Positions 1 to 61,216 of a stretch of 61,216 nt of DNA are shown in pieces. Under the pieces are notes generated by a model. It did no database searches and was not told the DNA's origin. It saw only the letters and a list, made by a program, of their open reading frames with translations. Every line of letters starts with the position of its first letter. Within the stretch, counting starts at the first letter, position 1. A program made the position numbers and the translations under genes. Origin of the DNA: Thermodesulfovibrionia bacterium (GTDB lineage: Bacteria > Nitrospirota > Thermodesulfovibrionia > UBA6902); assembly GCA_947259645.1 (NCBI GenBank), contig CAMYND010000034.1:1-61216 (forward strand), in the 5' to 3' direction.

Positions 1-489
1 AACAGGTTTAAAATCATCAAAGAGGCCGCTCGAAGTTTTTTCTTTAAAATAATCTGTCGCGGCGGTGTCGCTGCCTTCCAGGATTTTCTTCGCGTCATCT
101 ATGGACATTCCTTTTATTGCCCCGACAAAGTGGTCAGCAGCCTTCGGAGCCGCTGTTTCCGCGGCACGGTTCATGCTCGTCAGAAAATTGTCCACCTGCT
201 CATCGTATCCGACTTTCTTCAGAACATCAGCAACTTTCTGTATGTTCTCAGGCAGGAGTATCTTTATGTCCGGATTAGCCAAATATCCGTCTAATTGTGA
301 AACCTCCTTTACCGCCTTTTCAGTCCCGATTGAAAGGGCTTCCTTAAGACCTGATGCGATCGTACCCTCGTCGAGCCCTTTTGTTGAAGCAAGGCCGAAA
401 TCCTTCAGGAGTTTGTCAAAGAATCCTGCCTCACTGACAGGTGATAATAATAGTATGGCAATGAAGATTACTGTACACTGTTTTTTCAT
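1..489 (-). CDS. DUF4197 family protein (C-terminus cut by window edge)
   Basis: The leftward reading frame starts at 489 (MKKQCTVIF...) after a GAGGAG-type ribosome binding site and is still open at position 1, so 163 codons are present and the C-terminus is missing. The first ~20 residues form a signal peptide ending in SEA before GFFDKL. The body contains the segments YLANPDIKILLP, VGYDEQVDNFL, SMNRAAE and DTAATDYF, which match the conserved core of DUF4197 (exported proteins of unknown function, common in Gram-negative bacteria). An overlapping rightward frame at 65-535 is its antisense shadow. No function can be given beyond a likely periplasmic location. Confidence 0.85.
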   Translation of the reverse strand, partial: MKKQCTVIFIAILLLSPVSEAGFFDKLLKDFGLASTKGLDEGTIASGLKEALSIGTEKAVKEVSQLDGYLANPDIKILLPENIQKVADVLKKVGYDEQVDNFLTSMNRAAETAAPKAADHFVGAIKGMSIDDAKKILEGSDTAATDYFKEKTSSGLFDDFKPV

Positions 490-580
490 GGGTCTGCTCC
501 TCTTCTCAACTGAAGGTTTTGGTATAACTGAATAGTATCATAATTTTCATGAAAAGCCAGTTTTATGATACTGTTTCTCT

Positions 581-2308
581 TCACATATGCTGCCAAATAT
601 AGGTAATAAAACCGGCGAGTATAAAGTTGCTGTCCAGCATTGCCTCAAAAAGTACACTGGACTGCATTCTCAGTTTTTGGAACAGATAAAGATATATCAC
701 CATTAACCCCGGGGGTATAATTAAATAATAACCGAGGGACGGTTCAAGGCCAAAGGCTGTGGAAAAAAACATGAAGCTCCCCACAATTGCGGTAATAACG
801 AAGAGCATTGCCTGGGTGCGTTGTGGGCCGATAACAATTGGTATTGTTTCCCTGCCGACTATGCGGTCGCCTTCTATGCTCACAATATCAACGATAACTG
901 ACCTGATAAAGACAGTAAGGAATATATATCCCAGAATTGTTATTAATTTATAGGATAAAAAGAAACCCTGGCTCAGACTGGGGATGAGGACAATTACCCA
1001 TGTCCAGGCCAGGGCTATAAAAATATCTTTTGAGCCGGGGAAGTCTTTAAGTCGTTTGTACTTAATAACTGACTGAAATTTTTCGGGAACAATTCTGATG
1101 CGGTATAGTATGCCCATCAGATAGGAAAAGAGGAGAAACAGAAAAGGGATGACTCCGAGAAGATATGACAAATAGAGCGAACTGAACGATGCGGTGATTG
1201 CTGTGACCATCAGGATATTGCCGTACTCCCTGAAAAAGCGGGTCCTTTCAGAGTCGGTAAACTCGTCTTTTAACCGCTCGTTATACCTGTTGAACACATG
1301 TGCGGCAAAGACATAAAAAAATGCGATCAACAATAATGTGGCAGTAGACCTGATACCCTGGAAGGCCAGACTTGTATAACACATTGCCACTGCCCCGAGA
1401 CTGAGATACAATGAGCTTTCAAGAATAAATGTTCCTGTGCTTTCAAAAAACCTGTATGCCTTCCCTCTCTTTTTTTTCCGAAGGTACTTGATTCTGTAGA
1501 TGACTTTATCGATTACCCAGTTTGGCGTTGAAGCGCCGGCCATGACACCGATAGTTTCATACCGCTCAAGACCGAGGCGGTCAAGATCTTTCTCCTCCTC
1601 TATATGGAATGATGGAACGTCTGCAGAAAGAGAGATATCGTATAGCCTTCTCGTGTTTGCGCTGTTCAGCCCGCCAACAATTACCATTGCGTCCACTTTC
1701 CCCGCAAGTTCTGCCACCTCTTTCTGCCTCATGCTTGTTGAGTCACATATGGTGTCATAAACAATCGTTTCAGGAATCCTCTGCTGCAGCATTTCTACCA
1801 GCTTTCGGAATGTTTTCCTTTCCTGGGTTGTCTGCGCTATGATGCAGGCCCTTTCCATTTCAGGGAGTTTGTTTATGTCTTCAAGGTTTTGAACTACAAT
1901 ACCCTTTCCTTCTGCAAAGCCCAGAAGGCCGTTCACTTCAGCGTGGCCCCTGTCACCAATGATTATGGTGTTCAGGCCTTTCCGGGTTTCTTTTCTTATC
2001 ATTGCCTGGGCCCTGGCAACATGGGGGCAGGTCGCGTCACACAGTACATTGTCAGCCTCTTTTATTTTTTCCCGCTCTTCCGGAGTGATGCCGTGGGCAC
2101 GGACAATTACCGTGGCATTGGATACGGGTTTATCACCCAGAATATCTACACCCTTTTGTTTGAGCATTTCCACAGCCTGGGGGTTATGCACAAGAGGGCC
2201 GTGTGTATAGAGCTTTCCTGATTCCTTATTGGCAGCATCAAGGACAATATTCATTGCCCGCCGGACTCCCATGCAGAATCCCGCTGTTTTTGCAAGTATA
2301 ACTTTCAA
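581..2308 (-). CDS. ispH: IspH (HMBPP reductase) fused to a UbiA-like membrane prenyltransferase
   Basis: 575 residues. Residues 1-~280 are a complete 4-hydroxy-3-methylbut-2-enyl diphosphate reductase, the last enzyme of the MEP isoprenoid pathway. The three [4Fe-4S] cysteines are visible: C12 in GFCMGVRRA, C94 in CDATCP and C188 in CDSTSMRQ. The HAEVNG motif holds the catalytic His and Glu. After a basic linker (RKKKRGK) the remaining ~290 residues are hydrophobic, with about eight membrane segments and a UbiA-type second Asp motif (EGDRIVGRETIP). The first Asp-rich motif is atypical (FNRYNERLKDEF instead of NDxxDxxxD). The fusion would link production of IPP/DMAPP to use of a prenyl diphosphate at the membrane. 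The prenyl acceptor is unknown. deoC lies 12 bp upstream in the same direction. Confidence 0.9.
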   Translation of the reverse strand: MKVILAKTAGFCMGVRRAMNIVLDAANKESGKLYTHGPLVHNPQAVEMLKQKGVDILGDKPVSNATVIVRAHGITPEEREKIKEADNVLCDATCPHVARAQAMIRKETRKGLNTIIIGDRGHAEVNGLLGFAEGKGIVVQNLEDINKLPEMERACIIAQTTQERKTFRKLVEMLQQRIPETIVYDTICDSTSMRQKEVAELAGKVDAMVIVGGLNSANTRRLYDISLSADVPSFHIEEEKDLDRLGLERYETIGVMAGASTPNWVIDKVIYRIKYLRKKKRGKAYRFFESTGTFILESSLYLSLGAVAMCYTSLAFQGIRSTATLLLIAFFYVFAAHVFNRYNERLKDEFTDSERTRFFREYGNILMVTAITASFSSLYLSYLLGVIPFLFLLFSYLMGILYRIRIVPEKFQSVIKYKRLKDFPGSKDIFIALAWTWVIVLIPSLSQGFFLSYKLITILGYIFLTVFIRSVIVDIVSIEGDRIVGRETIPIVIGPQRTQAMLFVITAIVGSFMFFSTAFGLEPSLGYYLIIPPGLMVIYLYLFQKLRMQSSVLFEAMLDSNFILAGFITYIWQHM

Positions 2309-2320
2309 TGGACACCAGCC

Positions 2321-2992
2321 TTAGTGAGATTGCCCGGTTTCAGTCACTTCTTTCATGATCTTCACACCGGAACTTGTCCCGATTCTAGTTGCCCCGGCAT
2401 TGATAAAGGATATAGTTTTTTCCAGTGTGTCTATCCCGCCTGCAGCCTTAACCCCTATTTTGTTCTGAGTCAGTGATTTTATAAGTGCAACATCTTTTAT
2501 GTCTGCTCCTGCTGTCCCGAATCCGGTAGAGGTTTTAATAAACTCTGCCCCCGCGTTTATGATGGCGTTACAGGCGCTTTTTTTCTCATTCTCAGTGAGG
2601 TAACAGGTCTCTATGATGATTTTATGGACTGTCCCGGGAGTTGCGGCAACTAAATCTGAAATTTCCTTTTCAACGGCAGACCAGTTCCCGGATTTTGCGA
2701 GACCTATATTAATAACGATATCCAGCTCATCAGCGCCGTTTAGAACAGACTCTATTGACTCATAGAGTTTAACACGGGTAAGCGTCATACCCAGGGGAAA
2801 GCCGATAACCGTTGCTGTCTTAACATGGGTCCTGAAGAGGGCTTTCCTGACTGTTTTAACAAAAGAAGGGTGGATACATACCGAGTCAAATCCATATTCT
2901 TCGGCTTCTTCGCAGAGCCTGCTGACATCTCTGTCAGTAGCATCAGGCCTCAGAAGGCTGTGGTCAATATGTTTGGCGATGTCCATGATCAT
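2321..2992 (-). CDS. deoC: Deoxyribose-phosphate aldolase
   Basis: 223 residues. A cytosolic TIM-barrel class I aldolase that cleaves 2-deoxyribose 5-phosphate to glyceraldehyde 3-phosphate and acetaldehyde (deoxynucleoside salvage). Family marks: IDHSLLRPDAT at the N-terminus, VIGFPLG, ELDIVINIG, the Schiff-base lysine K153 in EFIKTSTGFG, and VKAAGGIDT with the second active-site lysine. Length is typical. The ATG overlaps the stop codon of the upstream aminotransferase (ATGA), so the two are translationally coupled; an alternative start is the Met two codons further in (MDIAKHIDH). Confidence 0.95.
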   Translation of the reverse strand: MIMDIAKHIDHSLLRPDATDRDVSRLCEEAEEYGFDSVCIHPSFVKTVRKALFRTHVKTATVIGFPLGMTLTRVKLYESIESVLNGADELDIVINIGLAKSGNWSAVEKEISDLVAATPGTVHKIIIETCYLTENEKKSACNAIINAGAEFIKTSTGFGTAGADIKDVALIKSLTQNKIGVKAAGGIDTLEKTISFINAGATRIGTSSGVKIMKEVTETGQSH

Positions 2993-3849
2993 TGTCCTTT
3001 CAGGTAGTGCTTCACCTTTTTTCTGTATGCCCGGTGGAGTGCTTTTGTTATAGCACCGGGGCCGTGCTTCAACTGAACGTCATCTATCTGCGAAACAGGC
3101 ATGACTTCCATGGAAGTATTTGATAGAATGATCTCTTGGGCAGAATATACGTCATCAGCCCTGAACAGTCCCTCCTTATAGAGGATATTGTTTTCCCGCG
3201 CAATCTCCAGAATAATGTTTCTCGTTATGCCCCCCAGGATACCTGCTTTCACAGAGGGTGTGCAGAGGATGTTGTCTTTTACAAAGAAGATATTGCTGAC
3301 CGTGCCCTCTGTTACATACCCTCTATAGTTGAGCATGACCGCTTCATGGGCCCTGCTCTCCTTTGCCTCCCTTTTAGCAAGAATATTATTGAGGAAGTTA
3401 AGTGATTTGATTTGAGGGTCAAGTGCCTTGCTGTAGTTGCGCCTTGTGTTAACAATCGAAATCTTCAGCCCTTTTTTATAGTACTGTGCCGGATAGGGCT
3501 TAAAGGGGTTAGACATTATTACCAGAGTGGGTTTAACGCAGAGGTCAGGGTCAAGCCCCAAGGGACCCGGGCCTCTTGAAACAGTTATCCTGATAACCGC
3601 TTCTTTGTGTTTATTTGCCCGTACAGTTTCATAGACAGCCTCTGCTATGCTTTCCGGTGGTTTCGGGATTTTCAGGCCGATCATCGATGCTGACCGGAAA
3701 AGTCTGTCTATATGCTCCCTGATTTTAAAAACTACGGTATTATACAGTCTGAATGTCTCATATATACCGTCACCGTAGAGAAAGCCGTGGTCAAATACAG
3801 ATATGACAGCTTTGGAAGGCGGAACAAGTTTTCCGTTCAGGTAAATCAT
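2989..3849 (-). CDS. Class IV PLP aminotransferase (branched-chain / D-amino-acid type)
   Basis: 286 residues. Fold type IV aminotransferase. The N-terminal IYLNGKLVPP and FDHGFLYGDGIYETFR are characteristic, the PLP lysine is K148 in IKSLNFLNN, and EAVMLNYRGYVTEGTVSNIFF is the phosphate-binding and glutamate segment. Sequence alone does not separate branched-chain aminotransferase (IlvE) from D-alanine aminotransferase or aminodeoxychorismate lyase. The YGDGIYETFR form and length favour IlvE/Dat over PabC. First gene of a leftward set with deoC and the ispH fusion. The start codon has only a weak ribosome binding site. Confidence 0.85.
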   Translation of the reverse strand: MIYLNGKLVPPSKAVISVFDHGFLYGDGIYETFRLYNTVVFKIREHIDRLFRSASMIGLKIPKPPESIAEAVYETVRANKHKEAVIRITVSRGPGPLGLDPDLCVKPTLVIMSNPFKPYPAQYYKKGLKISIVNTRRNYSKALDPQIKSLNFLNNILAKREAKESRAHEAVMLNYRGYVTEGTVSNIFFVKDNILCTPSVKAGILGGITRNIILEIARENNILYKEGLFRADDVYSAQEIILSNTSMEVMPVSQIDDVQLKHGPGAITKALHRAYRKKVKHYLKGQ

Positions 3850-4011
3850 GAGTTCAGTTTATCATGTGAATACAGAATTTATCACCAGGGTGTTTTTGTT
3901 CCAGCTGCTGCATTGTGTTGACCAAATTATATTGAGAATCTACAATATTCCTACGATTGAAAGGGTTTGTTGCCTGATTACGCCTAATTCCTTTAAGAGA
4001 AAGTCAACACC

Positions 4012-5417
4012 ATGACAAGAAAACGGTTCGGAATCCTGCTGTTATTGTTCATAGATATTTTGTCTGTCTTTATTGCTTTGCAGTGTGCCCTGCTGATAAG
4101 AAAGAAGATACTGCCCTCTTTTCTGTCATTCCCTGAGTTCCCACAGATTGACTTCACATTTTTCTGGTGGATTTTTTATGTGTGGCTCTTTTTTTTCGCC
4201 TATGAAGGTCTTTACACAAAAAGGTTTTCCTACTGGGATGAAAAGTGTCCCTCTTCTCAACTCTTGGTGTGTTCACTATCCTGTATTTGGGAAAGTTCGG
4301 AGAACAGGTATCAAGAACCGTGCTGGTTGTGATGGGTATTATCTCCTTTCCTCTGCTCCCGATTATTCGAACCAACGCAAAGAAACTGATCATGAAAATG
4401 GGACTCCTGAAAAGCAAGGTGCTCATCCTTGGTGCGGGGAAAACAGGAGAGCTTATCTTCAACGCCCTGAGGCGGGACCGGAACCTCGCTCTGGAAGTTG
4501 TTGGATTTCTTGACGATGACCCTGCGAAGATAGGGAAAAAAATAGATGGTATCAAGATACACTCCGGTGTAGATAAGGCCCGGAAATATATCGGCAGGTG
4601 CGGCATAAATGACATTATCATAGCAATGCCCGGCTGCAGCAAAGATAAGATTATTTCTCTTGTCAATGAACTTCAGCACCAGGCTGAAAGCATAATCCTC
4701 ATTCCTGACCTTTTCGGCATAACGGTACTGGGTACAAACCTCCAGCATTTTTTCCAGGAACAGGCAATCGGTCTTGAGGTCAGGAACAACCTGGCGGAGC
4801 CTGTAAACAGGATCATTAAGAAATTATTCGATCTGGCACTCAGCATATTCCTGCTTCTTGTCCTTGCGCTGCCGATGGCTATCATCGCGCTTCTCATCAG
4901 GATGGACTCAAAGGGCAAGGCAATATTTTCCCAGGAGCGGCGTGGAATTAACAACAAACCTTTTCAATGCTATAAATTCAGGACAATGTATCATGACGCT
5001 GAGACCAGGCTCAGCTCCATCCTGGTAAACAGTGATGAAGCGAGAAAGGAGTGGGATATTAACCGGAAACTCGCGCATGACCCGCGAATAACAAGGATAG
5101 GAACGTTCCTCAGACAGACGTCACTCGATGAGTTGCCGCAGATATTTAATGTGCTTAAGGGAGAAATGAGCCTTGTGGGCCCGAGGCCGGTCACCAGTAA
5201 GGAAATAGATGACTACTACAAAAAAGATGCTGAACTCTGTTTTGGAGTTACCCCCGGCGTCACCGGGCTCTGGCAGGTGAGCGGAAGAAGCAATACCAGT
5301 TATCAGTACCGGATCGCCCTTGATTCATGGTATGTCAGGAACTGGAATCTCTGGCTTGATATTGTTATACTTTTCAAGACGATCAGGGTTGTGGTCAGGC
5401 GGGAAGGAGCTGTCTGA
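4012..5417 (+). pseudogene. Polyprenyl-phosphate sugar-phosphate transferase (WbaP/EPS type), frameshifted
   Basis: The product would start exopolysaccharide or O-antigen synthesis by moving a sugar phosphate from a nucleotide sugar onto undecaprenyl phosphate. The N-terminal part (4012 to ~4242) carries membrane helices and ends FAYEGLYTKRFSYWDE. The rest (4245-5417, 390 residues in another frame) continues VSLFSTLGVFTILYLG, then a Rossmann-like CoA_binding_3 domain (VLILGAGKTGE), another helix, and the catalytic bacterial sugar transferase domain (FQCYKFRTM, DELPQIFNVLKGEMSLVGPRP, GVTGLWQVSGR). The frames meet near 4240-4245, where homologues normally have several more residues, so a short deletion is likely. 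It may be a real lesion or a sequencing error; the rest of the gene is well preserved. Confidence 0.8.
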
Positions 5418-5488
5418 AGAGCAACAAGCCCTGATTCCCTGTATGATTACTACAGGCAATAAACGATCAATGAGATAAGGAGGAAAAC

Positions 5489-5650
5489 ATGGACAAGTGG
5501 AAATGTTCTGTCTGCGGGTATGTCTATGAACCTGAAGCAGGAGATCCTGACGGAAATGTCGAACCGAATACGCCTTTTGAGAAACTGCCGGATTCATGGG
5601 TATGCCCTGTCTGCGGTGCAGGGAAAGACCAGTTTGAAAAAGAAGGGTAG
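5489..5650 (+). CDS. Rubredoxin
   Basis: 53 residues, starting at an ATG 6 bases after a strong AAGGAGGA site. The four iron ligands are C6 and C9 ([15 protein letters not shown]) and C39 and C42 (VCPVCGAGK), with the usual aromatic residues between. It is a one-electron carrier of the cytosol, typical of anaerobes, where it feeds rubrerythrin, superoxide reductase or rubredoxin:oxygen oxidoreductase. No such partner lies nearby. It sits 70 bp after the sugar transferase and may be transcribed with it. Confidence 0.96.
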
Positions 5651-5730
5651 AGGCAATTCATGAATTGCCTCATTTTACACTGACCTTTCTTATGCGTTTG
5701 TGTACGGGCAAGGCACGCCTTGCCCCTACT
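5651..5730. repeat. Two REP-like palindromes
   Basis: A 20-bp perfect palindrome built on AATTCATGAATT lies at 5651-5670 right after the rubredoxin stop codon. A second one (GGGCAAGGC / GCCTTGCCC, followed by CTAC) lies at 5706-5730. The same two motif types occur together again at 61033-61090, with small changes. They look like dispersed REP-type intergenic palindromes and may fold in RNA or act as weak terminators. Confidence 0.6.
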
Positions 5731-5905
5731 CGATATTAAATGTGGCTACTTCTTTAGATCCGGGAAGATATTGTCCTACAGGGACAAGTTTTTTGTTATC
5801 TTTCGCGCAATCTATGATAATCGTCCATAGCTGATTAAGCTCTGTTTTCTCCCTGTCATTTTCCGGTGTCATTTTAAGAAGACTGCCTTCCAATTCAATT
5901 TTCAT
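5726..5905 (-). CDS. Small hypothetical protein
   Basis: 59 residues from the ATG at 5905, which follows a good GAGGAGGA ribosome binding site; an in-frame ATG 15 bp upstream is less likely. The sequence begins MKIELEGSLLKMTPEND and includes LNQLWTIIIDCAKDNKKLVPVG. It is charged, with no signal peptide, membrane segment or metal motif. I do not recognise the family. It lies upstream of nothing in its own direction and next to REP-like palindromes. Confidence 0.6.
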   Translation of the reverse strand: MKIELEGSLLKMTPENDREKTELNQLWTIIIDCAKDNKKLVPVGQYLPGSKEVATFNIE

Positions 5906-5975
5906 TTTATTCCTCCTCAACGTGGTTTTTTATTTTCTTACAACCATTATATCAGAAAACATGTACAGGACAAGA

Positions 5976-6944
5976 TCATTCACCCCGGAAGGCCTTTTCA
6001 GCCTCCTGAATCAGAAGATCTGAATTCTCACTATACTTTGGAGAGAAATGCATCGGCTCCATTTTTCCCACCCCGGCTTCCCGGGCAATCTGACCGGCGA
6101 CCTGAGCTGTCAGGTGGTAGCGGTCATGGGCCCGCTCCCTGTCCGCATCGAGAAAATAGGTTTCAATGAAAAGGGTGTCCGAACCCCTTACCAGGGTAAC
6201 TATCGCGTTGATATTTTGTTCAGATCCGACAGCATCTACAACATAGGAAAGTTTCTGTCCTCTGGTTATTGCTGCAATGTCCTTGAGTTCAGAAAATGAG
6301 TACTGCCTTCCATTTAGATGAAATTTGCTGTCGGCCTTTCCGGAGCGAATTGCTGATTTCAGTTCATTCAGCCAGGGCCCAACCGGCAGGTCCAGTCTGC
6401 CCAAAAGTGCCTTGTCAATATTAATATGGTAATCTTCTTCCATGCTGAACGCCAGGCAGGGTATCTGGTGGTCCAGTATCACCGCTGAAACAGTAACACC
6501 GGAGTCTTTCAGCAGACCCCCAGTAAAGGGCTGTGGGGCTTTTATTTCAGGCTGAAAGGCATTTTTCGCCCTGAAAACAGTTGACCTGACAGATGCTTCA
6601 GTTACCTCGAATGCCTCTATTTCCAGGGGGTAATCTCCTGTAAGGTTCCAGGTATAACCCTTCAGCCTCCCCGCGACACAGTCAATAAACCCCTCAGGCC
6701 CGTAAAGACTCATTTTTTTCTCCCTGCCGAGACAGACCCTGAGCATATTGTCAAAGCCGATGAAGTGATCTATATGGGTATGGGAAACAAAGATATGCGT
6801 TGTTTTCAGCAGGTCTCTTGCGGAGAGACTGTCTGTGGAGCCGATGTCAAACAAGAACGCCCGACCCTCGCGGAGCAACCTCACATAAAGACCGGGGTCT
6901 TTAAAAGGCCCGTTGATCAGGCGGGTATGGAAAGAGGGTTTCAT
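5976..6944 (-). CDS. Metallo-beta-lactamase fold hydrolase, RNase Z-like
   Basis: 322 residues. The metal motif SHTHIDHFIGFDNML (HxHxDH) and preceding FDIGS place it in the MBL superfamily; later histidines include LDHQIP and PMHFSPKY, as in RNase Z. The middle (~100-220) is longer and more divergent than in tRNase Z proper, so it may be an RNase Z-like enzyme with another substrate. Cytosolic, with no signal peptide. A monocistronic leftward gene between the small gene at 5726 and the divergent galT. Confidence 0.8.
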   Translation of the reverse strand: MKPSFHTRLINGPFKDPGLYVRLLREGRAFLFDIGSTDSLSARDLLKTTHIFVSHTHIDHFIGFDNMLRVCLGREKKMSLYGPEGFIDCVAGRLKGYTWNLTGDYPLEIEAFEVTEASVRSTVFRAKNAFQPEIKAPQPFTGGLLKDSGVTVSAVILDHQIPCLAFSMEEDYHINIDKALLGRLDLPVGPWLNELKSAIRSGKADSKFHLNGRQYSFSELKDIAAITRGQKLSYVVDAVGSEQNINAIVTLVRGSDTLFIETYFLDADRERAHDRYHLTAQVAGQIAREAGVGKMEPMHFSPKYSENSDLLIQEAEKAFRGE

Positions 6945-7090
6945 GGAAAAATTATAGCGTAATAAATGATATAATGTTCAGATAATTCTAAAAAGACCGA
7001 TATAGATAAAAGGAAGTCAGACACTGTACAGGACCTGTACTTAATGTATTAAATTGAATACTGTTCTTCAACTATTACCAGGAGGTATAA

Positions 7091-8083
7091 ATGCCTGAAT
7101 TAAGGAAAGACCCGATGTCAGGAAGATGGGTCATTATATCAGTTGAACGCGGTAAACGTCCCTCAGACTTCGGTGTGAGGGTTTCACCGAAAAAAGGTGG
7201 TTTTTGTGCTTTTTGTGAAGGAAACGAACGGACAACACCGCCGGAAATAATGGCATTCAGGCCAGGCTCAGGAGATTCCAATACTTCTGGCTGGAGTCTG
7301 AGGGTTGTACCGAACAAATTTCCGGCCCTCAATGTGGAAGGTCAGTTGGAAAGAGTCGGGGAGGGCATCTTTGACAAGATGAACGGTGTTGGAGCTCATG
7401 AAGTCGTAATTGAATGCCCGGACCATAACTCTACACTGTCAACCATGCCCCTGAAGTCTGTTGAGGGAACACTCTGGGCGTTTCATCAGCGCATGGAGGA
7501 CCTGAGAAAAGACAACCGCTTTAAATATGTTCTCGTCTTTAAAAATGAGGGTGATGATGCCGGAGCATCTCTTGAGCATACCCATTCACAGCTCATAGCG
7601 TTGCCGATTATCCCGCAGCTTGTTGAGGAGGAGCTGTTTCTCTCCAAACAGTATTACTCATACAAGGAGAGGTGTATTTTTTGCGATGTAATACGTCAGG
7701 AAAGGGACGGAAAGATGCGGGTAATTTCTGAGAATGAGGATTTTATTGCTATTGCCCCCTTTGCCTCGCGGGCGCCCTTTGAAACAATGATACTGCCAAA
7801 AAGACATGAATCCGCCTTTGCTCCTCATGGTAATTTTGATCTGCTGGCCCAGATACTCCAGCGCACACTGAAACAGATCGACAAGGTCCTTGACCTTCCC
7901 CCCTATAACCTCATGATCCATACGTCGCCCTTTAAGGATGAGACGAATGAATATTATCACTGGCATATAGAGATACTGCCAAAACTGACAAAGATCGCCG
8001 GCTTTGAGTGGGGCTCCGGTTTTTACATTAATCCCACACCCCCGGAGGAGGCCGCCAAATTTATGAGAGAGGCGGACGTATAA
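7091..8083 (+). CDS. galT: Galactose-1-phosphate uridylyltransferase
   Basis: 330 residues, start after AGGAGG at 7081-7086. A HIT-superfamily enzyme that transfers UMP from UDP-glucose to galactose 1-phosphate (Leloir pathway, or more generally nucleotide-sugar exchange). Zinc-type cysteines CAFCEGNE near the N-terminus and CIFCDVI in the middle, the catalytic HTHSQ segment, and a second HWHIEILPKL motif near the C-terminus are all present. Length is normal. No galK or galE is next to it. Confidence 0.93.
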   Translation: MPELRKDPMSGRWVIISVERGKRPSDFGVRVSPKKGGFCAFCEGNERTTPPEIMAFRPGSGDSNTSGWSLRVVPNKFPALNVEGQLERVGEGIFDKMNGVGAHEVVIECPDHNSTLSTMPLKSVEGTLWAFHQRMEDLRKDNRFKYVLVFKNEGDDAGASLEHTHSQLIALPIIPQLVEEELFLSKQYYSYKERCIFCDVIRQERDGKMRVISENEDFIAIAPFASRAPFETMILPKRHESAFAPHGNFDLLAQILQRTLKQIDKVLDLPPYNLMIHTSPFKDETNEYYHWHIEILPKLTKIAGFEWGSGFYINPTPPEEAAKFMREADV

Positions 8084-8111
8084 GCCGGCTCCTGTTTCAG
8101 CCATGCCACAG

Positions 8112-8172
8112 CTGGCAGGGATTCAGCCGGAGAGGCCGGTGCAAAGCATCCTGCAGGCATAGCGCCTGATGA
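8112..8172 (+). promoter_or_regulatory. Structured leader with GEMM-like sequence (tentative)
   Basis: The stretch between galT and the kinase gene has a CAGG/CCTG outer pairing, a CCGG..CCGG hairpin, then GCAAAGC and later AGGCATAGC. The GCAAAGC and AGGxTAGC blocks resemble cyclic-di-GMP-I (GEMM) riboswitches, but the 5' half fits poorly. A nearby signalling kinase would be a plausible target. Weak support. Confidence 0.2.
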
Positions 8173-8196
8173 GGGAAAGAGCACGAGGAGAGAGCT

Positions 8197-11100
8197 ATTA
8201 AATCTGATATATTAAAAAAAGTAGCTCAGATTACCAGTTCAAAGCTTGAGCTCAGGGCCATTCTTGACTCGGTCGCCCAGGTTGTAACGAATTCTTTTGA
8301 GACAAGTTCCTGCTCTATCTGCCTCCTTAAGCCTGACCATAAATGCATATGTATCGAAGCCAGGAAGGGTGCGGATCAGGACTCGATAACTGTTTTTTGT
8401 GTGCAGACTCAAAACAGTTCTGTGAACACGATCTTCACAGACTTCCAGCCCCTGGTAATCGCTGATATCAGGAAAGAGCCTCAGTTCAGGGCTTTTCTGA
8501 ATCCTGATGCGGATGATTTACTCTCTTTGCTTGCTGTCCCGATTCTGCAGGACACTGAAGTGGCTGGAATGATAGTCATCCAGAATAAAGAGATGACACA
8601 ATACAGCCAGGATGATATTAACCTTCTGGAGCTTATTTCCCATAATATCAGCGCTGCCATGCGGAATGCTGATCTCTATAGAAATGTTAAGTCCCAGCTT
8701 GACGAACTGAAAGTCATCCATGAAATCGGCAATGCAATTACATCAATTTTAAATATCGATGAGCTGCTTCCCTACATATGCCGGGAAGTGTCAAAAGTTT
8801 TTAATGTGACCGGCTGTATACTGAGACTGCGGGAGGGAGAACATCTTCAGATAAAGGCCTATTACGGGCTGACTGAAGGGGCTGACGGTATCTCAACGAC
8901 TTCCCTTGGTGAAGGGATCGCGGGTCAGGTCGCCCTCAATGGAGAACCGCTGATAGTCAACGATATCTCCCGAGAAACCGGAAACCTCCATATTCCCGGG
9001 ATTGAAGCCTCGTCCGTGAGCTGTGCTCCCCTGAAAATCGGAGAACAGATAATCGGTACGCTGGAGCTTTTTGATAAAAAAGACGAGTGGGGAGTATCGT
9101 CATTCGTACAGCAGGATCTTGACTCGCTCATGACCTTTGCCTCGGTATCATCCATTGCAATTGAAAATGCACGGCTTTATAAAAATGAAATAGACAAAGA
9201 ACAAGAGGTGTCTCAGACAAAGGACTACCTGAAAAGCCTGATCAGTGAGTCAGCTGATGCTATTGTTACCTCCGACACTAAGGGACTCATCACCTCGTGG
9301 AACAAAGGGGCTGAGAATATTTACGGGTTTATCGAAGATGAAGTTCTTGGCATGTTTCTGCCTATGATCCCGGCTTTTCTCATAGAGGAAGAAAAAGGCT
9401 ATATGGGAAAAATCAGGCAGAAAGAGACACTGCGAAACCTGGAGACGATACGGCAGACCAGCAACGGAAGGCTTATTGAAGTGAGTCTGACCTTATCTCC
9501 TATTCTTGATTCAACCGGTAGTGTAGCAGGCATAAGCGGGATATCCCGGGACATTTCAGAAAAAAAGATGGTTGAAAAAGAGTTGATTCGAAAGAACCAG
9601 GAGCTGTCGAGACTTTTCTTCATTAACTCTGTTGTGCGAAGCACCCTTGAACTTGACAGACTGCTCAAAATGATACTCACCGTAGTGACCATGGGAGATG
9701 GGTTAGGCTTTAACAGGGCCATTCTGTACCTTGTTGATGAGTCGGAAAACGCCTTGAAAGGGATCATGGGTGTGGGACCGGCAAGCCCTGAGGAGGCCAA
9801 AGATATCTGGCTTTCAATGGAAGGGAAAAGCCTGGGGGCCATCATAGAAGAAATAGAAAGCGCCCCTGTCCGAATGGACTCTCACCTGGACAAGCTGAGC
9901 CAGCGGCTTTCCATAAGCCTCGACGGAGACTGCATTCTTTGCCGCTGTATCAAAGACAAGCGGCCCTTTAACATTCAGAGCGCCAGAGATGAACCAATGG
10001 TAACCTCGTACCTCATACAGATGCTCGGCGCAGAATCCTTCGGCGTTGTTCCCCTCGTGACGAGAGATAAGGTTATCGGTTTAATATGGGTTGACAACCT
10101 CTTTACAGGAAGACCGATCAAAGATGAAGACCTGCAGTTCCTCATGGGTTTTTCAAGCCATATAGCCTCTGCAATAGAAAACGCCAGGCTCTTTGAAAAC
10201 GTTAACCTGGCACGGTCCGAGCTCAAGAATATATTTGAATCAATGTCTGATATGGTCTATTTCACAGACAAGGACCTGATTATACGGCGAGTAAACCAGG
10301 CCGTGGTGGAAAGAGTAGGTATGGCAGAAGATGAAATTACAGGCCGCAAGTGCTTTGAGATATTTCATGGCAAGTCAGAGCCCAGCCTGGATTGTCCCCA
10401 TCACAGGGTTATGGAGTCAAAAAAGCCCCATGTCGGTGAAATTGAGGACCCCCACCTTGGTGGGACGTTTGTTGTCTCAAATTCACCGATTTTTGACTCT
10501 GCAGGAAACTTTGCGGGGACTGTTCATATTTCAAGAGACGTCACAGAGCTGCGCACCCTGCGGGAGAGGGTTGTTCACTCTGAACGAATGGCAGCGCTTG
10601 GAGAACTGGCAGCGCGTGTGGCCCATGAGATAAGAAATCCCCTGATCTCAATAGGCGGATTTGCCCGCAGACTGGAAAAAAGACTGTCAAGTGACACAAA
10701 GGAGTACGCCCGAATAATTGTCAATGAGGTGAGCAGGCTTGAAAACATCCTGAAGGAGATACTGGGATTTGTCAGGAGTTCAAAATACGTAAAAAATAAG
10801 GTAGATGTAAACGAACTGATGGAAGAGATTATAGAATTTATGACGCCTGAAATTACTGAAAAACAGAACCGTCTTGTGCGGGACCTCTCAGCAACACCTG
10901 TTATGTCAATCATTGATTCCGACAAAATTAAGGAAGCTATTCTTAATATTATCTCAAACGCTGCCCAGGCGACGAACGAAGGTGCAATAACAGTGAGAAC
11001 GAGAAGGGAAAGAAACGATGCTGTTATTGAACTTTCCGACACCGGGTGCGGGATCAATGAGGATGATATGAAAAATATCTTCAACCCTTTTTTTACTACA

Positions 11101-11235
11101 AAAACAGAAGGCACAGGTCTTGGCCTTGCAGTAACTCATAAAATCATTCAGGAACACAGCGGCAAGATCAAGGTGAAAAGCATTTTGGGGGGAGGAACAT
11201 CTTTTAAAATATACCTGCCTCTCGAGGATGATTGA
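8197..11235 (+). CDS. GAF/PAS sensor histidine kinase with apparent ATT start
   Basis: 1012 residues if translation starts at the ATT at 8197. The frame is open back to two TGA codons at 8167-8172 and has no ATG, while GAGGAGAG lies just before the ATT. The later GTG at 8401 would cut the first GAF domain in half. Order: GAF1 (~15-165), GAF2 (~185-335), PAS (~345-460), GAF3 (~480-665), PAS (~680-790), dimerisation domain with phospho-acceptor H810 (ELAARVAHEIRNPL), and an ATPase domain with GCGINEDDMKNIFNPF and GTGLGLAV. No membrane segment or signal peptide, so a cytosolic sensor. It is followed 84 bp on by a single receiver domain, its likely partner. The sensed signal is unknown; GAF domains often bind nucleotides, haem or redox cofactors. 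Confidence 0.9.
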   Translation: MKSDILKKVAQITSSKLELRAILDSVAQVVTNSFETSSCSICLLKPDHKCICIEARKGADQDSITVFCVQTQNSSVNTIFTDFQPLVIADIRKEPQFRAFLNPDADDLLSLLAVPILQDTEVAGMIVIQNKEMTQYSQDDINLLELISHNISAAMRNADLYRNVKSQLDELKVIHEIGNAITSILNIDELLPYICREVSKVFNVTGCILRLREGEHLQIKAYYGLTEGADGISTTSLGEGIAGQVALNGEPLIVNDISRETGNLHIPGIEASSVSCAPLKIGEQIIGTLELFDKKDEWGVSSFVQQDLDSLMTFASVSSIAIENARLYKNEIDKEQEVSQTKDYLKSLISESADAIVTSDTKGLITSWNKGAENIYGFIEDEVLGMFLPMIPAFLIEEEKGYMGKIRQKETLRNLETIRQTSNGRLIEVSLTLSPILDSTGSVAGISGISRDISEKKMVEKELIRKNQELSRLFFINSVVRSTLELDRLLKMILTVVTMGDGLGFNRAILYLVDESENALKGIMGVGPASPEEAKDIWLSMEGKSLGAIIEEIESAPVRMDSHLDKLSQRLSISLDGDCILCRCIKDKRPFNIQSARDEPMVTSYLIQMLGAESFGVVPLVTRDKVIGLIWVDNLFTGRPIKDEDLQFLMGFSSHIASAIENARLFENVNLARSELKNIFESMSDMVYFTDKDLIIRRVNQAVVERVGMAEDEITGRKCFEIFHGKSEPSLDCPHHRVMESKKPHVGEIEDPHLGGTFVVSNSPIFDSAGNFAGTVHISRDVTELRTLRERVVHSERMAALGELAARVAHEIRNPLISIGGFARRLEKRLSSDTKEYARIIVNEVSRLENILKEILGFVRSSKYVKNKVDVNELMEEIIEFMTPEITEKQNRLVRDLSATPVMSIIDSDKIKEAILNIISNAAQATNEGAITVRTRRERNDAVIELSDTGCGINEDDMKNIFNPFFTTKTEGTGLGLAVTHKIIQEHSGKIKVKSILGGGTSFKIYLPLEDD

Positions 11236-11319
11236 CCATGATAACAGGGAATAGGCAGGCAAAAATAACTATAGTAATCTATCATATGAAAGTATATAAT
11301 TGAGGGGAGGAGAATTTAT

Positions 11320-11667
11320 ATGAAACTTCTAATTGTTGATGATGACACAAACATACAGCGGCTCTATAAGGAAGAACTGGAGGAAGAGGGATACGATGTT
11401 GTTGTCGCGACAACGGGTAAAGACGCTCTGACGCTTTTCGAGCAGGAGAACCCTGACATTGTGACGCTTGACATTCTGATGCCTGATATTGATGGAATAA
11501 GTCTTCTGCGGAAAATGAAGGAAAAGCGCCCGGACATTCCGATAATAATGTCCACGGCATATGACTACAGAGATGATTTTGCGGTTTGGGCGTCTGAGGC
11601 GTATATAGTCAAGTCTTCTGACCTCACCGAGTTGAAAAAAACCATAAAAAAGCTTGTTGACGCCTAA
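11320..11667 (+). CDS. Single-domain response regulator (CheY-like)
   Basis: 115 residues, a bare receiver domain: acidic triad DDD at 7-9, phospho-acceptor D51 in VTLDILMPDIDG, Ser/Thr switch in IIMSTAYD, and lysine in YIVKSSDLTEL. There is no output domain, so it would act by protein contact or phosphorelay. It starts after GGGGAGGAG and follows the GAF/PAS kinase, the probable phosphate donor. Confidence 0.92.
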   Translation: MKLLIVDDDTNIQRLYKEELEEEGYDVVVATTGKDALTLFEQENPDIVTLDILMPDIDGISLLRKMKEKRPDIPIIMSTAYDYRDDFAVWASEAYIVKSSDLTELKKTIKKLVDA

Positions 11668-11717
11668 TGTTTTCGCTGCTTTTTTCAAACAGATATTTCG
11701 CCGAGCCTCTTTAAACT

Positions 11718-11743
11718 GTAAAGGCAGAGGTTCCTGCCTTTAC
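11718..11743 (+). terminator. Hairpin after receiver gene
   Basis: A 10-bp perfect stem (GTAAAGGCAG / CTGCCTTTAC) with a 6-nt loop lies 50 bp after the receiver stop codon. There is no clear T-run after it, so it may be a weak terminator or mRNA-stabilising hairpin. Confidence 0.45.
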
Positions 11744-11894
11744 CAACACCAGTGCAGTGCTCCTTTCTTTGTGAATCCGTGAATCCATCTTATCATTAAC
11801 TAATCAAATTCCCCGGTTAATACTGAGATAGCTGGTTTACAAAATAAACCTCGATTGGGTAATATTCATAGGTGTGCCTTACCGCACATATACA

Positions 11895-11986
11895 GGAGAG
11901 GTGGCCGAGTGGTTGAAGGCAGCCGCCTGCTAAGCGGTTGTGGGGGTCAAACCTCACCCAGGGTTCGAATCCCTGCCTCTCCGCCA
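11895..11986 (+). tRNA. tRNA-Ser(GCT)
   Basis: 92 nt. Acceptor stem GGAGAGG/CCTCTCC, discriminator G, CCA encoded. Long variable arm (class II), T-loop GGTTCGAATCC, and anticodon GCT at 11929-11931 in loop CTGCTAA. Confidence 0.95.
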
Positions 11987-12066
11987 TATTCATGGCGCTG
12001 TAAAAGCCGTAAAAAGAAAGATTTATCTTTACTATGACAGGGAATAATAAAAGCTGGAGGAATACT

Positions 12067-12615
12067 ATGAAAAAAATTCTTTTAACACTAACAATTTCAG
12101 TTCTTTTGTTTTCTTTTGCAGCCTGTAAGGGAAAGGAAGCTGAAGAGCAGGCAGAGGTGCCTCAGAGGCAGACCCTGCAGCCTGGCCCCATTATCGATCA
12201 AAAGGCAGGCGGGCTCCCTCACGGGGTACAGCCTCCGAAAACCGAACTTCAGGTTGTAGTCCCCGAAAATGTGAAGGCAGAGTGGCCTTCAGTAATTATT
12301 ATCGTTGAAGACAAAAAGGAGAACACGAAGGAGGAGTTTACCGTTAACACAGACGGAGAATTTCAGATTCCTGACTCTGACCTGACGGTCAAAGTCGGCC
12401 CTTTTCTTCCTGATTTCAAGATGGGCGCATCTACGATAACATCTGCCACGAGTGAACCGAACAACCCATCGGTTGGCATAGCGATTCTGCAGGATGGCAA
12501 TAAAGTCTTTCCTAAAACCGGAGAGTGGGGATGGCTCTACTCAAAGTTTCCGACCATACATTCATTTCAGCATGACCGCTTTGGCCTGCTGCTGAAAGAA
12601 GGCGTTAAAAAATAA
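12067..12615 (+). CDS. DUF2155 lipoprotein
   Basis: 182 residues from the ATG at 12067, which follows GCTGGAGGA; an in-frame ATG at 12034 is rejected because it would precede the signal peptide with polar residues. Signal peptide with lipobox LFSFAAC, so a lipid-anchored envelope protein. After a Pro/Gln-rich linker, a compact domain contains TELQVVVPENVKAEWPSV, FQIPDSDLTVKVG, LPDFKM and GWLYSKFPTIHSFQHDRFG. These are the conserved features of DUF2155, of unknown function. Lies between tRNA-Ser and tRNA-Arg. Confidence 0.85.
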   Translation: MKKILLTLTISVLLFSFAACKGKEAEEQAEVPQRQTLQPGPIIDQKAGGLPHGVQPPKTELQVVVPENVKAEWPSVIIIVEDKKENTKEEFTVNTDGEFQIPDSDLTVKVGPFLPDFKMGASTITSATSEPNNPSVGIAILQDGNKVFPKTGEWGWLYSKFPTIHSFQHDRFGLLLKEGVKK

Positions 12616-12621
12616 AGGCCT

Positions 12622-12698
12622 GCGCCCATAGCTCAATTGGATAGAGTGCCTGACTACGGATCAGGAGGTTGGGGGTTCGACTCCTCCTGGGCGCGCCA
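12622..12698 (+). tRNA. tRNA-Arg(ACG)
   Basis: 77 nt. Acceptor GCGCCCA/TGGGCGC, discriminator G, CCA encoded, anticodon ACG at 12656-12658. The 3' half from the anticodon loop onward is repeated at 24527 and 25506, marking it as an integration site; the copy here is intact. Confidence 0.95.
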
Positions 12699-12716
12699 TA
12701 TTTTTCAATAGGTTAC
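12654..12716 (+). repeat. Attachment-site copy A (3' part of tRNA-Arg plus flank)
   Basis: From the anticodon loop to the tRNA end, and on through 18 bases of flank (TATTTTTCAATAGGTTAC), this stretch is shared with copy B at 24527-24588 with one base missing in B. Weaker similarity between the two flanks runs on for about 150 bp. Copy C at 25506 shares the last 36 nt of the tRNA with two changes. Confidence 0.8.
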
Positions 12717-13243
12717 AGCTTTTTGATTTTTTTATGTACATGGAACGTTTCCGCCCATATATTTTTTCTTCCTCGTTAACTATTCAATTTATCAACATTT
12801 CCAATAAGCGTCAATACCCTTAATTTCTGATTTTAGTCAGGATGTCAGTCAGTGGGTTGTTGATTCCTGTCATACTTTCTACAGTATTTTTTAATGACCG
12901 TTTTTATGTTCAGTAAGAATGGTCGCCTTAAGATGAAGACTACCTAGCAAAGTTAATGATTTTATCTTAGGTTGGATTTTATTGCGATGTTGAAGTTATC
13001 GAGATTTTCAAAGATTGACCCGCCAACAAGATAACTTACAGTTGTCAACAATTTGAATTCCCCCCTTTTATGCAATAGTACAAATAAAAATCTTCAGGGC
13101 TAGACACGTCTGACTCCCGGAAATGACCTGTCAAAGTATAAAAATGACAGTCGAAGAATTTAGAGAATATATTGTCAGTACAAGCGAATTTCGTTATATT
13201 TCTGGATATATAACACTTAATTTCACGCCTGTTATTATACGGG
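12699..13243. other. 545-bp gap without a convincing gene
   Basis: AT-rich. Its left ~150 bp resembles the sequence after att copy B (shared stretches such as TTCGTTAACTATTCAATTTATCA and GTCAGGATGTCAGTC, each read with small changes), which suggests a common element end. A leftward open frame at 13045-13365 has no family features. Nothing else seen. Confidence 0.5.
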
Positions 13244-15166
13244 ATGATTATTACTGATAAATTGATAGAAAGTTGGCTGTATTGCAAATATAAGTCATCC
13301 CTGATACTTAATAAAGAAAATGGACAAAAATCTGAATATGAATTGGTTAATAATAGGTTATACAAAATTTATAAGGATAAATATTTAGAGCACATCACAC
13401 TCTCTTACCATGAAGGTCAAATAGTAAACTCAGTTTTCCCTATAGACATTAAAGCTCAAAGAATTTCGAAAATAATTATGAATCCTGAAGTTCAGGGAAA
13501 TGGTTTTTCAATAACATTCGACGCTATTGAAATTTCAAATTCAGGCGCTGCTCGAAATAAATTTAACTATATTCCCATTAGTGTTACTCCAAAAGAAAGA
13601 ATTGCGAAAAATGAAAAAGTATCACTAATGGTCAAGACCATATTGCTCAATCGAGTAGCAAACCAGATGGTTGATGTTGGGAAAATTATTTACGGAAAGG
13701 AATTAAGAAAGTCTTCTGTGAAAATTAAGGATTACAAAAGAACTGCACAAAAGGTGCTTGATGAATTCGGCATATTCATGAAGGGTAATGATAGGCCAGT
13801 GATTTTCTGGAATGATAATTGTCGAATATGTGAATTTGAAGATAACTGTAAAGCACATCTGATTGAAAAAGATGACCTAAGCCTACTGGGTAGCTTGAGT
13901 TTCAAAGACATCATTAAGAGAAACAAAAAGGGTTTATTTACCATCAATCAGTTGTCTTATAACTTCAGACCCAAAAGGTTCAAGAAAACAAGAGAAAAGG
14001 GACGTCCTTTTTCCTTTGAGTTGAAAGCATTAGCAATCAGGGATAACAAAACATACGTTTTGGATTTGGCACCTGAAATTATTGAACCGAAGAAAATCGG
14101 AGTAATTATTGATTTAAAGTTTACAAGCAACGGCATAAAGAGATGGGTAACACAATATGATAAGGGGAGATTTAAATGTGCTACATGTGAAAGAGTTTTT
14201 ACGCCTGAGACTTTTATGGAATTGCGTTATAAATTCGGCAGAAATTTATATGCTTGGGCAATTAATCAGCACATCAGTTACAGAATGAGTATTCATAATA
14301 TCAATCAAATGTTATCAGATTTATTTAATATCCAATCGACCGTCAGTGGGCTTCAACGGTCAAAAGCGAGTTTTGCTTTTGAATATAAGGACACCTATAC
14401 CGAATTGCTTAATAGTATTGCCAAGGGCAAATTACTGCATGTTGATGAAACGCAAGTGCGCATTAAGCAGAATATAAAGGAATCTTCTTCAGGATATGTA
14501 TGGGTGTTTGCTAATATCGATACAGCTTGTTATTTGTTTAAATCAAATAGAGAAGCAGACTTCCTGAAGGAACTTTTAAATGAATTTGAAGGAATTTTAG
14601 TTTCCGATTTTTATGCTGGATATGATTCCATCGCTTGTCCTCAACAAAAATGTCTAATTCATTTAATAAGGGATTTGAACGATGATTTATATAAAAATCC
14701 ATTTGATATAGAATTCAAGCAAATTGTCACACATTTCGGCAAATTGCTACGCGCAATCATTGAAACTATTGGCGTCTATGGTTTAAAGTTTAAAGCGGAG
14801 AAACTTAAATAAGCATAAGAAAGACATAAAAGAATTTTTCAAACAAGTTCTAAATGCGACATACAAATCGGAACTTGCAGTTCAATACCAAAAAAGATTC
14901 AGAAAGAACAAAGACAAACTGTTTACTTTTATGGACTATGATGATATTCCATGGAACAATAATAATGCTGAACATGCGATAAAGCATTTTGCTATCCACA
15001 GAAGAAATGTGAATGGATTATTTCCAAGAAATCGATTGAAGAATTCTTGATTCTTTTAAGCATCTATCAGACTTGCAAATACAGGGGGCTGAACTTCCTG
15101 AAATTTCTGATGTCAGGGGAAAAAAGCATTTTCACATATTTTAATAAAATTTATAGAATCAAATAG
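13244..15166 (+). pseudogene. RecB-like nuclease domain fused to IS66-like DDE transposase, frameshifted
   Basis: Reads as one ~640-residue protein in three pieces: 13244-~14805, ~14811-15048 (shifted frame) and ~15030-15166 (original frame). Residues 1-~285 resemble the TM0106-type RecB-like nuclease module, with its CRICEFEDNC cysteine motif followed by DDLSLLGSLS and TINQLSYNFRPKR. Next come a zinc-ribbon-like CATCERVF and an IS66-type catalytic core: HVDETQVRI (first Asp), VSDFYAGYDSI (second Asp), and in the shifted segment PWNNNNAEHAIKHF with the Glu. The end, SIYQTCKYRG..FLKFLMSG, is typical of IS66 C-termini. Two single-base-scale shifts inactivate it. No terminal inverted repeats could be identified by eye. 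Confidence 0.75.
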
Positions 15167-15227
15167 CTTTTGCGATTGATAAGAATTTATCAGGTATGCT
15201 CAAGCCATCTTTTAGATAAGAAGGATG

Positions 15228-15587
15228 TTATTTTAGATGACGAATACGGAAGCGACCTTCCTGAACAATCAGTATCACTCCTTTTTCGAGTTCAGTCTTT
15301 GTAGCGTTGATTACTTTTTCAAGATATTGATTTATTGATGCCGGGGTACGATCTTCCTGACGAAATATAATTACGCTGATTCTGGCTGATGCAGCAGATA
15401 CGGCGATTTCACCAAAATCAAGGTCTGTAGTCAAAACAATCCGGTTTTCCTTACCGGCCTTATCAAATATTTCCCGGTCAGATAACTTATGAAGTCTCTC
15501 TTCAGCCAAGTGTTTTGCATCGTGCCCTTGTTGATTTAACCATGTAACTGTAGCTGGGGATATACCCATGTCAGCAAGGAATTTCAT
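15228..15587 (-). CDS. DUF5615 PIN-like toxin
   Basis: 119 residues. Starts MKFLADMGISPATV and has TTDLDFGEIAVS and a C-terminal VIVQEGRFRIRHL, the layout of the DUF5615 PIN-like family with acidic residues at D6, D~54 and D57. PIN-like proteins are usually ribonucleases and in this arrangement the toxin of a type II toxin-antitoxin pair. It overlaps the upstream DUF433 gene by 4 bp (ATGA). Confidence 0.88.
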   Translation of the reverse strand: MKFLADMGISPATVTWLNQQGHDAKHLAEERLHKLSDREIFDKAGKENRIVLTTDLDFGEIAVSAASARISVIIFRQEDRTPASINQYLEKVINATKTELEKGVILIVQEGRFRIRHLK

Positions 15588-15811
15588 CTAGAAGGAATAG
15601 GATGGACTTCTTCTTCTGTAAGTTGAGCGGCGTAGCGGAGTGCTTGACGGATATCTTCTTCTTCGAGATATGGGTACTCCCGAATAACTTCCGTTATGGT
15701 CATGTTGTTGGCTACTAAATTAACTATCTGGGACACCGTAATTCTCATCCCACGAATACACGCCCTCCCGCCCATTATATTTAGATCATAGGTAATTCGT
15801 TCCAGCTTCAT
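15584..15811 (-). CDS. DUF433 antitoxin
   Basis: 75 residues with a strong upstream AGGAGG. The core IMGGRACIRGMRITVSQIV and LEEEDIRQALRYAA are diagnostic of DUF433, a small helix-turn-helix-like domain usually encoded just before a DUF5615 toxin. It probably neutralises the toxin and represses the pair. Inside the tRNA-Arg island. Confidence 0.9.
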   Translation of the reverse strand: MKLERITYDLNIMGGRACIRGMRITVSQIVNLVANNMTITEVIREYPYLEEEDIRQALRYAAQLTEEEVHPIPSR

Positions 15812-15890
15812 TAAAGACCTCCTAAATATTGTTTTAATTATATCATATTCTAAGGAGAGAAGTGTTCGGTAATACAGTATTTTTGAGTTA

Positions 15891-16092
15891 ATAGTTATTC
15901 AAACTTAATAGTTTATTAGGACTTACAGAGACAGCTTCTGTTCCATTAAAAAAAGCCCTCATATTAGAGGGCTTTTTGAGTTGGTTTGATAAACCTGATG
16001 TAATTACTAAAACTTTTGGAGCATATCCAGGTAGGAGCTTGATAAATATGCACTCTCTTATCTGTACGTGAATTATGTACGTGAAATAGGTA
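15891..16092. repeat. ~200-bp island repeat, copy 1 (partner at 24251)
   Basis: Similar at roughly 75-80% by eye to 24251-24431. Shared blocks are TTATTCAAACT, GGACTTACAGAGAC, the terminator hairpin, TGAGT.GGTTTGATA, and at the right end two direct copies of TGTACGTG followed by GAAATAGGTA. The hairpin part recurs alone at 19139-19172. Confidence 0.75.
15951..15977. terminator. Bidirectional intrinsic terminator
   Basis: AAAAGCCCTC / GAGGGCTTTTT stem with a 6-nt loop and a T-run on both strands. It would end leftward transcription from the TlpA/TPR gene. Confidence 0.85.
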
Positions 16093-16191
16093 AGCAGTTA
16101 ATGTTGACCAGAGATTAAGTATTAATCTCTTCTGCTATAGAAAGAAGTTAGACTGGAAAGAAAATAGTTTATTCATAATGATCCCTGAGTA
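16091..16191. repeat. 101-bp perfect direct repeat, copy 1
   Basis: Identical to 17497-17597. It contains a 9-bp inverted repeat AGAGATTAA-GTA-TTAATCTCT. The two copies bracket the TlpA/TPR gene. Confidence 0.9.
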
Positions 16192-16294
16192 GCGTTACCA
16201 AAAAGTAACTCCTTGATATTTGAAGGAACTCCTAAATCCCCGTTTCACAATATTTCCTCTGAAGTGCAATTCTCTTAATTATGTTACAAAAAGT

Positions 16295-17314
16295 TTATCT
16301 GCATCTGGATAGATAAGAAAGAGTCGCCTTATTATGAAGATTTTTGTCTATAGCTTTTTTATACATTTCTATTGATTTGCTTATATCACCTTGCAGCTCA
16401 TATGCCCTGCCCAATTCATAGAATGTCATTTCCGGATAGGGATTCTCAGATACAGCACCGCCCAGTACTTCGATAGCCCTGCTGATCATGCCTTTTGTAA
16501 TAAGCGATGCGCCTAGACCTGTTTTCGCATCATGTGAATACGGGTCCAATTTAAGAGATACTTCAAATTCATTGTAAGCCATATCAGCCTCATTGTCCTC
16601 AAGATACAGAAAACCTAGGAGGATATGTGGTTCAGCGATATCTGCTTTAGCTTTTATTGCCCTTTTGGCAGCATCTTTTGCGAGATTAAGAAGGTGACTT
16701 TCGATGAATCTCAATGCAAGATTATATTCGCTATGGGCTTTAACTAAAGACTTTCCACTAATCTCATTGAGTCGGGAGACCCCTTGATGCAATGTCTTCT
16801 CATCTATCTCTCCAAGAATGTACTGAATATGCCCCTCAAGTGTTTTCTTATAGGTAAGCGCATGCCCTGCAAGGGTATAAGCAACCTTACCCTGTTTGTC
16901 AATTAGTACAGTAGAAGGATAGACATAAATTCCGTAATCACCAAAGACCTGTCTTTCTGAATCCAGAAGCATGGTAAAGTCTATGTTATTTTTTTTCAGA
17001 GAGTCCCTTACAGTGTCACTATGACTTGTATCTGCCATCAGCCCTATTACCTGAACCCCTTTATCTTCGAACTGGTCAAGAATATCCTGCCCGTCCTTCA
17101 GCGCCATAAGGGAGCGGCGTTGATTGCTCCGCCAGTAGATCAGAATTACAACTGAGTCTTTGTATTGGTTTAAAGAAACTTTTTTACCATTTGTTGACGG
17201 CAGAGAGAACGCCGGGGCAGGTTTTCCAATTGATATATCGACAGCCTGTGCAAAGTTAAAAATGAGATTCAGCATAAAACAGATCATCAATGCAAGGCAT
17301 TTTTTATCCTTCAT
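16295..17314 (-). CDS. Exported thioredoxin-fold (TlpA/AhpC-like) protein with TPR repeats, lacking CxxC
   Basis: 339 residues. Signal peptide to ~24 (NFAQA-VDIS). Residues ~28-165 follow the TlpA/AhpC-TSA fold (IGKPAPAFSLPSTNGKKVSL, VVILIYWRS, YPSTVLIDKQGKV), but where the WCxxC active site belongs it reads YWRSNQRRS, so neither cysteine is present. Residues ~190-335 form TPR-type helical repeats (AEPHILLGFLYLEDNEADMA, MTFYELGRAYELQGD). Likely periplasmic and a binding or scaffold protein, not a thiol reductase. It is alone between the two 101-bp repeats. Confidence 0.8.
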   Translation of the reverse strand: MKDKKCLALMICFMLNLIFNFAQAVDISIGKPAPAFSLPSTNGKKVSLNQYKDSVVILIYWRSNQRRSLMALKDGQDILDQFEDKGVQVIGLMADTSHSDTVRDSLKKNNIDFTMLLDSERQVFGDYGIYVYPSTVLIDKQGKVAYTLAGHALTYKKTLEGHIQYILGEIDEKTLHQGVSRLNEISGKSLVKAHSEYNLALRFIESHLLNLAKDAAKRAIKAKADIAEPHILLGFLYLEDNEADMAYNEFEVSLKLDPYSHDAKTGLGASLITKGMISRAIEVLGGAVSENPYPEMTFYELGRAYELQGDISKSIEMYKKAIDKNLHNKATLSYLSRCR

Positions 17315-17863
17315 TTATCTCATCCTTATGGCACGGATCGGAAACTTTTATTTTAGATATGGGCTACATTGTGAAAATAAATTCCCGTAGCGCAAAGATC
17401 TTTATATAAAATAAAGCAAGTTCAATGCCATAATACAATTCCAATAATTACAATTAGTTATAATGAAGGCCTGTTACCGTTAGGTAACGTCTATCATAAG
17501 CAGTTAATGTTGACCAGAGATTAAGTATTAATCTCTTCTGCTATAGAAAGAAGTTAGACTGGAAAGAAAATAGTTTATTCATAATGATCCCTGAGTATCA
17601 TATGCGAGTTAAGTACTACTGAAAATCTTTACTGCGTCCAATAGCATGATGGAACTTTTCTGTATTGCACACAACAAGGGGTTTTCATTAATATCTTGAA
17701 ATTATCAATAAAATTGATTTAGTCCCGGAGATATTGATTATTTAGATAAACCCATAATTTTATTCTCATCACCGCTTATTGATAATAGATACTTTATCAG
17801 TTAATGCCATAAAACCAATGTTATAATTGCAATATAATCTTAATTCATTTTGAAGGCAAAATA
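17315..17863. other. 549-bp gap; holds 101-bp repeat copy 2
   Basis: Besides the repeat at 17497-17597 there is a small inverted repeat GTTACC-GTTA-GGTAAC at 17472-17487. The 200 bp before the sigma factor gene are very AT-rich and probably contain its promoter, but no box is convincing enough to name. Confidence 0.5.
17497..17597. repeat. 101-bp perfect direct repeat, copy 2
   Basis: Identical to 16091-16191. See the copy 1 entry. Confidence 0.9.
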
Positions 17864-18457
17864 ATGCAAAAAGAAACGGATTTTGAAAGAGTCTATAAGG
17901 AATATCAGCCTAAAATACTCCATTACATCTCTCGCCTTATCAGTGATAACGAGGCTGAGGACATTACACAGGAAGTTTTTGAAAAAGTAAATCGTGGGCT
18001 TGCAGGATTTAAGGGAAAATCACAATTATCAACATGGATATATCGAATTGCTACCAATGCTGCTTTAGACAGGTTGAGGTCTCCATCATTCAAGCATAAT
18101 ACTGAAGAATTAACAGAAACATCAGAAGAGAAAAATGTCTGGACAAACCATAAGAAGTCTCCAGTTGACCAACAACTTATACGTAAAGAGATGAGCAAGT
18201 GTGTACAGGAACATATAGATAAGCTCTCTTCTGATTATAAGGCTGTGATTGTTCTTAGTGAACATGAAGGATTAACAAATCAAGAGATAGCCGATATTCT
18301 CCAGGTATCTCTTGATACTGTAAAGATCAGACTTCACCGTGCCAGGGCCAGGTTAAAAGAGATACTGGATAAAGCCTGTGATTTCTACCATAACGAGCAA
18401 GATATTCTTGCATGCGACCGTAAATCTTCCGTTATAAAATTCAAAAAATCTAACTAA
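17864..18457 (+). CDS. ECF-type RNA polymerase sigma factor
   Basis: 197 residues. Region 2 (YQPKILHYISRLI, EDITQEVFEKVNRGL, STWIYRIATNAALDRLR) and region 4 (SDYKAVIVLSEHEGLTNQEIADIL, TVKIRLHRARARLKEIL) are both complete. The C-terminal tail FYHNEQDILACDRKS contains a conserved-looking Cys, also seen in a subgroup of ECF factors. No anti-sigma factor gene is recognisable; the following two small genes are co-oriented and may be its targets or regulators. Codon use is AT-rich like the rest of the island. Confidence 0.92.
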   Translation: MQKETDFERVYKEYQPKILHYISRLISDNEAEDITQEVFEKVNRGLAGFKGKSQLSTWIYRIATNAALDRLRSPSFKHNTEELTETSEEKNVWTNHKKSPVDQQLIRKEMSKCVQEHIDKLSSDYKAVIVLSEHEGLTNQEIADILQVSLDTVKIRLHRARARLKEILDKACDFYHNEQDILACDRKSSVIKFKKSN

Positions 18458-18512
18458 GCTGTATCCTTTTTCTCTTTTCATCCGTCTATAGGGTTGAAAG
18501 GAGGTGATAGAG

Positions 18513-18767
18513 ATGTTTGAAGAGTTCTGGTGGATCATTCCAATTGTAATGATGGCCCTTTGTTTTTATGTAATGAGGGGTAAAAAAGGCCTGATGATGT
18601 GTGGTCACGGCTCTAATGTAGGGGGGAACCACGTTATACGTGACTCGGACTCTGCCTTGGAGATAGTGGGGAAACGGTACGCCCTCGGAGAAATTGACAA
18701 AACGGAATATGAAGACAAAAAGAAGGCTTTTAGTCACTCCGAAAATCAAGAAGGAAAGAAAGATTAA
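18513..18767 (+). CDS. Small membrane protein with SHOCT-type C-terminus
   Basis: 84 residues from the ATG at 18513, which lies 10 bases after AAGGAGGTG; a GTG at 18504 is possible but sits too close to that site. One membrane helix (WWIIPIVMMALCFYVM), then GLMMCGHG and a C-terminal SHOCT motif (ALEIVGKRYALGEIDKTEYEDKK). SHOCT domains are short helical tails of oligomerising membrane proteins. 55 bp after the sigma factor. Confidence 0.8.
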   Translation: MFEEFWWIIPIVMMALCFYVMRGKKGLMMCGHGSNVGGNHVIRDSDSALEIVGKRYALGEIDKTEYEDKKKAFSHSENQEGKKD

Positions 18768-18789
18768 TTTAAAATTCAAGGAGGATAAA

Positions 18790-18981
18790 ATGAGTTCAGA
18801 AGAATCAAAAGAAAAAAAAGAAGAGACCGCACACGCTAATTGCTTTGAGATGTTCTCTGAAATTATGAGCAAGTGTTGTAAGGGTGAAGGCAACTTTGAC
18901 TGTTCAGACATTATGAAGGCAATGAAAAATCAATCCTGTTGCAGCCCAAAAGTAGAAGATAGAAAAACTGGATGCTGCTAA
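18790..18981 (+). CDS. Small cysteine-rich protein
   Basis: 63 residues after a good AAGGAGGA site. Cysteines occur as NCFEM, KCCKG, DCSD, SCCS and GCC (eight in total), the rest being Lys/Glu-rich. It could bind a metal or thiol-reactive compound. I do not recognise a named family. It directly follows the SHOCT gene, so it is probably in the sigma factor operon. Confidence 0.75.
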   Translation: MSSEESKEKKEETAHANCFEMFSEIMSKCCKGEGNFDCSDIMKAMKNQSCCSPKVEDRKTGCC

Positions 18982-18987
18982 ATATCA

Positions 18988-19024
18988 AATGTGCACTGCG
19001 GTTGTCACTTGACCGTAGTGCACA
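18988..19024. terminator. Long hairpin after Cys-rich gene
   Basis: TGTGCACT..CGGT pairs with ACCG..AGTGCACA around an 8-nt loop, 7 bp after the stop codon. No T-run follows, but an A/T-flanked hairpin at 19139-19172 backs it up. Confidence 0.6.
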
Positions 19025-19138
19025 AATTAATTGGTAGTGTTTGGTATGCTCTCTTTCTACAGATAATCATCAATTTTCAATGCCATACACAATATTGATA
19101 ACATGATAAATCTGTGATCTTCATCAATTCTGTTTCAG

Positions 19139-19172
19139 TAAAAAAAGCCCTCACGTTAGAAGGCTTTTTGAA
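19139..19172. terminator. Intrinsic terminator (island repeat hairpin)
   Basis: AAAAAAGCC...GGCTTTTT stem like those at 15951 and 24306. It stands between the rightward sigma operon and the leftward kinase block, so it can serve both. Confidence 0.75.
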
Positions 19173-19266
19173 AATGTAAATTTCTTACGTTCGCAAACAG
19201 TAAAATCATTGTGAAATGATGAAAAGGTAATTCAGTAGTCAAATGTACTATGAGATTAGATAAAGA

Positions 19267-19395
19267 TCAGGTTTCTGCATATTCTTCCAGTAAATAGATT
19301 CCAGTAACTAACCAACCGCTTAAACCTATTAAGATACCCAGCCAGTATCTTTTTCTGAATTTGATTATACTGATATTTCTTCCATATTTTTTCAT
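19267..19395 (-). CDS. Possible small membrane protein
   Basis: 42 residues starting MKKYGRNISIIKFRKRYWLG and holding one hydrophobic helix (ILIGLSGWLVTGIYLL), basic end first. It lies 36 bp after the kinase stop codon, same strand, but has no clear ribosome binding site. The topology looks real; the gene is uncertain. Confidence 0.35.
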   Translation of the reverse strand: MKKYGRNISIIKFRKRYWLGILIGLSGWLVTGIYLLEEYAET

Positions 19396-19431
19396 TTTAG
19401 ACTAAAAGTTGCATTTTTCAAAAGGCTCGCT

Positions 19432-20769
19432 TTAATGAAAATTTAATGGTAAAGTGAAAACAAAACAGCTTCCTTTGTCCAATCCTCTCTTAACTTGTAT
19501 GCGGCCCCTGTGGGCCTCTATAATTGCTTTTGCGATGCTCAGGCCAAGTCCGGTGCCTTCTTTGCTTCTTGATGTATCTGCCCTATAAAACCGGTCAAAG
19601 ATTTTATCCGAATCTCCTTTCCTGATTCCTTCCCCCGTATCTTGTATAGCCACTTCCGCGCTATCTGTATTTTTTGCAGCAGTAATTTCCACAGTACCGC
19701 CTGCTTTATTATATTTTATTCCATTCTCAATGATATTGAGGAAGACCTCTGTCAGCATATCACGGTCACCTGATATATGAATATCCTCCGGAATTTTATT
19801 TACAATTTTGATTTCTCTTTCTTTGGCCAGGAATTCCGTAAACTTCAGTGCGTTATCAATGCACTCATATAAAGAGACACTGGTGAAATCAGCAGTTGAA
19901 AGGAGCCCTGAATCAAGCCGGGTTAATGAAAGCATGTCTCCTTTAGCGCCTGTTCATATTTTTTGTCCATGCCATCCCCCTGTATGAGAACATCACATTG
20001 AGCATTAATGACAGACAAAGGTGTTTTCAGTTCGTGGGAAGCATCTGCAACAAGTTTTTTTTCAGTTTCAAAGGCTCCTTCAAGCCTGTCCAGCATGGCG
20101 TTAAAAGAATTCGCAATATTTTTCACTTCAGACACCTGTAATTCAGGAGAAATCCTTTCATTCATCGTTTTATGAGTTATTTTTTCAATTGTTGAAGAAA
20201 ACCGCTCCAGGGGCTTCATGGACTCCCTTGATATCCACAACCCTATAAGGGAAAGGAGAACGATCGTTGAGGGAATGGCGATCAATAAGACATGTTTAAA
20301 TGTACTGATTAATGCCATGCTTTCTTCAAGACTTTGTGCGGCGTATGCTGTAGCAGGCTGGGCAAAAATGACAAAATCATGACGAATAGCCATGATGGGC
20401 TCATTGGCAGGACCTGTAGACAAGTATACTTTCTCATTAAGCTGATCATTCGTAGAGTACAACTTGCCGAACTCAAGATTAAAGTTTTCATCCACCAGCG
20501 ATGGAGATGCAGCAAAGACTTCATTTTCCAAAAGTACCTTATAGTAATGCCCTGATCGGGGAACGGAATATTCACCTGACACAATTTCAGCCAGTTCCAG
20601 TTCAATGGCACCATGTTCCTCATGGAGGAGCCCTTTCCTCTACTGAGTGAAATATTGCTTTCTTTATTTCAAAATGCAGAATATATCCGAGAATGATCAA
20701 TAAAGATAACGATACGAGCAGGCTCCAGAAAAAAAGTCTGCCCTTTAATGAATGAATGCCTGAATTCAT
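19432..20769 (-). pseudogene. Membrane sensor histidine kinase, broken by two deletions
   Basis: The gene starts at the ATG at 20769, overlapping the response regulator stop (ATGA): MNSGIHSLKGRLFFW plus a first membrane helix. After SVEER the frame changes (near 20630) and continues LLHEEHGAIELELAEIVSGEY, the periplasmic part, a second helix (VLLIAIPSTIVLLSLIGLW), HAMP, and the dimerisation helix with ASHELKTPLSV. Near 19925-19935, EQALKET runs into a stop and the next frame resumes MLSLTRLDSG and the ATPase domain (NGIKYN, GTGLGLSIAK). At both joints residues normally present are missing, so small deletions are more likely than single sequencing errors. The partner regulator is intact. Confidence 0.85.
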
Positions 20770-21440
20770 TGCTCCTCTTTCATAATATAGCCCTCACCCC
20801 GAACAGTATGAATAAGTTTTTTTCTAAAGCCTTTATCTATCTTCTTCCTCAGATAATTTATGTATACATCTATGATATTGCTGTCAAGGTCGAAATCAAT
20901 ATCGTAGATGTGTTCGGCAAGGCTGGAGCGGCTGATAACCCTGCCCCTGTTTAGCGCAAGATGAAGAAGAATATTGTATTCTTTTGATGAAAGCTTTATT
21001 TCATTATTATTTCTCTTCACTGATATTGAATTCATGTCAATAATTAAATTATCTATTGAAAGAACGGATGAGGATTCCCCCCTGTTCCTTCTTATAATTG
21101 CTTTCAGTCTAGAGATGAGTTCCGGGAATTCAAAAGGTTTCACCAGGTAGTCGTCTGCCCCGGTGTCCAGCCCCTTAACCTTGTCAGCCATTGTCCCTCT
21201 TGCAGTAAGCATAAGGACCGGTACCGTGACTTTATTTACTCTTAGTTTCTCCAGAAGGGTGAGCCCATCCATGACGGGGAGCATAATATCCAGGATTAAT
21301 GCATCATAAGAATAGTTTTCTGCCATAAATAAGCCTTCTTCACCATCAAAACAGAGGTCAACGGTAAAGGACTGATGTTCAAGTCCCTCTTTTATGATTT
21401 CTGCCAAAGTTTTTTCATCTTCTATAACAAGTATCTTCAC
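20766..21440 (-). CDS. OmpR-family response regulator
   Basis: 224 residues from the GTG at 21440 (VKILVIEDEKT), which has AAAGGA 6 bases upstream; an ATG 24 bp further up is the alternative. Receiver domain with DE pair, phospho-acceptor in ALILDIMLPVMDG, and KPFEFPEL; then a winged-helix DNA-binding domain (LSSKEYNILLHLALN, NIIDVYINYLRKKID, IHTVRGEGYI). Likely regulator of the cytochrome genes just upstream; its own kinase is broken. Confidence 0.93.
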   Translation of the reverse strand: MKILVIEDEKTLAEIIKEGLEHQSFTVDLCFDGEEGLFMAENYSYDALILDIMLPVMDGLTLLEKLRVNKVTVPVLMLTARGTMADKVKGLDTGADDYLVKPFEFPELISRLKAIIRRNRGESSSVLSIDNLIIDMNSISVKRNNNEIKLSSKEYNILLHLALNRGRVISRSSLAEHIYDIDFDLDSNIIDVYINYLRKKIDKGFRKKLIHTVRGEGYIMKEEQ

Positions 21441-21515
21441 TACAGATCCTTTCAATACCTGCATGTATGGTTGCCGATTTCAATCGAAACAGTTTAAAAA
21501 AACATGTGCTCCGAA

Positions 21516-22781
21516 TCAGTCGTCTTTATCGCTGTCGTCTTCATCACTGTCATAATCATTATATCCTGATTGCTGATATCCTTTCTGGCTAGTGTAATTT
21601 TCCCTCTCAAAGCCGTTCCATAAACGGTTCTGATAGCTCCCTGACCTGAATATACGCTTGGCTTCATCTTCATCAGCGCTTGGATGACAGGCTGAGCAAT
21701 CCTGATAATTCCGGATACCTTCTTCCCGATGTTCTTCCTCTATATTGCCAGGTGAATGCTCATGGCAGCGATAGCAGGTGTATTCTCTATAATTATTATT
21801 TTGATGGCAGGCTGCGCAGTCAGGTCCGTGATGCTTATCAAAGCGGAAGTACTTTGCATGATCGAGGGTTGCCGGACGCCAGCGGTCCGTCGTATGACAT
21901 TGGTTGCAGTTCTGATTGCCGGTCTGATGCATATTGTCAAATGGACTTCTATGACAGGATATGCATTTATTAATGCTTCGGCTGTTCAGCGGACCGTGAG
22001 CGGGTTTTCTCTGCTCCTTTGATTGGAAAAATCCTCTCCCAGTCGCACTGTTTATCGAAGCATGCTGATCTCGGATTAATTTCAACATGCCTTTGGCTTC
22101 CCCAATGTTTCCGTTTTTATGGCACAAGATACAGTTTTGATAACTATTGATTCCCGATTTTTCATGTTCCTGCTCAACCTTTGCCTGCTGATGATTGTGG
22201 CATCCGTAGCAGGTGTATTCCTTATAATTATTGTTCTGATGACATGATGTGCAGTCAGCTAAGTGGTCTTTGTCAAAACTGAAGTATTTCGCGTGATCGA
22301 GGTTTGCCGGACGCCAGCGGTCCGGAGTATGACATTGGCTGCATTCCTGACTGTTCTTTACATGCAGATTATCAGCCGGCCCTTTATGGCATACCGTGCA
22401 CTGTTTCATATTTACCCCCTGAAGCAGGTCATGAGAAAGCTGACGATCTGCCTTGCCAATATTCCTTCCTTTATGGTCCGCGTGACAGGACAGGCATGAG
22501 TTCTTTGATACCTGTTGATGAAAGGCAGCCTTGCCCTGTCCGGTTTTTTTCTTAATCTTTGCACCGGCTGTCGTTACAATGCCGATCTCCGCAGGTTTGT
22601 GGCAGAATACACATTTTTCTACGGGAGTCCCGAAAAACATGGAATGACATTGCATACAGTTTTTTTCCAGATTCTTATGCCCTTCGGAAAGGTCCCCGGG
22701 ACTGACCATCTGTTTCGGAAACACGTAGATCAGCAGGACGGCAAGAATAAATATTATTGTTATGGTCGTTGTTTTTATCAT
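21516..22781 (-). CDS. Membrane-anchored 13-heme c-type cytochrome
   Basis: 421 residues from the ATG at 22781, which overlaps the stop of the upstream b-type cytochrome gene (TGATG). N-terminal signal anchor (TITIIFILAVLLIYVF). Thirteen CxxCH haem-binding motifs: CMQCH, CVFCH, CLSCH, CTVCH, CSQCH, CTSCH, CYGCH, CILCH, CISCH, CNQCH, CAACH, CYRCH, CSACH. Residues ~145-245 and ~300-395 are a clear internal duplication (QCHTPDRWRPANLDHAKYF versus QCHTTDRWRPATLDHAKYF, each followed by five-haem spacing). The acidic tail (DYDSDEDDSDKDD) is unusual. A periplasmic electron carrier; no oxidoreductase subunit is adjacent, so the electron acceptor or donor is not evident. Confidence 0.93.
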   Translation of the reverse strand: MIKTTTITIIFILAVLLIYVFPKQMVSPGDLSEGHKNLEKNCMQCHSMFFGTPVEKCVFCHKPAEIGIVTTAGAKIKKKTGQGKAAFHQQVSKNSCLSCHADHKGRNIGKADRQLSHDLLQGVNMKQCTVCHKGPADNLHVKNSQECSQCHTPDRWRPANLDHAKYFSFDKDHLADCTSCHQNNNYKEYTCYGCHNHQQAKVEQEHEKSGINSYQNCILCHKNGNIGEAKGMLKLIRDQHASINSATGRGFFQSKEQRKPAHGPLNSRSINKCISCHRSPFDNMHQTGNQNCNQCHTTDRWRPATLDHAKYFRFDKHHGPDCAACHQNNNYREYTCYRCHEHSPGNIEEEHREEGIRNYQDCSACHPSADEDEAKRIFRSGSYQNRLWNGFERENYTSQKGYQQSGYNDYDSDEDDSDKDD

Positions 22782-23413
22782 CAGTTCCATCTCCAGAATA
22801 AAAGTATTGTAATAATATGCAATGCGGCAGAAATGCAAAATATTATTGTGATAGGTTTATGTACGGATCTCCATTTCTTCATGGCCTTTACAGTTAATGA
22901 ATCCCAGAACAATTTCTTTTCAATGTCCTCATCCGATAATCCATCCCCGGCAAACCTGTCTTTCTTTGCGCTTAAGGTGTTCATTGATTTTATCAGCACA
23001 TATTTTCCAACTAGCCCGCTGCTCACAGCTACAAGCATTGCTGCAGCAGCGAGCCAGGCCAGAATAGCATTGACGTGAATGCCCCCATGGACGAGGACCA
23101 TCAGTGACCCGGTCCAGGCAAGGTATTCATGCATCCTCAGAAAGGTCTTCGGCTTTCCGAATGTAATGATCTTTTTTTTCCTGAGTGAGTATGCGAATGA
23201 AAGAATAATCAGAAGCGTCCCGAAAATTCCCAGATACCGCTCAATCCATATTGCCTGCGCAGAATGGAGGAGATAATCTATTGTCAGCGTAAGTGCTATC
23301 AGCCACACAAACCAGAGGACAAAGGGCCTGATATCATTTCGGAATACCGAATGATTTATGTGCTGCCCACTGCTTTTAGCCATTGTATTTAATGAATTAT
23401 CTAGCAAATACAT
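22781..23413 (-). CDS. b-type cytochrome membrane protein (cytochrome b561/ferric reductase-like)
   Basis: 210 residues, start at 23413 after GAGGTG. Five or so membrane segments with histidines placed as haem ligands: LRMHEYLAWTG, VLVHGGIHVN, RSVHKPITI and ALHIITILL. The arrangement resembles cytochrome b561 or ferric-reductase-like transmembrane proteins. It probably passes electrons between the quinone pool and the 13-haem cytochrome encoded next, whose start codon overlaps its stop. Confidence 0.8.
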   Translation of the reverse strand: MYLLDNSLNTMAKSSGQHINHSVFRNDIRPFVLWFVWLIALTLTIDYLLHSAQAIWIERYLGIFGTLLIILSFAYSLRKKKIITFGKPKTFLRMHEYLAWTGSLMVLVHGGIHVNAILAWLAAAAMLVAVSSGLVGKYVLIKSMNTLSAKKDRFAGDGLSDEDIEKKLFWDSLTVKAMKKWRSVHKPITIIFCISAALHIITILLFWRWN

Positions 23414-23425
23414 CTTGCCTGCACC

Positions 23426-24061
23426 TCATTTCTTCCCTTTTATTTCGATTTCGTAAGCTGTGATAGTGTCCCCGGTCCGGACCCCTTTTACTTTTGTATA
23501 GGCCCCGACAGCCGACCTCCCGGCTGTTTCATCTATGAGAGTTTTACTGGTCACCTCGACTTTTCTGCCGTCAATGATCCACAGTCCTTCGTATCCGGCT
23601 TCCGGTATGCTTTCTATTGTCCCGGCGAACCTGCTATTAAATACTTTCTCACGATGAGGAGAATAGTCGCTGGATTTGATCTTATCCGTCTTTTTCCCCG
23701 ATGGAACATACTCACGATATCTGCGCTTACCCTTTACCTCGATCTCATAGGCAGTAAATGTCTTCCCTGAATAGCCACCTTCTACTTCAACATATGACCC
23801 TGCGGCAGCTTTCCCGTATTCCTCTTCTATCTTTGTTGAGTTTGTTACGAGAACGTCCCTTCCGTTTATAACCCAGATTCCTTTCCAGCCGATTTCTGGT
23901 ATCCGTTCAACTGTGCCGTAGAACTTCCCGGGATAATTGTCCTGGTGCCCTGATCCTTCGTATTCATGCCTTTCCCCATATTCTTTTTCGCTTGCATGTG
24001 ACAAAGCGGAAAAACCCAGGACAAACATAAGTATTGTTATCGTTGATATTATTTGTTTCAT
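23426..24061 (-). CDS. Exported protein with two DUF5666-like repeats
   Basis: 211 residues. Signal peptide to SHA at ~24. Two related ~70-residue domains: FYGTVERIPEIGWKGIWVINGR ... AYEIEVKGK and FAGTIESIPEAGYEGLWIIDGR ... AYEIEIKGK (each quoted in part). These are beta-rich domains of the DUF5666 type, of unknown role. First gene of the leftward block with the b-type and 13-haem cytochromes (12 bp before the next gene), so probably a periplasmic accessory. Confidence 0.75.
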   Translation of the reverse strand: MKQIISTITILMFVLGFSALSHASEKEYGERHEYEGSGHQDNYPGKFYGTVERIPEIGWKGIWVINGRDVLVTNSTKIEEEYGKAAAGSYVEVEGGYSGKTFTAYEIEVKGKRRYREYVPSGKKTDKIKSSDYSPHREKVFNSRFAGTIESIPEAGYEGLWIIDGRKVEVTSKTLIDETAGRSAVGAYTKVKGVRTGDTITAYEIEIKGKK

Positions 24062-24250
24062 TGTTTCCTCCTCGTTTGATGAGTCCTTTAATTTTAATGA
24101 GTCCAGGCTGATTCCTTGACCTCATCTTAACAGAGAAAAATTAAAGCTAGATTAAAGAAAGAGCAGAAACTTCAGTGTTATTGCGAACCATTGAAAATCC
24201 TCCTACTGAGAAAAATAGATGAGTACCCTTTTTAATCAAAAAATCTCATA

Positions 24251-24431
24251 TAGTTATTCAAACTCAATAGTTCTTCAGGACTTACAGAGACCGTTTCTGC
24301 TCCATAAAAAAGTCCTCATATTAGAGGGTTTTTTGAGTCGGTTTGATACAGCTGATATAGTTAATGAAAATCTTCAAGAACAGGATATGCTTCTCTCTCC
24401 TTGTACGTGGACAATGTACGTGAAATAGGTA
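24251..24431. repeat. ~180-bp island repeat, copy 2 (partner at 15891)
   Basis: Diverged copy of 15891-16092, same orientation, with terminator hairpin AAAAAGTCCTC/GAGGGTTTTTT and two TGTACGTG-type boxes at the end. Together the two copies bracket 16.1-24.25 kb. Confidence 0.75.
24306..24336. terminator. Intrinsic terminator hairpin
   Basis: AAAAAGTCCTC / GAGGGTTTTTT stem with a 6-nt loop and T-run, homologous to the one at 15951. Confidence 0.65.
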
Positions 24432-24526
24432 CAATTCATGCGTTTCTATCCACTGAGTACAATTAATACAATTATAATAATGTGAATTTAAGCCAAGTTA
24501 TTGAAAGTTGGAAGAAGGCGAATTGT

Positions 24527-24588
24527 CTACGGATCAGGAGGTTGGGGGTTCGACTCCTCCGGGCGCGCCATATTTTTCAATAGGTTAC
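24527..24588 (+). repeat. Attachment-site copy B
   Basis: Matches tRNA-Arg from the anticodon loop (CTACGGATC) to CCA with one base missing in the acceptor stem, plus 18 matching flank bases. Not a working tRNA: the 5' half is absent. Confidence 0.85.
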
Positions 24589-24811
24589 TGCTTTTTTGTT
24601 TTTTTCATCTTCGTTAACTATTCAATTTATCAGTATTTTCAATAATCGTCAAGATACTTAAATTCTGATGTCTTAAATTCTGAATTCAGTCAGGATGTCA
24701 GTCTGTAGGTTGGTGATTCTCTTTAAGCTGATATTGTGCTGCTTTATGTGCTTATCCTCGTAAGCATCAGATTTTTCACAATAAGTATGCATATGATTGT
24801 ATGTTATTTTA

Positions 24812-25201
24812 TTACCAGACGGTTTTAATGGAAGACAGCTTTTGAAGGGTTTGATCTTTTGTTATTACAGGGAGGTTGAGATACTTTGCTGTTGAGGCAA
24901 TTATTTTATCGTGAAGTTCAGGGATGTCTTTCGTGTTGATCATCTTCTGAAGAACGGGGTAATCGAGAGATATGATAACAAAATTCTCGCTGTCATGTAA
25001 CTTACTGAATAATCGCTTGAAGTCAAAGGAAACACGCTTCTTGTCAAAGATGCTTAATGCTTCTGCAATGACAATTGAGGGGATGAATATGACATTTTCG
25101 CCTTCTTCGCATTTCTCAAAAATCTCTGAAGCCTTTAGGCCAATTTTCGGGCTGTCTATGAACCACCAGATGAGGGCGTGGGTGTCTGTTACGAAGTTCA
25201 T
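24812..25201 (-). CDS. PIN-domain toxin (VapC-like)
   Basis: 129 residues from the ATG at 25201 (MNFVTDTHALIWWF); a TTG 18 bp upstream is less likely. Acidic PIN residues are visible: D6, the Glu in IPSIVIAEALS, D in IPELHDKIIASTA and D in ITKDQTL. A ribonuclease-type toxin. Follows its putative antitoxin by 7 bp and lies in mini-element 2. Confidence 0.88.
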   Translation of the reverse strand: MNFVTDTHALIWWFIDSPKIGLKASEIFEKCEEGENVIFIPSIVIAEALSIFDKKRVSFDFKRLFSKLHDSENFVIISLDYPVLQKMINTKDIPELHDKIIASTAKYLNLPVITKDQTLQKLSSIKTVW

Positions 25202-25208
25202 TGGAGAG

Positions 25209-25424
25209 TCAAATTCCAATTTTGCCGTAAAGAGACTTTTTAGCAGAAGTTATATCTTTATCAGAAATATTCGAGCCTTTAAGGATTCCTTTGAGCTTTA
25301 CTATTTTCTTTCCAGAGGAGGTAAGTTTGTTGAGCACAGAGAGTTTTAATTTCATGACCTCTTTTTCTATGGTCTCTATTTTATTGAGTATGTCGGCGTT
25401 ACTTTTTAGTGCTGCATTTTTCAT
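25209..25424 (-). CDS. Probable VapB-like antitoxin
   Basis: 71 residues after AAGGAG. Lys-rich and helical (ADILNKIETIEKEVMKLKLSVLNKL, quoted in part as one heptad-like stretch), then GILKGSNISDKDITSAKKSLYGK, which resembles the toxin-binding tail of short antitoxins. Assigned mainly from position before the PIN toxin. Confidence 0.6.
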   Translation of the reverse strand: MKNAALKSNADILNKIETIEKEVMKLKLSVLNKLTSSGKKIVKLKGILKGSNISDKDITSAKKSLYGKIGI

Positions 25425-25799
25425 GAATAATAACTCCTTGTCTCCTGTTTTATGTTAATGGAGTTGATAATTAAACTTTACCATAAGGATATTTATGTAG
25501 TCAAAAGGAGGTTGGGGGTTCGGCTCCTCCTGAGCGCGCCATATTTTCACATTAGGTTTTAACATTACCGCCTCTGTCACTCACATGATCCAATATATAT
25601 AAGACCAGTCTTCATTGAAATGATCAATAAAGCAAAAAAGAGAAAGCTTGATATTCTTATTGTCTGAAAAATGGACCGACTGGACCGACCTTCTAAAGTC
25701 TTGAGCAATACCTTTGATGAACTATGTGATTTATGAAAATATTGGTGTAGTATTATTATAAGAAATGAATTATAACACGATAAAAAGGAGTCAAGGAAA
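25425..25799. other. 375-bp gap; att copy C
   Basis: Holds the third tRNA-Arg fragment at 25506 and then AT-rich sequence up to the AAGGAG site of the next gene. No gene seen. Confidence 0.6.
25506..25552 (+). repeat. Attachment-site copy C
   Basis: AGGAGGTTGGGGGTTCG-type match to the last 36 nt of tRNA-Arg (to CCA at 25541) with two substitutions, then a shorter similar flank (ATATTTTCA..TAGG). Probably the displaced chromosomal end, marking the right border of the integrated region. Confidence 0.8.
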
Positions 25800-26888
25800 A
25801 TGAGCAGATTATTTGAGCCTTTTTCAAAGGGGACCCTCACCACGAAAAACAGAATAGCTCTGGCGCCAATGACGAGGGGGCGTGCCGGCAGGGATCGCGT
25901 ACCGAATGAGTTGATGGCGGAGTATTACTTTCAGAGATCGAACGCAGGGCTTCTGATTACCGAGGCAACGGTTATTTCAAAGCAGGGCATTGGCTGGATA
26001 GATTCTCCCGGAATCTTCAGCGATGAGATGGTCGAGGGGTGGAGGACAGTTACGAAAAAAGTTAAACCAACTGACACTCCTTTTTTCCTTCAGCTCTGGC
26101 ATTGCGGGAGGGCTTCTCACAGTGATTTTCACAATGGCGAACTTCCAGTCTCTGCCTCAGCAGTTAAGCTTAACGGCGATCCTCTACACACGCCTCTCGG
26201 CAAGAAGCCCTATGAAACACCGCGGGCACTATCAGTGGATGAAATCAAGGCAACGGTGGGTGATTACCGCAGGGCAGCAGAGAATGCCAGGGCAGCCGGA
26301 TTCTCCGGGGTGGAAGTACATGGTGCCAACGGGTATTTGATTAATCAGTTCCTTGACTCGAAAACAAACCTGCGCACTGATCGCTACGGGGGAAGCATTG
26401 AAAACAGGTTTCGCTTTTTTAAAGAGGTCGTAGAGGCTGTGCTGGAGATTTGGCCCCCGGAGCAGGTCGGCGCCCGTATTTCACCAAACGGAGTGTTTAA
26501 TGATATGGGCAGTAAAGATTTCAGGGAAACCTTTCTCTACACAGTGGAAGAATTAAACAGATTAAAACTGGGATATCTGCACATTATGGATGGGCTGGCT
26601 TTTGGCTTTCACGAGAAAGGCGAACCCATGACCTTAGCGGAATTCAGGCCGATTTATAACGGAACAATTATCGGGAACTGCGGTTACACCAAAGAAGCAG
26701 CAGAGGAGCGGATCACAGAAGGCAACGCTGATTTGATAGCTTTTGGCCGTCCCTTTATAACGAACCCTGATCTGTCTGAACGATTCAGGAATAACTGGCC
26801 ATTAAATCCGGCTGAAGACATGTCTCTCTGGTATAGCCCGGGCCCTGAAGGCTATACAGATTATGAGCCATATTCAAATCGACGTTAA
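25800..26888 (+). CDS. Old Yellow Enzyme family NADH:flavin oxidoreductase
   Basis: 362 residues after AAAGGAG. An FMN TIM-barrel ene-reductase: N-terminal LFEPFSKGTLTTKNRIALAPMTRGRA, LQLWHCGRASH, HGANGYLINQFLDSKTNLRTD (in parts), DRYGGSIENRFRF, and the phosphate-binding FGRPFITNP. Closest in layout to the NemA / N-ethylmaleimide reductase or OPR group (~360 residues). Cytosolic, reduces electrophilic alkenes or nitro compounds with NAD(P)H. 31 bp before a redox selenoprotein gene, likely co-transcribed. Confidence 0.92.
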   Translation: MSRLFEPFSKGTLTTKNRIALAPMTRGRAGRDRVPNELMAEYYFQRSNAGLLITEATVISKQGIGWIDSPGIFSDEMVEGWRTVTKKVKPTDTPFFLQLWHCGRASHSDFHNGELPVSASAVKLNGDPLHTPLGKKPYETPRALSVDEIKATVGDYRRAAENARAAGFSGVEVHGANGYLINQFLDSKTNLRTDRYGGSIENRFRFFKEVVEAVLEIWPPEQVGARISPNGVFNDMGSKDFRETFLYTVEELNRLKLGYLHIMDGLAFGFHEKGEPMTLAEFRPIYNGTIIGNCGYTKEAAEERITEGNADLIAFGRPFITNPDLSERFRNNWPLNPAEDMSLWYSPGPEGYTDYEPYSNRR

Positions 26889-26919
26889 ACTTTGATACGA
26901 GAAATGAGGGAGAATATCT

Positions 26920-27564
26920 ATGAGTTTACAGGACAAACTGGATAAGGTGAAAAAAGAATTTGAATCAGGCGCACCACCTGAAGCGCTAGCAATAATGCAT
27001 CGCGCAACAGAGGATTTGCGGAATTCAGGGATTATGGAACGTGTCCTGAAAGTGGGAGGACAGGCCCCCGAATTTATGCTGCCCGATGCTCAGGGGCAGA
27101 TGGTCAGTTCAGCAGAGTTATTGAGTAAAGGGCCTCTGGTCGTCAGTTTTTACCGGGGAGTATGGTGACCTTATTGTAATCTGGAGCTGGAAGCTCTGCA
27201 GGAAGTCATTTTCGATATAGAAGCCCTCGGTGCTTCAATCGTAGTAATTTCACCGCAGCTGGAGAAATTCTCAAAGCAGGGTGCAAAGAAACATAGTCTC
27301 ACATTCAGTGTGCTCTGTGATAAGGGAAACGGGGTTGCCTCGCAGTTTGGCCTTGTGTTCAGGTTGCCGGATGATTTGCGTGGTCTGTATAGTAGTTTCG
27401 GCATAGACCTTGAACGATTCAACGGCGATGATTCATGGGCATTGCCCATGCCGGGCCGGTTTATTCTTAATCAAAAGGGCGTAGTCCTCAGCGCAGATGT
27501 TAACCCTGACTATACAATAAGACCGGAACCGGGGGATATCGTTGAAATATTAAAGGCCCGCTGA
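26920..27564 (+). CDS. Peroxiredoxin-like (AhpC/TSA) protein, probable selenoprotein
   Basis: 214 residues if the TGA at 27166-27168 (codon 83) is read as selenocysteine. The frame is open on both sides and the conserved segment VVSFYRGVW-[TGA]-PYCNLELEALQEV continues without a gap. In homologues this is RGVWCPYC, so UGA exactly replaces the first CxxC cysteine. Upstream: GGQAPEFMLPDAQGQMV; downstream: VVISPQLE, LCDKGNGVASQFGL, LPMPGRFILNQKGVV, all typical of the family. A SECIS-like hairpin starts 12 nt after the UGA. Cytosolic peroxide or disulfide oxidoreductase. It follows an Old Yellow Enzyme gene. A simple nonsense mutation is the alternative, but the position and hairpin make that less likely. 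Confidence 0.85.
27181..27201 (+). promoter_or_regulatory. bSECIS-like stem-loop
   Basis: CTG-GAGCT pairs with AGCTC-(TG bulge)-CAG around a GGA loop. Twenty nucleotides separate the UGA from the loop, which begins with G. Both fit the known bacterial SECIS rules (loop 16-37 nt after UGA, G in the first two loop positions). Confidence 0.7.
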
Positions 27565-27649
27565 TCATAACCAGGAGAGCTCTTCATTATTGAGAAAGAG
27601 AGTACAAGACATTACTTTCATATCTCCCCGGATGCAGTAACATACCACT

Positions 27650-28954
27650 ATGGTAAACAAGAAAAACGAGAATGGCAGCAGAAGAGTGGTGGGAACGTAT
27701 ACCGGGGCCGCGATAGTTATTTCTGGGATGATCGGGACCGGCATCTTTACCACAACCGGCCTCATGGTGGAGATGGGTGCACTGGGCGGCGACATTCTTC
27801 TGGCCTGGCTTATTGGTGGTTTGGTTGCATTGTGCGGTGCTCTCAGTTACGGTGAGCTGGGGGCAAACATGCCAGAATCTGGCGGAGAATACTACTATAT
27901 TAGCCGTGTGCTCCATCCTTCGCTCGGTTTTCTTTCCGGCTGGGTCTCTTTAATCGTTGGTTTCTCCGCACCGATCGCAGCGGCTGCAATGGCCATGCAT
28001 TTTTATCTGGGACAGATCTATCCGGATTGGCCGGTGCGTATCATGGCAGTTGTGACCATTTCCCTTCTTTCAGTTCTCCATGCCTATGATTTGCGCCTTG
28101 GTATTCGTGTGCAGGCAGCCCTCGTGATTTTGAAAATTCTGCTTATCATCACATTTATCGGGGCGGTCCTGTTTTCTCCTCATTCAGCTGACAGTACATC
28201 GTTGACGCAGGTATCCCCGGAATTCTGGTCTACATCATCTTTTGCCGTTATCCTAATATTCGTTGCGTTTGCATACAGCGGCTGGAATGCAGCATCATAC
28301 ATCGGCGCTGAGATCAAAAATCCTGAAATCCACCTGCCAAGAGCCCTGATAGCCGGGACAGTTCTCGTAACAGTACTGTATATACTTGTTAACTACGCCT
28401 ACCTGCGTGCGGTCCCCCTTGCACAGTTGAAAGGAGTTGAGAGCGTTGCAAGTACAGTTGGTGTTGTGCTGTGGGGAACCGCGGGGGCACAGTTTGTATC
28501 TGCCCTTATCGCACTTGGCCTGATTTCTACTATAAGCTCCATGATAATTGTTGGACCACGAGTATACGAGGCGATGGCGAAAGACAGTCTTTTCCCCGGG
28601 ACAATGGCGCGATTAAACAGCCACGGAGTACCTTCATGGGCAGTGTTTTTTCAGGCACTCATTGCGAGTAGTATTGCTTTGACAGCATCTTTCGGACCAT
28701 TGCTGATTTACATAGGGTTTACCCTGAACATATTTGCAGCCCTTGCCGTGTTCTCTCTTTTTAGATTGAGAATGCAAAACCGGGCAAAGGTCCGGGTATG
28801 TCGCGGATATCCGGTGACCCCCGTTGTCTTTCTTATATTTACTATCTGGATGACTGTCTGGAGCATACAGTCACAGCCCCTTTCCGCGCTGGCAGGAATG
28901 GCCACTCTCGGAGCAGGGTATCTGTTTTATATTCTGCGCAGAAAGGGAATCTGA
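27650..28954 (+). CDS. APC-superfamily amino acid permease
   Basis: 434 residues, about twelve membrane segments. The first helix carries IVISGMIGTGIFTTTG, the substrate-binding glycine motif of the APC family, and helix 6 carries FVAFAYSGWNAASYIGAEIKNP (in part), the second hallmark. Inner-membrane secondary transporter for amino acids or amines; the substrate cannot be told. The start has a weak ribosome binding site. Confidence 0.9.
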   Translation: MVNKKNENGSRRVVGTYTGAAIVISGMIGTGIFTTTGLMVEMGALGGDILLAWLIGGLVALCGALSYGELGANMPESGGEYYYISRVLHPSLGFLSGWVSLIVGFSAPIAAAAMAMHFYLGQIYPDWPVRIMAVVTISLLSVLHAYDLRLGIRVQAALVILKILLIITFIGAVLFSPHSADSTSLTQVSPEFWSTSSFAVILIFVAFAYSGWNAASYIGAEIKNPEIHLPRALIAGTVLVTVLYILVNYAYLRAVPLAQLKGVESVASTVGVVLWGTAGAQFVSALIALGLISTISSMIIVGPRVYEAMAKDSLFPGTMARLNSHGVPSWAVFFQALIASSIALTASFGPLLIYIGFTLNIFAALAVFSLFRLRMQNRAKVRVCRGYPVTPVVFLIFTIWMTVWSIQSQPLSALAGMATLGAGYLFYILRRKGI

Positions 28955-29033
28955 CAGAGCTGTTTTATAATTTGCTGCATATGAAAAGGAAATAATCAAA
29001 CTCACTGTTTTGCCTTTGTGATAAAATGTATCT

Positions 29034-30374
29034 ATGAATATTGCAGAAACAACGAAAAGACTCATTGTTTTTTTCAGACGAGACCTATGGGAAATCGACC
29101 TTGGCGGCCTGAATAAATACAAATCATTTGTCATAAAAACTCTCAGACTCCTTAATGTAGCTATCCGCGAATTTACGGAAGGGCAGCTTACACTCAGGGC
29201 AATGAGTCTTGTATATACCACCCTTCTCTCCATTGTTCCTGTAATCGCGATCAGTTTTTCCGTACTCAAGGCATTTGGAGTGCACAATGAAGTGGCGGCT
29301 CCTGTTCTCCTGAGGTTTCTCGAACCGCTGGGTGATAAAGGAGAAGAGATCACCTGGCAGATTATCGGTTTTGTTGAAAACATGAAGGTCGGGGTCCTCG
29401 GTTCTCTGGGCCTCGGACTTCTCATCTATACTGTCGTGTCGGTTATCCAGAAAATTGAAAGTTCTTTTAATTTCATCTGGAGGATAAAAAAACCGAGAAG
29501 CATGGCGCGGAGATTCAGTGATTATATCAGTTTAATCATCATAGGGCCGATTCTCATGTTTACGTCCATTGGCCTTACCGCCTCATTTATGAGTAACACG
29601 ATTGTACAGAAGATCGTATCCATTGAACCCTTTGGCACGGTCTTTTACTCGCTCGCGGAGAAGACGCCGTACTTTCTTGTCTGCGCGGCCTTTATTTTTC
29701 TTTATATGTTTGTTCCCAATACAAAGGTCAAATTTGTTTCAGCCCTTGTCGGAGGCGTTCTGGCGGGAATTCTCTGGGAAACGGCTGGATGGGCATTTGC
29801 TTCCTTTGTGGTTTCATCTACCAAGTATGCTGCAATATATTCGGGTTTTGCCATACTCCTGATGTTTATGATATGGCTTTATGTGAGCTGGCTGATACTG
29901 CTTGTCGGGGCTCAGATCTCTTTTTATCACCAGTACCCCTACTTTCTCACCACAAAAAATGACGTGCTCCATATCAGCCACAGGCTGCGAGAAAAACTCA
30001 CATTCCTCATCATGTACAATATCGGCTACAATTATTGTCACAGTAAAAAGCCCTGGACTCTTGACGCTCTCGTTGAACACCTTAAACTGCCGGTAGATGC
30101 AGTGGATGAAATGCTTACTATTCTCGAGAAAAACTCGATCCTCATTGAAACAGGTGACGAACCCCCGGCCTATTTACCCTCTCGGGACCTCGAAACCATT
30201 ACCCTCAGAGAACTTCTCAATGCTGCCAGAATGACTGATGAAAAAACCCTTGCAATCGAACACCACATCTCTACGGAACCTGAAGTTGAGCAAGTTCTGG
30301 ACTCGGTATATGGCGCGGTTAATGACGCCCTGGGAGACAGGACATTAAAAGAGATGGTGCACTCTGCTGACTAG
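29034..30374 (+). CDS. YihY/BrkB family membrane protein with extra C-terminal domain
   Basis: 446 residues. Residues ~40-300 are the BrkB/YihY membrane domain (six helices; RAMSLVYTTLLSIVPVIAI, FNFIWRIKKPRS, GGVLAGILWETAGWAF, YSGFAILLMFMIWLYVSW). The last ~130 residues form a soluble domain with a winged-helix look (LDALVEHLKLPVDAVDEMLTILEKNSIL in part). Despite the former RNase BN name, the family is a membrane protein of unsettled function. Confidence 0.88.
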   Translation: MNIAETTKRLIVFFRRDLWEIDLGGLNKYKSFVIKTLRLLNVAIREFTEGQLTLRAMSLVYTTLLSIVPVIAISFSVLKAFGVHNEVAAPVLLRFLEPLGDKGEEITWQIIGFVENMKVGVLGSLGLGLLIYTVVSVIQKIESSFNFIWRIKKPRSMARRFSDYISLIIIGPILMFTSIGLTASFMSNTIVQKIVSIEPFGTVFYSLAEKTPYFLVCAAFIFLYMFVPNTKVKFVSALVGGVLAGILWETAGWAFASFVVSSTKYAAIYSGFAILLMFMIWLYVSWLILLVGAQISFYHQYPYFLTTKNDVLHISHRLREKLTFLIMYNIGYNYCHSKKPWTLDALVEHLKLPVDAVDEMLTILEKNSILIETGDEPPAYLPSRDLETITLRELLNAARMTDEKTLAIEHHISTEPEVEQVLDSVYGAVNDALGDRTLKEMVHSAD

Positions 30375-30464
30375 TGCCTTGCACGCAATGTATGCTATTT
30401 TGCCTCTTCCGAAGATCCAGATTTCTTTGCCGGATTAAAGTCAGCATGTTTAAAAGCAGCGCTC

Positions 30465-31532
30465 ATGAACGGTAACTGCGACTACTACATACGGGCTGAT
30501 TCGATATTCACTGAGACGGGCTTTCTGAGCAGCAGGGTGCTTCATCTGAGTGATGGAATAATCAGGGGATTTTACGATGAACTTCCCCCTCACAGGGAAA
30601 AGAATGTCCTGGACTATAGCGGATATAGACTTACGTCGCTCCTGTGTGACTATCACCTCCATTTCAGAGGAAGTACCCCGGAAGATTTTCAGAAAAGTGC
30701 GGATACCCTCATTTCAGCCGGCATTAACAGCGTGATTGAAGGAGGTGATGAGAATAAATCAGGCCTCAGGGCGAGATCTGTTGTGAGAGACCAGCTCAGA
30801 ATTCAGGCAGCAGGCCTTGCCATTTATAAAAAAGGCACATATGGCAGGCTTATCGGCAGGGGAGTCAGTGATGTGAGGGAAGCACGGGAACTGATCAAAG
30901 TGCTTAAGAGTGATGGTGTTGACTATATCAAGGTCATTCATTCCGGTATTTTTGACCCTGACAAAGGAATCATAACGCCCGGCGGATTTGAAAGAGGGGA
31001 ATTGAGGGAGATCGTCCATATCGCATCGGAAGCAGGCCTTCATACCGCATGTCATGCCAATGGGCAGCAGCAGGTAAGGGAGGCAGTTGATGCCGGAGCA
31101 AAGTGGATAATTCACGGACTTGAAACATCAAAGGATACCCTTGCGATTATGGCTGACAAAGGTATTTCCTTTGTCCCGACAATAAACGCCTTTGCATGCC
31201 TTGAGTCAAGAGCAACAGATGATACATCAAAAGAGAATGTTCAGAGGGTTGTGCATAATCACATGGAGACAGTATGGAATGCATATGACAGCGGAGTCAG
31301 TCTGCTTCCCGGCAGCGATGCGGGGCCATCATTCATTCCCTATGGAAGCTCTTATTATGATGAGCTGGTATCACTGTCGAAGGCCGGTCTTCCCGTTGAA
31401 TACATTATCGCTTCAGCAGCAACCCCTCTTCGGAAGGGGCAGAGGCCAGACTTTATTCTGCTAAAAGGGCTTGAGGTTCAGGCGGTATTTCTTGACGGGA
31501 AATGCAGGGGCGGGCAGGGCAGCGGGCTTTAG
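30465..31532 (+). CDS. Amidohydrolase family protein
   Basis: 355 residues. Metal-dependent amidohydrolase barrel: LLCDYHLHFRG (HxH), IKVIHSG (bridging lysine region), HTACHANG, IIHGLETS and LPGSDAGPSF (final Asp). Short N- and C-terminal beta strands flank the barrel as in imidazolonepropionase or dihydroorotase relatives. Substrate unknown. It overlaps or abuts the following PHP gene, so they are one transcript. Confidence 0.85.
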   Translation: MNGNCDYYIRADSIFTETGFLSSRVLHLSDGIIRGFYDELPPHREKNVLDYSGYRLTSLLCDYHLHFRGSTPEDFQKSADTLISAGINSVIEGGDENKSGLRARSVVRDQLRIQAAGLAIYKKGTYGRLIGRGVSDVREARELIKVLKSDGVDYIKVIHSGIFDPDKGIITPGGFERGELREIVHIASEAGLHTACHANGQQQVREAVDAGAKWIIHGLETSKDTLAIMADKGISFVPTINAFACLESRATDDTSKENVQRVVHNHMETVWNAYDSGVSLLPGSDAGPSFIPYGSSYYDELVSLSKAGLPVEYIIASAATPLRKGQRPDFILLKGLEVQAVFLDGKCRGGQGSGL

Positions 31533-31547
31533 GTGTATCATATAAAG

Positions 31548-32180
31548 ATGAGCTTTAAACTAGACCTTCATGTGCATACCAGGTTCAGCGGTGATAATGA
31601 ATCCGATCCGGAGGAAACTGTTCTCTGTGCCCTCAAGGCGGGCATTTCCGGTCTCGCTTTTACAGAGCATTACTCATACGAGGCATCAGAGCATGCAGAA
31701 AAACTCAAAGAAAAATATAGAGACAGGATACTAATACTCCGGGGCGTTGAATTTTCCTCAGCAGACGGGCATTGCCTCATCTTCGGAGCAGATACAGATA
31801 AGCTGCCTATTAAAAATGAACCGATTGAAACTGTTGTGCGTATAGCAGTTGAAAACGGAGGGGTTGTTATTCCTACCCATCCCTATCGAGGCAGCAACAG
31901 CATTGGCGAGAAAATTGACAGGGTAAAGGGGTTCATTGCGGTGGAAGGTCATAATGGATACTCCCTGTACGGCCAGAATGTCAAGGCTGTGGAAAAGGCC
32001 CTGGAATTAAAGCTTCCCTACACAGGCGGTTCAGACGCGCATGAGGCGCGGCAGGTCGGTGCCTGCTTTACCGAGTTCAGAGATGAAGTAACTGATGACA
32101 ATTTTCTTGACCTCCTGAAGCTGGGCCGGTACCGGGGCGTTGACACCAGAAAAATAAGCAAGCTATGGGCGCCGCAATAG
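31548..32180 (+). CDS. PHP-domain phosphoesterase
   Basis: 210 residues from the ATG at 31548 (MSFKLDLHVHTRFSGDN); a GTG 15 bp earlier directly abuts the previous stop codon and is less likely. PHP metal motifs: HVHTRFSGD, FTEHY, RGVEFS, PTHPYRG, and the C-terminal GGSDAHEARQVG. Compare trpH-type 5'-3' nucleases and histidinol phosphatases. Cytosolic; substrate not determined. Confidence 0.88.
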   Translation: MSFKLDLHVHTRFSGDNESDPEETVLCALKAGISGLAFTEHYSYEASEHAEKLKEKYRDRILILRGVEFSSADGHCLIFGADTDKLPIKNEPIETVVRIAVENGGVVIPTHPYRGSNSIGEKIDRVKGFIAVEGHNGYSLYGQNVKAVEKALELKLPYTGGSDAHEARQVGACFTEFRDEVTDDNFLDLLKLGRYRGVDTRKISKLWAPQ

Positions 32181-32421
32181 ATTAATGACAAAAGTCAAAA
32201 TTAAAATAGCAAATAAAGTCCCAATGAAATAAGGTCAAAACATACTGCAGATAAGTAAATCCGAAGGCGTATCTCTCAGCATGATACGCATAGTGCATAA
32301 TGCTGATATTGCACTGTTTTTGATATTTGGATTTTGGCATTGATTTGGCATTTGGGCCTTGTCATTTTGCATTGACTGCATTTGCATTCGCTGAAGATAT
32401 TCATTAAACTATTTTTTAATT
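32181..32421. other. Intergenic stretch with TTGGCATTTG-type repeats
   Basis: 241 bp rich in short imperfect repeats of TTTGGCATT / TTTGCATT in its right half and AAAATAGCAAAT-like sequence on the left, which can pair in part. No gene. Confidence 0.5.
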
Positions 32422-33057
32422 ATGAAAAAAGCACTGGTAACTTTTGTAAAGGCTCCTGTGCCCGGAACAGTAAAGACGAGACTTCAGGCTGACCTTCCTC
32501 AGGACGATGTTGTTGAAATTTATAAATCCTTTGTGCGCGTTGTTACCTCTTCCTATTCGCGCATGAGGGGAATTGAGAGGTTCCTTGCCTGCGCGCCTTC
32601 AATAAACGACCCTTTCCTGATAGAAGTCGCTGAAAAAAGCAGCATGAAGACCTTTAACCAACGTGGTGCTGACCTTGGTCAAAAACTGAATAATGCCTTT
32701 AAGGACCTGTTCAAGAAAGGCTATTCAGAGGTCGTCATTATAGGAAGTGACAGCCCGACAATCCCCAATGACTATATAAAGAAAGCATTCCGTCAGCTGG
32801 AAAAGAGTGACATTGTCCTTGGTCCGTGCTGTGATGGCGGGCTGTATTTAGTGGGTGCCAGCGGAAAGTTTTCAGCAGCTATCTTCCAAAAGATTCCCTG
32901 GGACACCTCTGATGTGCTGAACCTCACCATGGTCAATCTCTTCCGGCTGAAAAAGAACTTTTTTCTGCTTCCGTTCTGGTATGACGTTGACAATATATCG
33001 GACCTGCGCTTTCTAAAACTTCACCTGAAGTATCTCAAAAAAGAACTCCCAAAGTAA
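32422..33057 (+). CDS. TIGR04282 (DUF2064) glycosyltransferase-like protein
   Basis: 211 residues. Nucleotide-binding start KALVTFVKAPVPGTVKTRLQ, then GADLGQKLNNAF, VVIIGSDSPTIP and LGPCCDGGLYLVG. These are the conserved motifs of TIGR04282, named for arsenosugar biosynthesis but widespread with other roles. GT-A-like fold, cytosolic. No arsenosugar radical SAM partner in the window, so the actual substrate is open. Confidence 0.88.
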   Translation: MKKALVTFVKAPVPGTVKTRLQADLPQDDVVEIYKSFVRVVTSSYSRMRGIERFLACAPSINDPFLIEVAEKSSMKTFNQRGADLGQKLNNAFKDLFKKGYSEVVIIGSDSPTIPNDYIKKAFRQLEKSDIVLGPCCDGGLYLVGASGKFSAAIFQKIPWDTSDVLNLTMVNLFRLKKNFFLLPFWYDVDNISDLRFLKLHLKYLKKELPK

Positions 33058-33178
33058 CATCTCTGCGATCGTTTCACCTGCCCTCAGCGGAACTCCGGTT
33101 TCATTACCCAATAAATTCTGCGGGACCGCCTGATATATGGTATAATTGAGGTAATCTAAGGACCTGTTATTAAGCGGC

Positions 33179-33207
33179 TTGACAAGAGCCATATCAATTG
33201 ATATAAT
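33179..33207 (+). promoter_or_regulatory. Consensus sigma-70 promoter before dnaJ
   Basis: TTGACA at 33179-33184 and TATAAT at 33202-33207 with exactly 17 bp between. It lies ~40 bp before the dnaJ start. No clear HAIR inverted repeat (HspR operator) could be recognised around it by eye. Confidence 0.8.
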
Positions 33208-33248
33208 ATGAAGTAATTAATTTAGCTTAGGTGAGAAAGGGATGCATC

Positions 33249-34289
33249 ATGTCGCCAAAAACACAAGATTTTTATGAGATTCTCGGCGTTAAAAAAGACG
33301 CTTCTGATAGTGAATTAAAGAAAGTTTACAGAAAGCTTGCCCGGAAATATCATCCTGACCTGAATCCCGGGGACAATACAGCTGAGAAAAAATTCAAGGA
33401 AATCAATGAAGCCTATGAAGTCCTGAGCAATTCAAAAAAACGGGCTGAATATGACCAGTTCGGCAATGCTGATATTGGCGGAGCCCAGGGGTTCGAAGGA
33501 TTCGGGAACCAGGATTTCAGCGGCTCAGCAGATATGTTTTCAGACCTCTTCAGCAGTTTCAGGCATGAAGAGGAGCAGGCAAGAGGATCTGACCTTTCAA
33601 CGCATCTTGAAATATCCCTGGAAGAGGCGCACAAGGGTGTAACAAAACCGATAACACTGACGAGAGAGGTCCCCTGTCGTACCTGCTCAGGGTCAGGGGC
33701 TGAAGCTTCCCAGCCATGCGCGAGCTGTAAGGGGGCAGGTTCAGTTAAGCAGAGCAGAGGAATATTCCGGTTGAGTCAGCCCTGTCCCGCATGCAGGGGA
33801 AGGGGGCGGGTCATAACGCGGAGATGCAAGGCATGCAAGGGCAATGGCAGTACTGTTGCAACAGAGACGATAAAGGTGAAAATCCCGCCCGGGGCGGATA
33901 CTGGCAGCAGGGTCAAGCTGAAGGGAATGGGAGGAGCCGGGCCAACAGGTCATCAGGCGGGAGACCTGTACATAAAGTTAACGGTGAGACGGCATCCCAT
34001 GTTCAAGAGGGACGGCAATCATATCTACGTGGAAGTGCCGGTCACTGTTGTGGAAGCGATTCAGGGCGGGAAAATCAAAGTGCCGACCCTTGACGGCTCT
34101 GTAACCATGACCCTTCCACCCGGTACTGACAGCGGGAAAAAATTCAGGCTGAAGGGAAAGGGCATACCCAATAAAAAAACCGGGATCACGGGCGATGAAT
34201 TTGCCGTGATTAAAATTGTCGTGCCCAAGAATGTAACCGGTAAAGCCAGGGACGCTCTTCAGGAGCTGGAAAAGGCATATGAATCATGA
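33249..34289 (+). CDS. dnaJ: Chaperone DnaJ
   Basis: 346 residues from the ATG at 33249 (AAAGGGATG before it); a GTG 18 bp upstream is in frame. J domain with H35-P36-D37, a Gly/Phe linker ([16 protein letters not shown]), four zinc repeats ([32 protein letters not shown]), and the C-terminal substrate-binding domains. Co-chaperone stimulating the DnaK ATPase. Followed by hspR and clpB; dnaK and grpE are not here. Confidence 0.95.
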
Positions 34290-34335
34290 GACAGCATGCA
34301 TGGCAGCTTTTATGCCTGTGGTATGAGAGGTAATC

Positions 34336-34683
34336 ATGGACGATAGAAACCGCCCACTATTCATGATCGGCGTAGTGTGCGAGATGTTCAGCGTTCATCC
34401 CCAGACGCTGCGTCTCTATGAAAGAGAGGGGCTTATTCATCCGCAGAGAGTGGGAGGAGCACGGTTGTACTCCCAGGCTGACCTTGAAAAGATCAGGGTA
34501 ATTGTCAACCTGACCAAGGAGCTTGGCGTGAACCGGGCCGGAGTAGATATCATTCTCAGGATGAGGCGACGCTTTGAAGCGCTGCAGAACGAAGTGGAAG
34601 AAATGATGGGATATCTCGAATCAGATATCAGAAAGGCATTCAGACAACGAATAGAAGAAGCCTTTAAAGATGATGAAGAATGA
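34336..34683 (+). CDS. hspR: HspR, MerR-type heat-shock repressor
   Basis: 115 residues. MerR helix-turn-helix and wing: GVVCEMFSVHPQTLRLYEREGLIHPQR (in part), ARLYSQADLEKIRVI, LTKELGVNRAGVDIIL, then a coiled coil. Position between dnaJ and clpB is the usual one for HspR, which represses chaperone genes with DnaK as co-repressor. Confidence 0.9.
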   Translation: MDDRNRPLFMIGVVCEMFSVHPQTLRLYEREGLIHPQRVGGARLYSQADLEKIRVIVNLTKELGVNRAGVDIILRMRRRFEALQNEVEEMMGYLESDIRKAFRQRIEEAFKDDEE

Positions 34684-34768
34684 GTGTGTTCAGGCTGTCC
34701 GCGAATTGTTCGTTACCGTTGATCCTTTGCGGTCGGCAACAAAATGAACAACAGTGTTGGAGGGAGTT

Positions 34769-37387
34769 ATGAGAACAGATAAATTTACAGTAAAAAGCCA
34801 GGAGGCGATTCAGAAGGCCCAGGACCTGGCTCAACAGAACGGGAACCAGCAGGTTGATGTCGCACACCTGCTGCAAGTCCTGATGGAAGAAGGGACCGCC
34901 CTTGAGATTATTCAGGCGCTGAACATTGATGTCGCAACCCTGAATAAGGAAATAGAAGCTGAGATCGCAAAAATACCTAAAGTCCTGGGACCCTCACCGG
35001 TCGGCCAGCTCTACGTTACCCAGGAATTGAAAAATGTATTTGATGCTGCCTTTAAAGAAGCAGAGTACCTGAAAGACGAGTTCGTAAGTGTGGAGCACCT
35101 GCTTCTGGGAATCATTAAAACAAAAAACGGGCCGGAAGCAGTTCTCCGAAAACTCGGTGTGACAAAGGACAAGGCCCTTGCGGCAATGCGCCAGATACGG
35201 GGTTCCCAGCGGGTCACTGACCCTGAGCCGGAAGATAAATACCAGGCGTTAAAAAAATATTCCAAGGACCTGACAGAACTCTCCAGAAGAGGAAAGCTTG
35301 ATCCTGTTATCGGTCGGGATGATGAGATACGAAGAGTCATTCAGGTGCTGTCAAGAAGAACAAAAAACAACCCCGTTGTTATCGGTGAGCCTGGTGTTGG
35401 AAAGACCGCAATCGCAGAGGGGCTGGCGCAGCGTATCACTTCAGGAGACGTACCCCAGAGTCTCAAGGACAAACGGGTGGTTTCACTTGATATGGGATCT
35501 CTTGTTGCCGGCGCAAAATACAGAGGTGAGTTCGAAGACAGGCTGAAAGCGGTCCTCAAGGAAATAGAAGAGGCCCAGGGCACTGTCATCCTCTTTATTG
35601 ACGAACTGCATACCGTAGTCGGGGCCGGCGCAGCTGAAGGCGCAATAGACGCATCCAACATGCTTAAGCCCGCGCTGGCGAGGGGGGATCTCAGGTGTGT
35701 TGGCGCGACAACACTGAATGAGTACCGCAAGTACATTGAAAAGGACCCTGCCCTTGAACGGCGGTTCCAGCCTGTTTTTGTAAAGGAGCCGACAGTAGAG
35801 GATACGATATCCATACTTCGGGGACTGAAGGAGCGGTATGAAGTCCACCATGGTGTGACCATAACAGATTCAGCCCTCGTTGCCGCGGCAGTCCTGAGCA
35901 ACAGATATATCTCTGACCGATTTCTGCCGGACAAGGCCATTGACCTTGTGGATGAGTCAGCGGCGCGGCTCAAAATGGAAATCGAAAGTATGCCCACAGA
36001 GCTTGATGAACTGGAGAGGAAACTGAGACAGTATGAGATCGAACAGCAGGCGGTTATGAAAGAGAAGGACGAAGCCTCGAAAGACCGGCTTGAGCGTATC
36101 AAGAAAGAGATCGCGCAACTCAGTAAAAAAAGAGATGCTCTCAAGGCTCAGTGGATTGCTGAAAAAGAGGTTATCGAGAAAGTCAGCTCCATCAAGGAGG
36201 AACTGGAGCATACAAAAGTTGAAGCTGAAAAGGCAGAGAGAGAAGGAGACCTCAACCGGGCGGCTGAATTGAAATACGGCAGGCTCACAGAACTTCATAA
36301 ACAGCTTGAAGAGGAAAATGCCAATGTTGCGGCCCAGACGGATTCGGGGAGAATGCTTAAGGAAGAAGTTGACGAGGAGGATGTGGCGCAGATTGTTTCC
36401 CGGTGGACAGGGATCCCGGTCAGTAAAATGATGGAAGGGGATGTTCAGAAACTCCTGAAGATGGAAGAGAGACTCAGGATGCGGGTTGTTGGTCAGGAGG
36501 AAGCCATAACAGCGGTGTCCAATGCTGTCAGACGCGCGAGGGCCGGAATACAGGATCCGGACAGACCGATCGGTTCCTTTATCTTTCTTGGACCAACCGG
36601 TGTTGGGAAGACAGAGCTTGCACGTGCCCTGGCTGAATTTCTCTTTGACGAAGAGGAAGCCATGATCAGGATTGATATGTCAGAGTACCAGGAGCGGCAT
36701 ACGGTATCGCGCCTTCTTGGTGCACCCCCGGGCTATGTCGGGTATGATGAGGGCGGACAGTTGACTGAAGCGATCAGGCGGAAACCCTATGCGGTCATAC
36801 TTTTTGATGAAGTGGAAAAGGCCCATCCCGAAGTATTCAACACCCTGCTGCAGCTTCTTGACGACGGCCGGCTCACTGATGGACAAGGCAGGACCGTTGA
36901 CTTCAGGAACACAGTTATAATAATGACATCCAATATAGGAAGTCAGCACATCCAGGAAATGATGACCGAGTGGACTGATGAGGAGCAGCTTCAGAAAGGG
37001 GTCATGGAAGACCTGAAAAATTTCTTCAAGCCTGAATTCTTAAACAGGGTTGATGAGATTATCATATTTCATGCCCTGACAAAAGAGCTCCTTGTGAAGA
37101 TCGTTGACATACAGATAAACAGGATGAAACATTATCTGAGAGAAAAGCATATTGAACTGGACCTGACAGAGAGGGCCAAAGCCTACCTCGCGGAAGTCGG
37201 GTTTGATACGCTGTATGGTGCACGGCCGCTGAAAAGAGCTATCCAGAAGGAAGTGCTGAACTCTCTTGCCACCGAAATACTTGGAGGCTCGTTTAAGGCG
37301 GGAGACTTAATAGAAGTAGACCTGGAAGATGGAAAAATATCTTTTAGACAGAAAAAGATGAACGCAAAAGAGAATGTTTCAACCTAA
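34769..37387 (+). CDS. clpB: ATP-dependent disaggregase ClpB
   Basis: 872 residues from the ATG at 34769, preceded by GGAGGGAG (an in-frame TTG lies 15 bp earlier). N-domain (~1-145), AAA1 with [14 protein letters not shown] and [15 protein letters not shown], a middle coiled coil (~400-525, heptad-rich and Glu/Lys-rich), AAA2 with [14 protein letters not shown] and [16 protein letters not shown], and the C-terminal [13 protein letters not shown]. Solubilises aggregates with DnaK/DnaJ. Last gene of the chaperone operon. Confidence 0.97.
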
Positions 37388-37416
37388 AAGAAGATATTCC
37401 ATTGACCCTTCTTCAG

Positions 37417-37444
37417 CAGGAGCAGCTCCTGACAGCTGCTCCTG
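37417..37444 (+). terminator. Hairpin after clpB
   Basis: 11-bp stem CAGGAGCAGCT / AGCTGCTCCTG with a 6-nt loop, 30 bp after the clpB stop codon. No strong T-run follows. Confidence 0.6.
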
Positions 37445-37474
37445 TATATGCTACGATTATAGAGCTAAAAAAAG

Positions 37475-37502
37475 TTGACTTAAAAGTCCTGTAATTTATA
37501 CA
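37475..37502 (+). promoter_or_regulatory. Possible sigma-70 promoter before ligand-binding lipoprotein
   Basis: TTGACT at 37475-37480 and TATACA at 37497-37502, 16 bp apart, 32 bp before the GTG start. The region also contains a GACTT-AA-AAGTC inverted repeat at the -35. Confidence 0.4.
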
Positions 37503-37533
37503 GTTAAAGATCAGAAAGATACAAAGGTAAAGC

Positions 37534-38670
37534 GTGAATCAATGCTCCGTTAATAAACTGCTGCCTCACCTCCTGTTCTACACGTTTCTTCTCACCGCCG
37601 TTCTTTTCTTGCAATCCTGTGAAATGAACAAACCGGTAAAAATCGGTTTTGTTGGAGGACTGACCGGTCGTGTTGCGGACCTTGGCATTGCGGGGCGGGA
37701 TGGGGTTATTCTGGCTATTGAGGATCTGAACCGAAAAGGTGGAATCAATAGACGTCCTGTCACGCTGCTCATAAGGGACGACATGCAGAACAGTGAGACA
37801 GCTCTGCAGGCAGATAAAGAGCTTATCGCAAGTGGTGTGTCAGCGATAATAGGTCATATGACAAGTTCCATGTCAATGGCAGCAGTAAAACTGATGAACG
37901 AGAAAAAGGTGCTTATGATCAGCCCGACTACCAGTACGAACGAACTGAGCGGTCTTGATGATTATTTTTTCCGTGTCTATCCTGCGAGTTCCAATGCAGC
38001 GCAGCGACTGGCAAGACATGCATTTCAGGATATGGGACTGAACAATATTTCAGTTATCTATGACATCGGCAACAGGGCATATACAGAAAGCAAATATAAA
38101 CACTTTAAAGAGGCCTTTGAGGCGCACGGTGGAAACATTGTGGTAGGGCTCACCTATACATCAGGGCCGGATCTGAGATTTTATGATCTGGCTAACTACA
38201 TAACCGCAAAAAAAACAGATGGCCTGCTCATTCTGGCAAATGCCATGGACACGGCGATGATATGTCAGCAATTAATGAAAATCGGGAAGCTCATGTCGGT
38301 GGTAACAGGTGAGTGGTCTGTTACTGATGATATATTGAAATTTGGCGGACGGGCTGTTGAGGGTATTCACTTTTTTCATACCTTTGACAGAGAAAACACA
38401 ACCCCGCGCTTCGTTGAGTTCAGGAAATCATTTAAGCAGAGATTCGGATATGATGCCGGGTTTGCTTCAGCCCATGCCTATGATTCAGCCAACGTGTTAT
38501 TTGAGGCCCTCAGGGAAAATAGCGACCCTGCTTCCCTGAAAGAGACCATCAGGGATAAAAGTGTTTTTGAGGGACTTCAGGCAGCCCTGAAATTTGATGA
38601 GTTTGGGGACATAGAACGGGATCTTTTTTTGATGACAGTCAGGGATGGCCAGTTCAGGATTATAGAATAA
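37534..38670 (+). CDS. Branched-chain amino acid-type (LivK-like) binding lipoprotein
   Basis: 378 residues, GTG start. Lipobox LFLQSC at ~29. Periplasmic binding protein type 1 fold: IGFVGGLTGRVADLGIAGRDGV (in part), GVSAIIGHMTSSMSMAA, MISPTTSTNELSG, FASAHAYDSANVLFEAL. No permease or ATPase follows; instead the next gene, 4 bp later, is a hybrid sensor kinase. This suggests that the lipoprotein senses a ligand for the kinase rather than feeding a transporter. Confidence 0.88.
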   Translation: MNQCSVNKLLPHLLFYTFLLTAVLFLQSCEMNKPVKIGFVGGLTGRVADLGIAGRDGVILAIEDLNRKGGINRRPVTLLIRDDMQNSETALQADKELIASGVSAIIGHMTSSMSMAAVKLMNEKKVLMISPTTSTNELSGLDDYFFRVYPASSNAAQRLARHAFQDMGLNNISVIYDIGNRAYTESKYKHFKEAFEAHGGNIVVGLTYTSGPDLRFYDLANYITAKKTDGLLILANAMDTAMICQQLMKIGKLMSVVTGEWSVTDDILKFGGRAVEGIHFFHTFDRENTTPRFVEFRKSFKQRFGYDAGFASAHAYDSANVLFEALRENSDPASLKETIRDKSVFEGLQAALKFDEFGDIERDLFLMTVRDGQFRIIE

Positions 38671-38674
38671 CTAT

Positions 38675-41600
38675 ATGGCAAATACGAGAAACCTGAAAAA
38701 AGATATTGTGAGGCGCCTTATCCTCGCCTCATTAATTCCGTTGCTGGCAGTCGGTCTTCTCTCCTATGTTTATCTGAGGCAACAAATTACCGACAGTATC
38801 CACACAAAAAATGAACTTCTTGCAAATGCGGTTGCAGGAGAAGTTCGGGCTATTCTCCGTGAACCATTAACAATTTTGCAGGGAGTGACCTCTTTCCTTT
38901 CAGACCATAAGCATACCGCAGCTGAAGTAAACAGCTCTCTTGATGGAGCTGTACAGTGGACAGGTTATTTTGAAGCTATCTATCTTCTTCAAAATGATGG
39001 CACAGTGACAAATGTTGGCCTTGCCAGGGGCCTGTCGAAAAGGCGGGAGGATTTTCTGGGGATGGATTTATCGAGACAGGACTTTTTCAAGAATGCACGC
39101 GTCGCGACGGACCCGGTATGGTCGGATATATTTATTTCTCCTGCTACGGGCCATGTGTCACTAACTATATCCATCGCCTTTGAAAGAAATATTCTTGCGG
39201 GAAGTTTCAGTGTTGAGCACCTCCAGAGACTGACAAAGAAGTTTAATGTCGGCAGTGACATAATGATGTCTATCGTTGACAAAAAAGGGGTACTTATTTT
39301 TCATACAGACCGAAAACTTGTTGATCAACGGATGAATTTAAGCAATATCGCCCCTCTCAGAATGGGTCAAAAGAGTCACGTCGGCACAGAGGAGTATCTC
39401 TTCGGTAACAGTAAATATTTGGGAAGTGTTGCTCAACTGCCTGAAACGGGCTGGCGGGTGCTTGTGTCGCAGAATGTTGAGCACGCGTATTCATCTATAA
39501 AGAAAGCGAGAAATATTTTTATTGCAGGATTAATAGGCGGTCTTATTTTGGTCGGCTTTGTGGCTGTTGTTATTGCGGACAAGCTGATAAGGCCCCTTTC
39601 CCACCTCAGGGACGGCGCCCGGGCCATTGCAGGGGGAAAGTATGACTTGGTCCTGCCACCGCAGGAACATGGGGAGACGGAAGACCTGGCAGCCAGCTTC
39701 AGAAATATGGCATCTGCAATCCAGGACCGCGAGAATATGCTCAACCAGAGAGATGAAGAGATGCGTCTTCTCCTCAGTTCTACAGCCGAAGCGATTTACG
39801 GCCTGGACATTGACGGCAATTGCACATTCTGTAACCCGTCATGTTTACGATTGCTCGGATATAAGCTTCAGGAAGATCTGATCGGTAAAAATATGCATAA
39901 CCTGATTCATCATACAAAGATTGACGGAACTCACTATCCTGTGGAGCAATGCAGTATTTACCGGGGATTTACAGCAGACAGCGGTATTCATGAAACTGAA
40001 GTAGTTTTATGGCGTGCTGATGGAACTCATTTTTTTGCTGAGTGCTGGGCATATCCTATGATCAGGGACGGCCTGGTCGTGGGAGCTGTTGTTACCTTTA
40101 TTGATATTACAGATCGCAGACGGTCTGAGGAAGCATTGAAGAAGAGCGAGGAAAATTACCGTACCCTGGTAGAGTCATTGAAAACCATTCCCTGGCGAAT
40201 GGATATAGCCACATCAAAATTTACGTACATGGGCCAGCAGGTTGAAGAGGTACTGGGATATCCTCCTGAAACATGGCAGGACTTTAATTCCTGGAAAGAG
40301 CGTCTCCATCCTGATGACCGGGAACAGGCGGTTGCATTCTGCCTGGGATCAACAGAGAGGGGTGAAGACCATGACTTTGAGTATCGTATGACTACTGCTG
40401 ACGGCAGGATTATCTGGATCAGGGATATCGTGTCTGTAATCAAGGACCGGAACAGGCCGAAGGAACTGGCCGGGTTTATGCTTGATATAACAAGGAGAAA
40501 AAAGTCCGAAGAGGGACTACGGCTGTCAGAAGAAAAATATTCAAAGGCATTCAGAGCAAGTCCCATGTTCGTCTTAATTAACAGGTTCCGGGACGGTCGC
40601 TGTATCGAGGTGAATGACGCGTTCCTGGACGCAAGCGGTTATGAGCGGAAGGAAATAATTGGGCTCAGATCGCTGGACATAAACTTATGGGTAGACCGGG
40701 AGCGGCGTAACATGATCATTACCCTTCTGCGGGAACAGGGTTCTGTCCACAATGTGGAAGCTGAATTTCAGACCAAAACCGGAGAAATAATAACGGTTCT
40801 GTATTCTGCAGAAATAGTTGAGATTGAAAATGAAGAATGTGTGCTTTCCGTTGTGTTGAATATAACTGAACGGAAAAAACTTGAAAGTCAACTTATTCAT
40901 TCCCAGAAAATGGAGTCTGTCGGAACCCTTGCGGGAGGAGTGGCCCACGAGTTTAATAATATTATTACAGCCATATTAACCTTTGCCGAGCTTATTAAAA
41001 AGAAGTTAACCGGTGAGGATAAGTCCCTGATAGACAAGGTCGATAAGATCATTTATCTGTCTAACAGGGCATCCCAGATTACCCAGGGTCTTCTCGCATT
41101 CAGCAGAAAACAGCACATTGAGTTTATACCGGTAAACCTCAACACCATCATAACGAATCTCGAAAAACTTCTGACTAAATTTATTCGTGAAGACATCAAC
41201 ATCAATATTGAGCTATCATCCGCAGAGCTCCGGATAATGGCCGCCCCTGCGCAGATCGAACAGGTCATCATAAATCTTGCAACGAACTCCCGTGATGCCA
41301 TGCCTCACGGTGGAGTCATGGAGATAAAGACAGATTGTGTGGAAATTGATGATGACTTTATCAAAAATCACGGTGTTGGTCTGACCGGGATGTACGCTCT
41401 CCTGCTCATAAAAGACTCGGGAACCGGGATGGACGAGAATACACAGGAAAAGATATTTGAGCCCTTTTTCACAACCAAGGAGGTTGGCAAAGGAACGGGA
41501 CTCGGGCTTTCCATAATTTACGGGATTGTAAAGGGACACAACGGGTATGTTTTCATTGACAGTGAACTGGGCAGAGGAACGACTGTCAGGGTGTACATTC

Positions 41601-42034
41601 CGATGACGGAAACGTCTATTGAGGATGTTACGGAAATGAAGATTGCCCCATTGCTCGGAAGAGAGGAAACTGTCCTGGTTGCCGAGGATGAAGTCCTGGT
41701 GAGGGAATCCATAGTATTGACCCTGGAGGAGTTTGGATACAAAGTGATAGAGGCAGAGGACGGAAACGACGCTGTAAATAAATATGGTCAGCATAAAAAT
41801 GAGATTGACCTGGTAATACTTGACCTCATCATGCCAGGGATGAACGGGAAAGATGTCTACAACAGAATAAAAGAGCAGTGGCCTGATATTAAAGCGATAT
41901 TTACGAGCGGCTATACAGCAGATATTATTCAGGAGAAGTCTTTCATTGAAGAAAATTTAACATTTATAACAAAACCGTTCCTGCCTGCCAGGCTTCTTTC
42001 CGCAATACGGCAGGTCCTTGGAGAAACAGCGTAA
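38675..42034 (+). CDS. Hybrid sensor histidine kinase (dCACHE-HAMP-PAS-kinase-receiver)
   Basis: 1119 residues. First membrane helix ~15-35, periplasmic double-CACHE domain (~40-285; LSRQDFFKNAR, SPATGHVSLTISI), second helix ~290-310, HAMP, then three PAS domains (~365-480, ~490-610, ~620-740), dimerisation domain with H758 (LAGGVAHEFNNIITAIL), ATPase (GTGMDENTQEKIFEPFFTTK, GTGLGLSI), and a C-terminal receiver with D1050 in VILDLIMPGMNG. Starts 4 bp after the lipoprotein gene, so they act together. No DNA-binding output follows directly. Confidence 0.93.
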   Translation: MANTRNLKKDIVRRLILASLIPLLAVGLLSYVYLRQQITDSIHTKNELLANAVAGEVRAILREPLTILQGVTSFLSDHKHTAAEVNSSLDGAVQWTGYFEAIYLLQNDGTVTNVGLARGLSKRREDFLGMDLSRQDFFKNARVATDPVWSDIFISPATGHVSLTISIAFERNILAGSFSVEHLQRLTKKFNVGSDIMMSIVDKKGVLIFHTDRKLVDQRMNLSNIAPLRMGQKSHVGTEEYLFGNSKYLGSVAQLPETGWRVLVSQNVEHAYSSIKKARNIFIAGLIGGLILVGFVAVVIADKLIRPLSHLRDGARAIAGGKYDLVLPPQEHGETEDLAASFRNMASAIQDRENMLNQRDEEMRLLLSSTAEAIYGLDIDGNCTFCNPSCLRLLGYKLQEDLIGKNMHNLIHHTKIDGTHYPVEQCSIYRGFTADSGIHETEVVLWRADGTHFFAECWAYPMIRDGLVVGAVVTFIDITDRRRSEEALKKSEENYRTLVESLKTIPWRMDIATSKFTYMGQQVEEVLGYPPETWQDFNSWKERLHPDDREQAVAFCLGSTERGEDHDFEYRMTTADGRIIWIRDIVSVIKDRNRPKELAGFMLDITRRKKSEEGLRLSEEKYSKAFRASPMFVLINRFRDGRCIEVNDAFLDASGYERKEIIGLRSLDINLWVDRERRNMIITLLREQGSVHNVEAEFQTKTGEIITVLYSAEIVEIENEECVLSVVLNITERKKLESQLIHSQKMESVGTLAGGVAHEFNNIITAILTFAELIKKKLTGEDKSLIDKVDKIIYLSNRASQITQGLLAFSRKQHIEFIPVNLNTIITNLEKLLTKFIREDININIELSSAELRIMAAPAQIEQVIINLATNSRDAMPHGGVMEIKTDCVEIDDDFIKNHGVGLTGMYALLLIKDSGTGMDENTQEKIFEPFFTTKEVGKGTGLGLSIIYGIVKGHNGYVFIDSELGRGTTVRVYIPMTETSIEDVTEMKIAPLLGREETVLVAEDEVLVRESIVLTLEEFGYKVIEAEDGNDAVNKYGQHKNEIDLVILDLIMPGMNGKDVYNRIKEQWPDIKAIFTSGYTADIIQEKSFIEENLTFITKPFLPARLLSAIRQVLGETA

Positions 42035-42116
42035 GATCCGGAATTTGTTCTTGTTGAAAACCCTGCAGGTTTGTTCTATACTAGCCGCTCAACTTTAGGG
42101 GTCATGGAGGCATACC

Positions 42117-43988
42117 ATGGATGATACTGTTACGCGGGAAAACCCGGCTGTATTGGAAACATTAAAAAAAGTTTTTGGCTTTGAGACATTTCGTCCGGAC
42201 CAGAAAGAGATCATTGAGAATATCCTCGCGGGAAAGGACACGTTCGCTGTCATGGCCACGGGCGGAGGCAAGTCGCTCTGCTATCAGCTGCCAGCCAGAA
42301 TACTAAAGGGCACAACGGTCGTTATAAGCCCGCTCATCTCACTGATGAAGGACCAGGTAGACGGAGCCCTCGAAAACGGGATATCCGCGGCTTTCATGAA
42401 CAGTTCTCTCACTCAGAAGGAGGCAGCGTCTGTATTCAAACGTCTCAGGGAGAACTCCCTCGACCTGCTTTATCTTGCGCCGGAGCGTTTTGCTGTAGGA
42501 AATTTTATCCAGGAGTTAACATCTCTTCCGCTTTCGCTCTTTGCTGTTGATGAGGCCCATTGCATCTCCGAGTGGGGCCATGACTTCCGGCCCGACTACC
42601 TGGGCCTTTCTTCCATCAGAAAAATATTTCCGGACGTACCTGTGGCAGCGTTTACAGCTACTGCAACCAGGAGAGTGCAGTCTGACATTATCAGTAAACT
42701 CAATCTTCATAGCCCCTTTATCGTCCGGGCTTCTTTTGACCGGCCCAACCTCATTTATCGTGTAGAGAGCAAAAGAGGTCTGAAGGACCAGGTTCTCGGT
42801 ATTGTGAAAAAGCATTCCGGTGAACCGGGGATTATCTATCGAACTACCCGTGACTCTGTAATGGCTATGGCAGGGATGCTTAAGGCAAAGGGGATCAGGG
42901 CCCTGCCCTACCACGCCGGGTTAACACAGGAGGAGAGAACGGCAAACCAGGAGGCCTTCAACAGAGATGAAGTCGATGTTATTGTTGCGACGATAGCTTT
43001 TGGTATGGGGATAGACAAATCAAATGTGCGGTTTATTATTCATGCTGATCTCCCGAAAAATATGGAAGGCTATTACCAGGAAACAGGGCGGGCCGGCCGT
43101 GACGGGGAGCCGGCAGAATGCGTTCTCTTCTTTGGGAGAGGGGATATTTCGAAGATCAGGTATTTTATCGACCAGACAGAAGATGACGAGGAGCGCGCCG
43201 CTGCCATGGAAAAACTGCATAAGATGGTGAAGTACGCGTCACATAATGTGTGCAGGAGAAAACAGCTTTTGCAATACTTTGGAGAGACGGTTCTGAATGA
43301 TAACTGCGGCTCCTGCGATATCTGTACCGGAAAGGTTGAAATAATTGATATCACTATCGATGCTCAGATCGTGATGTCCGCAATGTCCAGGACAGGACAG
43401 AGGTTCGGCATCATGCACATTATCGAGATCGTTACCGGAGCTGACACAAAACGTATCAGGGAACTTGAGCACAACAAAATAAAGACCTACGGCGTTGGCA
43501 GGGAGAAAGACAAAAACCACTGGAGGCTTATCGTTGATGAGCTTTTAGCCCAGGACATTATACTTCACGATGGTGACCGGTACCCTGTACTGAAGTTGAC
43601 GGATAAGGGTAAAAAAGTGCTCTTTGGTAGTGGAAAGGTCAGTGCCCTCAAAAGAGAAGAGAGCGGAAGAAAAAAACGAGGTAGCAAGGCAGCGGCTTTC
43701 GGGCCCTTCGATGAAGATCTTTTTGAGAGGCTGCGTCTGCTCCGCAAGGGGCTTTCTGATAAGCAGAAGGTGCCGCCCTATATCATATTCTCTGATAAAA
43801 CACTTCATGAGATGTGCAGGTATTACCCTGTGGAGCTCAATGATATGGCCGGGATTACCGGTGTTGGAGATTCAAAGCTCGGGCGCTACGGAAAAGACTT
43901 TACGCGTGAGATACAATCTTATCTCGATGAAAATCCCGATATATATCCTATGCAGACAGGAGCTTCTTCGCCAGGAGTCTCAGAATGA
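42117..43988 (+). CDS. recQ: RecQ family DNA helicase
   Basis: 623 residues after GGAGG. Superfamily 2 3'-5' helicase: FGFETFRPDQKEIIENIL, ATGGGKSLCYQLPA (Walker A), DEAHCISEWGHDFRP (DExH), TATATRRV, GMGIDKSNVRFIIHADLP, ETGRAGRDGEP; zinc cysteines CRRKQLLQYFGE and CGSCDIC; winged-helix RQC (~390-480); and a C-terminal HRDC domain. Acts in DNA repair and recombination restart. Single gene. Confidence 0.96.
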   Translation: MDDTVTRENPAVLETLKKVFGFETFRPDQKEIIENILAGKDTFAVMATGGGKSLCYQLPARILKGTTVVISPLISLMKDQVDGALENGISAAFMNSSLTQKEAASVFKRLRENSLDLLYLAPERFAVGNFIQELTSLPLSLFAVDEAHCISEWGHDFRPDYLGLSSIRKIFPDVPVAAFTATATRRVQSDIISKLNLHSPFIVRASFDRPNLIYRVESKRGLKDQVLGIVKKHSGEPGIIYRTTRDSVMAMAGMLKAKGIRALPYHAGLTQEERTANQEAFNRDEVDVIVATIAFGMGIDKSNVRFIIHADLPKNMEGYYQETGRAGRDGEPAECVLFFGRGDISKIRYFIDQTEDDEERAAAMEKLHKMVKYASHNVCRRKQLLQYFGETVLNDNCGSCDICTGKVEIIDITIDAQIVMSAMSRTGQRFGIMHIIEIVTGADTKRIRELEHNKIKTYGVGREKDKNHWRLIVDELLAQDIILHDGDRYPVLKLTDKGKKVLFGSGKVSALKREESGRKKRGSKAAAFGPFDEDLFERLRLLRKGLSDKQKVPPYIIFSDKTLHEMCRYYPVELNDMAGITGVGDSKLGRYGKDFTREIQSYLDENPDIYPMQTGASSPGVSE

Positions 43989-44149
43989 TATTTTTAATGC
44001 CCCTTATGACTGGTTAGGAGATAGAATGAAATTGTACATTGCCCTGTGTCTTAAGCAATAAATCAAAATTAACTTGCCCCTTCCCCCGACACCGTATATA
44101 ATACAGAAAGTATTGTTATTTTCAAGAACTTCTTCCCGGATAGTGACCT

Positions 44150-45598
44150 ATGGCTCAGAAGAGAAGGCATACTGACAAAAGAGTTGGAAAAGAGTCTGAC
44201 ACTCGGGAAAAAGATACGTTATACCACTTGTGGGAAGCCCTTCAAATACCTTTGAAAACAGACAAGATTCTTCCTGATTCACCAGAGTCCCCGTTAAATA
44301 TAATTGCTGACCTGAAGAATCTGAAGGACAAACAGGTGATAAACCATCAGGAGGCTATCTCAGCACCCTCAGCAGGTGAGGCTTCTGACAGCCTGTTGCA
44401 GAAGACCTGTGAGAAGACGTCCGGAGCTGTATTAATTGTCGAGCCGAACGAGTTGATTGTCGTGTACTGCAATAAAGCGACTGAAGAGATATTGGGTTAT
44501 CACAATATAGATGCTCTGGGAAAAGACACTCGATTTCTCTTTGAAAATGAACATGATTACGGGAAATTCTGGAAAACAGCTGTATCATCTCTGAAAAAAA
44601 ACGATTCTTTCAGTGCTGAATGGAAAATGAAACGAAAGGATGGTTCGCTATTCCCGGTCGGGATACAGGTAACCAGAATATTCAACGAAGCAGGTGAATA
44701 TATTTACGGAGTTGAACTGATTCAGGACAGAACCGCACTGAAAAGGACTGATGATGAATTCACCCATCCTCAGGAAATGCTGCGTATTGCTGAAAAGATT
44801 TCAAATATGGGCAGCTGGGAGTGGAAGCTGGACCTGAACAAAATAATATTGTCAACGAATGCTTGCAGCATTTATGGAATAGACCCGGAAGATTTTGACG
44901 GAACTATCGATTCATTACTAAAGAAAATACATCCTGATGACAGGGAGAATGTCATTGAAAAAATGGGCAGGCTCAACAAAGAGCAAAAAAAGGATCTCTC
45001 TGAGTACCGAATAATAAACGCTGATAATGAAGAAAGGATACTATCTGTTTCATACATAGTCAGGAGAAGTGATAAAGGAAAAATAGCCAGAATCATTGCA
45101 CTGATACAGGATATTACAGAACTGAAGACGGCTGATGCCGCCCTAAGAAAAAGTATGCTTTCTGAGTCAATGCTCAGAGACAGGGCCGGCAGCCTGGAAA
45201 ATATAAACAGTGTCCTCAGGAAGCTAATCAAACAGTGCAACATTGAAAAAGAATCATCACAAAAAAATATAGCAAAGAATATTCATAAGCGTGTTCTGCC
45301 CCTTGTTAAAAAAATGAAGGCCGGGAAGGTTAAAGCAAGCCAGTTGTCTGCTCTGAAAGAAAGCCTTGAAAAACTGGCTTCATCCTTTGAGCGGACGATA
45401 ACCGTCGAGAAGTTCAAACTTCACCCAATAGAAATGGAAATCTGCAGTTTAATCAGAGGGGGCCTGACAAACAGGGATATAGCAGAGCATCTTCACCTGT
45501 CAGTACAAGTGATAGAGAAACACCGGAAAGAAATCAGGCAGAAATTTGGTACAACAAACAAAAGAGTTAACCTCAGGTCCTATCTGCAAAGCATCTAA
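44150..45598 (+). CDS. PAS-domain transcription regulator with LuxR-type HTH
   Basis: 482 residues. Two PAS domains (~85-195 with VEPNELIVVYCNKATEEILGY; ~205-325 with MGSWEWKLDLNKI and IHPDDRENV), a helical linker (~330-415), and a C-terminal LuxR/GerE helix-turn-helix (GLTNRDIAEHLHLSVQVIEKHRKEIRQK in part). No phospho-acceptor domain, so a one-component or kinase-coupled regulator; target unknown. Confidence 0.88.
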   Translation: MAQKRRHTDKRVGKESDTREKDTLYHLWEALQIPLKTDKILPDSPESPLNIIADLKNLKDKQVINHQEAISAPSAGEASDSLLQKTCEKTSGAVLIVEPNELIVVYCNKATEEILGYHNIDALGKDTRFLFENEHDYGKFWKTAVSSLKKNDSFSAEWKMKRKDGSLFPVGIQVTRIFNEAGEYIYGVELIQDRTALKRTDDEFTHPQEMLRIAEKISNMGSWEWKLDLNKIILSTNACSIYGIDPEDFDGTIDSLLKKIHPDDRENVIEKMGRLNKEQKKDLSEYRIINADNEERILSVSYIVRRSDKGKIARIIALIQDITELKTADAALRKSMLSESMLRDRAGSLENINSVLRKLIKQCNIEKESSQKNIAKNIHKRVLPLVKKMKAGKVKASQLSALKESLEKLASSFERTITVEKFKLHPIEMEICSLIRGGLTNRDIAEHLHLSVQVIEKHRKEIRQKFGTTNKRVNLRSYLQSI

Positions 45599-45659
45599 TT
45601 TCAAGACCGTACATGTTAAAGCGCCTCAGTAATTTCCATTGAAGGGAGGATTGTCAATA

Positions 45660-46469
45660 TTACTTGACTGCTCCCGCTGAAAGCCCCCTCACAATTTTTT
45701 TCTGAAATATAAAAACAATAACAACAAGAGGCACAGTTGCAACGGTTGATGCCGCGGCAATCTCCCCCCAGGGGAGCGTATACTGTCCCTGAAATAACGC
45801 GATTCCTACCGGAAGTGTCTGAAAAGTCTGCTGAGTCATTACAAGGAGGGCGAAAAAAAACTCATTCCAGGCATAAATAAATACAAGGATTGCCGCGGTA
45901 AAAACTCCCGGGGCGGCAAGGGGGACCATTATTTTGAACAGTGTCTGAATATGACTGCAGCCATCTACTCTTGAGGCTTCCTCGAGTTCCCGGGGAAGCT
46001 CTCTGAAGAAACTTGCCATAACCCATACGCCGAGGGGGAGGGTAAGGGTAACGTAGGGGAGAATGAGTCCCTGGTAACTGTTCAGCCACCCAAGGTGGAG
46101 CATGATTTTCCATACAGGGCCGGCAATTGATATCTGGGGAAACATTGAAACGATGAGCAGGCTTCCCATGATTATCCCCTTGTACTTTATCCGCAGCCGT
46201 GAGAGTGAATATCCGGCTATTATCGAAATAAGGAGTGTAACCGCTGTTGTTGAGGAGGCAACGATAAAGCTGTTTCTTATAAAATGAAGGAGGTTGTACT
46301 CCTTCACCGCTGAGCTGTATGAACTGAGCGTGCCCGATGGTATGAGAACCGGTGGTATCGCGGTAATCTCCAGGGGTGATTTTAACGAGGTGTCTACAAA
46401 CCAGAGAAAAGGCAGAATGCTGAGGGTAACAAAGGTGAATGTTATTATATAGAAAAGCACTCTATTCAT
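45660..46469 (-). CDS. Sugar ABC transporter permease (MalG-like)
   Basis: 269 residues, six membrane segments. The permease loop motif is EEASRVDGCSHIQTLFKIMVPLAAPG (in part), which contacts the ATPase. Carbohydrate uptake type 1 family. Last gene of the leftward set binding protein-MalF-MalG; the ATPase gene is not next to it. Confidence 0.93.
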   Translation of the reverse strand: MNRVLFYIITFTFVTLSILPFLWFVDTSLKSPLEITAIPPVLIPSGTLSSYSSAVKEYNLLHFIRNSFIVASSTTAVTLLISIIAGYSLSRLRIKYKGIIMGSLLIVSMFPQISIAGPVWKIMLHLGWLNSYQGLILPYVTLTLPLGVWVMASFFRELPRELEEASRVDGCSHIQTLFKIMVPLAAPGVFTAAILVFIYAWNEFFFALLVMTQQTFQTLPVGIALFQGQYTLPWGEIAAASTVATVPLVVIVFIFQKKIVRGLSAGAVK

Positions 46470-46528
46470 CAGGGATTTCCCTCCGTGTCTCTGTGCCTCC
46501 GTGGTTCATATTATTTGTGATCATACTA

Positions 46529-47422
46529 TTATTCCTTAAATAATCCCGTCCCGATTACCCTTATATAAATAATTGATATGAGAAGTGATATGAAAAACAC
46601 AAGAACCGATATGGTTGATCCATACCCCATCAGTCCCTCGGCAAAGATTTTCTTATACCCGTAGAACTGAAGTACGTTTGTTGCATCAGCGGGACCGCCC
46701 TGAGTCATGACAAATACCAGGTCAAAAACCCTGAAGGCGTCCATTGTTCTGAACAGGAGGGCGATCAGAATTGCCGGTTTGACCAGAGGCAGGGTAATCC
46801 TTCTGAACTGCTGCCACCTTGACGCGCCATCTATCTGCGCTGCCTCATATAAGTCCTCCGGAATTACCTGAAGGCCGGCCAGGATCAGGAGTCCGGCGAA
46901 AGACGATGTCTTCCATACATCAGCGATCATTATCGCTGCAAAGGCTGTCACGGGATTTGCCAGCCAGGCAGAATAGGCAGACGTATCGCTTCCGAATAAG
47001 AGGAAGTTTGCCAGTCCGTACTTGTCATTAAAAATGAACCGCCACATCTGTGAAGCGACAACTGTCGGGACTGCCCAGGGGATGAGAACCGCAGCCCTGA
47101 CTAATCCTCTTCCCCTGAACTGTCTGTTAATGATAAGGGCAATGACGAGTCCCAGGAGTATTTCAAATACCGTTGTGAAGAACACAAAAATGAGGGTGTT
47201 GCGCAGTGAGTGAAGAGCGATCCGGTCCTGAAAGAGCGCACTATAATTATCCAGCCCTGAAAATGGCTGGCCTAACTGAGGAAGGCTGAGAATGATTTTA
47301 TGCAGGCTCAGGTAGAAGGAATACAGTATCGGGTAAAAGGCGAAAATGATTACAAAAAGCAGACAGGGGGTCAGAAGGGTATAACCAAAAAGTCTTTCTC
47401 GAGCCTGTAATGATAGCTGCAT
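46529..47422 (-). CDS. Sugar ABC transporter permease (MalF-like)
   Basis: 297 residues, six membrane segments. Permease loop EAAQIDGASRWQQFRRITLPLVKP (in part). Pairs with the MalG-like protein as the membrane channel. Upstream of it is the binding protein gene, 91 bp away. Confidence 0.93.
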   Translation of the reverse strand: MQLSLQARERLFGYTLLTPCLLFVIIFAFYPILYSFYLSLHKIILSLPQLGQPFSGLDNYSALFQDRIALHSLRNTLIFVFFTTVFEILLGLVIALIINRQFRGRGLVRAAVLIPWAVPTVVASQMWRFIFNDKYGLANFLLFGSDTSAYSAWLANPVTAFAAIMIADVWKTSSFAGLLILAGLQVIPEDLYEAAQIDGASRWQQFRRITLPLVKPAILIALLFRTMDAFRVFDLVFVMTQGGPADATNVLQFYGYKKIFAEGLMGYGSTISVLVFFISLLISIIYIRVIGTGLFKE

Positions 47423-47513
47423 GTTATATCTAATCCTGGGCTGAGCTGACCATGAGAAAACAGTGTGTCACGTACTGCTGACCATTTATTTTATTAACTC
47501 TTATCTGAAGGCC

Positions 47514-48689
47514 TTAACCGGCCTGTTTCTCCAGGGAAAGTATCTGTTCAATCTCCCTTGAGGCTTTATTCGCTTCTTCTTCAAGGTTCAGGTCAGGACT
47601 TGAAATCGCCCTGCTGAAATAGCGCTGCAGCACGTTTGATACAGCAGGATACAGGGCGGTCCTCGGGCGCGGATAGGCGGTTAAAAAGACGTCTTTCATA
47701 TCTTTGAAATGAGGGTATGATTTCAGAATATCAGCATCGTTGTAGAGGCTCGTTCTCGTGGGTGCCTTTCCTGCCTTCAGGGCAATAACCTTCTGAATTT
47801 TTTCACTTGTCAGGAACTGAATAAATGTCCAGGCCGCATCCTTGTTCTTTGAGTAGCTGCTGATGCCGGCATGCCAGCCGCCCAGCGTGGAATAGCTCTG
47901 GTTTCCCTCAAAAAGAGGGAGTTTCGCGATACCGACTTTTCCCGCAATGCGTGAGCGCTCAGGGTTATTGGAAACTCCCCACGCATAGGGCCAGTTCCGG
48001 TGAAACACAGCCTTTCCCTGTACAAAGAGGTCCAGGGACTCAGGTTCCTGGTATGTTAAAACACCCCGGGGCGCGATCTTAGCGATGACATTGTCCCTGA
48101 CAAACCTGACAGCATCAATGGCCTCCTTTTCAGCGAGACCGGACTTTCCTGTGTCAGCATTCAGTATATGGCCGCCATTACTCAGAATGTATTCCATCAT
48201 GTTACAGACCAGGCCTTCATATTGTTTAAACTGACCGGAGAATCCGTGGAAATCAGCATTATGCAACCTCTTTTCCTCTTCAGTAATCAACTCAGCCTGT
48301 ACAACCATCTGGTCCCAGGTCCGGGGAGGGGGCAGCCGGTAACGGTCCAGGAGATCCTTGCGCCAGATAACATCCATTAAAAAAACATCAACATCGGTGC
48401 TCCTGTTTTTCAGCTTCTGGGTCAGAAGATCGTGAAAGGCAGTTGAAGAATGCGGCCCTGTCTCTGTTATCACCTCAATTCCGGGATGCTCCTCTTTAAA
48501 TAGTCTGAATATTTCATCCCATGCTTCCGGGACATTTGCTTTCCAGGTGACAAAATGAATTCTGGTTTTCCCGTTGTCTGCATCTTGGGTACAGCCGAAG
48601 AAAAGCGATGCGATGAGGCTGAGGCCAAGGAAAAGCTTGAACAGCTTTCCCGAAGTCCGTATAGTCTGTTTTCCCGTCCCTTTAATCAT
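47514..48689 (-). CDS. Extracellular sugar-binding lipoprotein (family 1)
   Basis: 391 residues after AGGAG/GGGGA. Lipobox LFFGC at ~33. Extracellular solute-binding family 1: FVTWKANVPEAWDEIFRLFKEEHPGIEVI (in part), VDVFLMDVIW, YSTLGGWHAGIS, AWTFIQFLTSEKIQ. It resembles trehalose/maltose-type binding proteins. First gene of the sugar uptake operon. Confidence 0.92.
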   Translation of the reverse strand: MIKGTGKQTIRTSGKLFKLFLGLSLIASLFFGCTQDADNGKTRIHFVTWKANVPEAWDEIFRLFKEEHPGIEVITETGPHSSTAFHDLLTQKLKNRSTDVDVFLMDVIWRKDLLDRYRLPPPRTWDQMVVQAELITEEEKRLHNADFHGFSGQFKQYEGLVCNMMEYILSNGGHILNADTGKSGLAEKEAIDAVRFVRDNVIAKIAPRGVLTYQEPESLDLFVQGKAVFHRNWPYAWGVSNNPERSRIAGKVGIAKLPLFEGNQSYSTLGGWHAGISSYSKNKDAAWTFIQFLTSEKIQKVIALKAGKAPTRTSLYNDADILKSYPHFKDMKDVFLTAYPRPRTALYPAVSNVLQRYFSRAISSPDLNLEEEANKASREIEQILSLEKQAG

Positions 48690-48737
48690 GGTATCAATCC
48701 CCTTTCTCCTGAATAGATGAGAGAGCAGGTCCCCCTG

Positions 48738-49043
48738 TTAATCGAGCTGTTCTTTCTTTATTCTCTCCAGATGTTCTTCCCACTCAAGGGGAAGCGAATG
48801 GTTTTTTTGGTTATTGCATTCTTTGCAGGCCGGGACAATATTGTTTTTTGCTGATTTCCCTCCCCGAATGATCGGGACCACATGGTCCATGGTCAACTCA
48901 GAGGGCATCACTGCCTTGCCGCAGTAATAACAGGCTCCTTTCGCGCATTTGCCCTTCCACCACTGTGTTTTTCGAAGCTCCCGGGCTTTCTGCTTCTCCT
49001 TCTTTAACTCCTGATCAGTAACTGTTGAAATAAAATAATCCAC
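48738..49043 (-). CDS. HNH endonuclease
   Basis: 101 residues, GTG start. HNH fold with zinc cysteines: CYYCGK, MDHVVPIIRGGKSAKNNIVP and ACKECNNQKNH. Small stand-alone HNH proteins may act in repair or restriction, or be phage-derived. It lies 48 bp upstream of the binding protein gene, same strand. Confidence 0.92.
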   Translation of the reverse strand: MDYFISTVTDQELKKEKQKARELRKTQWWKGKCAKGACYYCGKAVMPSELTMDHVVPIIRGGKSAKNNIVPACKECNNQKNHSLPLEWEEHLERIKKEQLD

Positions 49044-49126
49044 GCTTTCGTATTTTCAATCCTTCTGAAGACAATAGTGGCCAATGAATAAAAACACGGC
49101 TTGACCATTTAACCTGGTTATGGTGC

Positions 49127-49954
49127 TCACTTTACTTTTACCAGGACAGGGCTGAGATTAAACTTCTCTTTTACCTCATTGAAGATTCTGATTCCCTGAC
49201 CCCAGGACTCAATGCCCGGGATTCGTATGCTGCTTACACCATCGTTCCTGGATAAATAGGCTTCGGGATAATCCTCTTTAATGCGATTGAAGAGATATTG
49301 GGATTCAGCCGGGTCATTCCATTTCCCGAGCTCTATATAGTAGGCGGTATCAACCGGCGGTTGTGATTGTTCTGCAGGTTGTTCTGTGACTTTTTCCTCT
49401 CTGCTTTGTTCCATGGGACTGACGCTCTCTATTTCCGGTACATCCTCTACTGCGGGTGATGCCATCTCACTATGAGCAGGGGGGGGTATTTCCTCTTGGC
49501 TTCCGGAAATAGTTAAATATGGGCGATTCGGCATTCCTGCCATGAGACTTTCAGACATTATTTGAACGGCCCGTTGTATCAGCGGTGTCACCGGCTCAGC
49601 GCCGGGTTTGTCAGATTTTAATGAATAAAAGGGCTTCTGGTCAGGGCCGGCCATTTCAATGCTGAAGGAACGGAAGACCCACGGGTAGACATCAAAGGAT
49701 GCTCTGTAATCAAAAGATAATATATACCCTGCCTTATCTCTCTCCTTTACAACAGTGAACCCGGCCCGCGTTAATTCATTCATCAGCCTCGATGATAAAT
49801 TCACTATTTCTGGTTCAGTATGAACGTATATGCCTTTATCAGCTGCGAAGGGGGTAATATCATTTCTCTCACCGTGTAATGTGAGTGTTGACGAGCAGCC
49901 CACTGCAAGCAGAAGTATAAACAGCGCATATACTCGATTCATAGGTGTTAGCAT
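49127..49954 (-). CDS. Lipoprotein with SPOR-like C-terminus
   Basis: 275 residues (or 271 from the second Met at 49942). Signal peptide with lipobox LLAVGCSS. N-terminal domain (~25-150) with no family I recognise, a Pro/Glu-rich linker (~155-205), and a C-terminal ~70 residues (AYYIELGKWNDPAESQYLFNRI in part, ... NLSPVLVKV) that look like a SPOR-type peptidoglycan-binding fold. Outer-membrane or periplasmic envelope protein. Confidence 0.7.
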   Translation of the reverse strand: MLTPMNRVYALFILLLAVGCSSTLTLHGERNDITPFAADKGIYVHTEPEIVNLSSRLMNELTRAGFTVVKERDKAGYILSFDYRASFDVYPWVFRSFSIEMAGPDQKPFYSLKSDKPGAEPVTPLIQRAVQIMSESLMAGMPNRPYLTISGSQEEIPPPAHSEMASPAVEDVPEIESVSPMEQSREEKVTEQPAEQSQPPVDTAYYIELGKWNDPAESQYLFNRIKEDYPEAYLSRNDGVSSIRIPGIESWGQGIRIFNEVKEKFNLSPVLVKVK

Positions 49955-50081
49955 AGTCTATAGTATAATAATTGGCTGATTTCAGGCAAAGGCTCAGTTG
50001 CCGGGCAGGGGCGGCTGCTCTGAATGACAGGATCTATCTGAATGCATCGACAAATAGAGATCACCTTGGCAATAATAGGGA

Positions 50082-51020
50082 ATGCTCAGAATGCCAGAGA
50101 GGTTCATTACCGCAATTATTATGGTTATGGTGTTTTTTCTCCCCGACTCTACAGGCGCAGCTGATTTTATGATTATTCAGAACAAAGAGGTGAAGGTTCA
50201 GTTTGAAAAACCGCTGCGCTCCTCGGCCCTGGAGGTTATAAAACTCTATCCGATTGTAAAGAGTGAGCTGGAGCATACGTTTCAAACGCCCATTGATTTT
50301 CAGCCGACAATACGGTTGATCCAGAAGAGGAAAACTTTTCAGAAGGCAGTGGGAAGCAGCCATGCCATCGCAGTTGCCCTTCAGGGGTATGATCTTATCA
50401 TTATCGACAACTCTAAAATGAATGTTCATCCCTTCACTCTGGAAGCCACGCTGAAGCATGAACTCTGTCATCTTTTTCTCAGGCATCTCGTAAAAGGCGG
50501 GGACCTTCCGCGGTGGTTTAATGAAGGCCTGTCTCAATGGGTAAGCGGTGTACTCACAGAGATACTAATAGGAGAAAATAATGATATTCTGAAGCAGGCA
50601 GCATTATCGAACCGGTATATTCCGTTAAGAAGCTTATCCGTCAGCTTTCCCGGAGACTATACCAAACTTCAGCTCGCCTATCAGCAGAGCAGGAGCATTG
50701 TTGAATACATGGTAAAAGAGTATGGGGAAGATGGAGTCATGCAGGTCGTGGCCCGGTTAGGTAATGGCAGCGATATGAACAGTTCAGTCCTTGAGGCATT
50801 ATCTCTGTCTCTGGAGGAACTGGAGAAAAAGTGGCATGGGCATCTGAGAAAAAAATACACATGGTTTACCTACCTGAGCGCTCATCTTTATGAGATTCTT
50901 TTTTCGTTTGCGGCACTTGCCCTGACATACGGTTTTATAAAGGTGATGTTAAGAAAAAGGGCGTATAAAGACGAGGAGGAGGAGGGCGACGACCCTCAGG
51001 ATCACTTTTCCGATTCCTGA
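50082..51020 (+). CDS. Membrane-anchored metalloprotease-like protein (peptidase MA family)
   Basis: 312 residues. Signal peptide to ~26, then a gluzincin-type domain with LKHELCHLFLRH (HExxH) and FNEGLSQWVSG (the downstream glutamate), and a C-terminal membrane helix (ILFSFAALALTYGFIKV) with an acidic tail. Peptidase MA-like. Its 3' end overlaps the convergent sulfopyruvate decarboxylase gene by 19 bp. Confidence 0.85.
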   Translation: MLRMPERFITAIIMVMVFFLPDSTGAADFMIIQNKEVKVQFEKPLRSSALEVIKLYPIVKSELEHTFQTPIDFQPTIRLIQKRKTFQKAVGSSHAIAVALQGYDLIIIDNSKMNVHPFTLEATLKHELCHLFLRHLVKGGDLPRWFNEGLSQWVSGVLTEILIGENNDILKQAALSNRYIPLRSLSVSFPGDYTKLQLAYQQSRSIVEYMVKEYGEDGVMQVVARLGNGSDMNSSVLEALSLSLEELEKKWHGHLRKKYTWFTYLSAHLYEILFSFAALALTYGFIKVMLRKRAYKDEEEEGDDPQDHFSDS

Positions 51021-52138
51021 ATATATTCCATCACCTCTTTTTTATTGTCCAGGTGGTGGAGGGATATATTGGGGACTTTTTCGTTGCCGGGCAGTGCCAG
51101 AACATGAACAAACTTCATACCATCAGAGGGTGTTTTCAATGCCTCGATCATCTGTTTTTTGTCTGCAGCCGTGATTACCGTGGGAACACCAAAGCCCTCT
51201 GCAAGGAGAGCCAGGTTTACGCAGGACCCGGTCAGCGTTGGCTGCTCTCCTGTTGACCCGTACGAGCTGTTGTCGATCGCGTAGATGGTAAGATTTGGCG
51301 GATTGAAATGCGCTGCAGTCGCGAGCGTGCCCGGATTCATGAGAAGACTGCCGTCACCGTCTATGACAACCACCGCTTTTTCAGACGCAAGACTGATTCC
51401 GAGGCCGATCGGGGCAGCCATCCCCATGCTCCCCAGCATATAAAAATTTGAGGGCTGGTGCTTTACTGCAAATAACTCTTTGGAAGGTATGCCAAGGTTG
51501 CATACAATGACTTTGGAGTTGATCTCTTCAGAGATTGCTTGCAGTATCTCATAACGGGTAAGTTGCGGGGCCGGACTGGTCGCGGTATTTATTTTCTGCC
51601 TGTCCTTAACAGGGCAGACAGGAGGAGAAGCCATGGCAGTGTCGCAGATACCCTCAAAAACAGCCGGGCTGAGCAGAAACGCGTGTATCTCATTGTTCAG
51701 ATATATATCAGGGAGCTTTTGCTCGACAATACTCAGATCATCCGGTCTGGTTATCACGGAAAAACCGATCCCCGCACCTTTTAATATCCCGGGAAGCTTC
51801 AGGCCCATTGGCATCTGGGCTGCAATGGCTTCTTTATATATCCCTCTCTGGCTGACAAATATGGGAAGGGGCAGCTCATAGAATCCTGTAAGAGAGAGAA
51901 GAGCGTTTATCATGTTGCCGATGCCGGAACTCTGGACAAACATGCATGGCCTCTGTCCTGCGAGGGATATCCCTGCTGATATCCCTACACCCTCTTCTTC
52001 CCTCGTCAGGGGAATATGAAAAAACTCCTGTTTGACTTTCTCAAGAAGAAACTTGATTCTGTCGCAGGGGAGCGTGGAAACATAATCCACCCTGGTTTTT
52101 TTCAGAATCTCTATCAGCCTGTTTTCAGGAGAGTGCAT
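51002..52138 (-). CDS. comDE: Sulfopyruvate decarboxylase (fused alpha and beta, ComDE-like)
   Basis: 378 residues. Thiamine diphosphate enzyme that converts sulfopyruvate to sulfoacetaldehyde in coenzyme M biosynthesis. The N-terminal half (ComD-like, ~1-165) has E47-E49 in TREEEGVGISAG and FVQSSGIGNMINAL. The C-terminal half (ComE-like, ~190-378) has the cofactor motif GDGSLLMN at 261-268 with DNSSYGSTGEQ. In some methanogens ComD and ComE are separate genes; a fused form also occurs. Phosphonopyruvate decarboxylase is the close alternative by sequence, but the start overlaps a cysteate synthase gene by 25 bp, and no phosphonate gene is near. Last gene of the operon. Confidence 0.8.
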   Translation of the reverse strand: MHSPENRLIEILKKTRVDYVSTLPCDRIKFLLEKVKQEFFHIPLTREEEGVGISAGISLAGQRPCMFVQSSGIGNMINALLSLTGFYELPLPIFVSQRGIYKEAIAAQMPMGLKLPGILKGAGIGFSVITRPDDLSIVEQKLPDIYLNNEIHAFLLSPAVFEGICDTAMASPPVCPVKDRQKINTATSPAPQLTRYEILQAISEEINSKVIVCNLGIPSKELFAVKHQPSNFYMLGSMGMAAPIGLGISLASEKAVVVIDGDGSLLMNPGTLATAAHFNPPNLTIYAIDNSSYGSTGEQPTLTGSCVNLALLAEGFGVPTVITAADKKQMIEALKTPSDGMKFVHVLALPGNEKVPNISLHHLDNKKEVMEYIQESEK

Positions 52139-53370
52139 ACAAGCTCCTTTATTTCTTCACCTGACATATCCTTTGAAACAAATATCGGTTTGACTCGGTG
52201 AGCATTCATGTAGCTTTTCAGCCTCTTCTCTCCCCCGCCCGTAATATTCAGTAATATCGTATCATTTTTGTCAACATGTTTTTTTCTGACAGCCTCCTGA
52301 AGCGCGGCAACAGCTACCCCTGCAGCCGGTACGATATCTACTCCTTCTGTCTTTTCAAAGAGATCCATGGCTTCAAATACGTTTTCGTTTTCAATACCGT
52401 ACATTCTGCCCCCTGTTGCGGTAAGGGCATCATATATTCCTCCCTCTACGGAATAGGCAGGGTACCGTGTTGAAATGACCCTCGTAGTTATCTGCTCAAT
52501 AAGCTTCGGGTTCAGGTCTTTGCGGAAAAGTTTCCTGCTTCCGCTGTTCCAGGCTTTGACCATGGGGGCAAAAGGGAGGTTCTGTGCCAGATGCAGAACC
52601 GGCGCTTTTCCACCGTACCTGCCGTCAGCGAGGAACCTCTCTGCCATTTCCCAAATCGCAATTGCTCCTGTACCGCTGCCGACAGCCTGAAAATAGCGGT
52701 CAGGCAGCTTTCCCATCTTAGAGACGGCCTCAAGGAGTACAATACCCAGGCCGTCTCTTTTGGCGATATTATGTACGCCTCCTTCAAAGGGGTATCCTGT
52801 TTCATCGGCTATTCTCCGCGCCAGGTCTATAGCGTCAGAGTAGTCGCCTTCCTCAAGGGCAAGAGTCGGTATTTTCATGGATTTCTCAAGATACCACATC
52901 TCGAAAAGACACATCCGCGGCACAATAATTATCACCGGGAACCCGGTAACTGATGAGAGGTGGGCAAATGCCCTGGCAGTGTTGCCTGCAGAGGCAACAA
53001 TCATCCCCTTTATCCCGTTTTCACGGGCGTTGGCGAGCACCACTGCTGCTTCAAATTCCTTGAATGTGCAGGTCGTGATTTCTGCGCTGATCTCGGGCCA
53101 GTAGCCATTGAATGCTATAAATAAATTATCGAGTCCAAGGTGTTCCGAAAGCCCCTCAGACTGATACACTACCGGGCCCGGCTGTACAAATTGAGAATCA
53201 TGGACCGGCAGCCAGTTAAATCTCCGGACACCGGTCAGATCCTTTTCGTGGAAGTGTTTATCTTTGTAGCTGGTTACAAGAAGGGAATCACTGCAGTGCT
53301 CACCGAGAGAACAGAATGAGCTCTTCAGCGCAGTTCCGCATTTTCTGCATACCAGTTCATAATGGCTCAT
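52114..53370 (-). CDS. Cysteate synthase (threonine synthase fold)
   Basis: 418 residues, about the same as the Methanosarcina enzyme. PLP-dependent: makes L-cysteate from O-phosphoserine and sulfite. The PLP lysine is K104 in TCTFKEFEAAVV, not the SFKDRG of threonine synthase; VASAGNTARAFAH follows. An N-terminal zinc-like CRKCGTALKSSFC and C-terminal ILLNITGGGEKRL are also present. After transamination, cysteate yields sulfopyruvate, the substrate of the next enzyme in the operon. Threonine synthase is rejected because of the lysine motif and the neighbours. Its start overlaps the HdrD-like stop by 4 bp. Confidence 0.85.
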   Translation of the reverse strand: MSHYELVCRKCGTALKSSFCSLGEHCSDSLLVTSYKDKHFHEKDLTGVRRFNWLPVHDSQFVQPGPVVYQSEGLSEHLGLDNLFIAFNGYWPEISAEITTCTFKEFEAAVVLANARENGIKGMIVASAGNTARAFAHLSSVTGFPVIIIVPRMCLFEMWYLEKSMKIPTLALEEGDYSDAIDLARRIADETGYPFEGGVHNIAKRDGLGIVLLEAVSKMGKLPDRYFQAVGSGTGAIAIWEMAERFLADGRYGGKAPVLHLAQNLPFAPMVKAWNSGSRKLFRKDLNPKLIEQITTRVISTRYPAYSVEGGIYDALTATGGRMYGIENENVFEAMDLFEKTEGVDIVPAAGVAVAALQEAVRKKHVDKNDTILLNITGGGEKRLKSYMNAHRVKPIFVSKDMSGEEIKELVCTLLKTG

Positions 53371-54566
53371 ACCAGCTCCGCAATGAGCTCCATGATGTCC
53401 ACAATTTTGATTTTCCTGTCATGGCCTTTCATGGCCTCATTCACCTTTTCATAACAGGCAGGACAACTGAGCACCAGCTTATCAGCTCTTTTCTCAACAG
53501 CCTCGTTAATGGTAAGCCTTCCCATTGCAATGGCGTTTTCATGATGTACTTTGCGGGCCGCCCCTCCCGCGCCGCAGCAGCGGGAATTGACCCCATGCCG
53601 GTCAAATTCAAGAAGCTCTATCCCGGGAATGCTTCCCAGAATAGATCTCGGCTCAGCAATGATGCCAACACCTCTGCTCAAATAACAGGGGTCATGATAT
53701 ATGATTCTCTCTGTCAGTTTTTTCTTGATTTTTATACGGCCCTTTTTCAATTCATCATCTACATACTGGGTTATATGCCTGATCTTGAATGGTAGTTTCT
53801 TTCCGTAATATATCGGCCAGTCTCTCGCCATGATATTGACGCAGCAGGGGCATGAGCAGAGAAGTGTTTTAACCCCTTTTGCCTTGTATGCTGTTACGAG
53901 CCTGTCGGTCAGGTCTTTAAGCATGTCATGCTGACCCGTAATAAAGAGGGGAAAGCCGCAGCAGACCTCTTCCTCAGGAGGAAGCATGGTGAATGGTTTT
54001 CCGATTGCGTTCAGCACACGCACATCACCCTTTACCATCGGCTGTGCCTGATAGGCGCCAGTACAGCCCGCATAGTAGGCGATATCTGCGCTTTCTGCTA
54101 CCTGCACATCTCCCGGAAACCATGGGCTGTACCTCTTTTCCGGGGGTTCGTTATAGGGGTTCCCTGTCTCTTTTACGACCTTCGGCATATTCGCCTGCGG
54201 CCCTACAGGACCGAGCCCTCTCATGACCATCTCTTTCCGCAAAACAGGCCAGAGCCTCTGGTTAAAGAGCCCCACAGGGCAGTTCTGGCCGCAGGCCCCG
54301 CACACGGTGCATTCATACACGGCGTTTGTGAAGTCCTGGATCAGTTTCGGGTCAACATCTTTACCAAAGAGTGAAGACTTGATGCTGTCGGTCTCCCTCA
54401 TAAGTTTCTTGAACATGCGTATTTTTTCAGGAGGCGAGATTTCAGGCTTTCCTGTCACTTCCTGCACTGGGCAGTGTTTGAGACATTCTCCGCACTGTGT
54501 GCAGGCATCAAGTTCAATGCGCTGCAGTTGTGACAGCTCTTTGCCAAAGCATTTTTTACTTTTCAT
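53367..54566 (-). CDS. HdrD-like heterodisulfide reductase subunit (two 4Fe-4S, two CCG domains)
   Basis: 399 residues. N-terminal ferredoxin domain with C22-C25-C28-C32 (CTQCGECLKHCP) and C86-C89-C92-C96 (CTVCGACGQNCP). Then two CCG domains (DUF224): YYAGCTG ... EVCCGFP ... CSCPCC, and YHDPCYLSR ... CCGAGG ... LSCPACYEK. In HdrD these bind the noncubane clusters that cleave the CoM-S-S-CoB disulfide. In sulfate reducers similar proteins act on other disulfides. Here it is coded between an HdrE-like cytochrome b and cysteate synthase, overlapping both, so a disulfide containing the sulfonate thiol made by the operon is a plausible substrate. Confidence 0.88.
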   Translation of the reverse strand: MKSKKCFGKELSQLQRIELDACTQCGECLKHCPVQEVTGKPEISPPEKIRMFKKLMRETDSIKSSLFGKDVDPKLIQDFTNAVYECTVCGACGQNCPVGLFNQRLWPVLRKEMVMRGLGPVGPQANMPKVVKETGNPYNEPPEKRYSPWFPGDVQVAESADIAYYAGCTGAYQAQPMVKGDVRVLNAIGKPFTMLPPEEEVCCGFPLFITGQHDMLKDLTDRLVTAYKAKGVKTLLCSCPCCVNIMARDWPIYYGKKLPFKIRHITQYVDDELKKGRIKIKKKLTERIIYHDPCYLSRGVGIIAEPRSILGSIPGIELLEFDRHGVNSRCCGAGGAARKVHHENAIAMGRLTINEAVEKRADKLVLSCPACYEKVNEAMKGHDRKIKIVDIMELIAELV

Positions 54567-55242
54567 GGATCACCTTGTAAAGAGCCTGTTCACGCTTTCT
54601 TGCTTCAATAGTTGTCACCGGTGAAGCGATCAGGTGGAAGGGCAGAGAGGGTAATAGAACCAGAAATAATATGAAATGTACTGCGAAGAGCCTGCTCTCA
54701 GGAAGAGTGGCCGGGGCAGCTGTTACCATACCGAAAACAAAAGCTTTAGCATTCACCAGGTCAGTTCTGAAAAGGCTGGACATGAATATTCCCGTCAAAC
54801 TTGTCAGCATGAGCAACCCGACGAGAAAAAAATTGTATACGGACAGGTATCTGTCTTTCCCCCCGGTTAAACGTACAATCAGGATCAGGAGCAGGGATAG
54901 TGGCAGGATATATCCCGCTATCTTACCGGCCGGCTGGATAAAAACAATAAACCCGGGCACAGGATAAAGAACGTAACGCAGATGCCTGAGAAGCACCAGA
55001 AAGAACGACAGATGGAATGTCCATGAGGCAGCCCAGAGCAGTTTATTCGTGGCATAGACCCTTCTGAAAAAAAGGATATCGAGGAGCGCATTCCAGAGTA
55101 ATGATGGGGAGATTTTCCCGTTCACCAGGGGATCTGATGCCGGCTCTTTATCAGCGTTGATCCATGACCATATATGAGAAAAAAGCCTGATCAGGAATAG
55201 TATGAAAGCACAATATGCACTCAGTGTTAAAAAAAAACTCAT
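54556..55242 (-). CDS. HdrE/NarI-like membrane b-type cytochrome
   Basis: 228 residues, five membrane helices. Haem-ligand-type histidines in TFHLSFFLVLLRHLRYVL (in part) and FAVHFILFLVLLPSLPFHLIA (in part). NarI/HdrE family. Together with the HdrD-like subunit (genes overlap by 11 bp) it would link the quinone pool to disulfide reduction at the cytoplasmic face of the inner membrane. Confidence 0.85.
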   Translation of the reverse strand: MSFFLTLSAYCAFILFLIRLFSHIWSWINADKEPASDPLVNGKISPSLLWNALLDILFFRRVYATNKLLWAASWTFHLSFFLVLLRHLRYVLYPVPGFIVFIQPAGKIAGYILPLSLLLILIVRLTGGKDRYLSVYNFFLVGLLMLTSLTGIFMSSLFRTDLVNAKAFVFGMVTAAPATLPESRLFAVHFILFLVLLPSLPFHLIASPVTTIEARKREQALYKVIHEK

Positions 55243-55265
55243 CTTTTATATTAATACAAAAATTG

Positions 55266-55589
55266 TCACTCTTTCCTGTTATCCATAAACTCAATGTTTA
55301 CATTATCAGCCAGGCACAGACCAAGTTCAACCTCTGCAGCTTTCAATATTGCAGAGGGGACTGGACAGGCGGTATGCTTTAAATGCTTCGCAGCAGACCT
55401 GTACACAGGGTTGGTCTTGAAATCGGTAAAAAGACTTTTCATCTCTAGTATGGCGATATCATCCTGCATGTTCATGATCATTTCGCACTCTGTTTCAAGA
55501 GAGATCCGTACGCTCTTATCTTCTGTTTTTTCTGCTGTAATGACAACCGCATGCTTGCAATTACCGGCGTTTACTTTTACTTTTGTCAT
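55266..55589 (-). CDS. Small conserved protein (DUF6951-like)
   Basis: 107 residues. Starts MTKVKVNAGNCKHAVVITAEK and holds ETECEMIMNMQ, NPVYRSAAKHLKHTACPVPSAILKAAEVE (in part). Conserved Cys residues and a HLKH-x-ACPVP motif suggest metal or cluster binding. It resembles what I remember as DUF6951, seen near corrinoid methyl-transfer genes; that name is from memory and is not confirmed. Sits between the RACo-like activator and the HdrE-like subunit. Confidence 0.65.
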   Translation of the reverse strand: MTKVKVNAGNCKHAVVITAEKTEDKSVRISLETECEMIMNMQDDIAILEMKSLFTDFKTNPVYRSAAKHLKHTACPVPSAILKAAEVELGLCLADNVNIEFMDNRKE

Positions 55590-55603
55590 GGTATGTTCGT
55601 TTA

Positions 55604-57577
55604 TTAGCCTTTAATCTCTAGTTTACTCCCTGACTTCTGTAATAGCTCTTTCAGGTTCGGAAATTTATCTTTCATATGCGGAATATGCATTGCCTGCATG
55701 AACTCTTTTTCAAACGTCGGATCAGTCGCTATCTCAATAAACTCGACCCATCGTGCCTTGTCATTTGCCTCAACCCGCTTCCCTTTATTGAGCAAAGCCA
55801 TTCGTGCCCCGTCACCGGCTGCATTTCCCACAGCATATACCATGTCTATCGGACAGTCCGGAAACATCCCGAGGGTCAACGATGCTTCTGTACTGATATG
55901 GCTTCCGAATGCCCCTGCAAGGACTACGCGGTCAAGTTTGGACACTCCCAGCTTATTCATCATTAATTTAGCACCTGCGTACAGCGCGCCTTTTGCAAGC
56001 TGCAGCGCTCTGACATCCCCCTGGGTAATCGTGATATCAGTTCCGATGGATGTCTCTTCAGCCCATGCAAGGACATATTCCGGCTTTCCATCAACATCTT
56101 TCCTTACCCGCGGTGTATCGAGATCTTTCGCGAACCTGCCGGATTTATCTATGATGCCGGCCTTGAACATTTCTGCGACGACCTCTATAATCCCGGAGCC
56201 GCACAAACCCTTGGCATCAACTTTTTTAAGGTGCGAGTGCCAGTCAGTCTTTCCAATTACCTTGTATTTAGGCTCTTTTGTCTCAGGGTCAATCTGGACT
56301 ACCTCAATCGCTCCGGGTGCGGCCCTCATCCCGAACTTGATCTGGGCCCCTTCGAAGGCAGGGCCTGTTGCGCAGGATGTGGAACAGATTTTGTCCCTGT
56401 TTCCCAGGAGAAGCTCACCGTTGGTCCCGATGTCGATGACGAGGACCATTTCATCCTGTTTATACTGTTCTTCAGCAATAAGGACGCCAACATTGTCTGC
56501 ACCGACAAACCCCGCTTCTATCGGAAGCACATGTATGTATGCTGAAGGATTTATCTTTAGCCCTATGTCACGGGCCTTGATGTCCAGGGAATTCTGCACA
56601 GCCGGGATAAAGGGCGAGCGTCCGATATAAATAGGATTAAATCCGAGAAATATATGGTGCATGGCAGTATTGAAAACAATAGTCAGGTCGTCTATTGCAA
56701 AACCCGGATCAGGCCCGTCCTCTCTAATTTCAGAAACAACCTTGACTATTATCTCATTCAGCCCGTCTATGATGGCTCTGTGCATTTTATCGAGCCCGTC
56801 GTCATTGGTCATCGCGTAGGTAATGCGGGACATTACGTCCTCTCCATAGGGGACCTGGGGGTTCATCATTGATTCAGTGTTGACAACTTTGCCTGTTATC
56901 AAATCAGAGAGGTACCCGACGCAGGTAGTTGTCCCAATATCCACGGCAAGCCCATAGCATCGCTCCTCAAATCCGGGCTCCACCTTTATTATCTCTTTGT
57001 CCATCCATACAGTAACTGTGGCTTTCCAGTTACCCTGCCGTAAGACATCCTGCAGGCTCTTTAAGACGACAAAGTCAAAAGTAAGCCCCTTTAACCCATA
57101 GTCTTCCTCCAGAAACTTCAATACCCGTTCATAATCTCCGGTAGTCATGTCATGAAGCGTGGGTGCGGCGAGATCGATGTTGTACTTTCTCACTGCAGGG
57201 TCCAAAGCAATTGAAAGCTCCTTTGCTGCCTTGCGTACAACCTGCTTGCCTGCCCTGGAGCGCTCAGGGACAAAGATCTTGACATCACCGTGGACTTCTG
57301 CTGTGCAGGCAAGGCGTATTCCCGGCCCGTCCTCGGGTTTTATATGCTTTATTTCATCTTCTATAATAGGCGAGAGGTGGGACATTCCGGATTCCAGATT
57401 GTCTTTCTCAAAATAGCCTTCTTCTATTCGTACCTTGCACTTTCCGCATACTTTTTTGTTTCCGCATAATCCTTCGATGTCGACCCCGAGTGATTGGGCG
57501 GCTTCAAGTAATGTCTTTCCATCTTCTACTTCACCTCTACTTCCCGAAGGCTGAAATATTACCTTGTGCTTTTTCAT
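55604..57577 (-). CDS. Corrinoid protein reductive activator (RACo/ASKHA, 2Fe-2S)
   Basis: 657 residues. N-terminal 2Fe-2S ferredoxin domain (~1-95) with C38, C44, C47 (LCGNKKVCGKC) and a fourth Cys in RLACTAEV. Middle linker, then a large ASKHA ATPase domain (DUF4445; ~210-625) with VDIGTTTCVGYL, DIGTNGELLLG, CATGPAFEGAQI and GAFGSHIS. Such proteins use ATP to reduce inactive Co(II)-corrinoid to Co(I). Located three genes after the methyltransferase and one after the 4Fe-4S protein, so its target is probably the corrinoid protein of this operon. Confidence 0.93.
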   Translation of the reverse strand: MKKHKVIFQPSGSRGEVEDGKTLLEAAQSLGVDIEGLCGNKKVCGKCKVRIEEGYFEKDNLESGMSHLSPIIEDEIKHIKPEDGPGIRLACTAEVHGDVKIFVPERSRAGKQVVRKAAKELSIALDPAVRKYNIDLAAPTLHDMTTGDYERVLKFLEEDYGLKGLTFDFVVLKSLQDVLRQGNWKATVTVWMDKEIIKVEPGFEERCYGLAVDIGTTTCVGYLSDLITGKVVNTESMMNPQVPYGEDVMSRITYAMTNDDGLDKMHRAIIDGLNEIIVKVVSEIREDGPDPGFAIDDLTIVFNTAMHHIFLGFNPIYIGRSPFIPAVQNSLDIKARDIGLKINPSAYIHVLPIEAGFVGADNVGVLIAEEQYKQDEMVLVIDIGTNGELLLGNRDKICSTSCATGPAFEGAQIKFGMRAAPGAIEVVQIDPETKEPKYKVIGKTDWHSHLKKVDAKGLCGSGIIEVVAEMFKAGIIDKSGRFAKDLDTPRVRKDVDGKPEYVLAWAEETSIGTDITITQGDVRALQLAKGALYAGAKLMMNKLGVSKLDRVVLAGAFGSHISTEASLTLGMFPDCPIDMVYAVGNAAGDGARMALLNKGKRVEANDKARWVEFIEIATDPTFEKEFMQAMHIPHMKDKFPNLKELLQKSGSKLEIKG

Positions 57578-57598
57578 GTATACTTCTCCATTCAGACG

Positions 57599-58276
57599 TT
57601 AAATTATTTTCTTTTGAACCCTTGAATCCTCGACTACCCGGACTCTTTTATGCTCCTTCCGTCCATGAGGACAGATATTGATGCACAAGCCGCAATTCGG
57701 TTTGCCATTGACCCTCCTGCGTTCTTTCTTGTGATCCCTGCAATTCTGTAACCTGACAAGCTCGACGTATGGTTTTCTTCTGGACCATTTATTTCCGGTA
57801 ATTGCTCCTGAAGGACAATGCTCAACACACAATGTGCAGTCTCCGCAGAGGGTTGTAGTAATAGGCGTTCCTGTTTTCAGTGGCGCATCTGTCAGGACTG
57901 TTGCAAGGGACAGACGCGGACCGTGTTCCGGACTGATGAGAAGGCCGTTTCGCCCGATCCACCCGATACCGGCTGACGTTGCGGCCATTTTATGGGGGAA
58001 GAGAGGATAAAGCTTTGCGATGAAAGTATTCTTTATCCTGTCTGAGTCAGCCGGTATACTCAAATACTTAAAGCCTTCTTTTTTAAGAATAAGAACAGCC
58101 TTCCGTTTGAGGTTGCCCAGCAGGTGCACGGTGTTTTCATTGAGATTCCTGAAGACACCTATTGATATCGCCTTTGTCAGGTGGGCAATTTCGGGCTTCA
58201 GAAAATCTCCCACATCGGCAAAACCTACCACATCAGCTCCACCTTCAGTCAATGCCTTTCTGAGAAGGTCATTCAT
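57599..58276 (-). CDS. Short 4Fe-4S protein related to epoxyqueuosine reductase
   Basis: 225 residues. N-terminal half resembles QueG/RdhA-type folds (TSAGIGWIGRNGLLISPEHGPRLSL in part); C-terminal CGDCTLCVEHCPSGAI and CGLCINICPHG make two 4Fe-4S clusters. Shorter than QueG (~370) and without its cobalamin-binding part in full. It overlaps the corrinoid gene by one base (TAATG), which suggests it donates electrons to the activator or corrinoid. Confidence 0.8.
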   Translation of the reverse strand: MNDLLRKALTEGGADVVGFADVGDFLKPEIAHLTKAISIGVFRNLNENTVHLLGNLKRKAVLILKKEGFKYLSIPADSDRIKNTFIAKLYPLFPHKMAATSAGIGWIGRNGLLISPEHGPRLSLATVLTDAPLKTGTPITTTLCGDCTLCVEHCPSGAITGNKWSRRKPYVELVRLQNCRDHKKERRRVNGKPNCGLCINICPHGRKEHKRVRVVEDSRVQKKII

Positions 58277-58965
58277 TAACCTTTCTTTTTTTCAGCCTCT
58301 TCCTTTAATTTTTTCAGGGAGCTAATCATGTTTATCGCGTCCTTAAGTGCGTTGTTTGCATCAGCGGAATATCCGTCAGCACCCCATTTATCAGCTATGT
58401 CCGCTGATACAGGAGCGCCGCCTATCATTATTTTTATGTCCGGGTTCTTTGCCTTCAGATCATCGATTACCTTCTTCATGCCGACCATGGTTGTTGTCAT
58501 CATGGCAGAAAGGCAGACCAGGTCTGAGTCGGTCTTCATCTGTTCTTCAACGAACTTGTCCAGGGGAACATCCTTGCCAAGGTCGTATACCTGGAACCCG
58601 GCTACATCAAACATCATTTTGACAATGTTCTTTCCTATGTCATGAACATCACCTTCAACAGTACCGATAACAACAGATCCCTTTACTCCGAGGTCGAGCT
58701 GTGTTACATGAGGTTTTAATATGTCCAGCCCTACATAAAGAGCGTCAGCGCACATGAGAAGCTCCGGCACAAAATATTCCTGTGACTCGAAAAGTCTTCC
58801 CACTTCTTCCATGCCGCTCACCAGTCCGTTGAAGATGGCGTCATTCGGCTCAAGGCCTTCTTTCAGGGCTTCCTCAGCGCCTTCTTTGGAAGCGTCTTCG
58901 TCATACTGGATAACAGCCTCTTTTAGTTTTGCCAGTATCTCTTTTGTTTTTTCTTCTGTTGCCAT
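58276..58965 (-). CDS. Methyltransferase cognate corrinoid protein
   Basis: 229 residues after AGGAGG. Helical cap domain (~1-95; LVSGMEEVGRLFESQEYFVPELLMCADAL in part), then the B12-binding domain with H108 in EGDVHDIGKN, LSAMMTTTM and GGAPVSADIADKWGADGYS. Carries the methyl group on cobalt between methyltransferases. It lies 3 bp after the MtaA-like gene. Closest to MtbC/MtmC-type corrinoid proteins by layout. Confidence 0.95.
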   Translation of the reverse strand: MATEEKTKEILAKLKEAVIQYDEDASKEGAEEALKEGLEPNDAIFNGLVSGMEEVGRLFESQEYFVPELLMCADALYVGLDILKPHVTQLDLGVKGSVVIGTVEGDVHDIGKNIVKMMFDVAGFQVYDLGKDVPLDKFVEEQMKTDSDLVCLSAMMTTTMVGMKKVIDDLKAKNPDIKIMIGGAPVSADIADKWGADGYSADANNALKDAINMISSLKKLKEEAEKKKG

Positions 58966-58968
58966 AAA

Positions 58969-60003
58969 TTACCTCCTGTATTTTTTTACCTCGTCCATCA
59001 TTGCATGAAAGTTTTCCGGGGGTACTGTCGGCCAGATGTCGCATCCGGGCCAGACAGCATTCACTCCATTGTTCATACACTGTTTCATCGTTTCCCTGAC
59101 CAGGTCAGTTGTTCCTGATACAAGAATATTGTAGGGGTCGTAATTGCCAAATAACAGTGCGTCATCACCTATCTTTTTTCTGGTTTCAATGACGTCATTT
59201 TTCTGGTCCACACTGATGGCGCCTGCGCCGGACTCGACCATGAATCCGGCGATGTCATTGGTTTTGCCGCAAATGTGGATTACGCTGTCTTTCTTTAACT
59301 CCGCAAATATTTTTTTCAGATAGGGGAGGATCAGGTTTTTAAATACCCTCGGACTGAGCACGTCAGAGGTTGCCCCCATCTCCCGTACCGTTATGTAGTC
59401 GGCGCCCGCTTCTTCATATTCTTTCGCAATCACGATGAGTGCGTCTGCCATCATCTCAAGCAGCTTTCCTATCTTGTCCGGTTTTTTAAAGGACAGTTTC
59501 AGGAGAGTGTTCAGCTCCATAATCTGACCTGCCAGGGTGAATGGACCAAGAACGTGCGCGCCGATAGCAACGTCATTGCCTATGTCTTTCTTCAGAAGAC
59601 CGATGACCTCTTTCATCATCGACACCCTTCCCCTGGTTGCAAGGTCAGAGGGGAGCTGAATGTCTATTTCATCTTCAGTGTTAATCAGCTTTGTTTTGAT
59701 TGTCGGATAAAGAATATCCTCCAGATGGGAATATACATTAATCTCACATCCCAGTGCCTCAGCCTCAACGCAGAGGTCAAAGGGCACCACTGCACACTCG
59801 AAGCCGAATAATTTGTATGATGATGCCGCAGAGTCCGCCATCATTTGCGCGTTAGAATGTACCGCAGCGAATTTGTAGCCAAACTTTTTCAGCCCCTCTG
59901 CCGTGACATTTCCCATGCCGCTGAAACAGGGAGGCCTGTCAATCTCCTCACCGGCAAAGAGTTTAAGCACCCTTTCCCGTGATGTCATCGAGTTTTCTGT
60001 CAT
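58969..60003 (-). CDS. Methylcobamide:thiol methyltransferase, MtaA/MtbA-like (UroD superfamily)
   Basis: 344 residues after GGAGATG. UroD-type barrel with TSRERVLKLFAGEEIDRPP at the start. The zinc ligands known from MtaA/MtbA are all present: H243-x-C245 in HICGKT and C321 in PGCDIWP. Uroporphyrinogen decarboxylases lack this set. In methanogens the zinc binds and activates coenzyme M, which takes the methyl group from the corrinoid protein. Here the corrinoid gene is 3 bp downstream. The acceptor thiol is not proved; the operon's coenzyme M genes make coenzyme M the best guess. Confidence 0.85.
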   Translation of the reverse strand: MTENSMTSRERVLKLFAGEEIDRPPCFSGMGNVTAEGLKKFGYKFAAVHSNAQMMADSAASSYKLFGFECAVVPFDLCVEAEALGCEINVYSHLEDILYPTIKTKLINTEDEIDIQLPSDLATRGRVSMMKEVIGLLKKDIGNDVAIGAHVLGPFTLAGQIMELNTLLKLSFKKPDKIGKLLEMMADALIVIAKEYEEAGADYITVREMGATSDVLSPRVFKNLILPYLKKIFAELKKDSVIHICGKTNDIAGFMVESGAGAISVDQKNDVIETRKKIGDDALLFGNYDPYNILVSGTTDLVRETMKQCMNNGVNAVWPGCDIWPTVPPENFHAMMDEVKKYRR

Positions 60004-60070
60004 TTCATCTCCTTTATCATTTCCCTAGTGATCAGGGCGAGGCAGGGCCTGGCCCTCTGTTCATTTGACG

Positions 60071-61018
60071 TTATTTTCTTGCTGCTCCTGCAGCAAGTTT
60101 TTCAAGAAAGTCGCCAAAATATTTTCTGATCGGCAGATTGTCATTTTCAGGAATAACTTGTGTCTCATCATAAACAAGTGTGGAGAGAAGGATATGGGCT
60201 GTTGCAACAGCAGGGAAAATACGCGGTGCCGTAACAATAGGACCATAAAAGTTAAAGTCACTCCAGAGGACCGAAGACATTCCCTGTGCAACAGCGTCCA
60301 TTGCCTTGAAACCTTCCAGACCCCACACCTCTCTTGATTCTTTCCACATATGCGTCCCGTTAGAGTATGCGCCGCCGCAGGGGAGGCCTGTCTTGTCTTT
60401 AATTATTTTATTTGCCAGTAATGAGAATGATGTTGCCGGAAGGTTCATGACCGAGGTGTCAACGATAATGGTATCAAAACTGTCAGCTCCCTGCTCCAGG
60501 AGACTCTCCAGGGACTTGAGCCTGCCCGAAGGAGACTGGTCTTTATCATCAAATGCCTGCACAACAACATGTTTTATGCCGAGATCTTTTAATTTATTGA
60601 CCTGCCCTTTTATGTCTTTGTCCCAGGGAGTGATACTGTTATAAAGGAATTTGTCCTGCACTCCCAGTTTAGCGACATACTCGGTGGCCTTTGCCCTTTT
60701 TTCAGCAACCCACATGTCTATGCCGAAGGGCATATCTGTTGTCTCAAGAAAAAAATCAATATATATCTGGGCCTCATCAGCCGTATTAGCTACCATGGCT
60801 ACCATGGAAGGAATACCTGTGGAGGCAGAGAGTTCTTCCTGTTTTTTGATCAGTTCTTTTGCTCTTTCCCGGTCGAAATTGCCCTTTCTGTCCTGGAGGA
60901 TCCTGTCTTTGTTGTGAAACATGGACGCAATTTGAAGTGGAGGATGTTCTCCCGGCTGACCACCGACTTTGATTTTGTTCAGGTCGAAAACTTTTTGTTC
61001 TGTTTTAAAGTGAAACAT
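60071..61018 (-). CDS. MtrH/MtgA-family tetrahydropterin:corrinoid methyltransferase
   Basis: 315 residues after AAGGAG. MtrH family: GGQPGEHPPLQIASMF near the start, MVANTADEAQIYIDFF, SLESLLEQGAD, and GLPCGGAYSNGTHMWKE (in part). Its relatives transfer methyl between tetrahydrofolate or tetrahydromethanopterin and a corrinoid protein (MtrH in methanogens, MtgA in glycine betaine users). It would join the operon's corrinoid protein to the one-carbon pool. Confidence 0.9.
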   Translation of the reverse strand: MFHFKTEQKVFDLNKIKVGGQPGEHPPLQIASMFHNKDRILQDRKGNFDRERAKELIKKQEELSASTGIPSMVAMVANTADEAQIYIDFFLETTDMPFGIDMWVAEKRAKATEYVAKLGVQDKFLYNSITPWDKDIKGQVNKLKDLGIKHVVVQAFDDKDQSPSGRLKSLESLLEQGADSFDTIIVDTSVMNLPATSFSLLANKIIKDKTGLPCGGAYSNGTHMWKESREVWGLEGFKAMDAVAQGMSSVLWSDFNFYGPIVTAPRIFPAVATAHILLSTLVYDETQVIPENDNLPIRKYFGDFLEKLAAGAARK

Positions 61019-61032
61019 GCAATCTCCTTAAG

Positions 61033-61090
61033 GTAGGGGCACGGCATGCCGTGCCCTTACGAGTTTGTCAGGGCAATTCATGAATTGCCC
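61033..61090. repeat. REP-like palindromes, second locus
   Basis: A GGGGCACGGC/GCCGTGCCC palindrome at 61033-61060 and an AATTCATGAATT-centred one at 61071-61090. They are related to the pair at 5651-5730 and lie in the gap between the first two genes of the methyl operon. Confidence 0.6.
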
Positions 61091-61104
61091 CTTCGAACGA
61101 TTAT

Positions 61105-61216
61105 TTAGAAAATGCCGTGGTCGAACTTTGGCTGCGGCAGGTACTCCCACTCTTCACCCTTGTTGAACTTGGCCTCAATATCCAGGCACTTCAGGGCATA
61201 TTCAAACGCATAGGGA
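61105..61216 (-). CDS. C-terminal fragment of unidentified protein
   Basis: Only the last 36 residues are inside the window, beginning PYAFEYALKCLDIEAKF and ending QPKFDHGIF before the stop at 61105-61107. The family cannot be named from this. It is upstream of the MtrH-like gene in the same direction and probably part of the operon; a substrate methyltransferase or other one-carbon enzyme would fit. Confidence 0.7.
   Translation of the reverse strand, partial: PYAFEYALKCLDIEAKFNKGEEWEYLPQPKFDHGIF

Follow-up and report, generated by a model that had tools for sequence, protein, structure and literature searches.

The window analyzed here, a stretch of 61,216 nucleotides, belongs to a Nitrospirota (Thermodesulfovibrionia-type) genome. 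An ORF check of this window recovered ten leftward open reading frames between positions 51002 and 61216, which the original prediction had described as one operon joining coenzyme M (CoM) biosynthesis, corrinoid methyl transfer, and an HdrDE-like complex. From the MtrH gene to the RACo gene, neighboring genes are spaced by a gap of 67 bp, a gap of 3 bp, an overlap of 1 bp, and a gap of 21 bp; from the RACo gene to the ComDE gene, the spacing consists of gaps of 14 and 23 bp followed by overlaps of 11, 4, and 25 bp. The features are as follows.

61105..61215, minus strand: 3' end (36 codons and stop) of a CMD/AhpD-like gene, with its 5' end on contig C96
60071..61018, minus strand: MtrH/MtgA-type methyl-tetrahydrofolate:corrinoid methyltransferase (NF002142, 333 bits, subfamily cut-off 287; PF02007)
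58969..60003, minus strand: MtaA/MtbA-type (UroD superfamily) corrinoid:thiol methyltransferase (MtaA/CmuA and methylcobalamin:CoM methyltransferase subfamilies, TIGR01463 and NF004889, above cut-off)
58276..58965, minus strand: corrinoid methyl-carrier protein (PF02607 and PF02310; TIGR02370, 208 bits)
57599..58276, minus strand: short QueG/reductive-dehalogenase-type 2x[4Fe-4S] protein (C-terminal part of TIGR02486/TIGR00276; PF13484)
55604..57577, minus strand: RACo/AcsV-type reductive activator of corrinoid protein (PF14574, PF17651, PF17650, PF00111)
55266..55589, minus strand: DUF6951 protein (PF22263, 102.7 bits)
54556..55242, minus strand: HdrE/DsrM/NarI-like membrane cytochrome b subunit (NF038037, 55 bits, far under cut-off)
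53367..54566, minus strand: HdrD-like disulfide reductase catalytic subunit (PF02754 twice, PF13183)
52114..53370, minus strand: cysteate synthase, phosphoserine + sulfite to cysteate (TIGR03844, 456.9 bits, equivalog cut-off 324.9; tree)
51002..52138, minus strand: fused ComDE-type sulfopyruvate decarboxylase, a TPP enzyme (TIGR03845/TIGR03846; tree)

Profile searches (NCBIfam, Pfam) agreed with the gene families originally named, and the tightly spaced ten-gene layout proved to be real, since the complete set occurs in identical order in 27 of 40 related loci, which argues against chance. The three modules form one conserved cluster, and the related loci include those of the single-contig genomes G152 and G274. 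The predicted extent held for the ten genes but not for the beginning, which lies upstream rather than inside the window: the CMD/AhpD-like gene, truncated at the contig end (61216), is the eleventh and the most upstream in the window, and a second MtaA-like methyltransferase gene, at the end of contig C96, is the twelfth. Full-length homologs of the CMD/AhpD-like gene, carrying PF02627, were present in 24 of the 40 loci. The operon is probably transcribed as one unit, and the cluster is class-wide among largely uncultured Nitrospirota. At seven of the 40 loci a FolD gene lies inside the operon, which ties the operon to H4folate.

The methyl-transfer proteins retained their characteristic residues. 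In the MtaA-like protein, the zinc-site residues H243, C245, and C321 were invariant in 41 sequences and the best PDB match was MtaA (4ay7, E 9e-48), with scores against the MtaA or MtbA equivalog models of 249 of 400 bits and 185 of 600 bits, short of the cut-offs. Both MtaA-like proteins of the operon carry the His-Cys-Cys zinc site, a mark of S-methyltransferases (PMC10418091). H108 in the B12-binding motif of the corrinoid protein was invariant, as were eight Cys of the short Fe-S protein, which corresponds to the C-terminal half of the QueG/reductive dehalogenase family and is a possible electron donor for corrinoid reactivation. Families, zinc site, and operon logic are the same as in the soluble CoM methyltransferases MtaA, MtbA, and MtsA with MtaC-type corrinoid proteins and Ram/RACo activators; here, however, MtrH, on the H4folate side, replaces the methanol or methylamine methyltransferase, and there is no methanogenesis.

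The small conserved protein between the RACo and HdrE-like genes is Pfam DUF6951, with C11, C35, H72, and C75 invariant. Its AF2 model (pLDDT 93.5) gave weak matches to IscU/SufU/SufE-like folds (Foldseek probability up to 0.91, E 0.13). By co-occurrence, DUF6951 tracks the operon (14/14 vs. 0/21). As a CoM synthase it was rejected, being absent from the CoM-requiring Methanothrix and M. jannaschii; it is multi-copy in methylotrophic methanogens, and this distribution indicated that it tracks corrinoid/CoM methyltransferases rather than CoM synthesis. A 108-aa ORF ahead of cysteate synthase in Methanohalophilus was helix-turn-helix-like and not DUF6951.

In the HdrD-like protein we found a pair of CxxCxxCxxxC clusters together with two CCG motifs, both complete (Cx(n)CCx(n)CxxC), and with the motif Cys invariant; H77, H87, H189, and H203 of the HdrE-like protein were invariant in 43 sequences. 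Two full CCG motifs, two [4Fe-4S] clusters, and a cytochrome b partner, as expected of HdrDE, are all present. Known HdrB structures gave weak sequence matches to the HdrD-like protein. HdrD/HdrE-like pairs such as DsrMK, TmcB, and GlpC often have substrates other than CoM, and we know of no reaction that forms the CoM heterodisulfide without MCR. The pair could instead be a DsrMK/menaquinol electron module serving corrinoid reactivation or another acceptor; we regard this role, which is compatible with our main explanation, as somewhat unlikely. The best NCBIfam matches (TfrB, LdhH, DsrK, and DsrM, each below cut-off) favor it, but the catalytic subunit resembles HdrD/HdrB disulfide reductases in having both CCG motifs whole and invariant, and the genes lie immediately upstream of the CoM genes. 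The pair shares with the HdrDE, DsrMK, and TmcBC membrane modules a CCG and ferredoxin subunit joined to a cytochrome b subunit, and differs from them in falling under all equivalog cut-offs and in its place in a CoM/methyl operon.

The two biosynthesis genes were placed by trees and by model cut-offs. In the cysteate synthase tree, the Nitrospirota sequences were sister to Hydrothermarchaeota (support 94/94) within a cysteate synthase clade that was separated from threonine synthases at 100/100. In the ComDE tree, the Nitrospirota proteins fell with archaeal ComDE, with 12 Nitrospirota phosphonopyruvate decarboxylases apart at 100/100; the alpha domain scored 171.5 bits, above the cut-off of 148, and the beta domain 212 bits, slightly below its cut-off of 221.5. 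Placement with threonine synthase and phosphonopyruvate decarboxylase, named beforehand as the contrary outcome, was not what these trees gave: both genes grouped with archaeal CoM enzymes, consistent with the Methanosarcina-type route originally proposed. Three CoM pathways have been described, of which methanogens use two and bacteria that degrade alkenes aerobically use the third, and the CysS-ComDE pair serves CoM synthesis in Methanosarcina (PMC12068725, 2025). The present genes share with this type 2 (phosphoserine/cysteate) pathway the same two enzymes, their adjoining position, and the tree grouping, but they are bacterial, with ComDE fused, MMP16/COG1900 missing, and no MCR. The original prediction was also right that the route is unlike the known bacterial one: the XcbB1-E1 pathway of Xanthobacter autotrophicus Py2 likewise makes CoM in a bacterium, but by other first steps and enzymes, in aerobic alkene/epoxide metabolism and without corrinoid or Hdr partners, and neither XcbB1/ComA-like nor XcbC1-E1 genes occurred within our operon.

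Whether CoM itself is the end product is a separate matter. To our knowledge, MMP16/COG1900 is the sole family for the last step, and the search that had been recommended for the sulfoacetaldehyde-to-CoM enzyme did not find it in 60 Nitrospirota genomes, this one included, or in four Hydrothermarchaeota genomes, with 6/6 methanogens positive as a control. Weak "MMP16" matches in genome G000 were confined to the ferredoxin part of the model. The archaeal-type genes claimed for this bacterium stood, and CoM as their product is not yet upheld. MCR alpha was likewise missing from 35 of 35 Nitrospirota and four of four Hydrothermarchaeota genomes, with all seven methanogens positive; these absences were computed, as were family membership, gene order, and co-occurrence. 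A cytosolic sulfonate-binding-fold (SBP-like) protein was present in 42 of 44 cysteate-synthase-positive genomes and in none of 28 negative ones, and in Hydrothermarchaeota its gene lies directly downstream of comDE. Its sequence family is near SsuA/TauA, and its structural neighbors include the enzyme Thi5. We propose this protein, whose gene in G000 is at 3823-4728 of contig C66, as a putative replacement for MMP16. In-frame TGA/TAA codons in its gene in five genomes, considered as selenocysteine, were ordinary C-terminal stops when the frames were read.

Cysteate also serves other ends, such as sulfonolipids, in Bacteroidota and others. The sulfonate branch might end at sulfoacetaldehyde or another sulfonate (taurine, isethionate, or a modified sulfonate), with the methyltransferases using a different thiol and the co-location reflecting common sulfur physiology. 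The lack of COG1900 in all 60 genomes speaks for such an ending, as do the cysteate synthase homologs without an adjoining ComDE match that are common in Bacteroidota and others. We nevertheless consider it improbable: at the 27 loci noted above, the operon that holds ComDE and cysteate synthase also encodes an MtaA-type S-methyltransferase and an HdrDE-type reductase, CysS, ComD, ComE, and an MMP16-like gene are clustered in methanogens, and CysS-ComDE is the CoM pair of Methanosarcina (PMC12068725). ComDE directly follows cysteate synthase at 37 of the 40 loci, and the gene pair is kept across bacteria and archaea.

MtaA-like proteins occur widely among bacteria, where some of them apparently act on Se/S compounds (PMC10418091). 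The operon could be a variant type 1 mlp cluster, in which MtaA-like proteins demethylate methyl-S or methyl-Se compounds through the corrinoid protein and pass the methyl group to H4folate, with CoM uninvolved. Several MtaA-like proteins, a corrinoid protein, and RACo form the core of such clusters of anaerobic bacteria (Kountz and Balskus 2023, PMC10418091), as they do here, and the zinc site of both our MtaA-like proteins would suit this activity. However, the first-described clusters of this type lack an H4folate methylase, that paper reports neither MtrH nor cysteate synthase or CoM biosynthesis, and CysS-ComDE belongs to the present operon and tracks it throughout the class, which makes this reading quite improbable. 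That the biosynthesis genes are simply threonine synthase and phosphonopyruvate decarboxylase has a negligible chance: the folds are common to both and the Ppd model gives 185 bits, but the trees and cut-offs contradict it, two other threonine-synthase-like genes exist in the same genome, and the Ppd model had no match in G000 at E<=1e-60.

A counterpart was found in Hydrothermarchaeota. In "Candidatus Pyrohabitans" JdFR-16, homologs of the operon lie within one 20 kb stretch (identities: UroD2 45%, CMD 62%, MtaA 54%, Corr 63%, RACo 62%, MtrH 45%, HdrD 40%, HdrE 36%, and DUF6951 31%), with CysS-ComDE-SBP at a separate place, and MCR was not found in this genome. The fused ComDE of Hydrothermarchaeota is 47-50% identical to that of the present operon. 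As in the hosts of this operon, mtrH-type genes without MCR have been described for Hydrothermarchaeota, with another fate suggested for methyl-CoM; the portion of that account available to us describes no CoM biosynthesis genes, SBP-like protein, or common package (PMC6775978). Tentatively, and with rather less than even confidence, we suggest that both lineages may share a methane-independent CoM metabolism via cysteate, with the SBP-like protein as a new type of CoM synthase replacing MMP16, a methyl shuttle between H4folate/H4MPT and CoM through MtrH, corrinoid protein, and MtaA, and a membrane Hdr complex.

For the operon itself, we consider it probable that this anaerobic bacterium makes and uses a CoM-type thiol; on the best reading of the sequences, the thiol would be CoM or a very close sulfonate thiol made by the archaeal phosphoserine route. 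For the cysteate-to-sulfopyruvate step, an aspartate aminotransferase of the generic kind would be enough. In the predicted supply branch, cysteate synthase would form cysteate from sulfite and phosphoserine, a putative housekeeping aminotransferase would convert it to sulfopyruvate, and fused ComDE would yield sulfoacetaldehyde; because MMP16 is absent, sulfur insertion to HS-CH2-CH2-SO3- (CoM) would most likely fall to the SBP-like protein, or to reaction with sulfide. MtrH, the corrinoid protein, and MtaA, acting in series, would constitute a soluble methyl-H4folate:CoM methyltransferase that corresponds to archaeal Mtr but does not pump, with the corrinoid kept active by RACo and perhaps by the QueG-like Fe-S protein and DUF6951. 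The second, upstream MtaA-like protein may connect methyl-CoM or the corrinoid with another S-methyl compound, and the HdrDE-like pair may couple CoM thiol/disulfide, with some second thiol as partner, to the quinone pool. We slightly prefer methyl flow from methylated sulfur compounds through CoM to H4folate. We infer each reaction, the thiol, and the H4folate-CoM methyl exchange from gene content.

CoM, a small sulfur-containing cofactor, is chiefly known from archaea that make methane. A literature search, with most subscription papers outside its reach, returned no account of such a system. If true, anaerobic bacteria would run an archaeal phosphoserine route that is linked to H4folate and involves no methane chemistry, and this route would span a whole class of mostly uncultured Nitrospirota in common with an archaeal lineage. 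It would bear on the fate of methyl-CoM without MCR, a question raised for Hydrothermarchaeota (PMC6775978), and on the spread of "methanogen" cofactors, and it would put forward the SBP-like protein as a concrete candidate for a CoM synthase as yet unknown.

The original prediction of a leftward array of ten genes was borne out by ORFs on the minus strand, separated by at most 67 bp or overlapping slightly, and the array was extended. Contig C34 of a draft genome (G000; 3.41 Mb, 99.6% complete) ends with the window, and the start of an eleventh gene was found at the end of another contig of this genome, C96, behind the gene of a second MtaA-like methyltransferase. Thus, the operon comprises at least 12 genes, of which the window holds:

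51002-61018, minus strand: ten ORFs, in transcription order MtrH/MtgA type, MtaA/CmuA type, corrinoid protein, short QueG/RDH-type Fe-S protein, corrinoid activator RACo, small conserved protein DUF6951, HdrE/DsrM-like cytochrome b, HdrD-like CCG protein, cysteate synthase, fused sulfopyruvate decarboxylase (ComDE)
61105-61215, minus strand: last 36 residues of the eleventh gene product, a CMD/AhpD-like protein; contig C34 ends inside the gene

Elsewhere in the window, an apparent multihaem c-type cytochrome with repeated CxxCH motifs (21516-22838) adjoins a cytochrome-b-like membrane protein (22781-23413).

Of 396 sampled genomes of the phylum, 59, mostly from the same class, had a cysteate synthase above the curated cut-off; its close matches were in Nitrospirae/Nitrospirota, Thermodesulfovibrionia and Thermodesulfovibrio. 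When gene order was compared across 40 loci, the predicted modules clustered together: all ten families lay on one strand within 20 kb in 27 loci, and at least eight families in 32. Most of the short loci were truncated at contig ends, and the operon parts were split in one family of genomes (f18; loci L042, L050 and L070). ComDE stood immediately 3' of cysteate synthase in 37 of the 40, and the pair of second MtaA-like and CMD-like genes was kept at the 5' side across loci. The operon also occurs in the single-contig genomes G152 and G274, which excludes a binning artefact. In seven loci the H4folate enzyme FolD is encoded between DUF6951 and HdrE, which suggests that H4folate carries the C1 units. 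A protein with a methyl-accepting chemotaxis signature, suggestive of a chemosensor for the pathway substrate, was observed in or beside the operon at L063:5988-7529, L068:5908-7458, L051:13337-14794 and L044:3-1709.

As far as sequence can say, the biosynthesis genes are cysteate synthase and ComDE. In a 43-row tree that included Methanosarcinales and Bacteroidota, the Nitrospirota cysteate synthases formed a single clade (100/100) whose sister group was the Hydrothermarchaeota enzymes (94/94), and the longest branch (100/100) divided cysteate synthases from four threonine synthases. In a 35-row tree, ComDE clustered with its fused counterparts from Hydrothermarchaeota and with concatenated methanogen ComD/ComE, and twelve same-phylum phosphonopyruvate decarboxylases over that family's cut-off fell outside this group (100/100); both trees were rooted on chosen outgroups and show separation, not polarity. 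The gene order cysteate synthase-ComDE is common to both domains. Bacteroidota loci (L110, L113 and others) carry cysteate synthase homologs of about 41-46% identity without an adjacent ComDE match, possibly for sulfonolipid synthesis; a COG1900 protein is additionally encoded in two Odoribacter genomes.

To our knowledge, MMP16 (COG1900) is the only known family of coenzyme M (CoM) synthase. It was found neither in G000 nor in any of 60 Nitrospirota genomes searched, nor in four Hydrothermarchaeota with cysteate synthase and ComDE; all six methanogens examined, as well as named methanogen controls, were positive in the same search. Directly after comDE, with about 10 bp overlap, these four Hydrothermarchaeota carry a gene of 301-303 aa, a homolog of which lies within a few kb of the pair in many Nitrospirota loci. 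The protein is near aliphatic sulfonate/taurine binding proteins in sequence (TIGR01728; TauA and SsuA in PDB) and begins at the mature domain (MxIRIGHLSTFYHT), with no signal peptide visible. It strongly conserves GHLSTxYHT, KCxAGGH, GSIHD and SPxYCA, and its AlphaFold model (pLDDT 91) best matched sulfonate-binding proteins, followed by the enzyme Thi5, which shares that fold. This SBP-like protein occurred in 42 of 44 cysteate-synthase-positive vs 0 of 28 negative Nitrospirota genomes (Fisher p 6e-18, genomes not being independent), and tracked cysteate synthase in each of at least seven families with both states (f1, f6, f7, f9, f13, f14, f25). The two misses, G203 and G334, have only a distant secreted-type relative. 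At the G334 locus, representing one genus, a secreted-type sulfonate-binding protein lies between HdrD and cysteate synthase (L060:6708-7751), and neither an adjacent ComDE match nor the cytosolic protein was found; this genus perhaps relies on import in place of synthesis.

Close homologs of the cytosolic SBP-like protein occur in three methylotrophic methanogens, within a cluster for assimilatory sulfate reduction and sulfur carriers (ThiS-like, MoeB-like, CysD, CysN):

L203:10216-11124, Methanococcoides
L204:8812-9720, Methanolobus
L205:9612-10526, Methanohalophilus

Sulfite/APS-reductase-like and threonine-synthase-like genes are further neighbours, and at least Methanolobus (G401) also has COG1900 proteins. 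Because COG1900 is missing, and given the co-occurrence, gene position and fold, we propose that the SBP-like protein would supply the sulfur-inserting step. It is possible that it instead binds, senses or channels a sulfonate, or that sulfoacetaldehyde reacts with sulfide uncatalysed, a reaction discussed in PMC12068725.

In MtaA, the zinc-site residues H243, C245 and C321 did not vary among 41 sequences; this His-Cys-Cys site, also present in the second MtaA-like protein, has been tied to S/Se-methyltransferases by Kountz and Balskus (PMC10418091). MtrH on the other side of a single shared corrinoid protein, which RACo would reactivate, makes a putative methyl-H4folate:thiol methyltransferase the plain reading. 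DUF6951 co-occurred with the operon (14/14 vs 0/21) and is present in methylotrophic methanogens, several with two to four copies; it was not found in two Methanothrix genomes or M. jannaschii. In Methanomethylophilaceae/Methanomassiliicoccaceae, DUF6951 genes share a contig with an MCR alpha match no more than 2-3 kb away (L219, L225; G403:C5, G404:C176). For the DUF6951 model (pLDDT 93.5), the structural matches were weak (best E 0.13) but coherent, namely IscU, SufU, SufE and CsdE, and its order of Cys, strand pair, Cys, helix, His-x-x-Cys and helix is reminiscent of IscU; tentatively, it may act in methyl transfer as a scaffold for Fe-S clusters or as a sulfur carrier. Two complete CCG motifs and two ferredoxin clusters in the HdrD-like subunit, together with four invariant His in its HdrE-like membrane partner, make the pair a likely quinone-linked disulfide reductase.

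The strongest argument that these parts belong to one pathway is that nearly the same gene set occurs in two domains. In 'Ca. Pyrohabitans jungbluthii' JdFR-16, one 20 kb stretch encodes the second MtaA-like (45%), CMD-like (62%), HdrD (40%), MtaA (54%), corrinoid (63%), RACo (62%), MtrH (45%), HdrE (36%) and DUF6951 (31%) proteins, whereas cysteate synthase, ComDE and the SBP-like protein are located away from it. MCR alpha was not found in these Hydrothermarchaeota nor in 35 Nitrospirota genomes. Carr and colleagues observed Hydrothermarchaeota mtrH without mcr and suggested another fate for methyl-CoM (PMC6775978).

Methyl groups may flow in either of two directions: methyl-H4folate may serve methyl-CoM synthesis, or thioether methyl groups may pass to H4folate. 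We slightly prefer the latter, since CoM could be loaded by the second MtaA-like protein and no enzyme consuming methyl-CoM is known in this setting. The original proposal of a bacterium making CoM, or a close analogue, for methyl metabolism, with HdrDE recycling its disulfide, stands in part: CoM is the likely end product and HdrDE its likely disulfide reductase, and there is good support for a bacterial route to sulfoacetaldehyde encoded within an operon for CoM-type methyl transfer.
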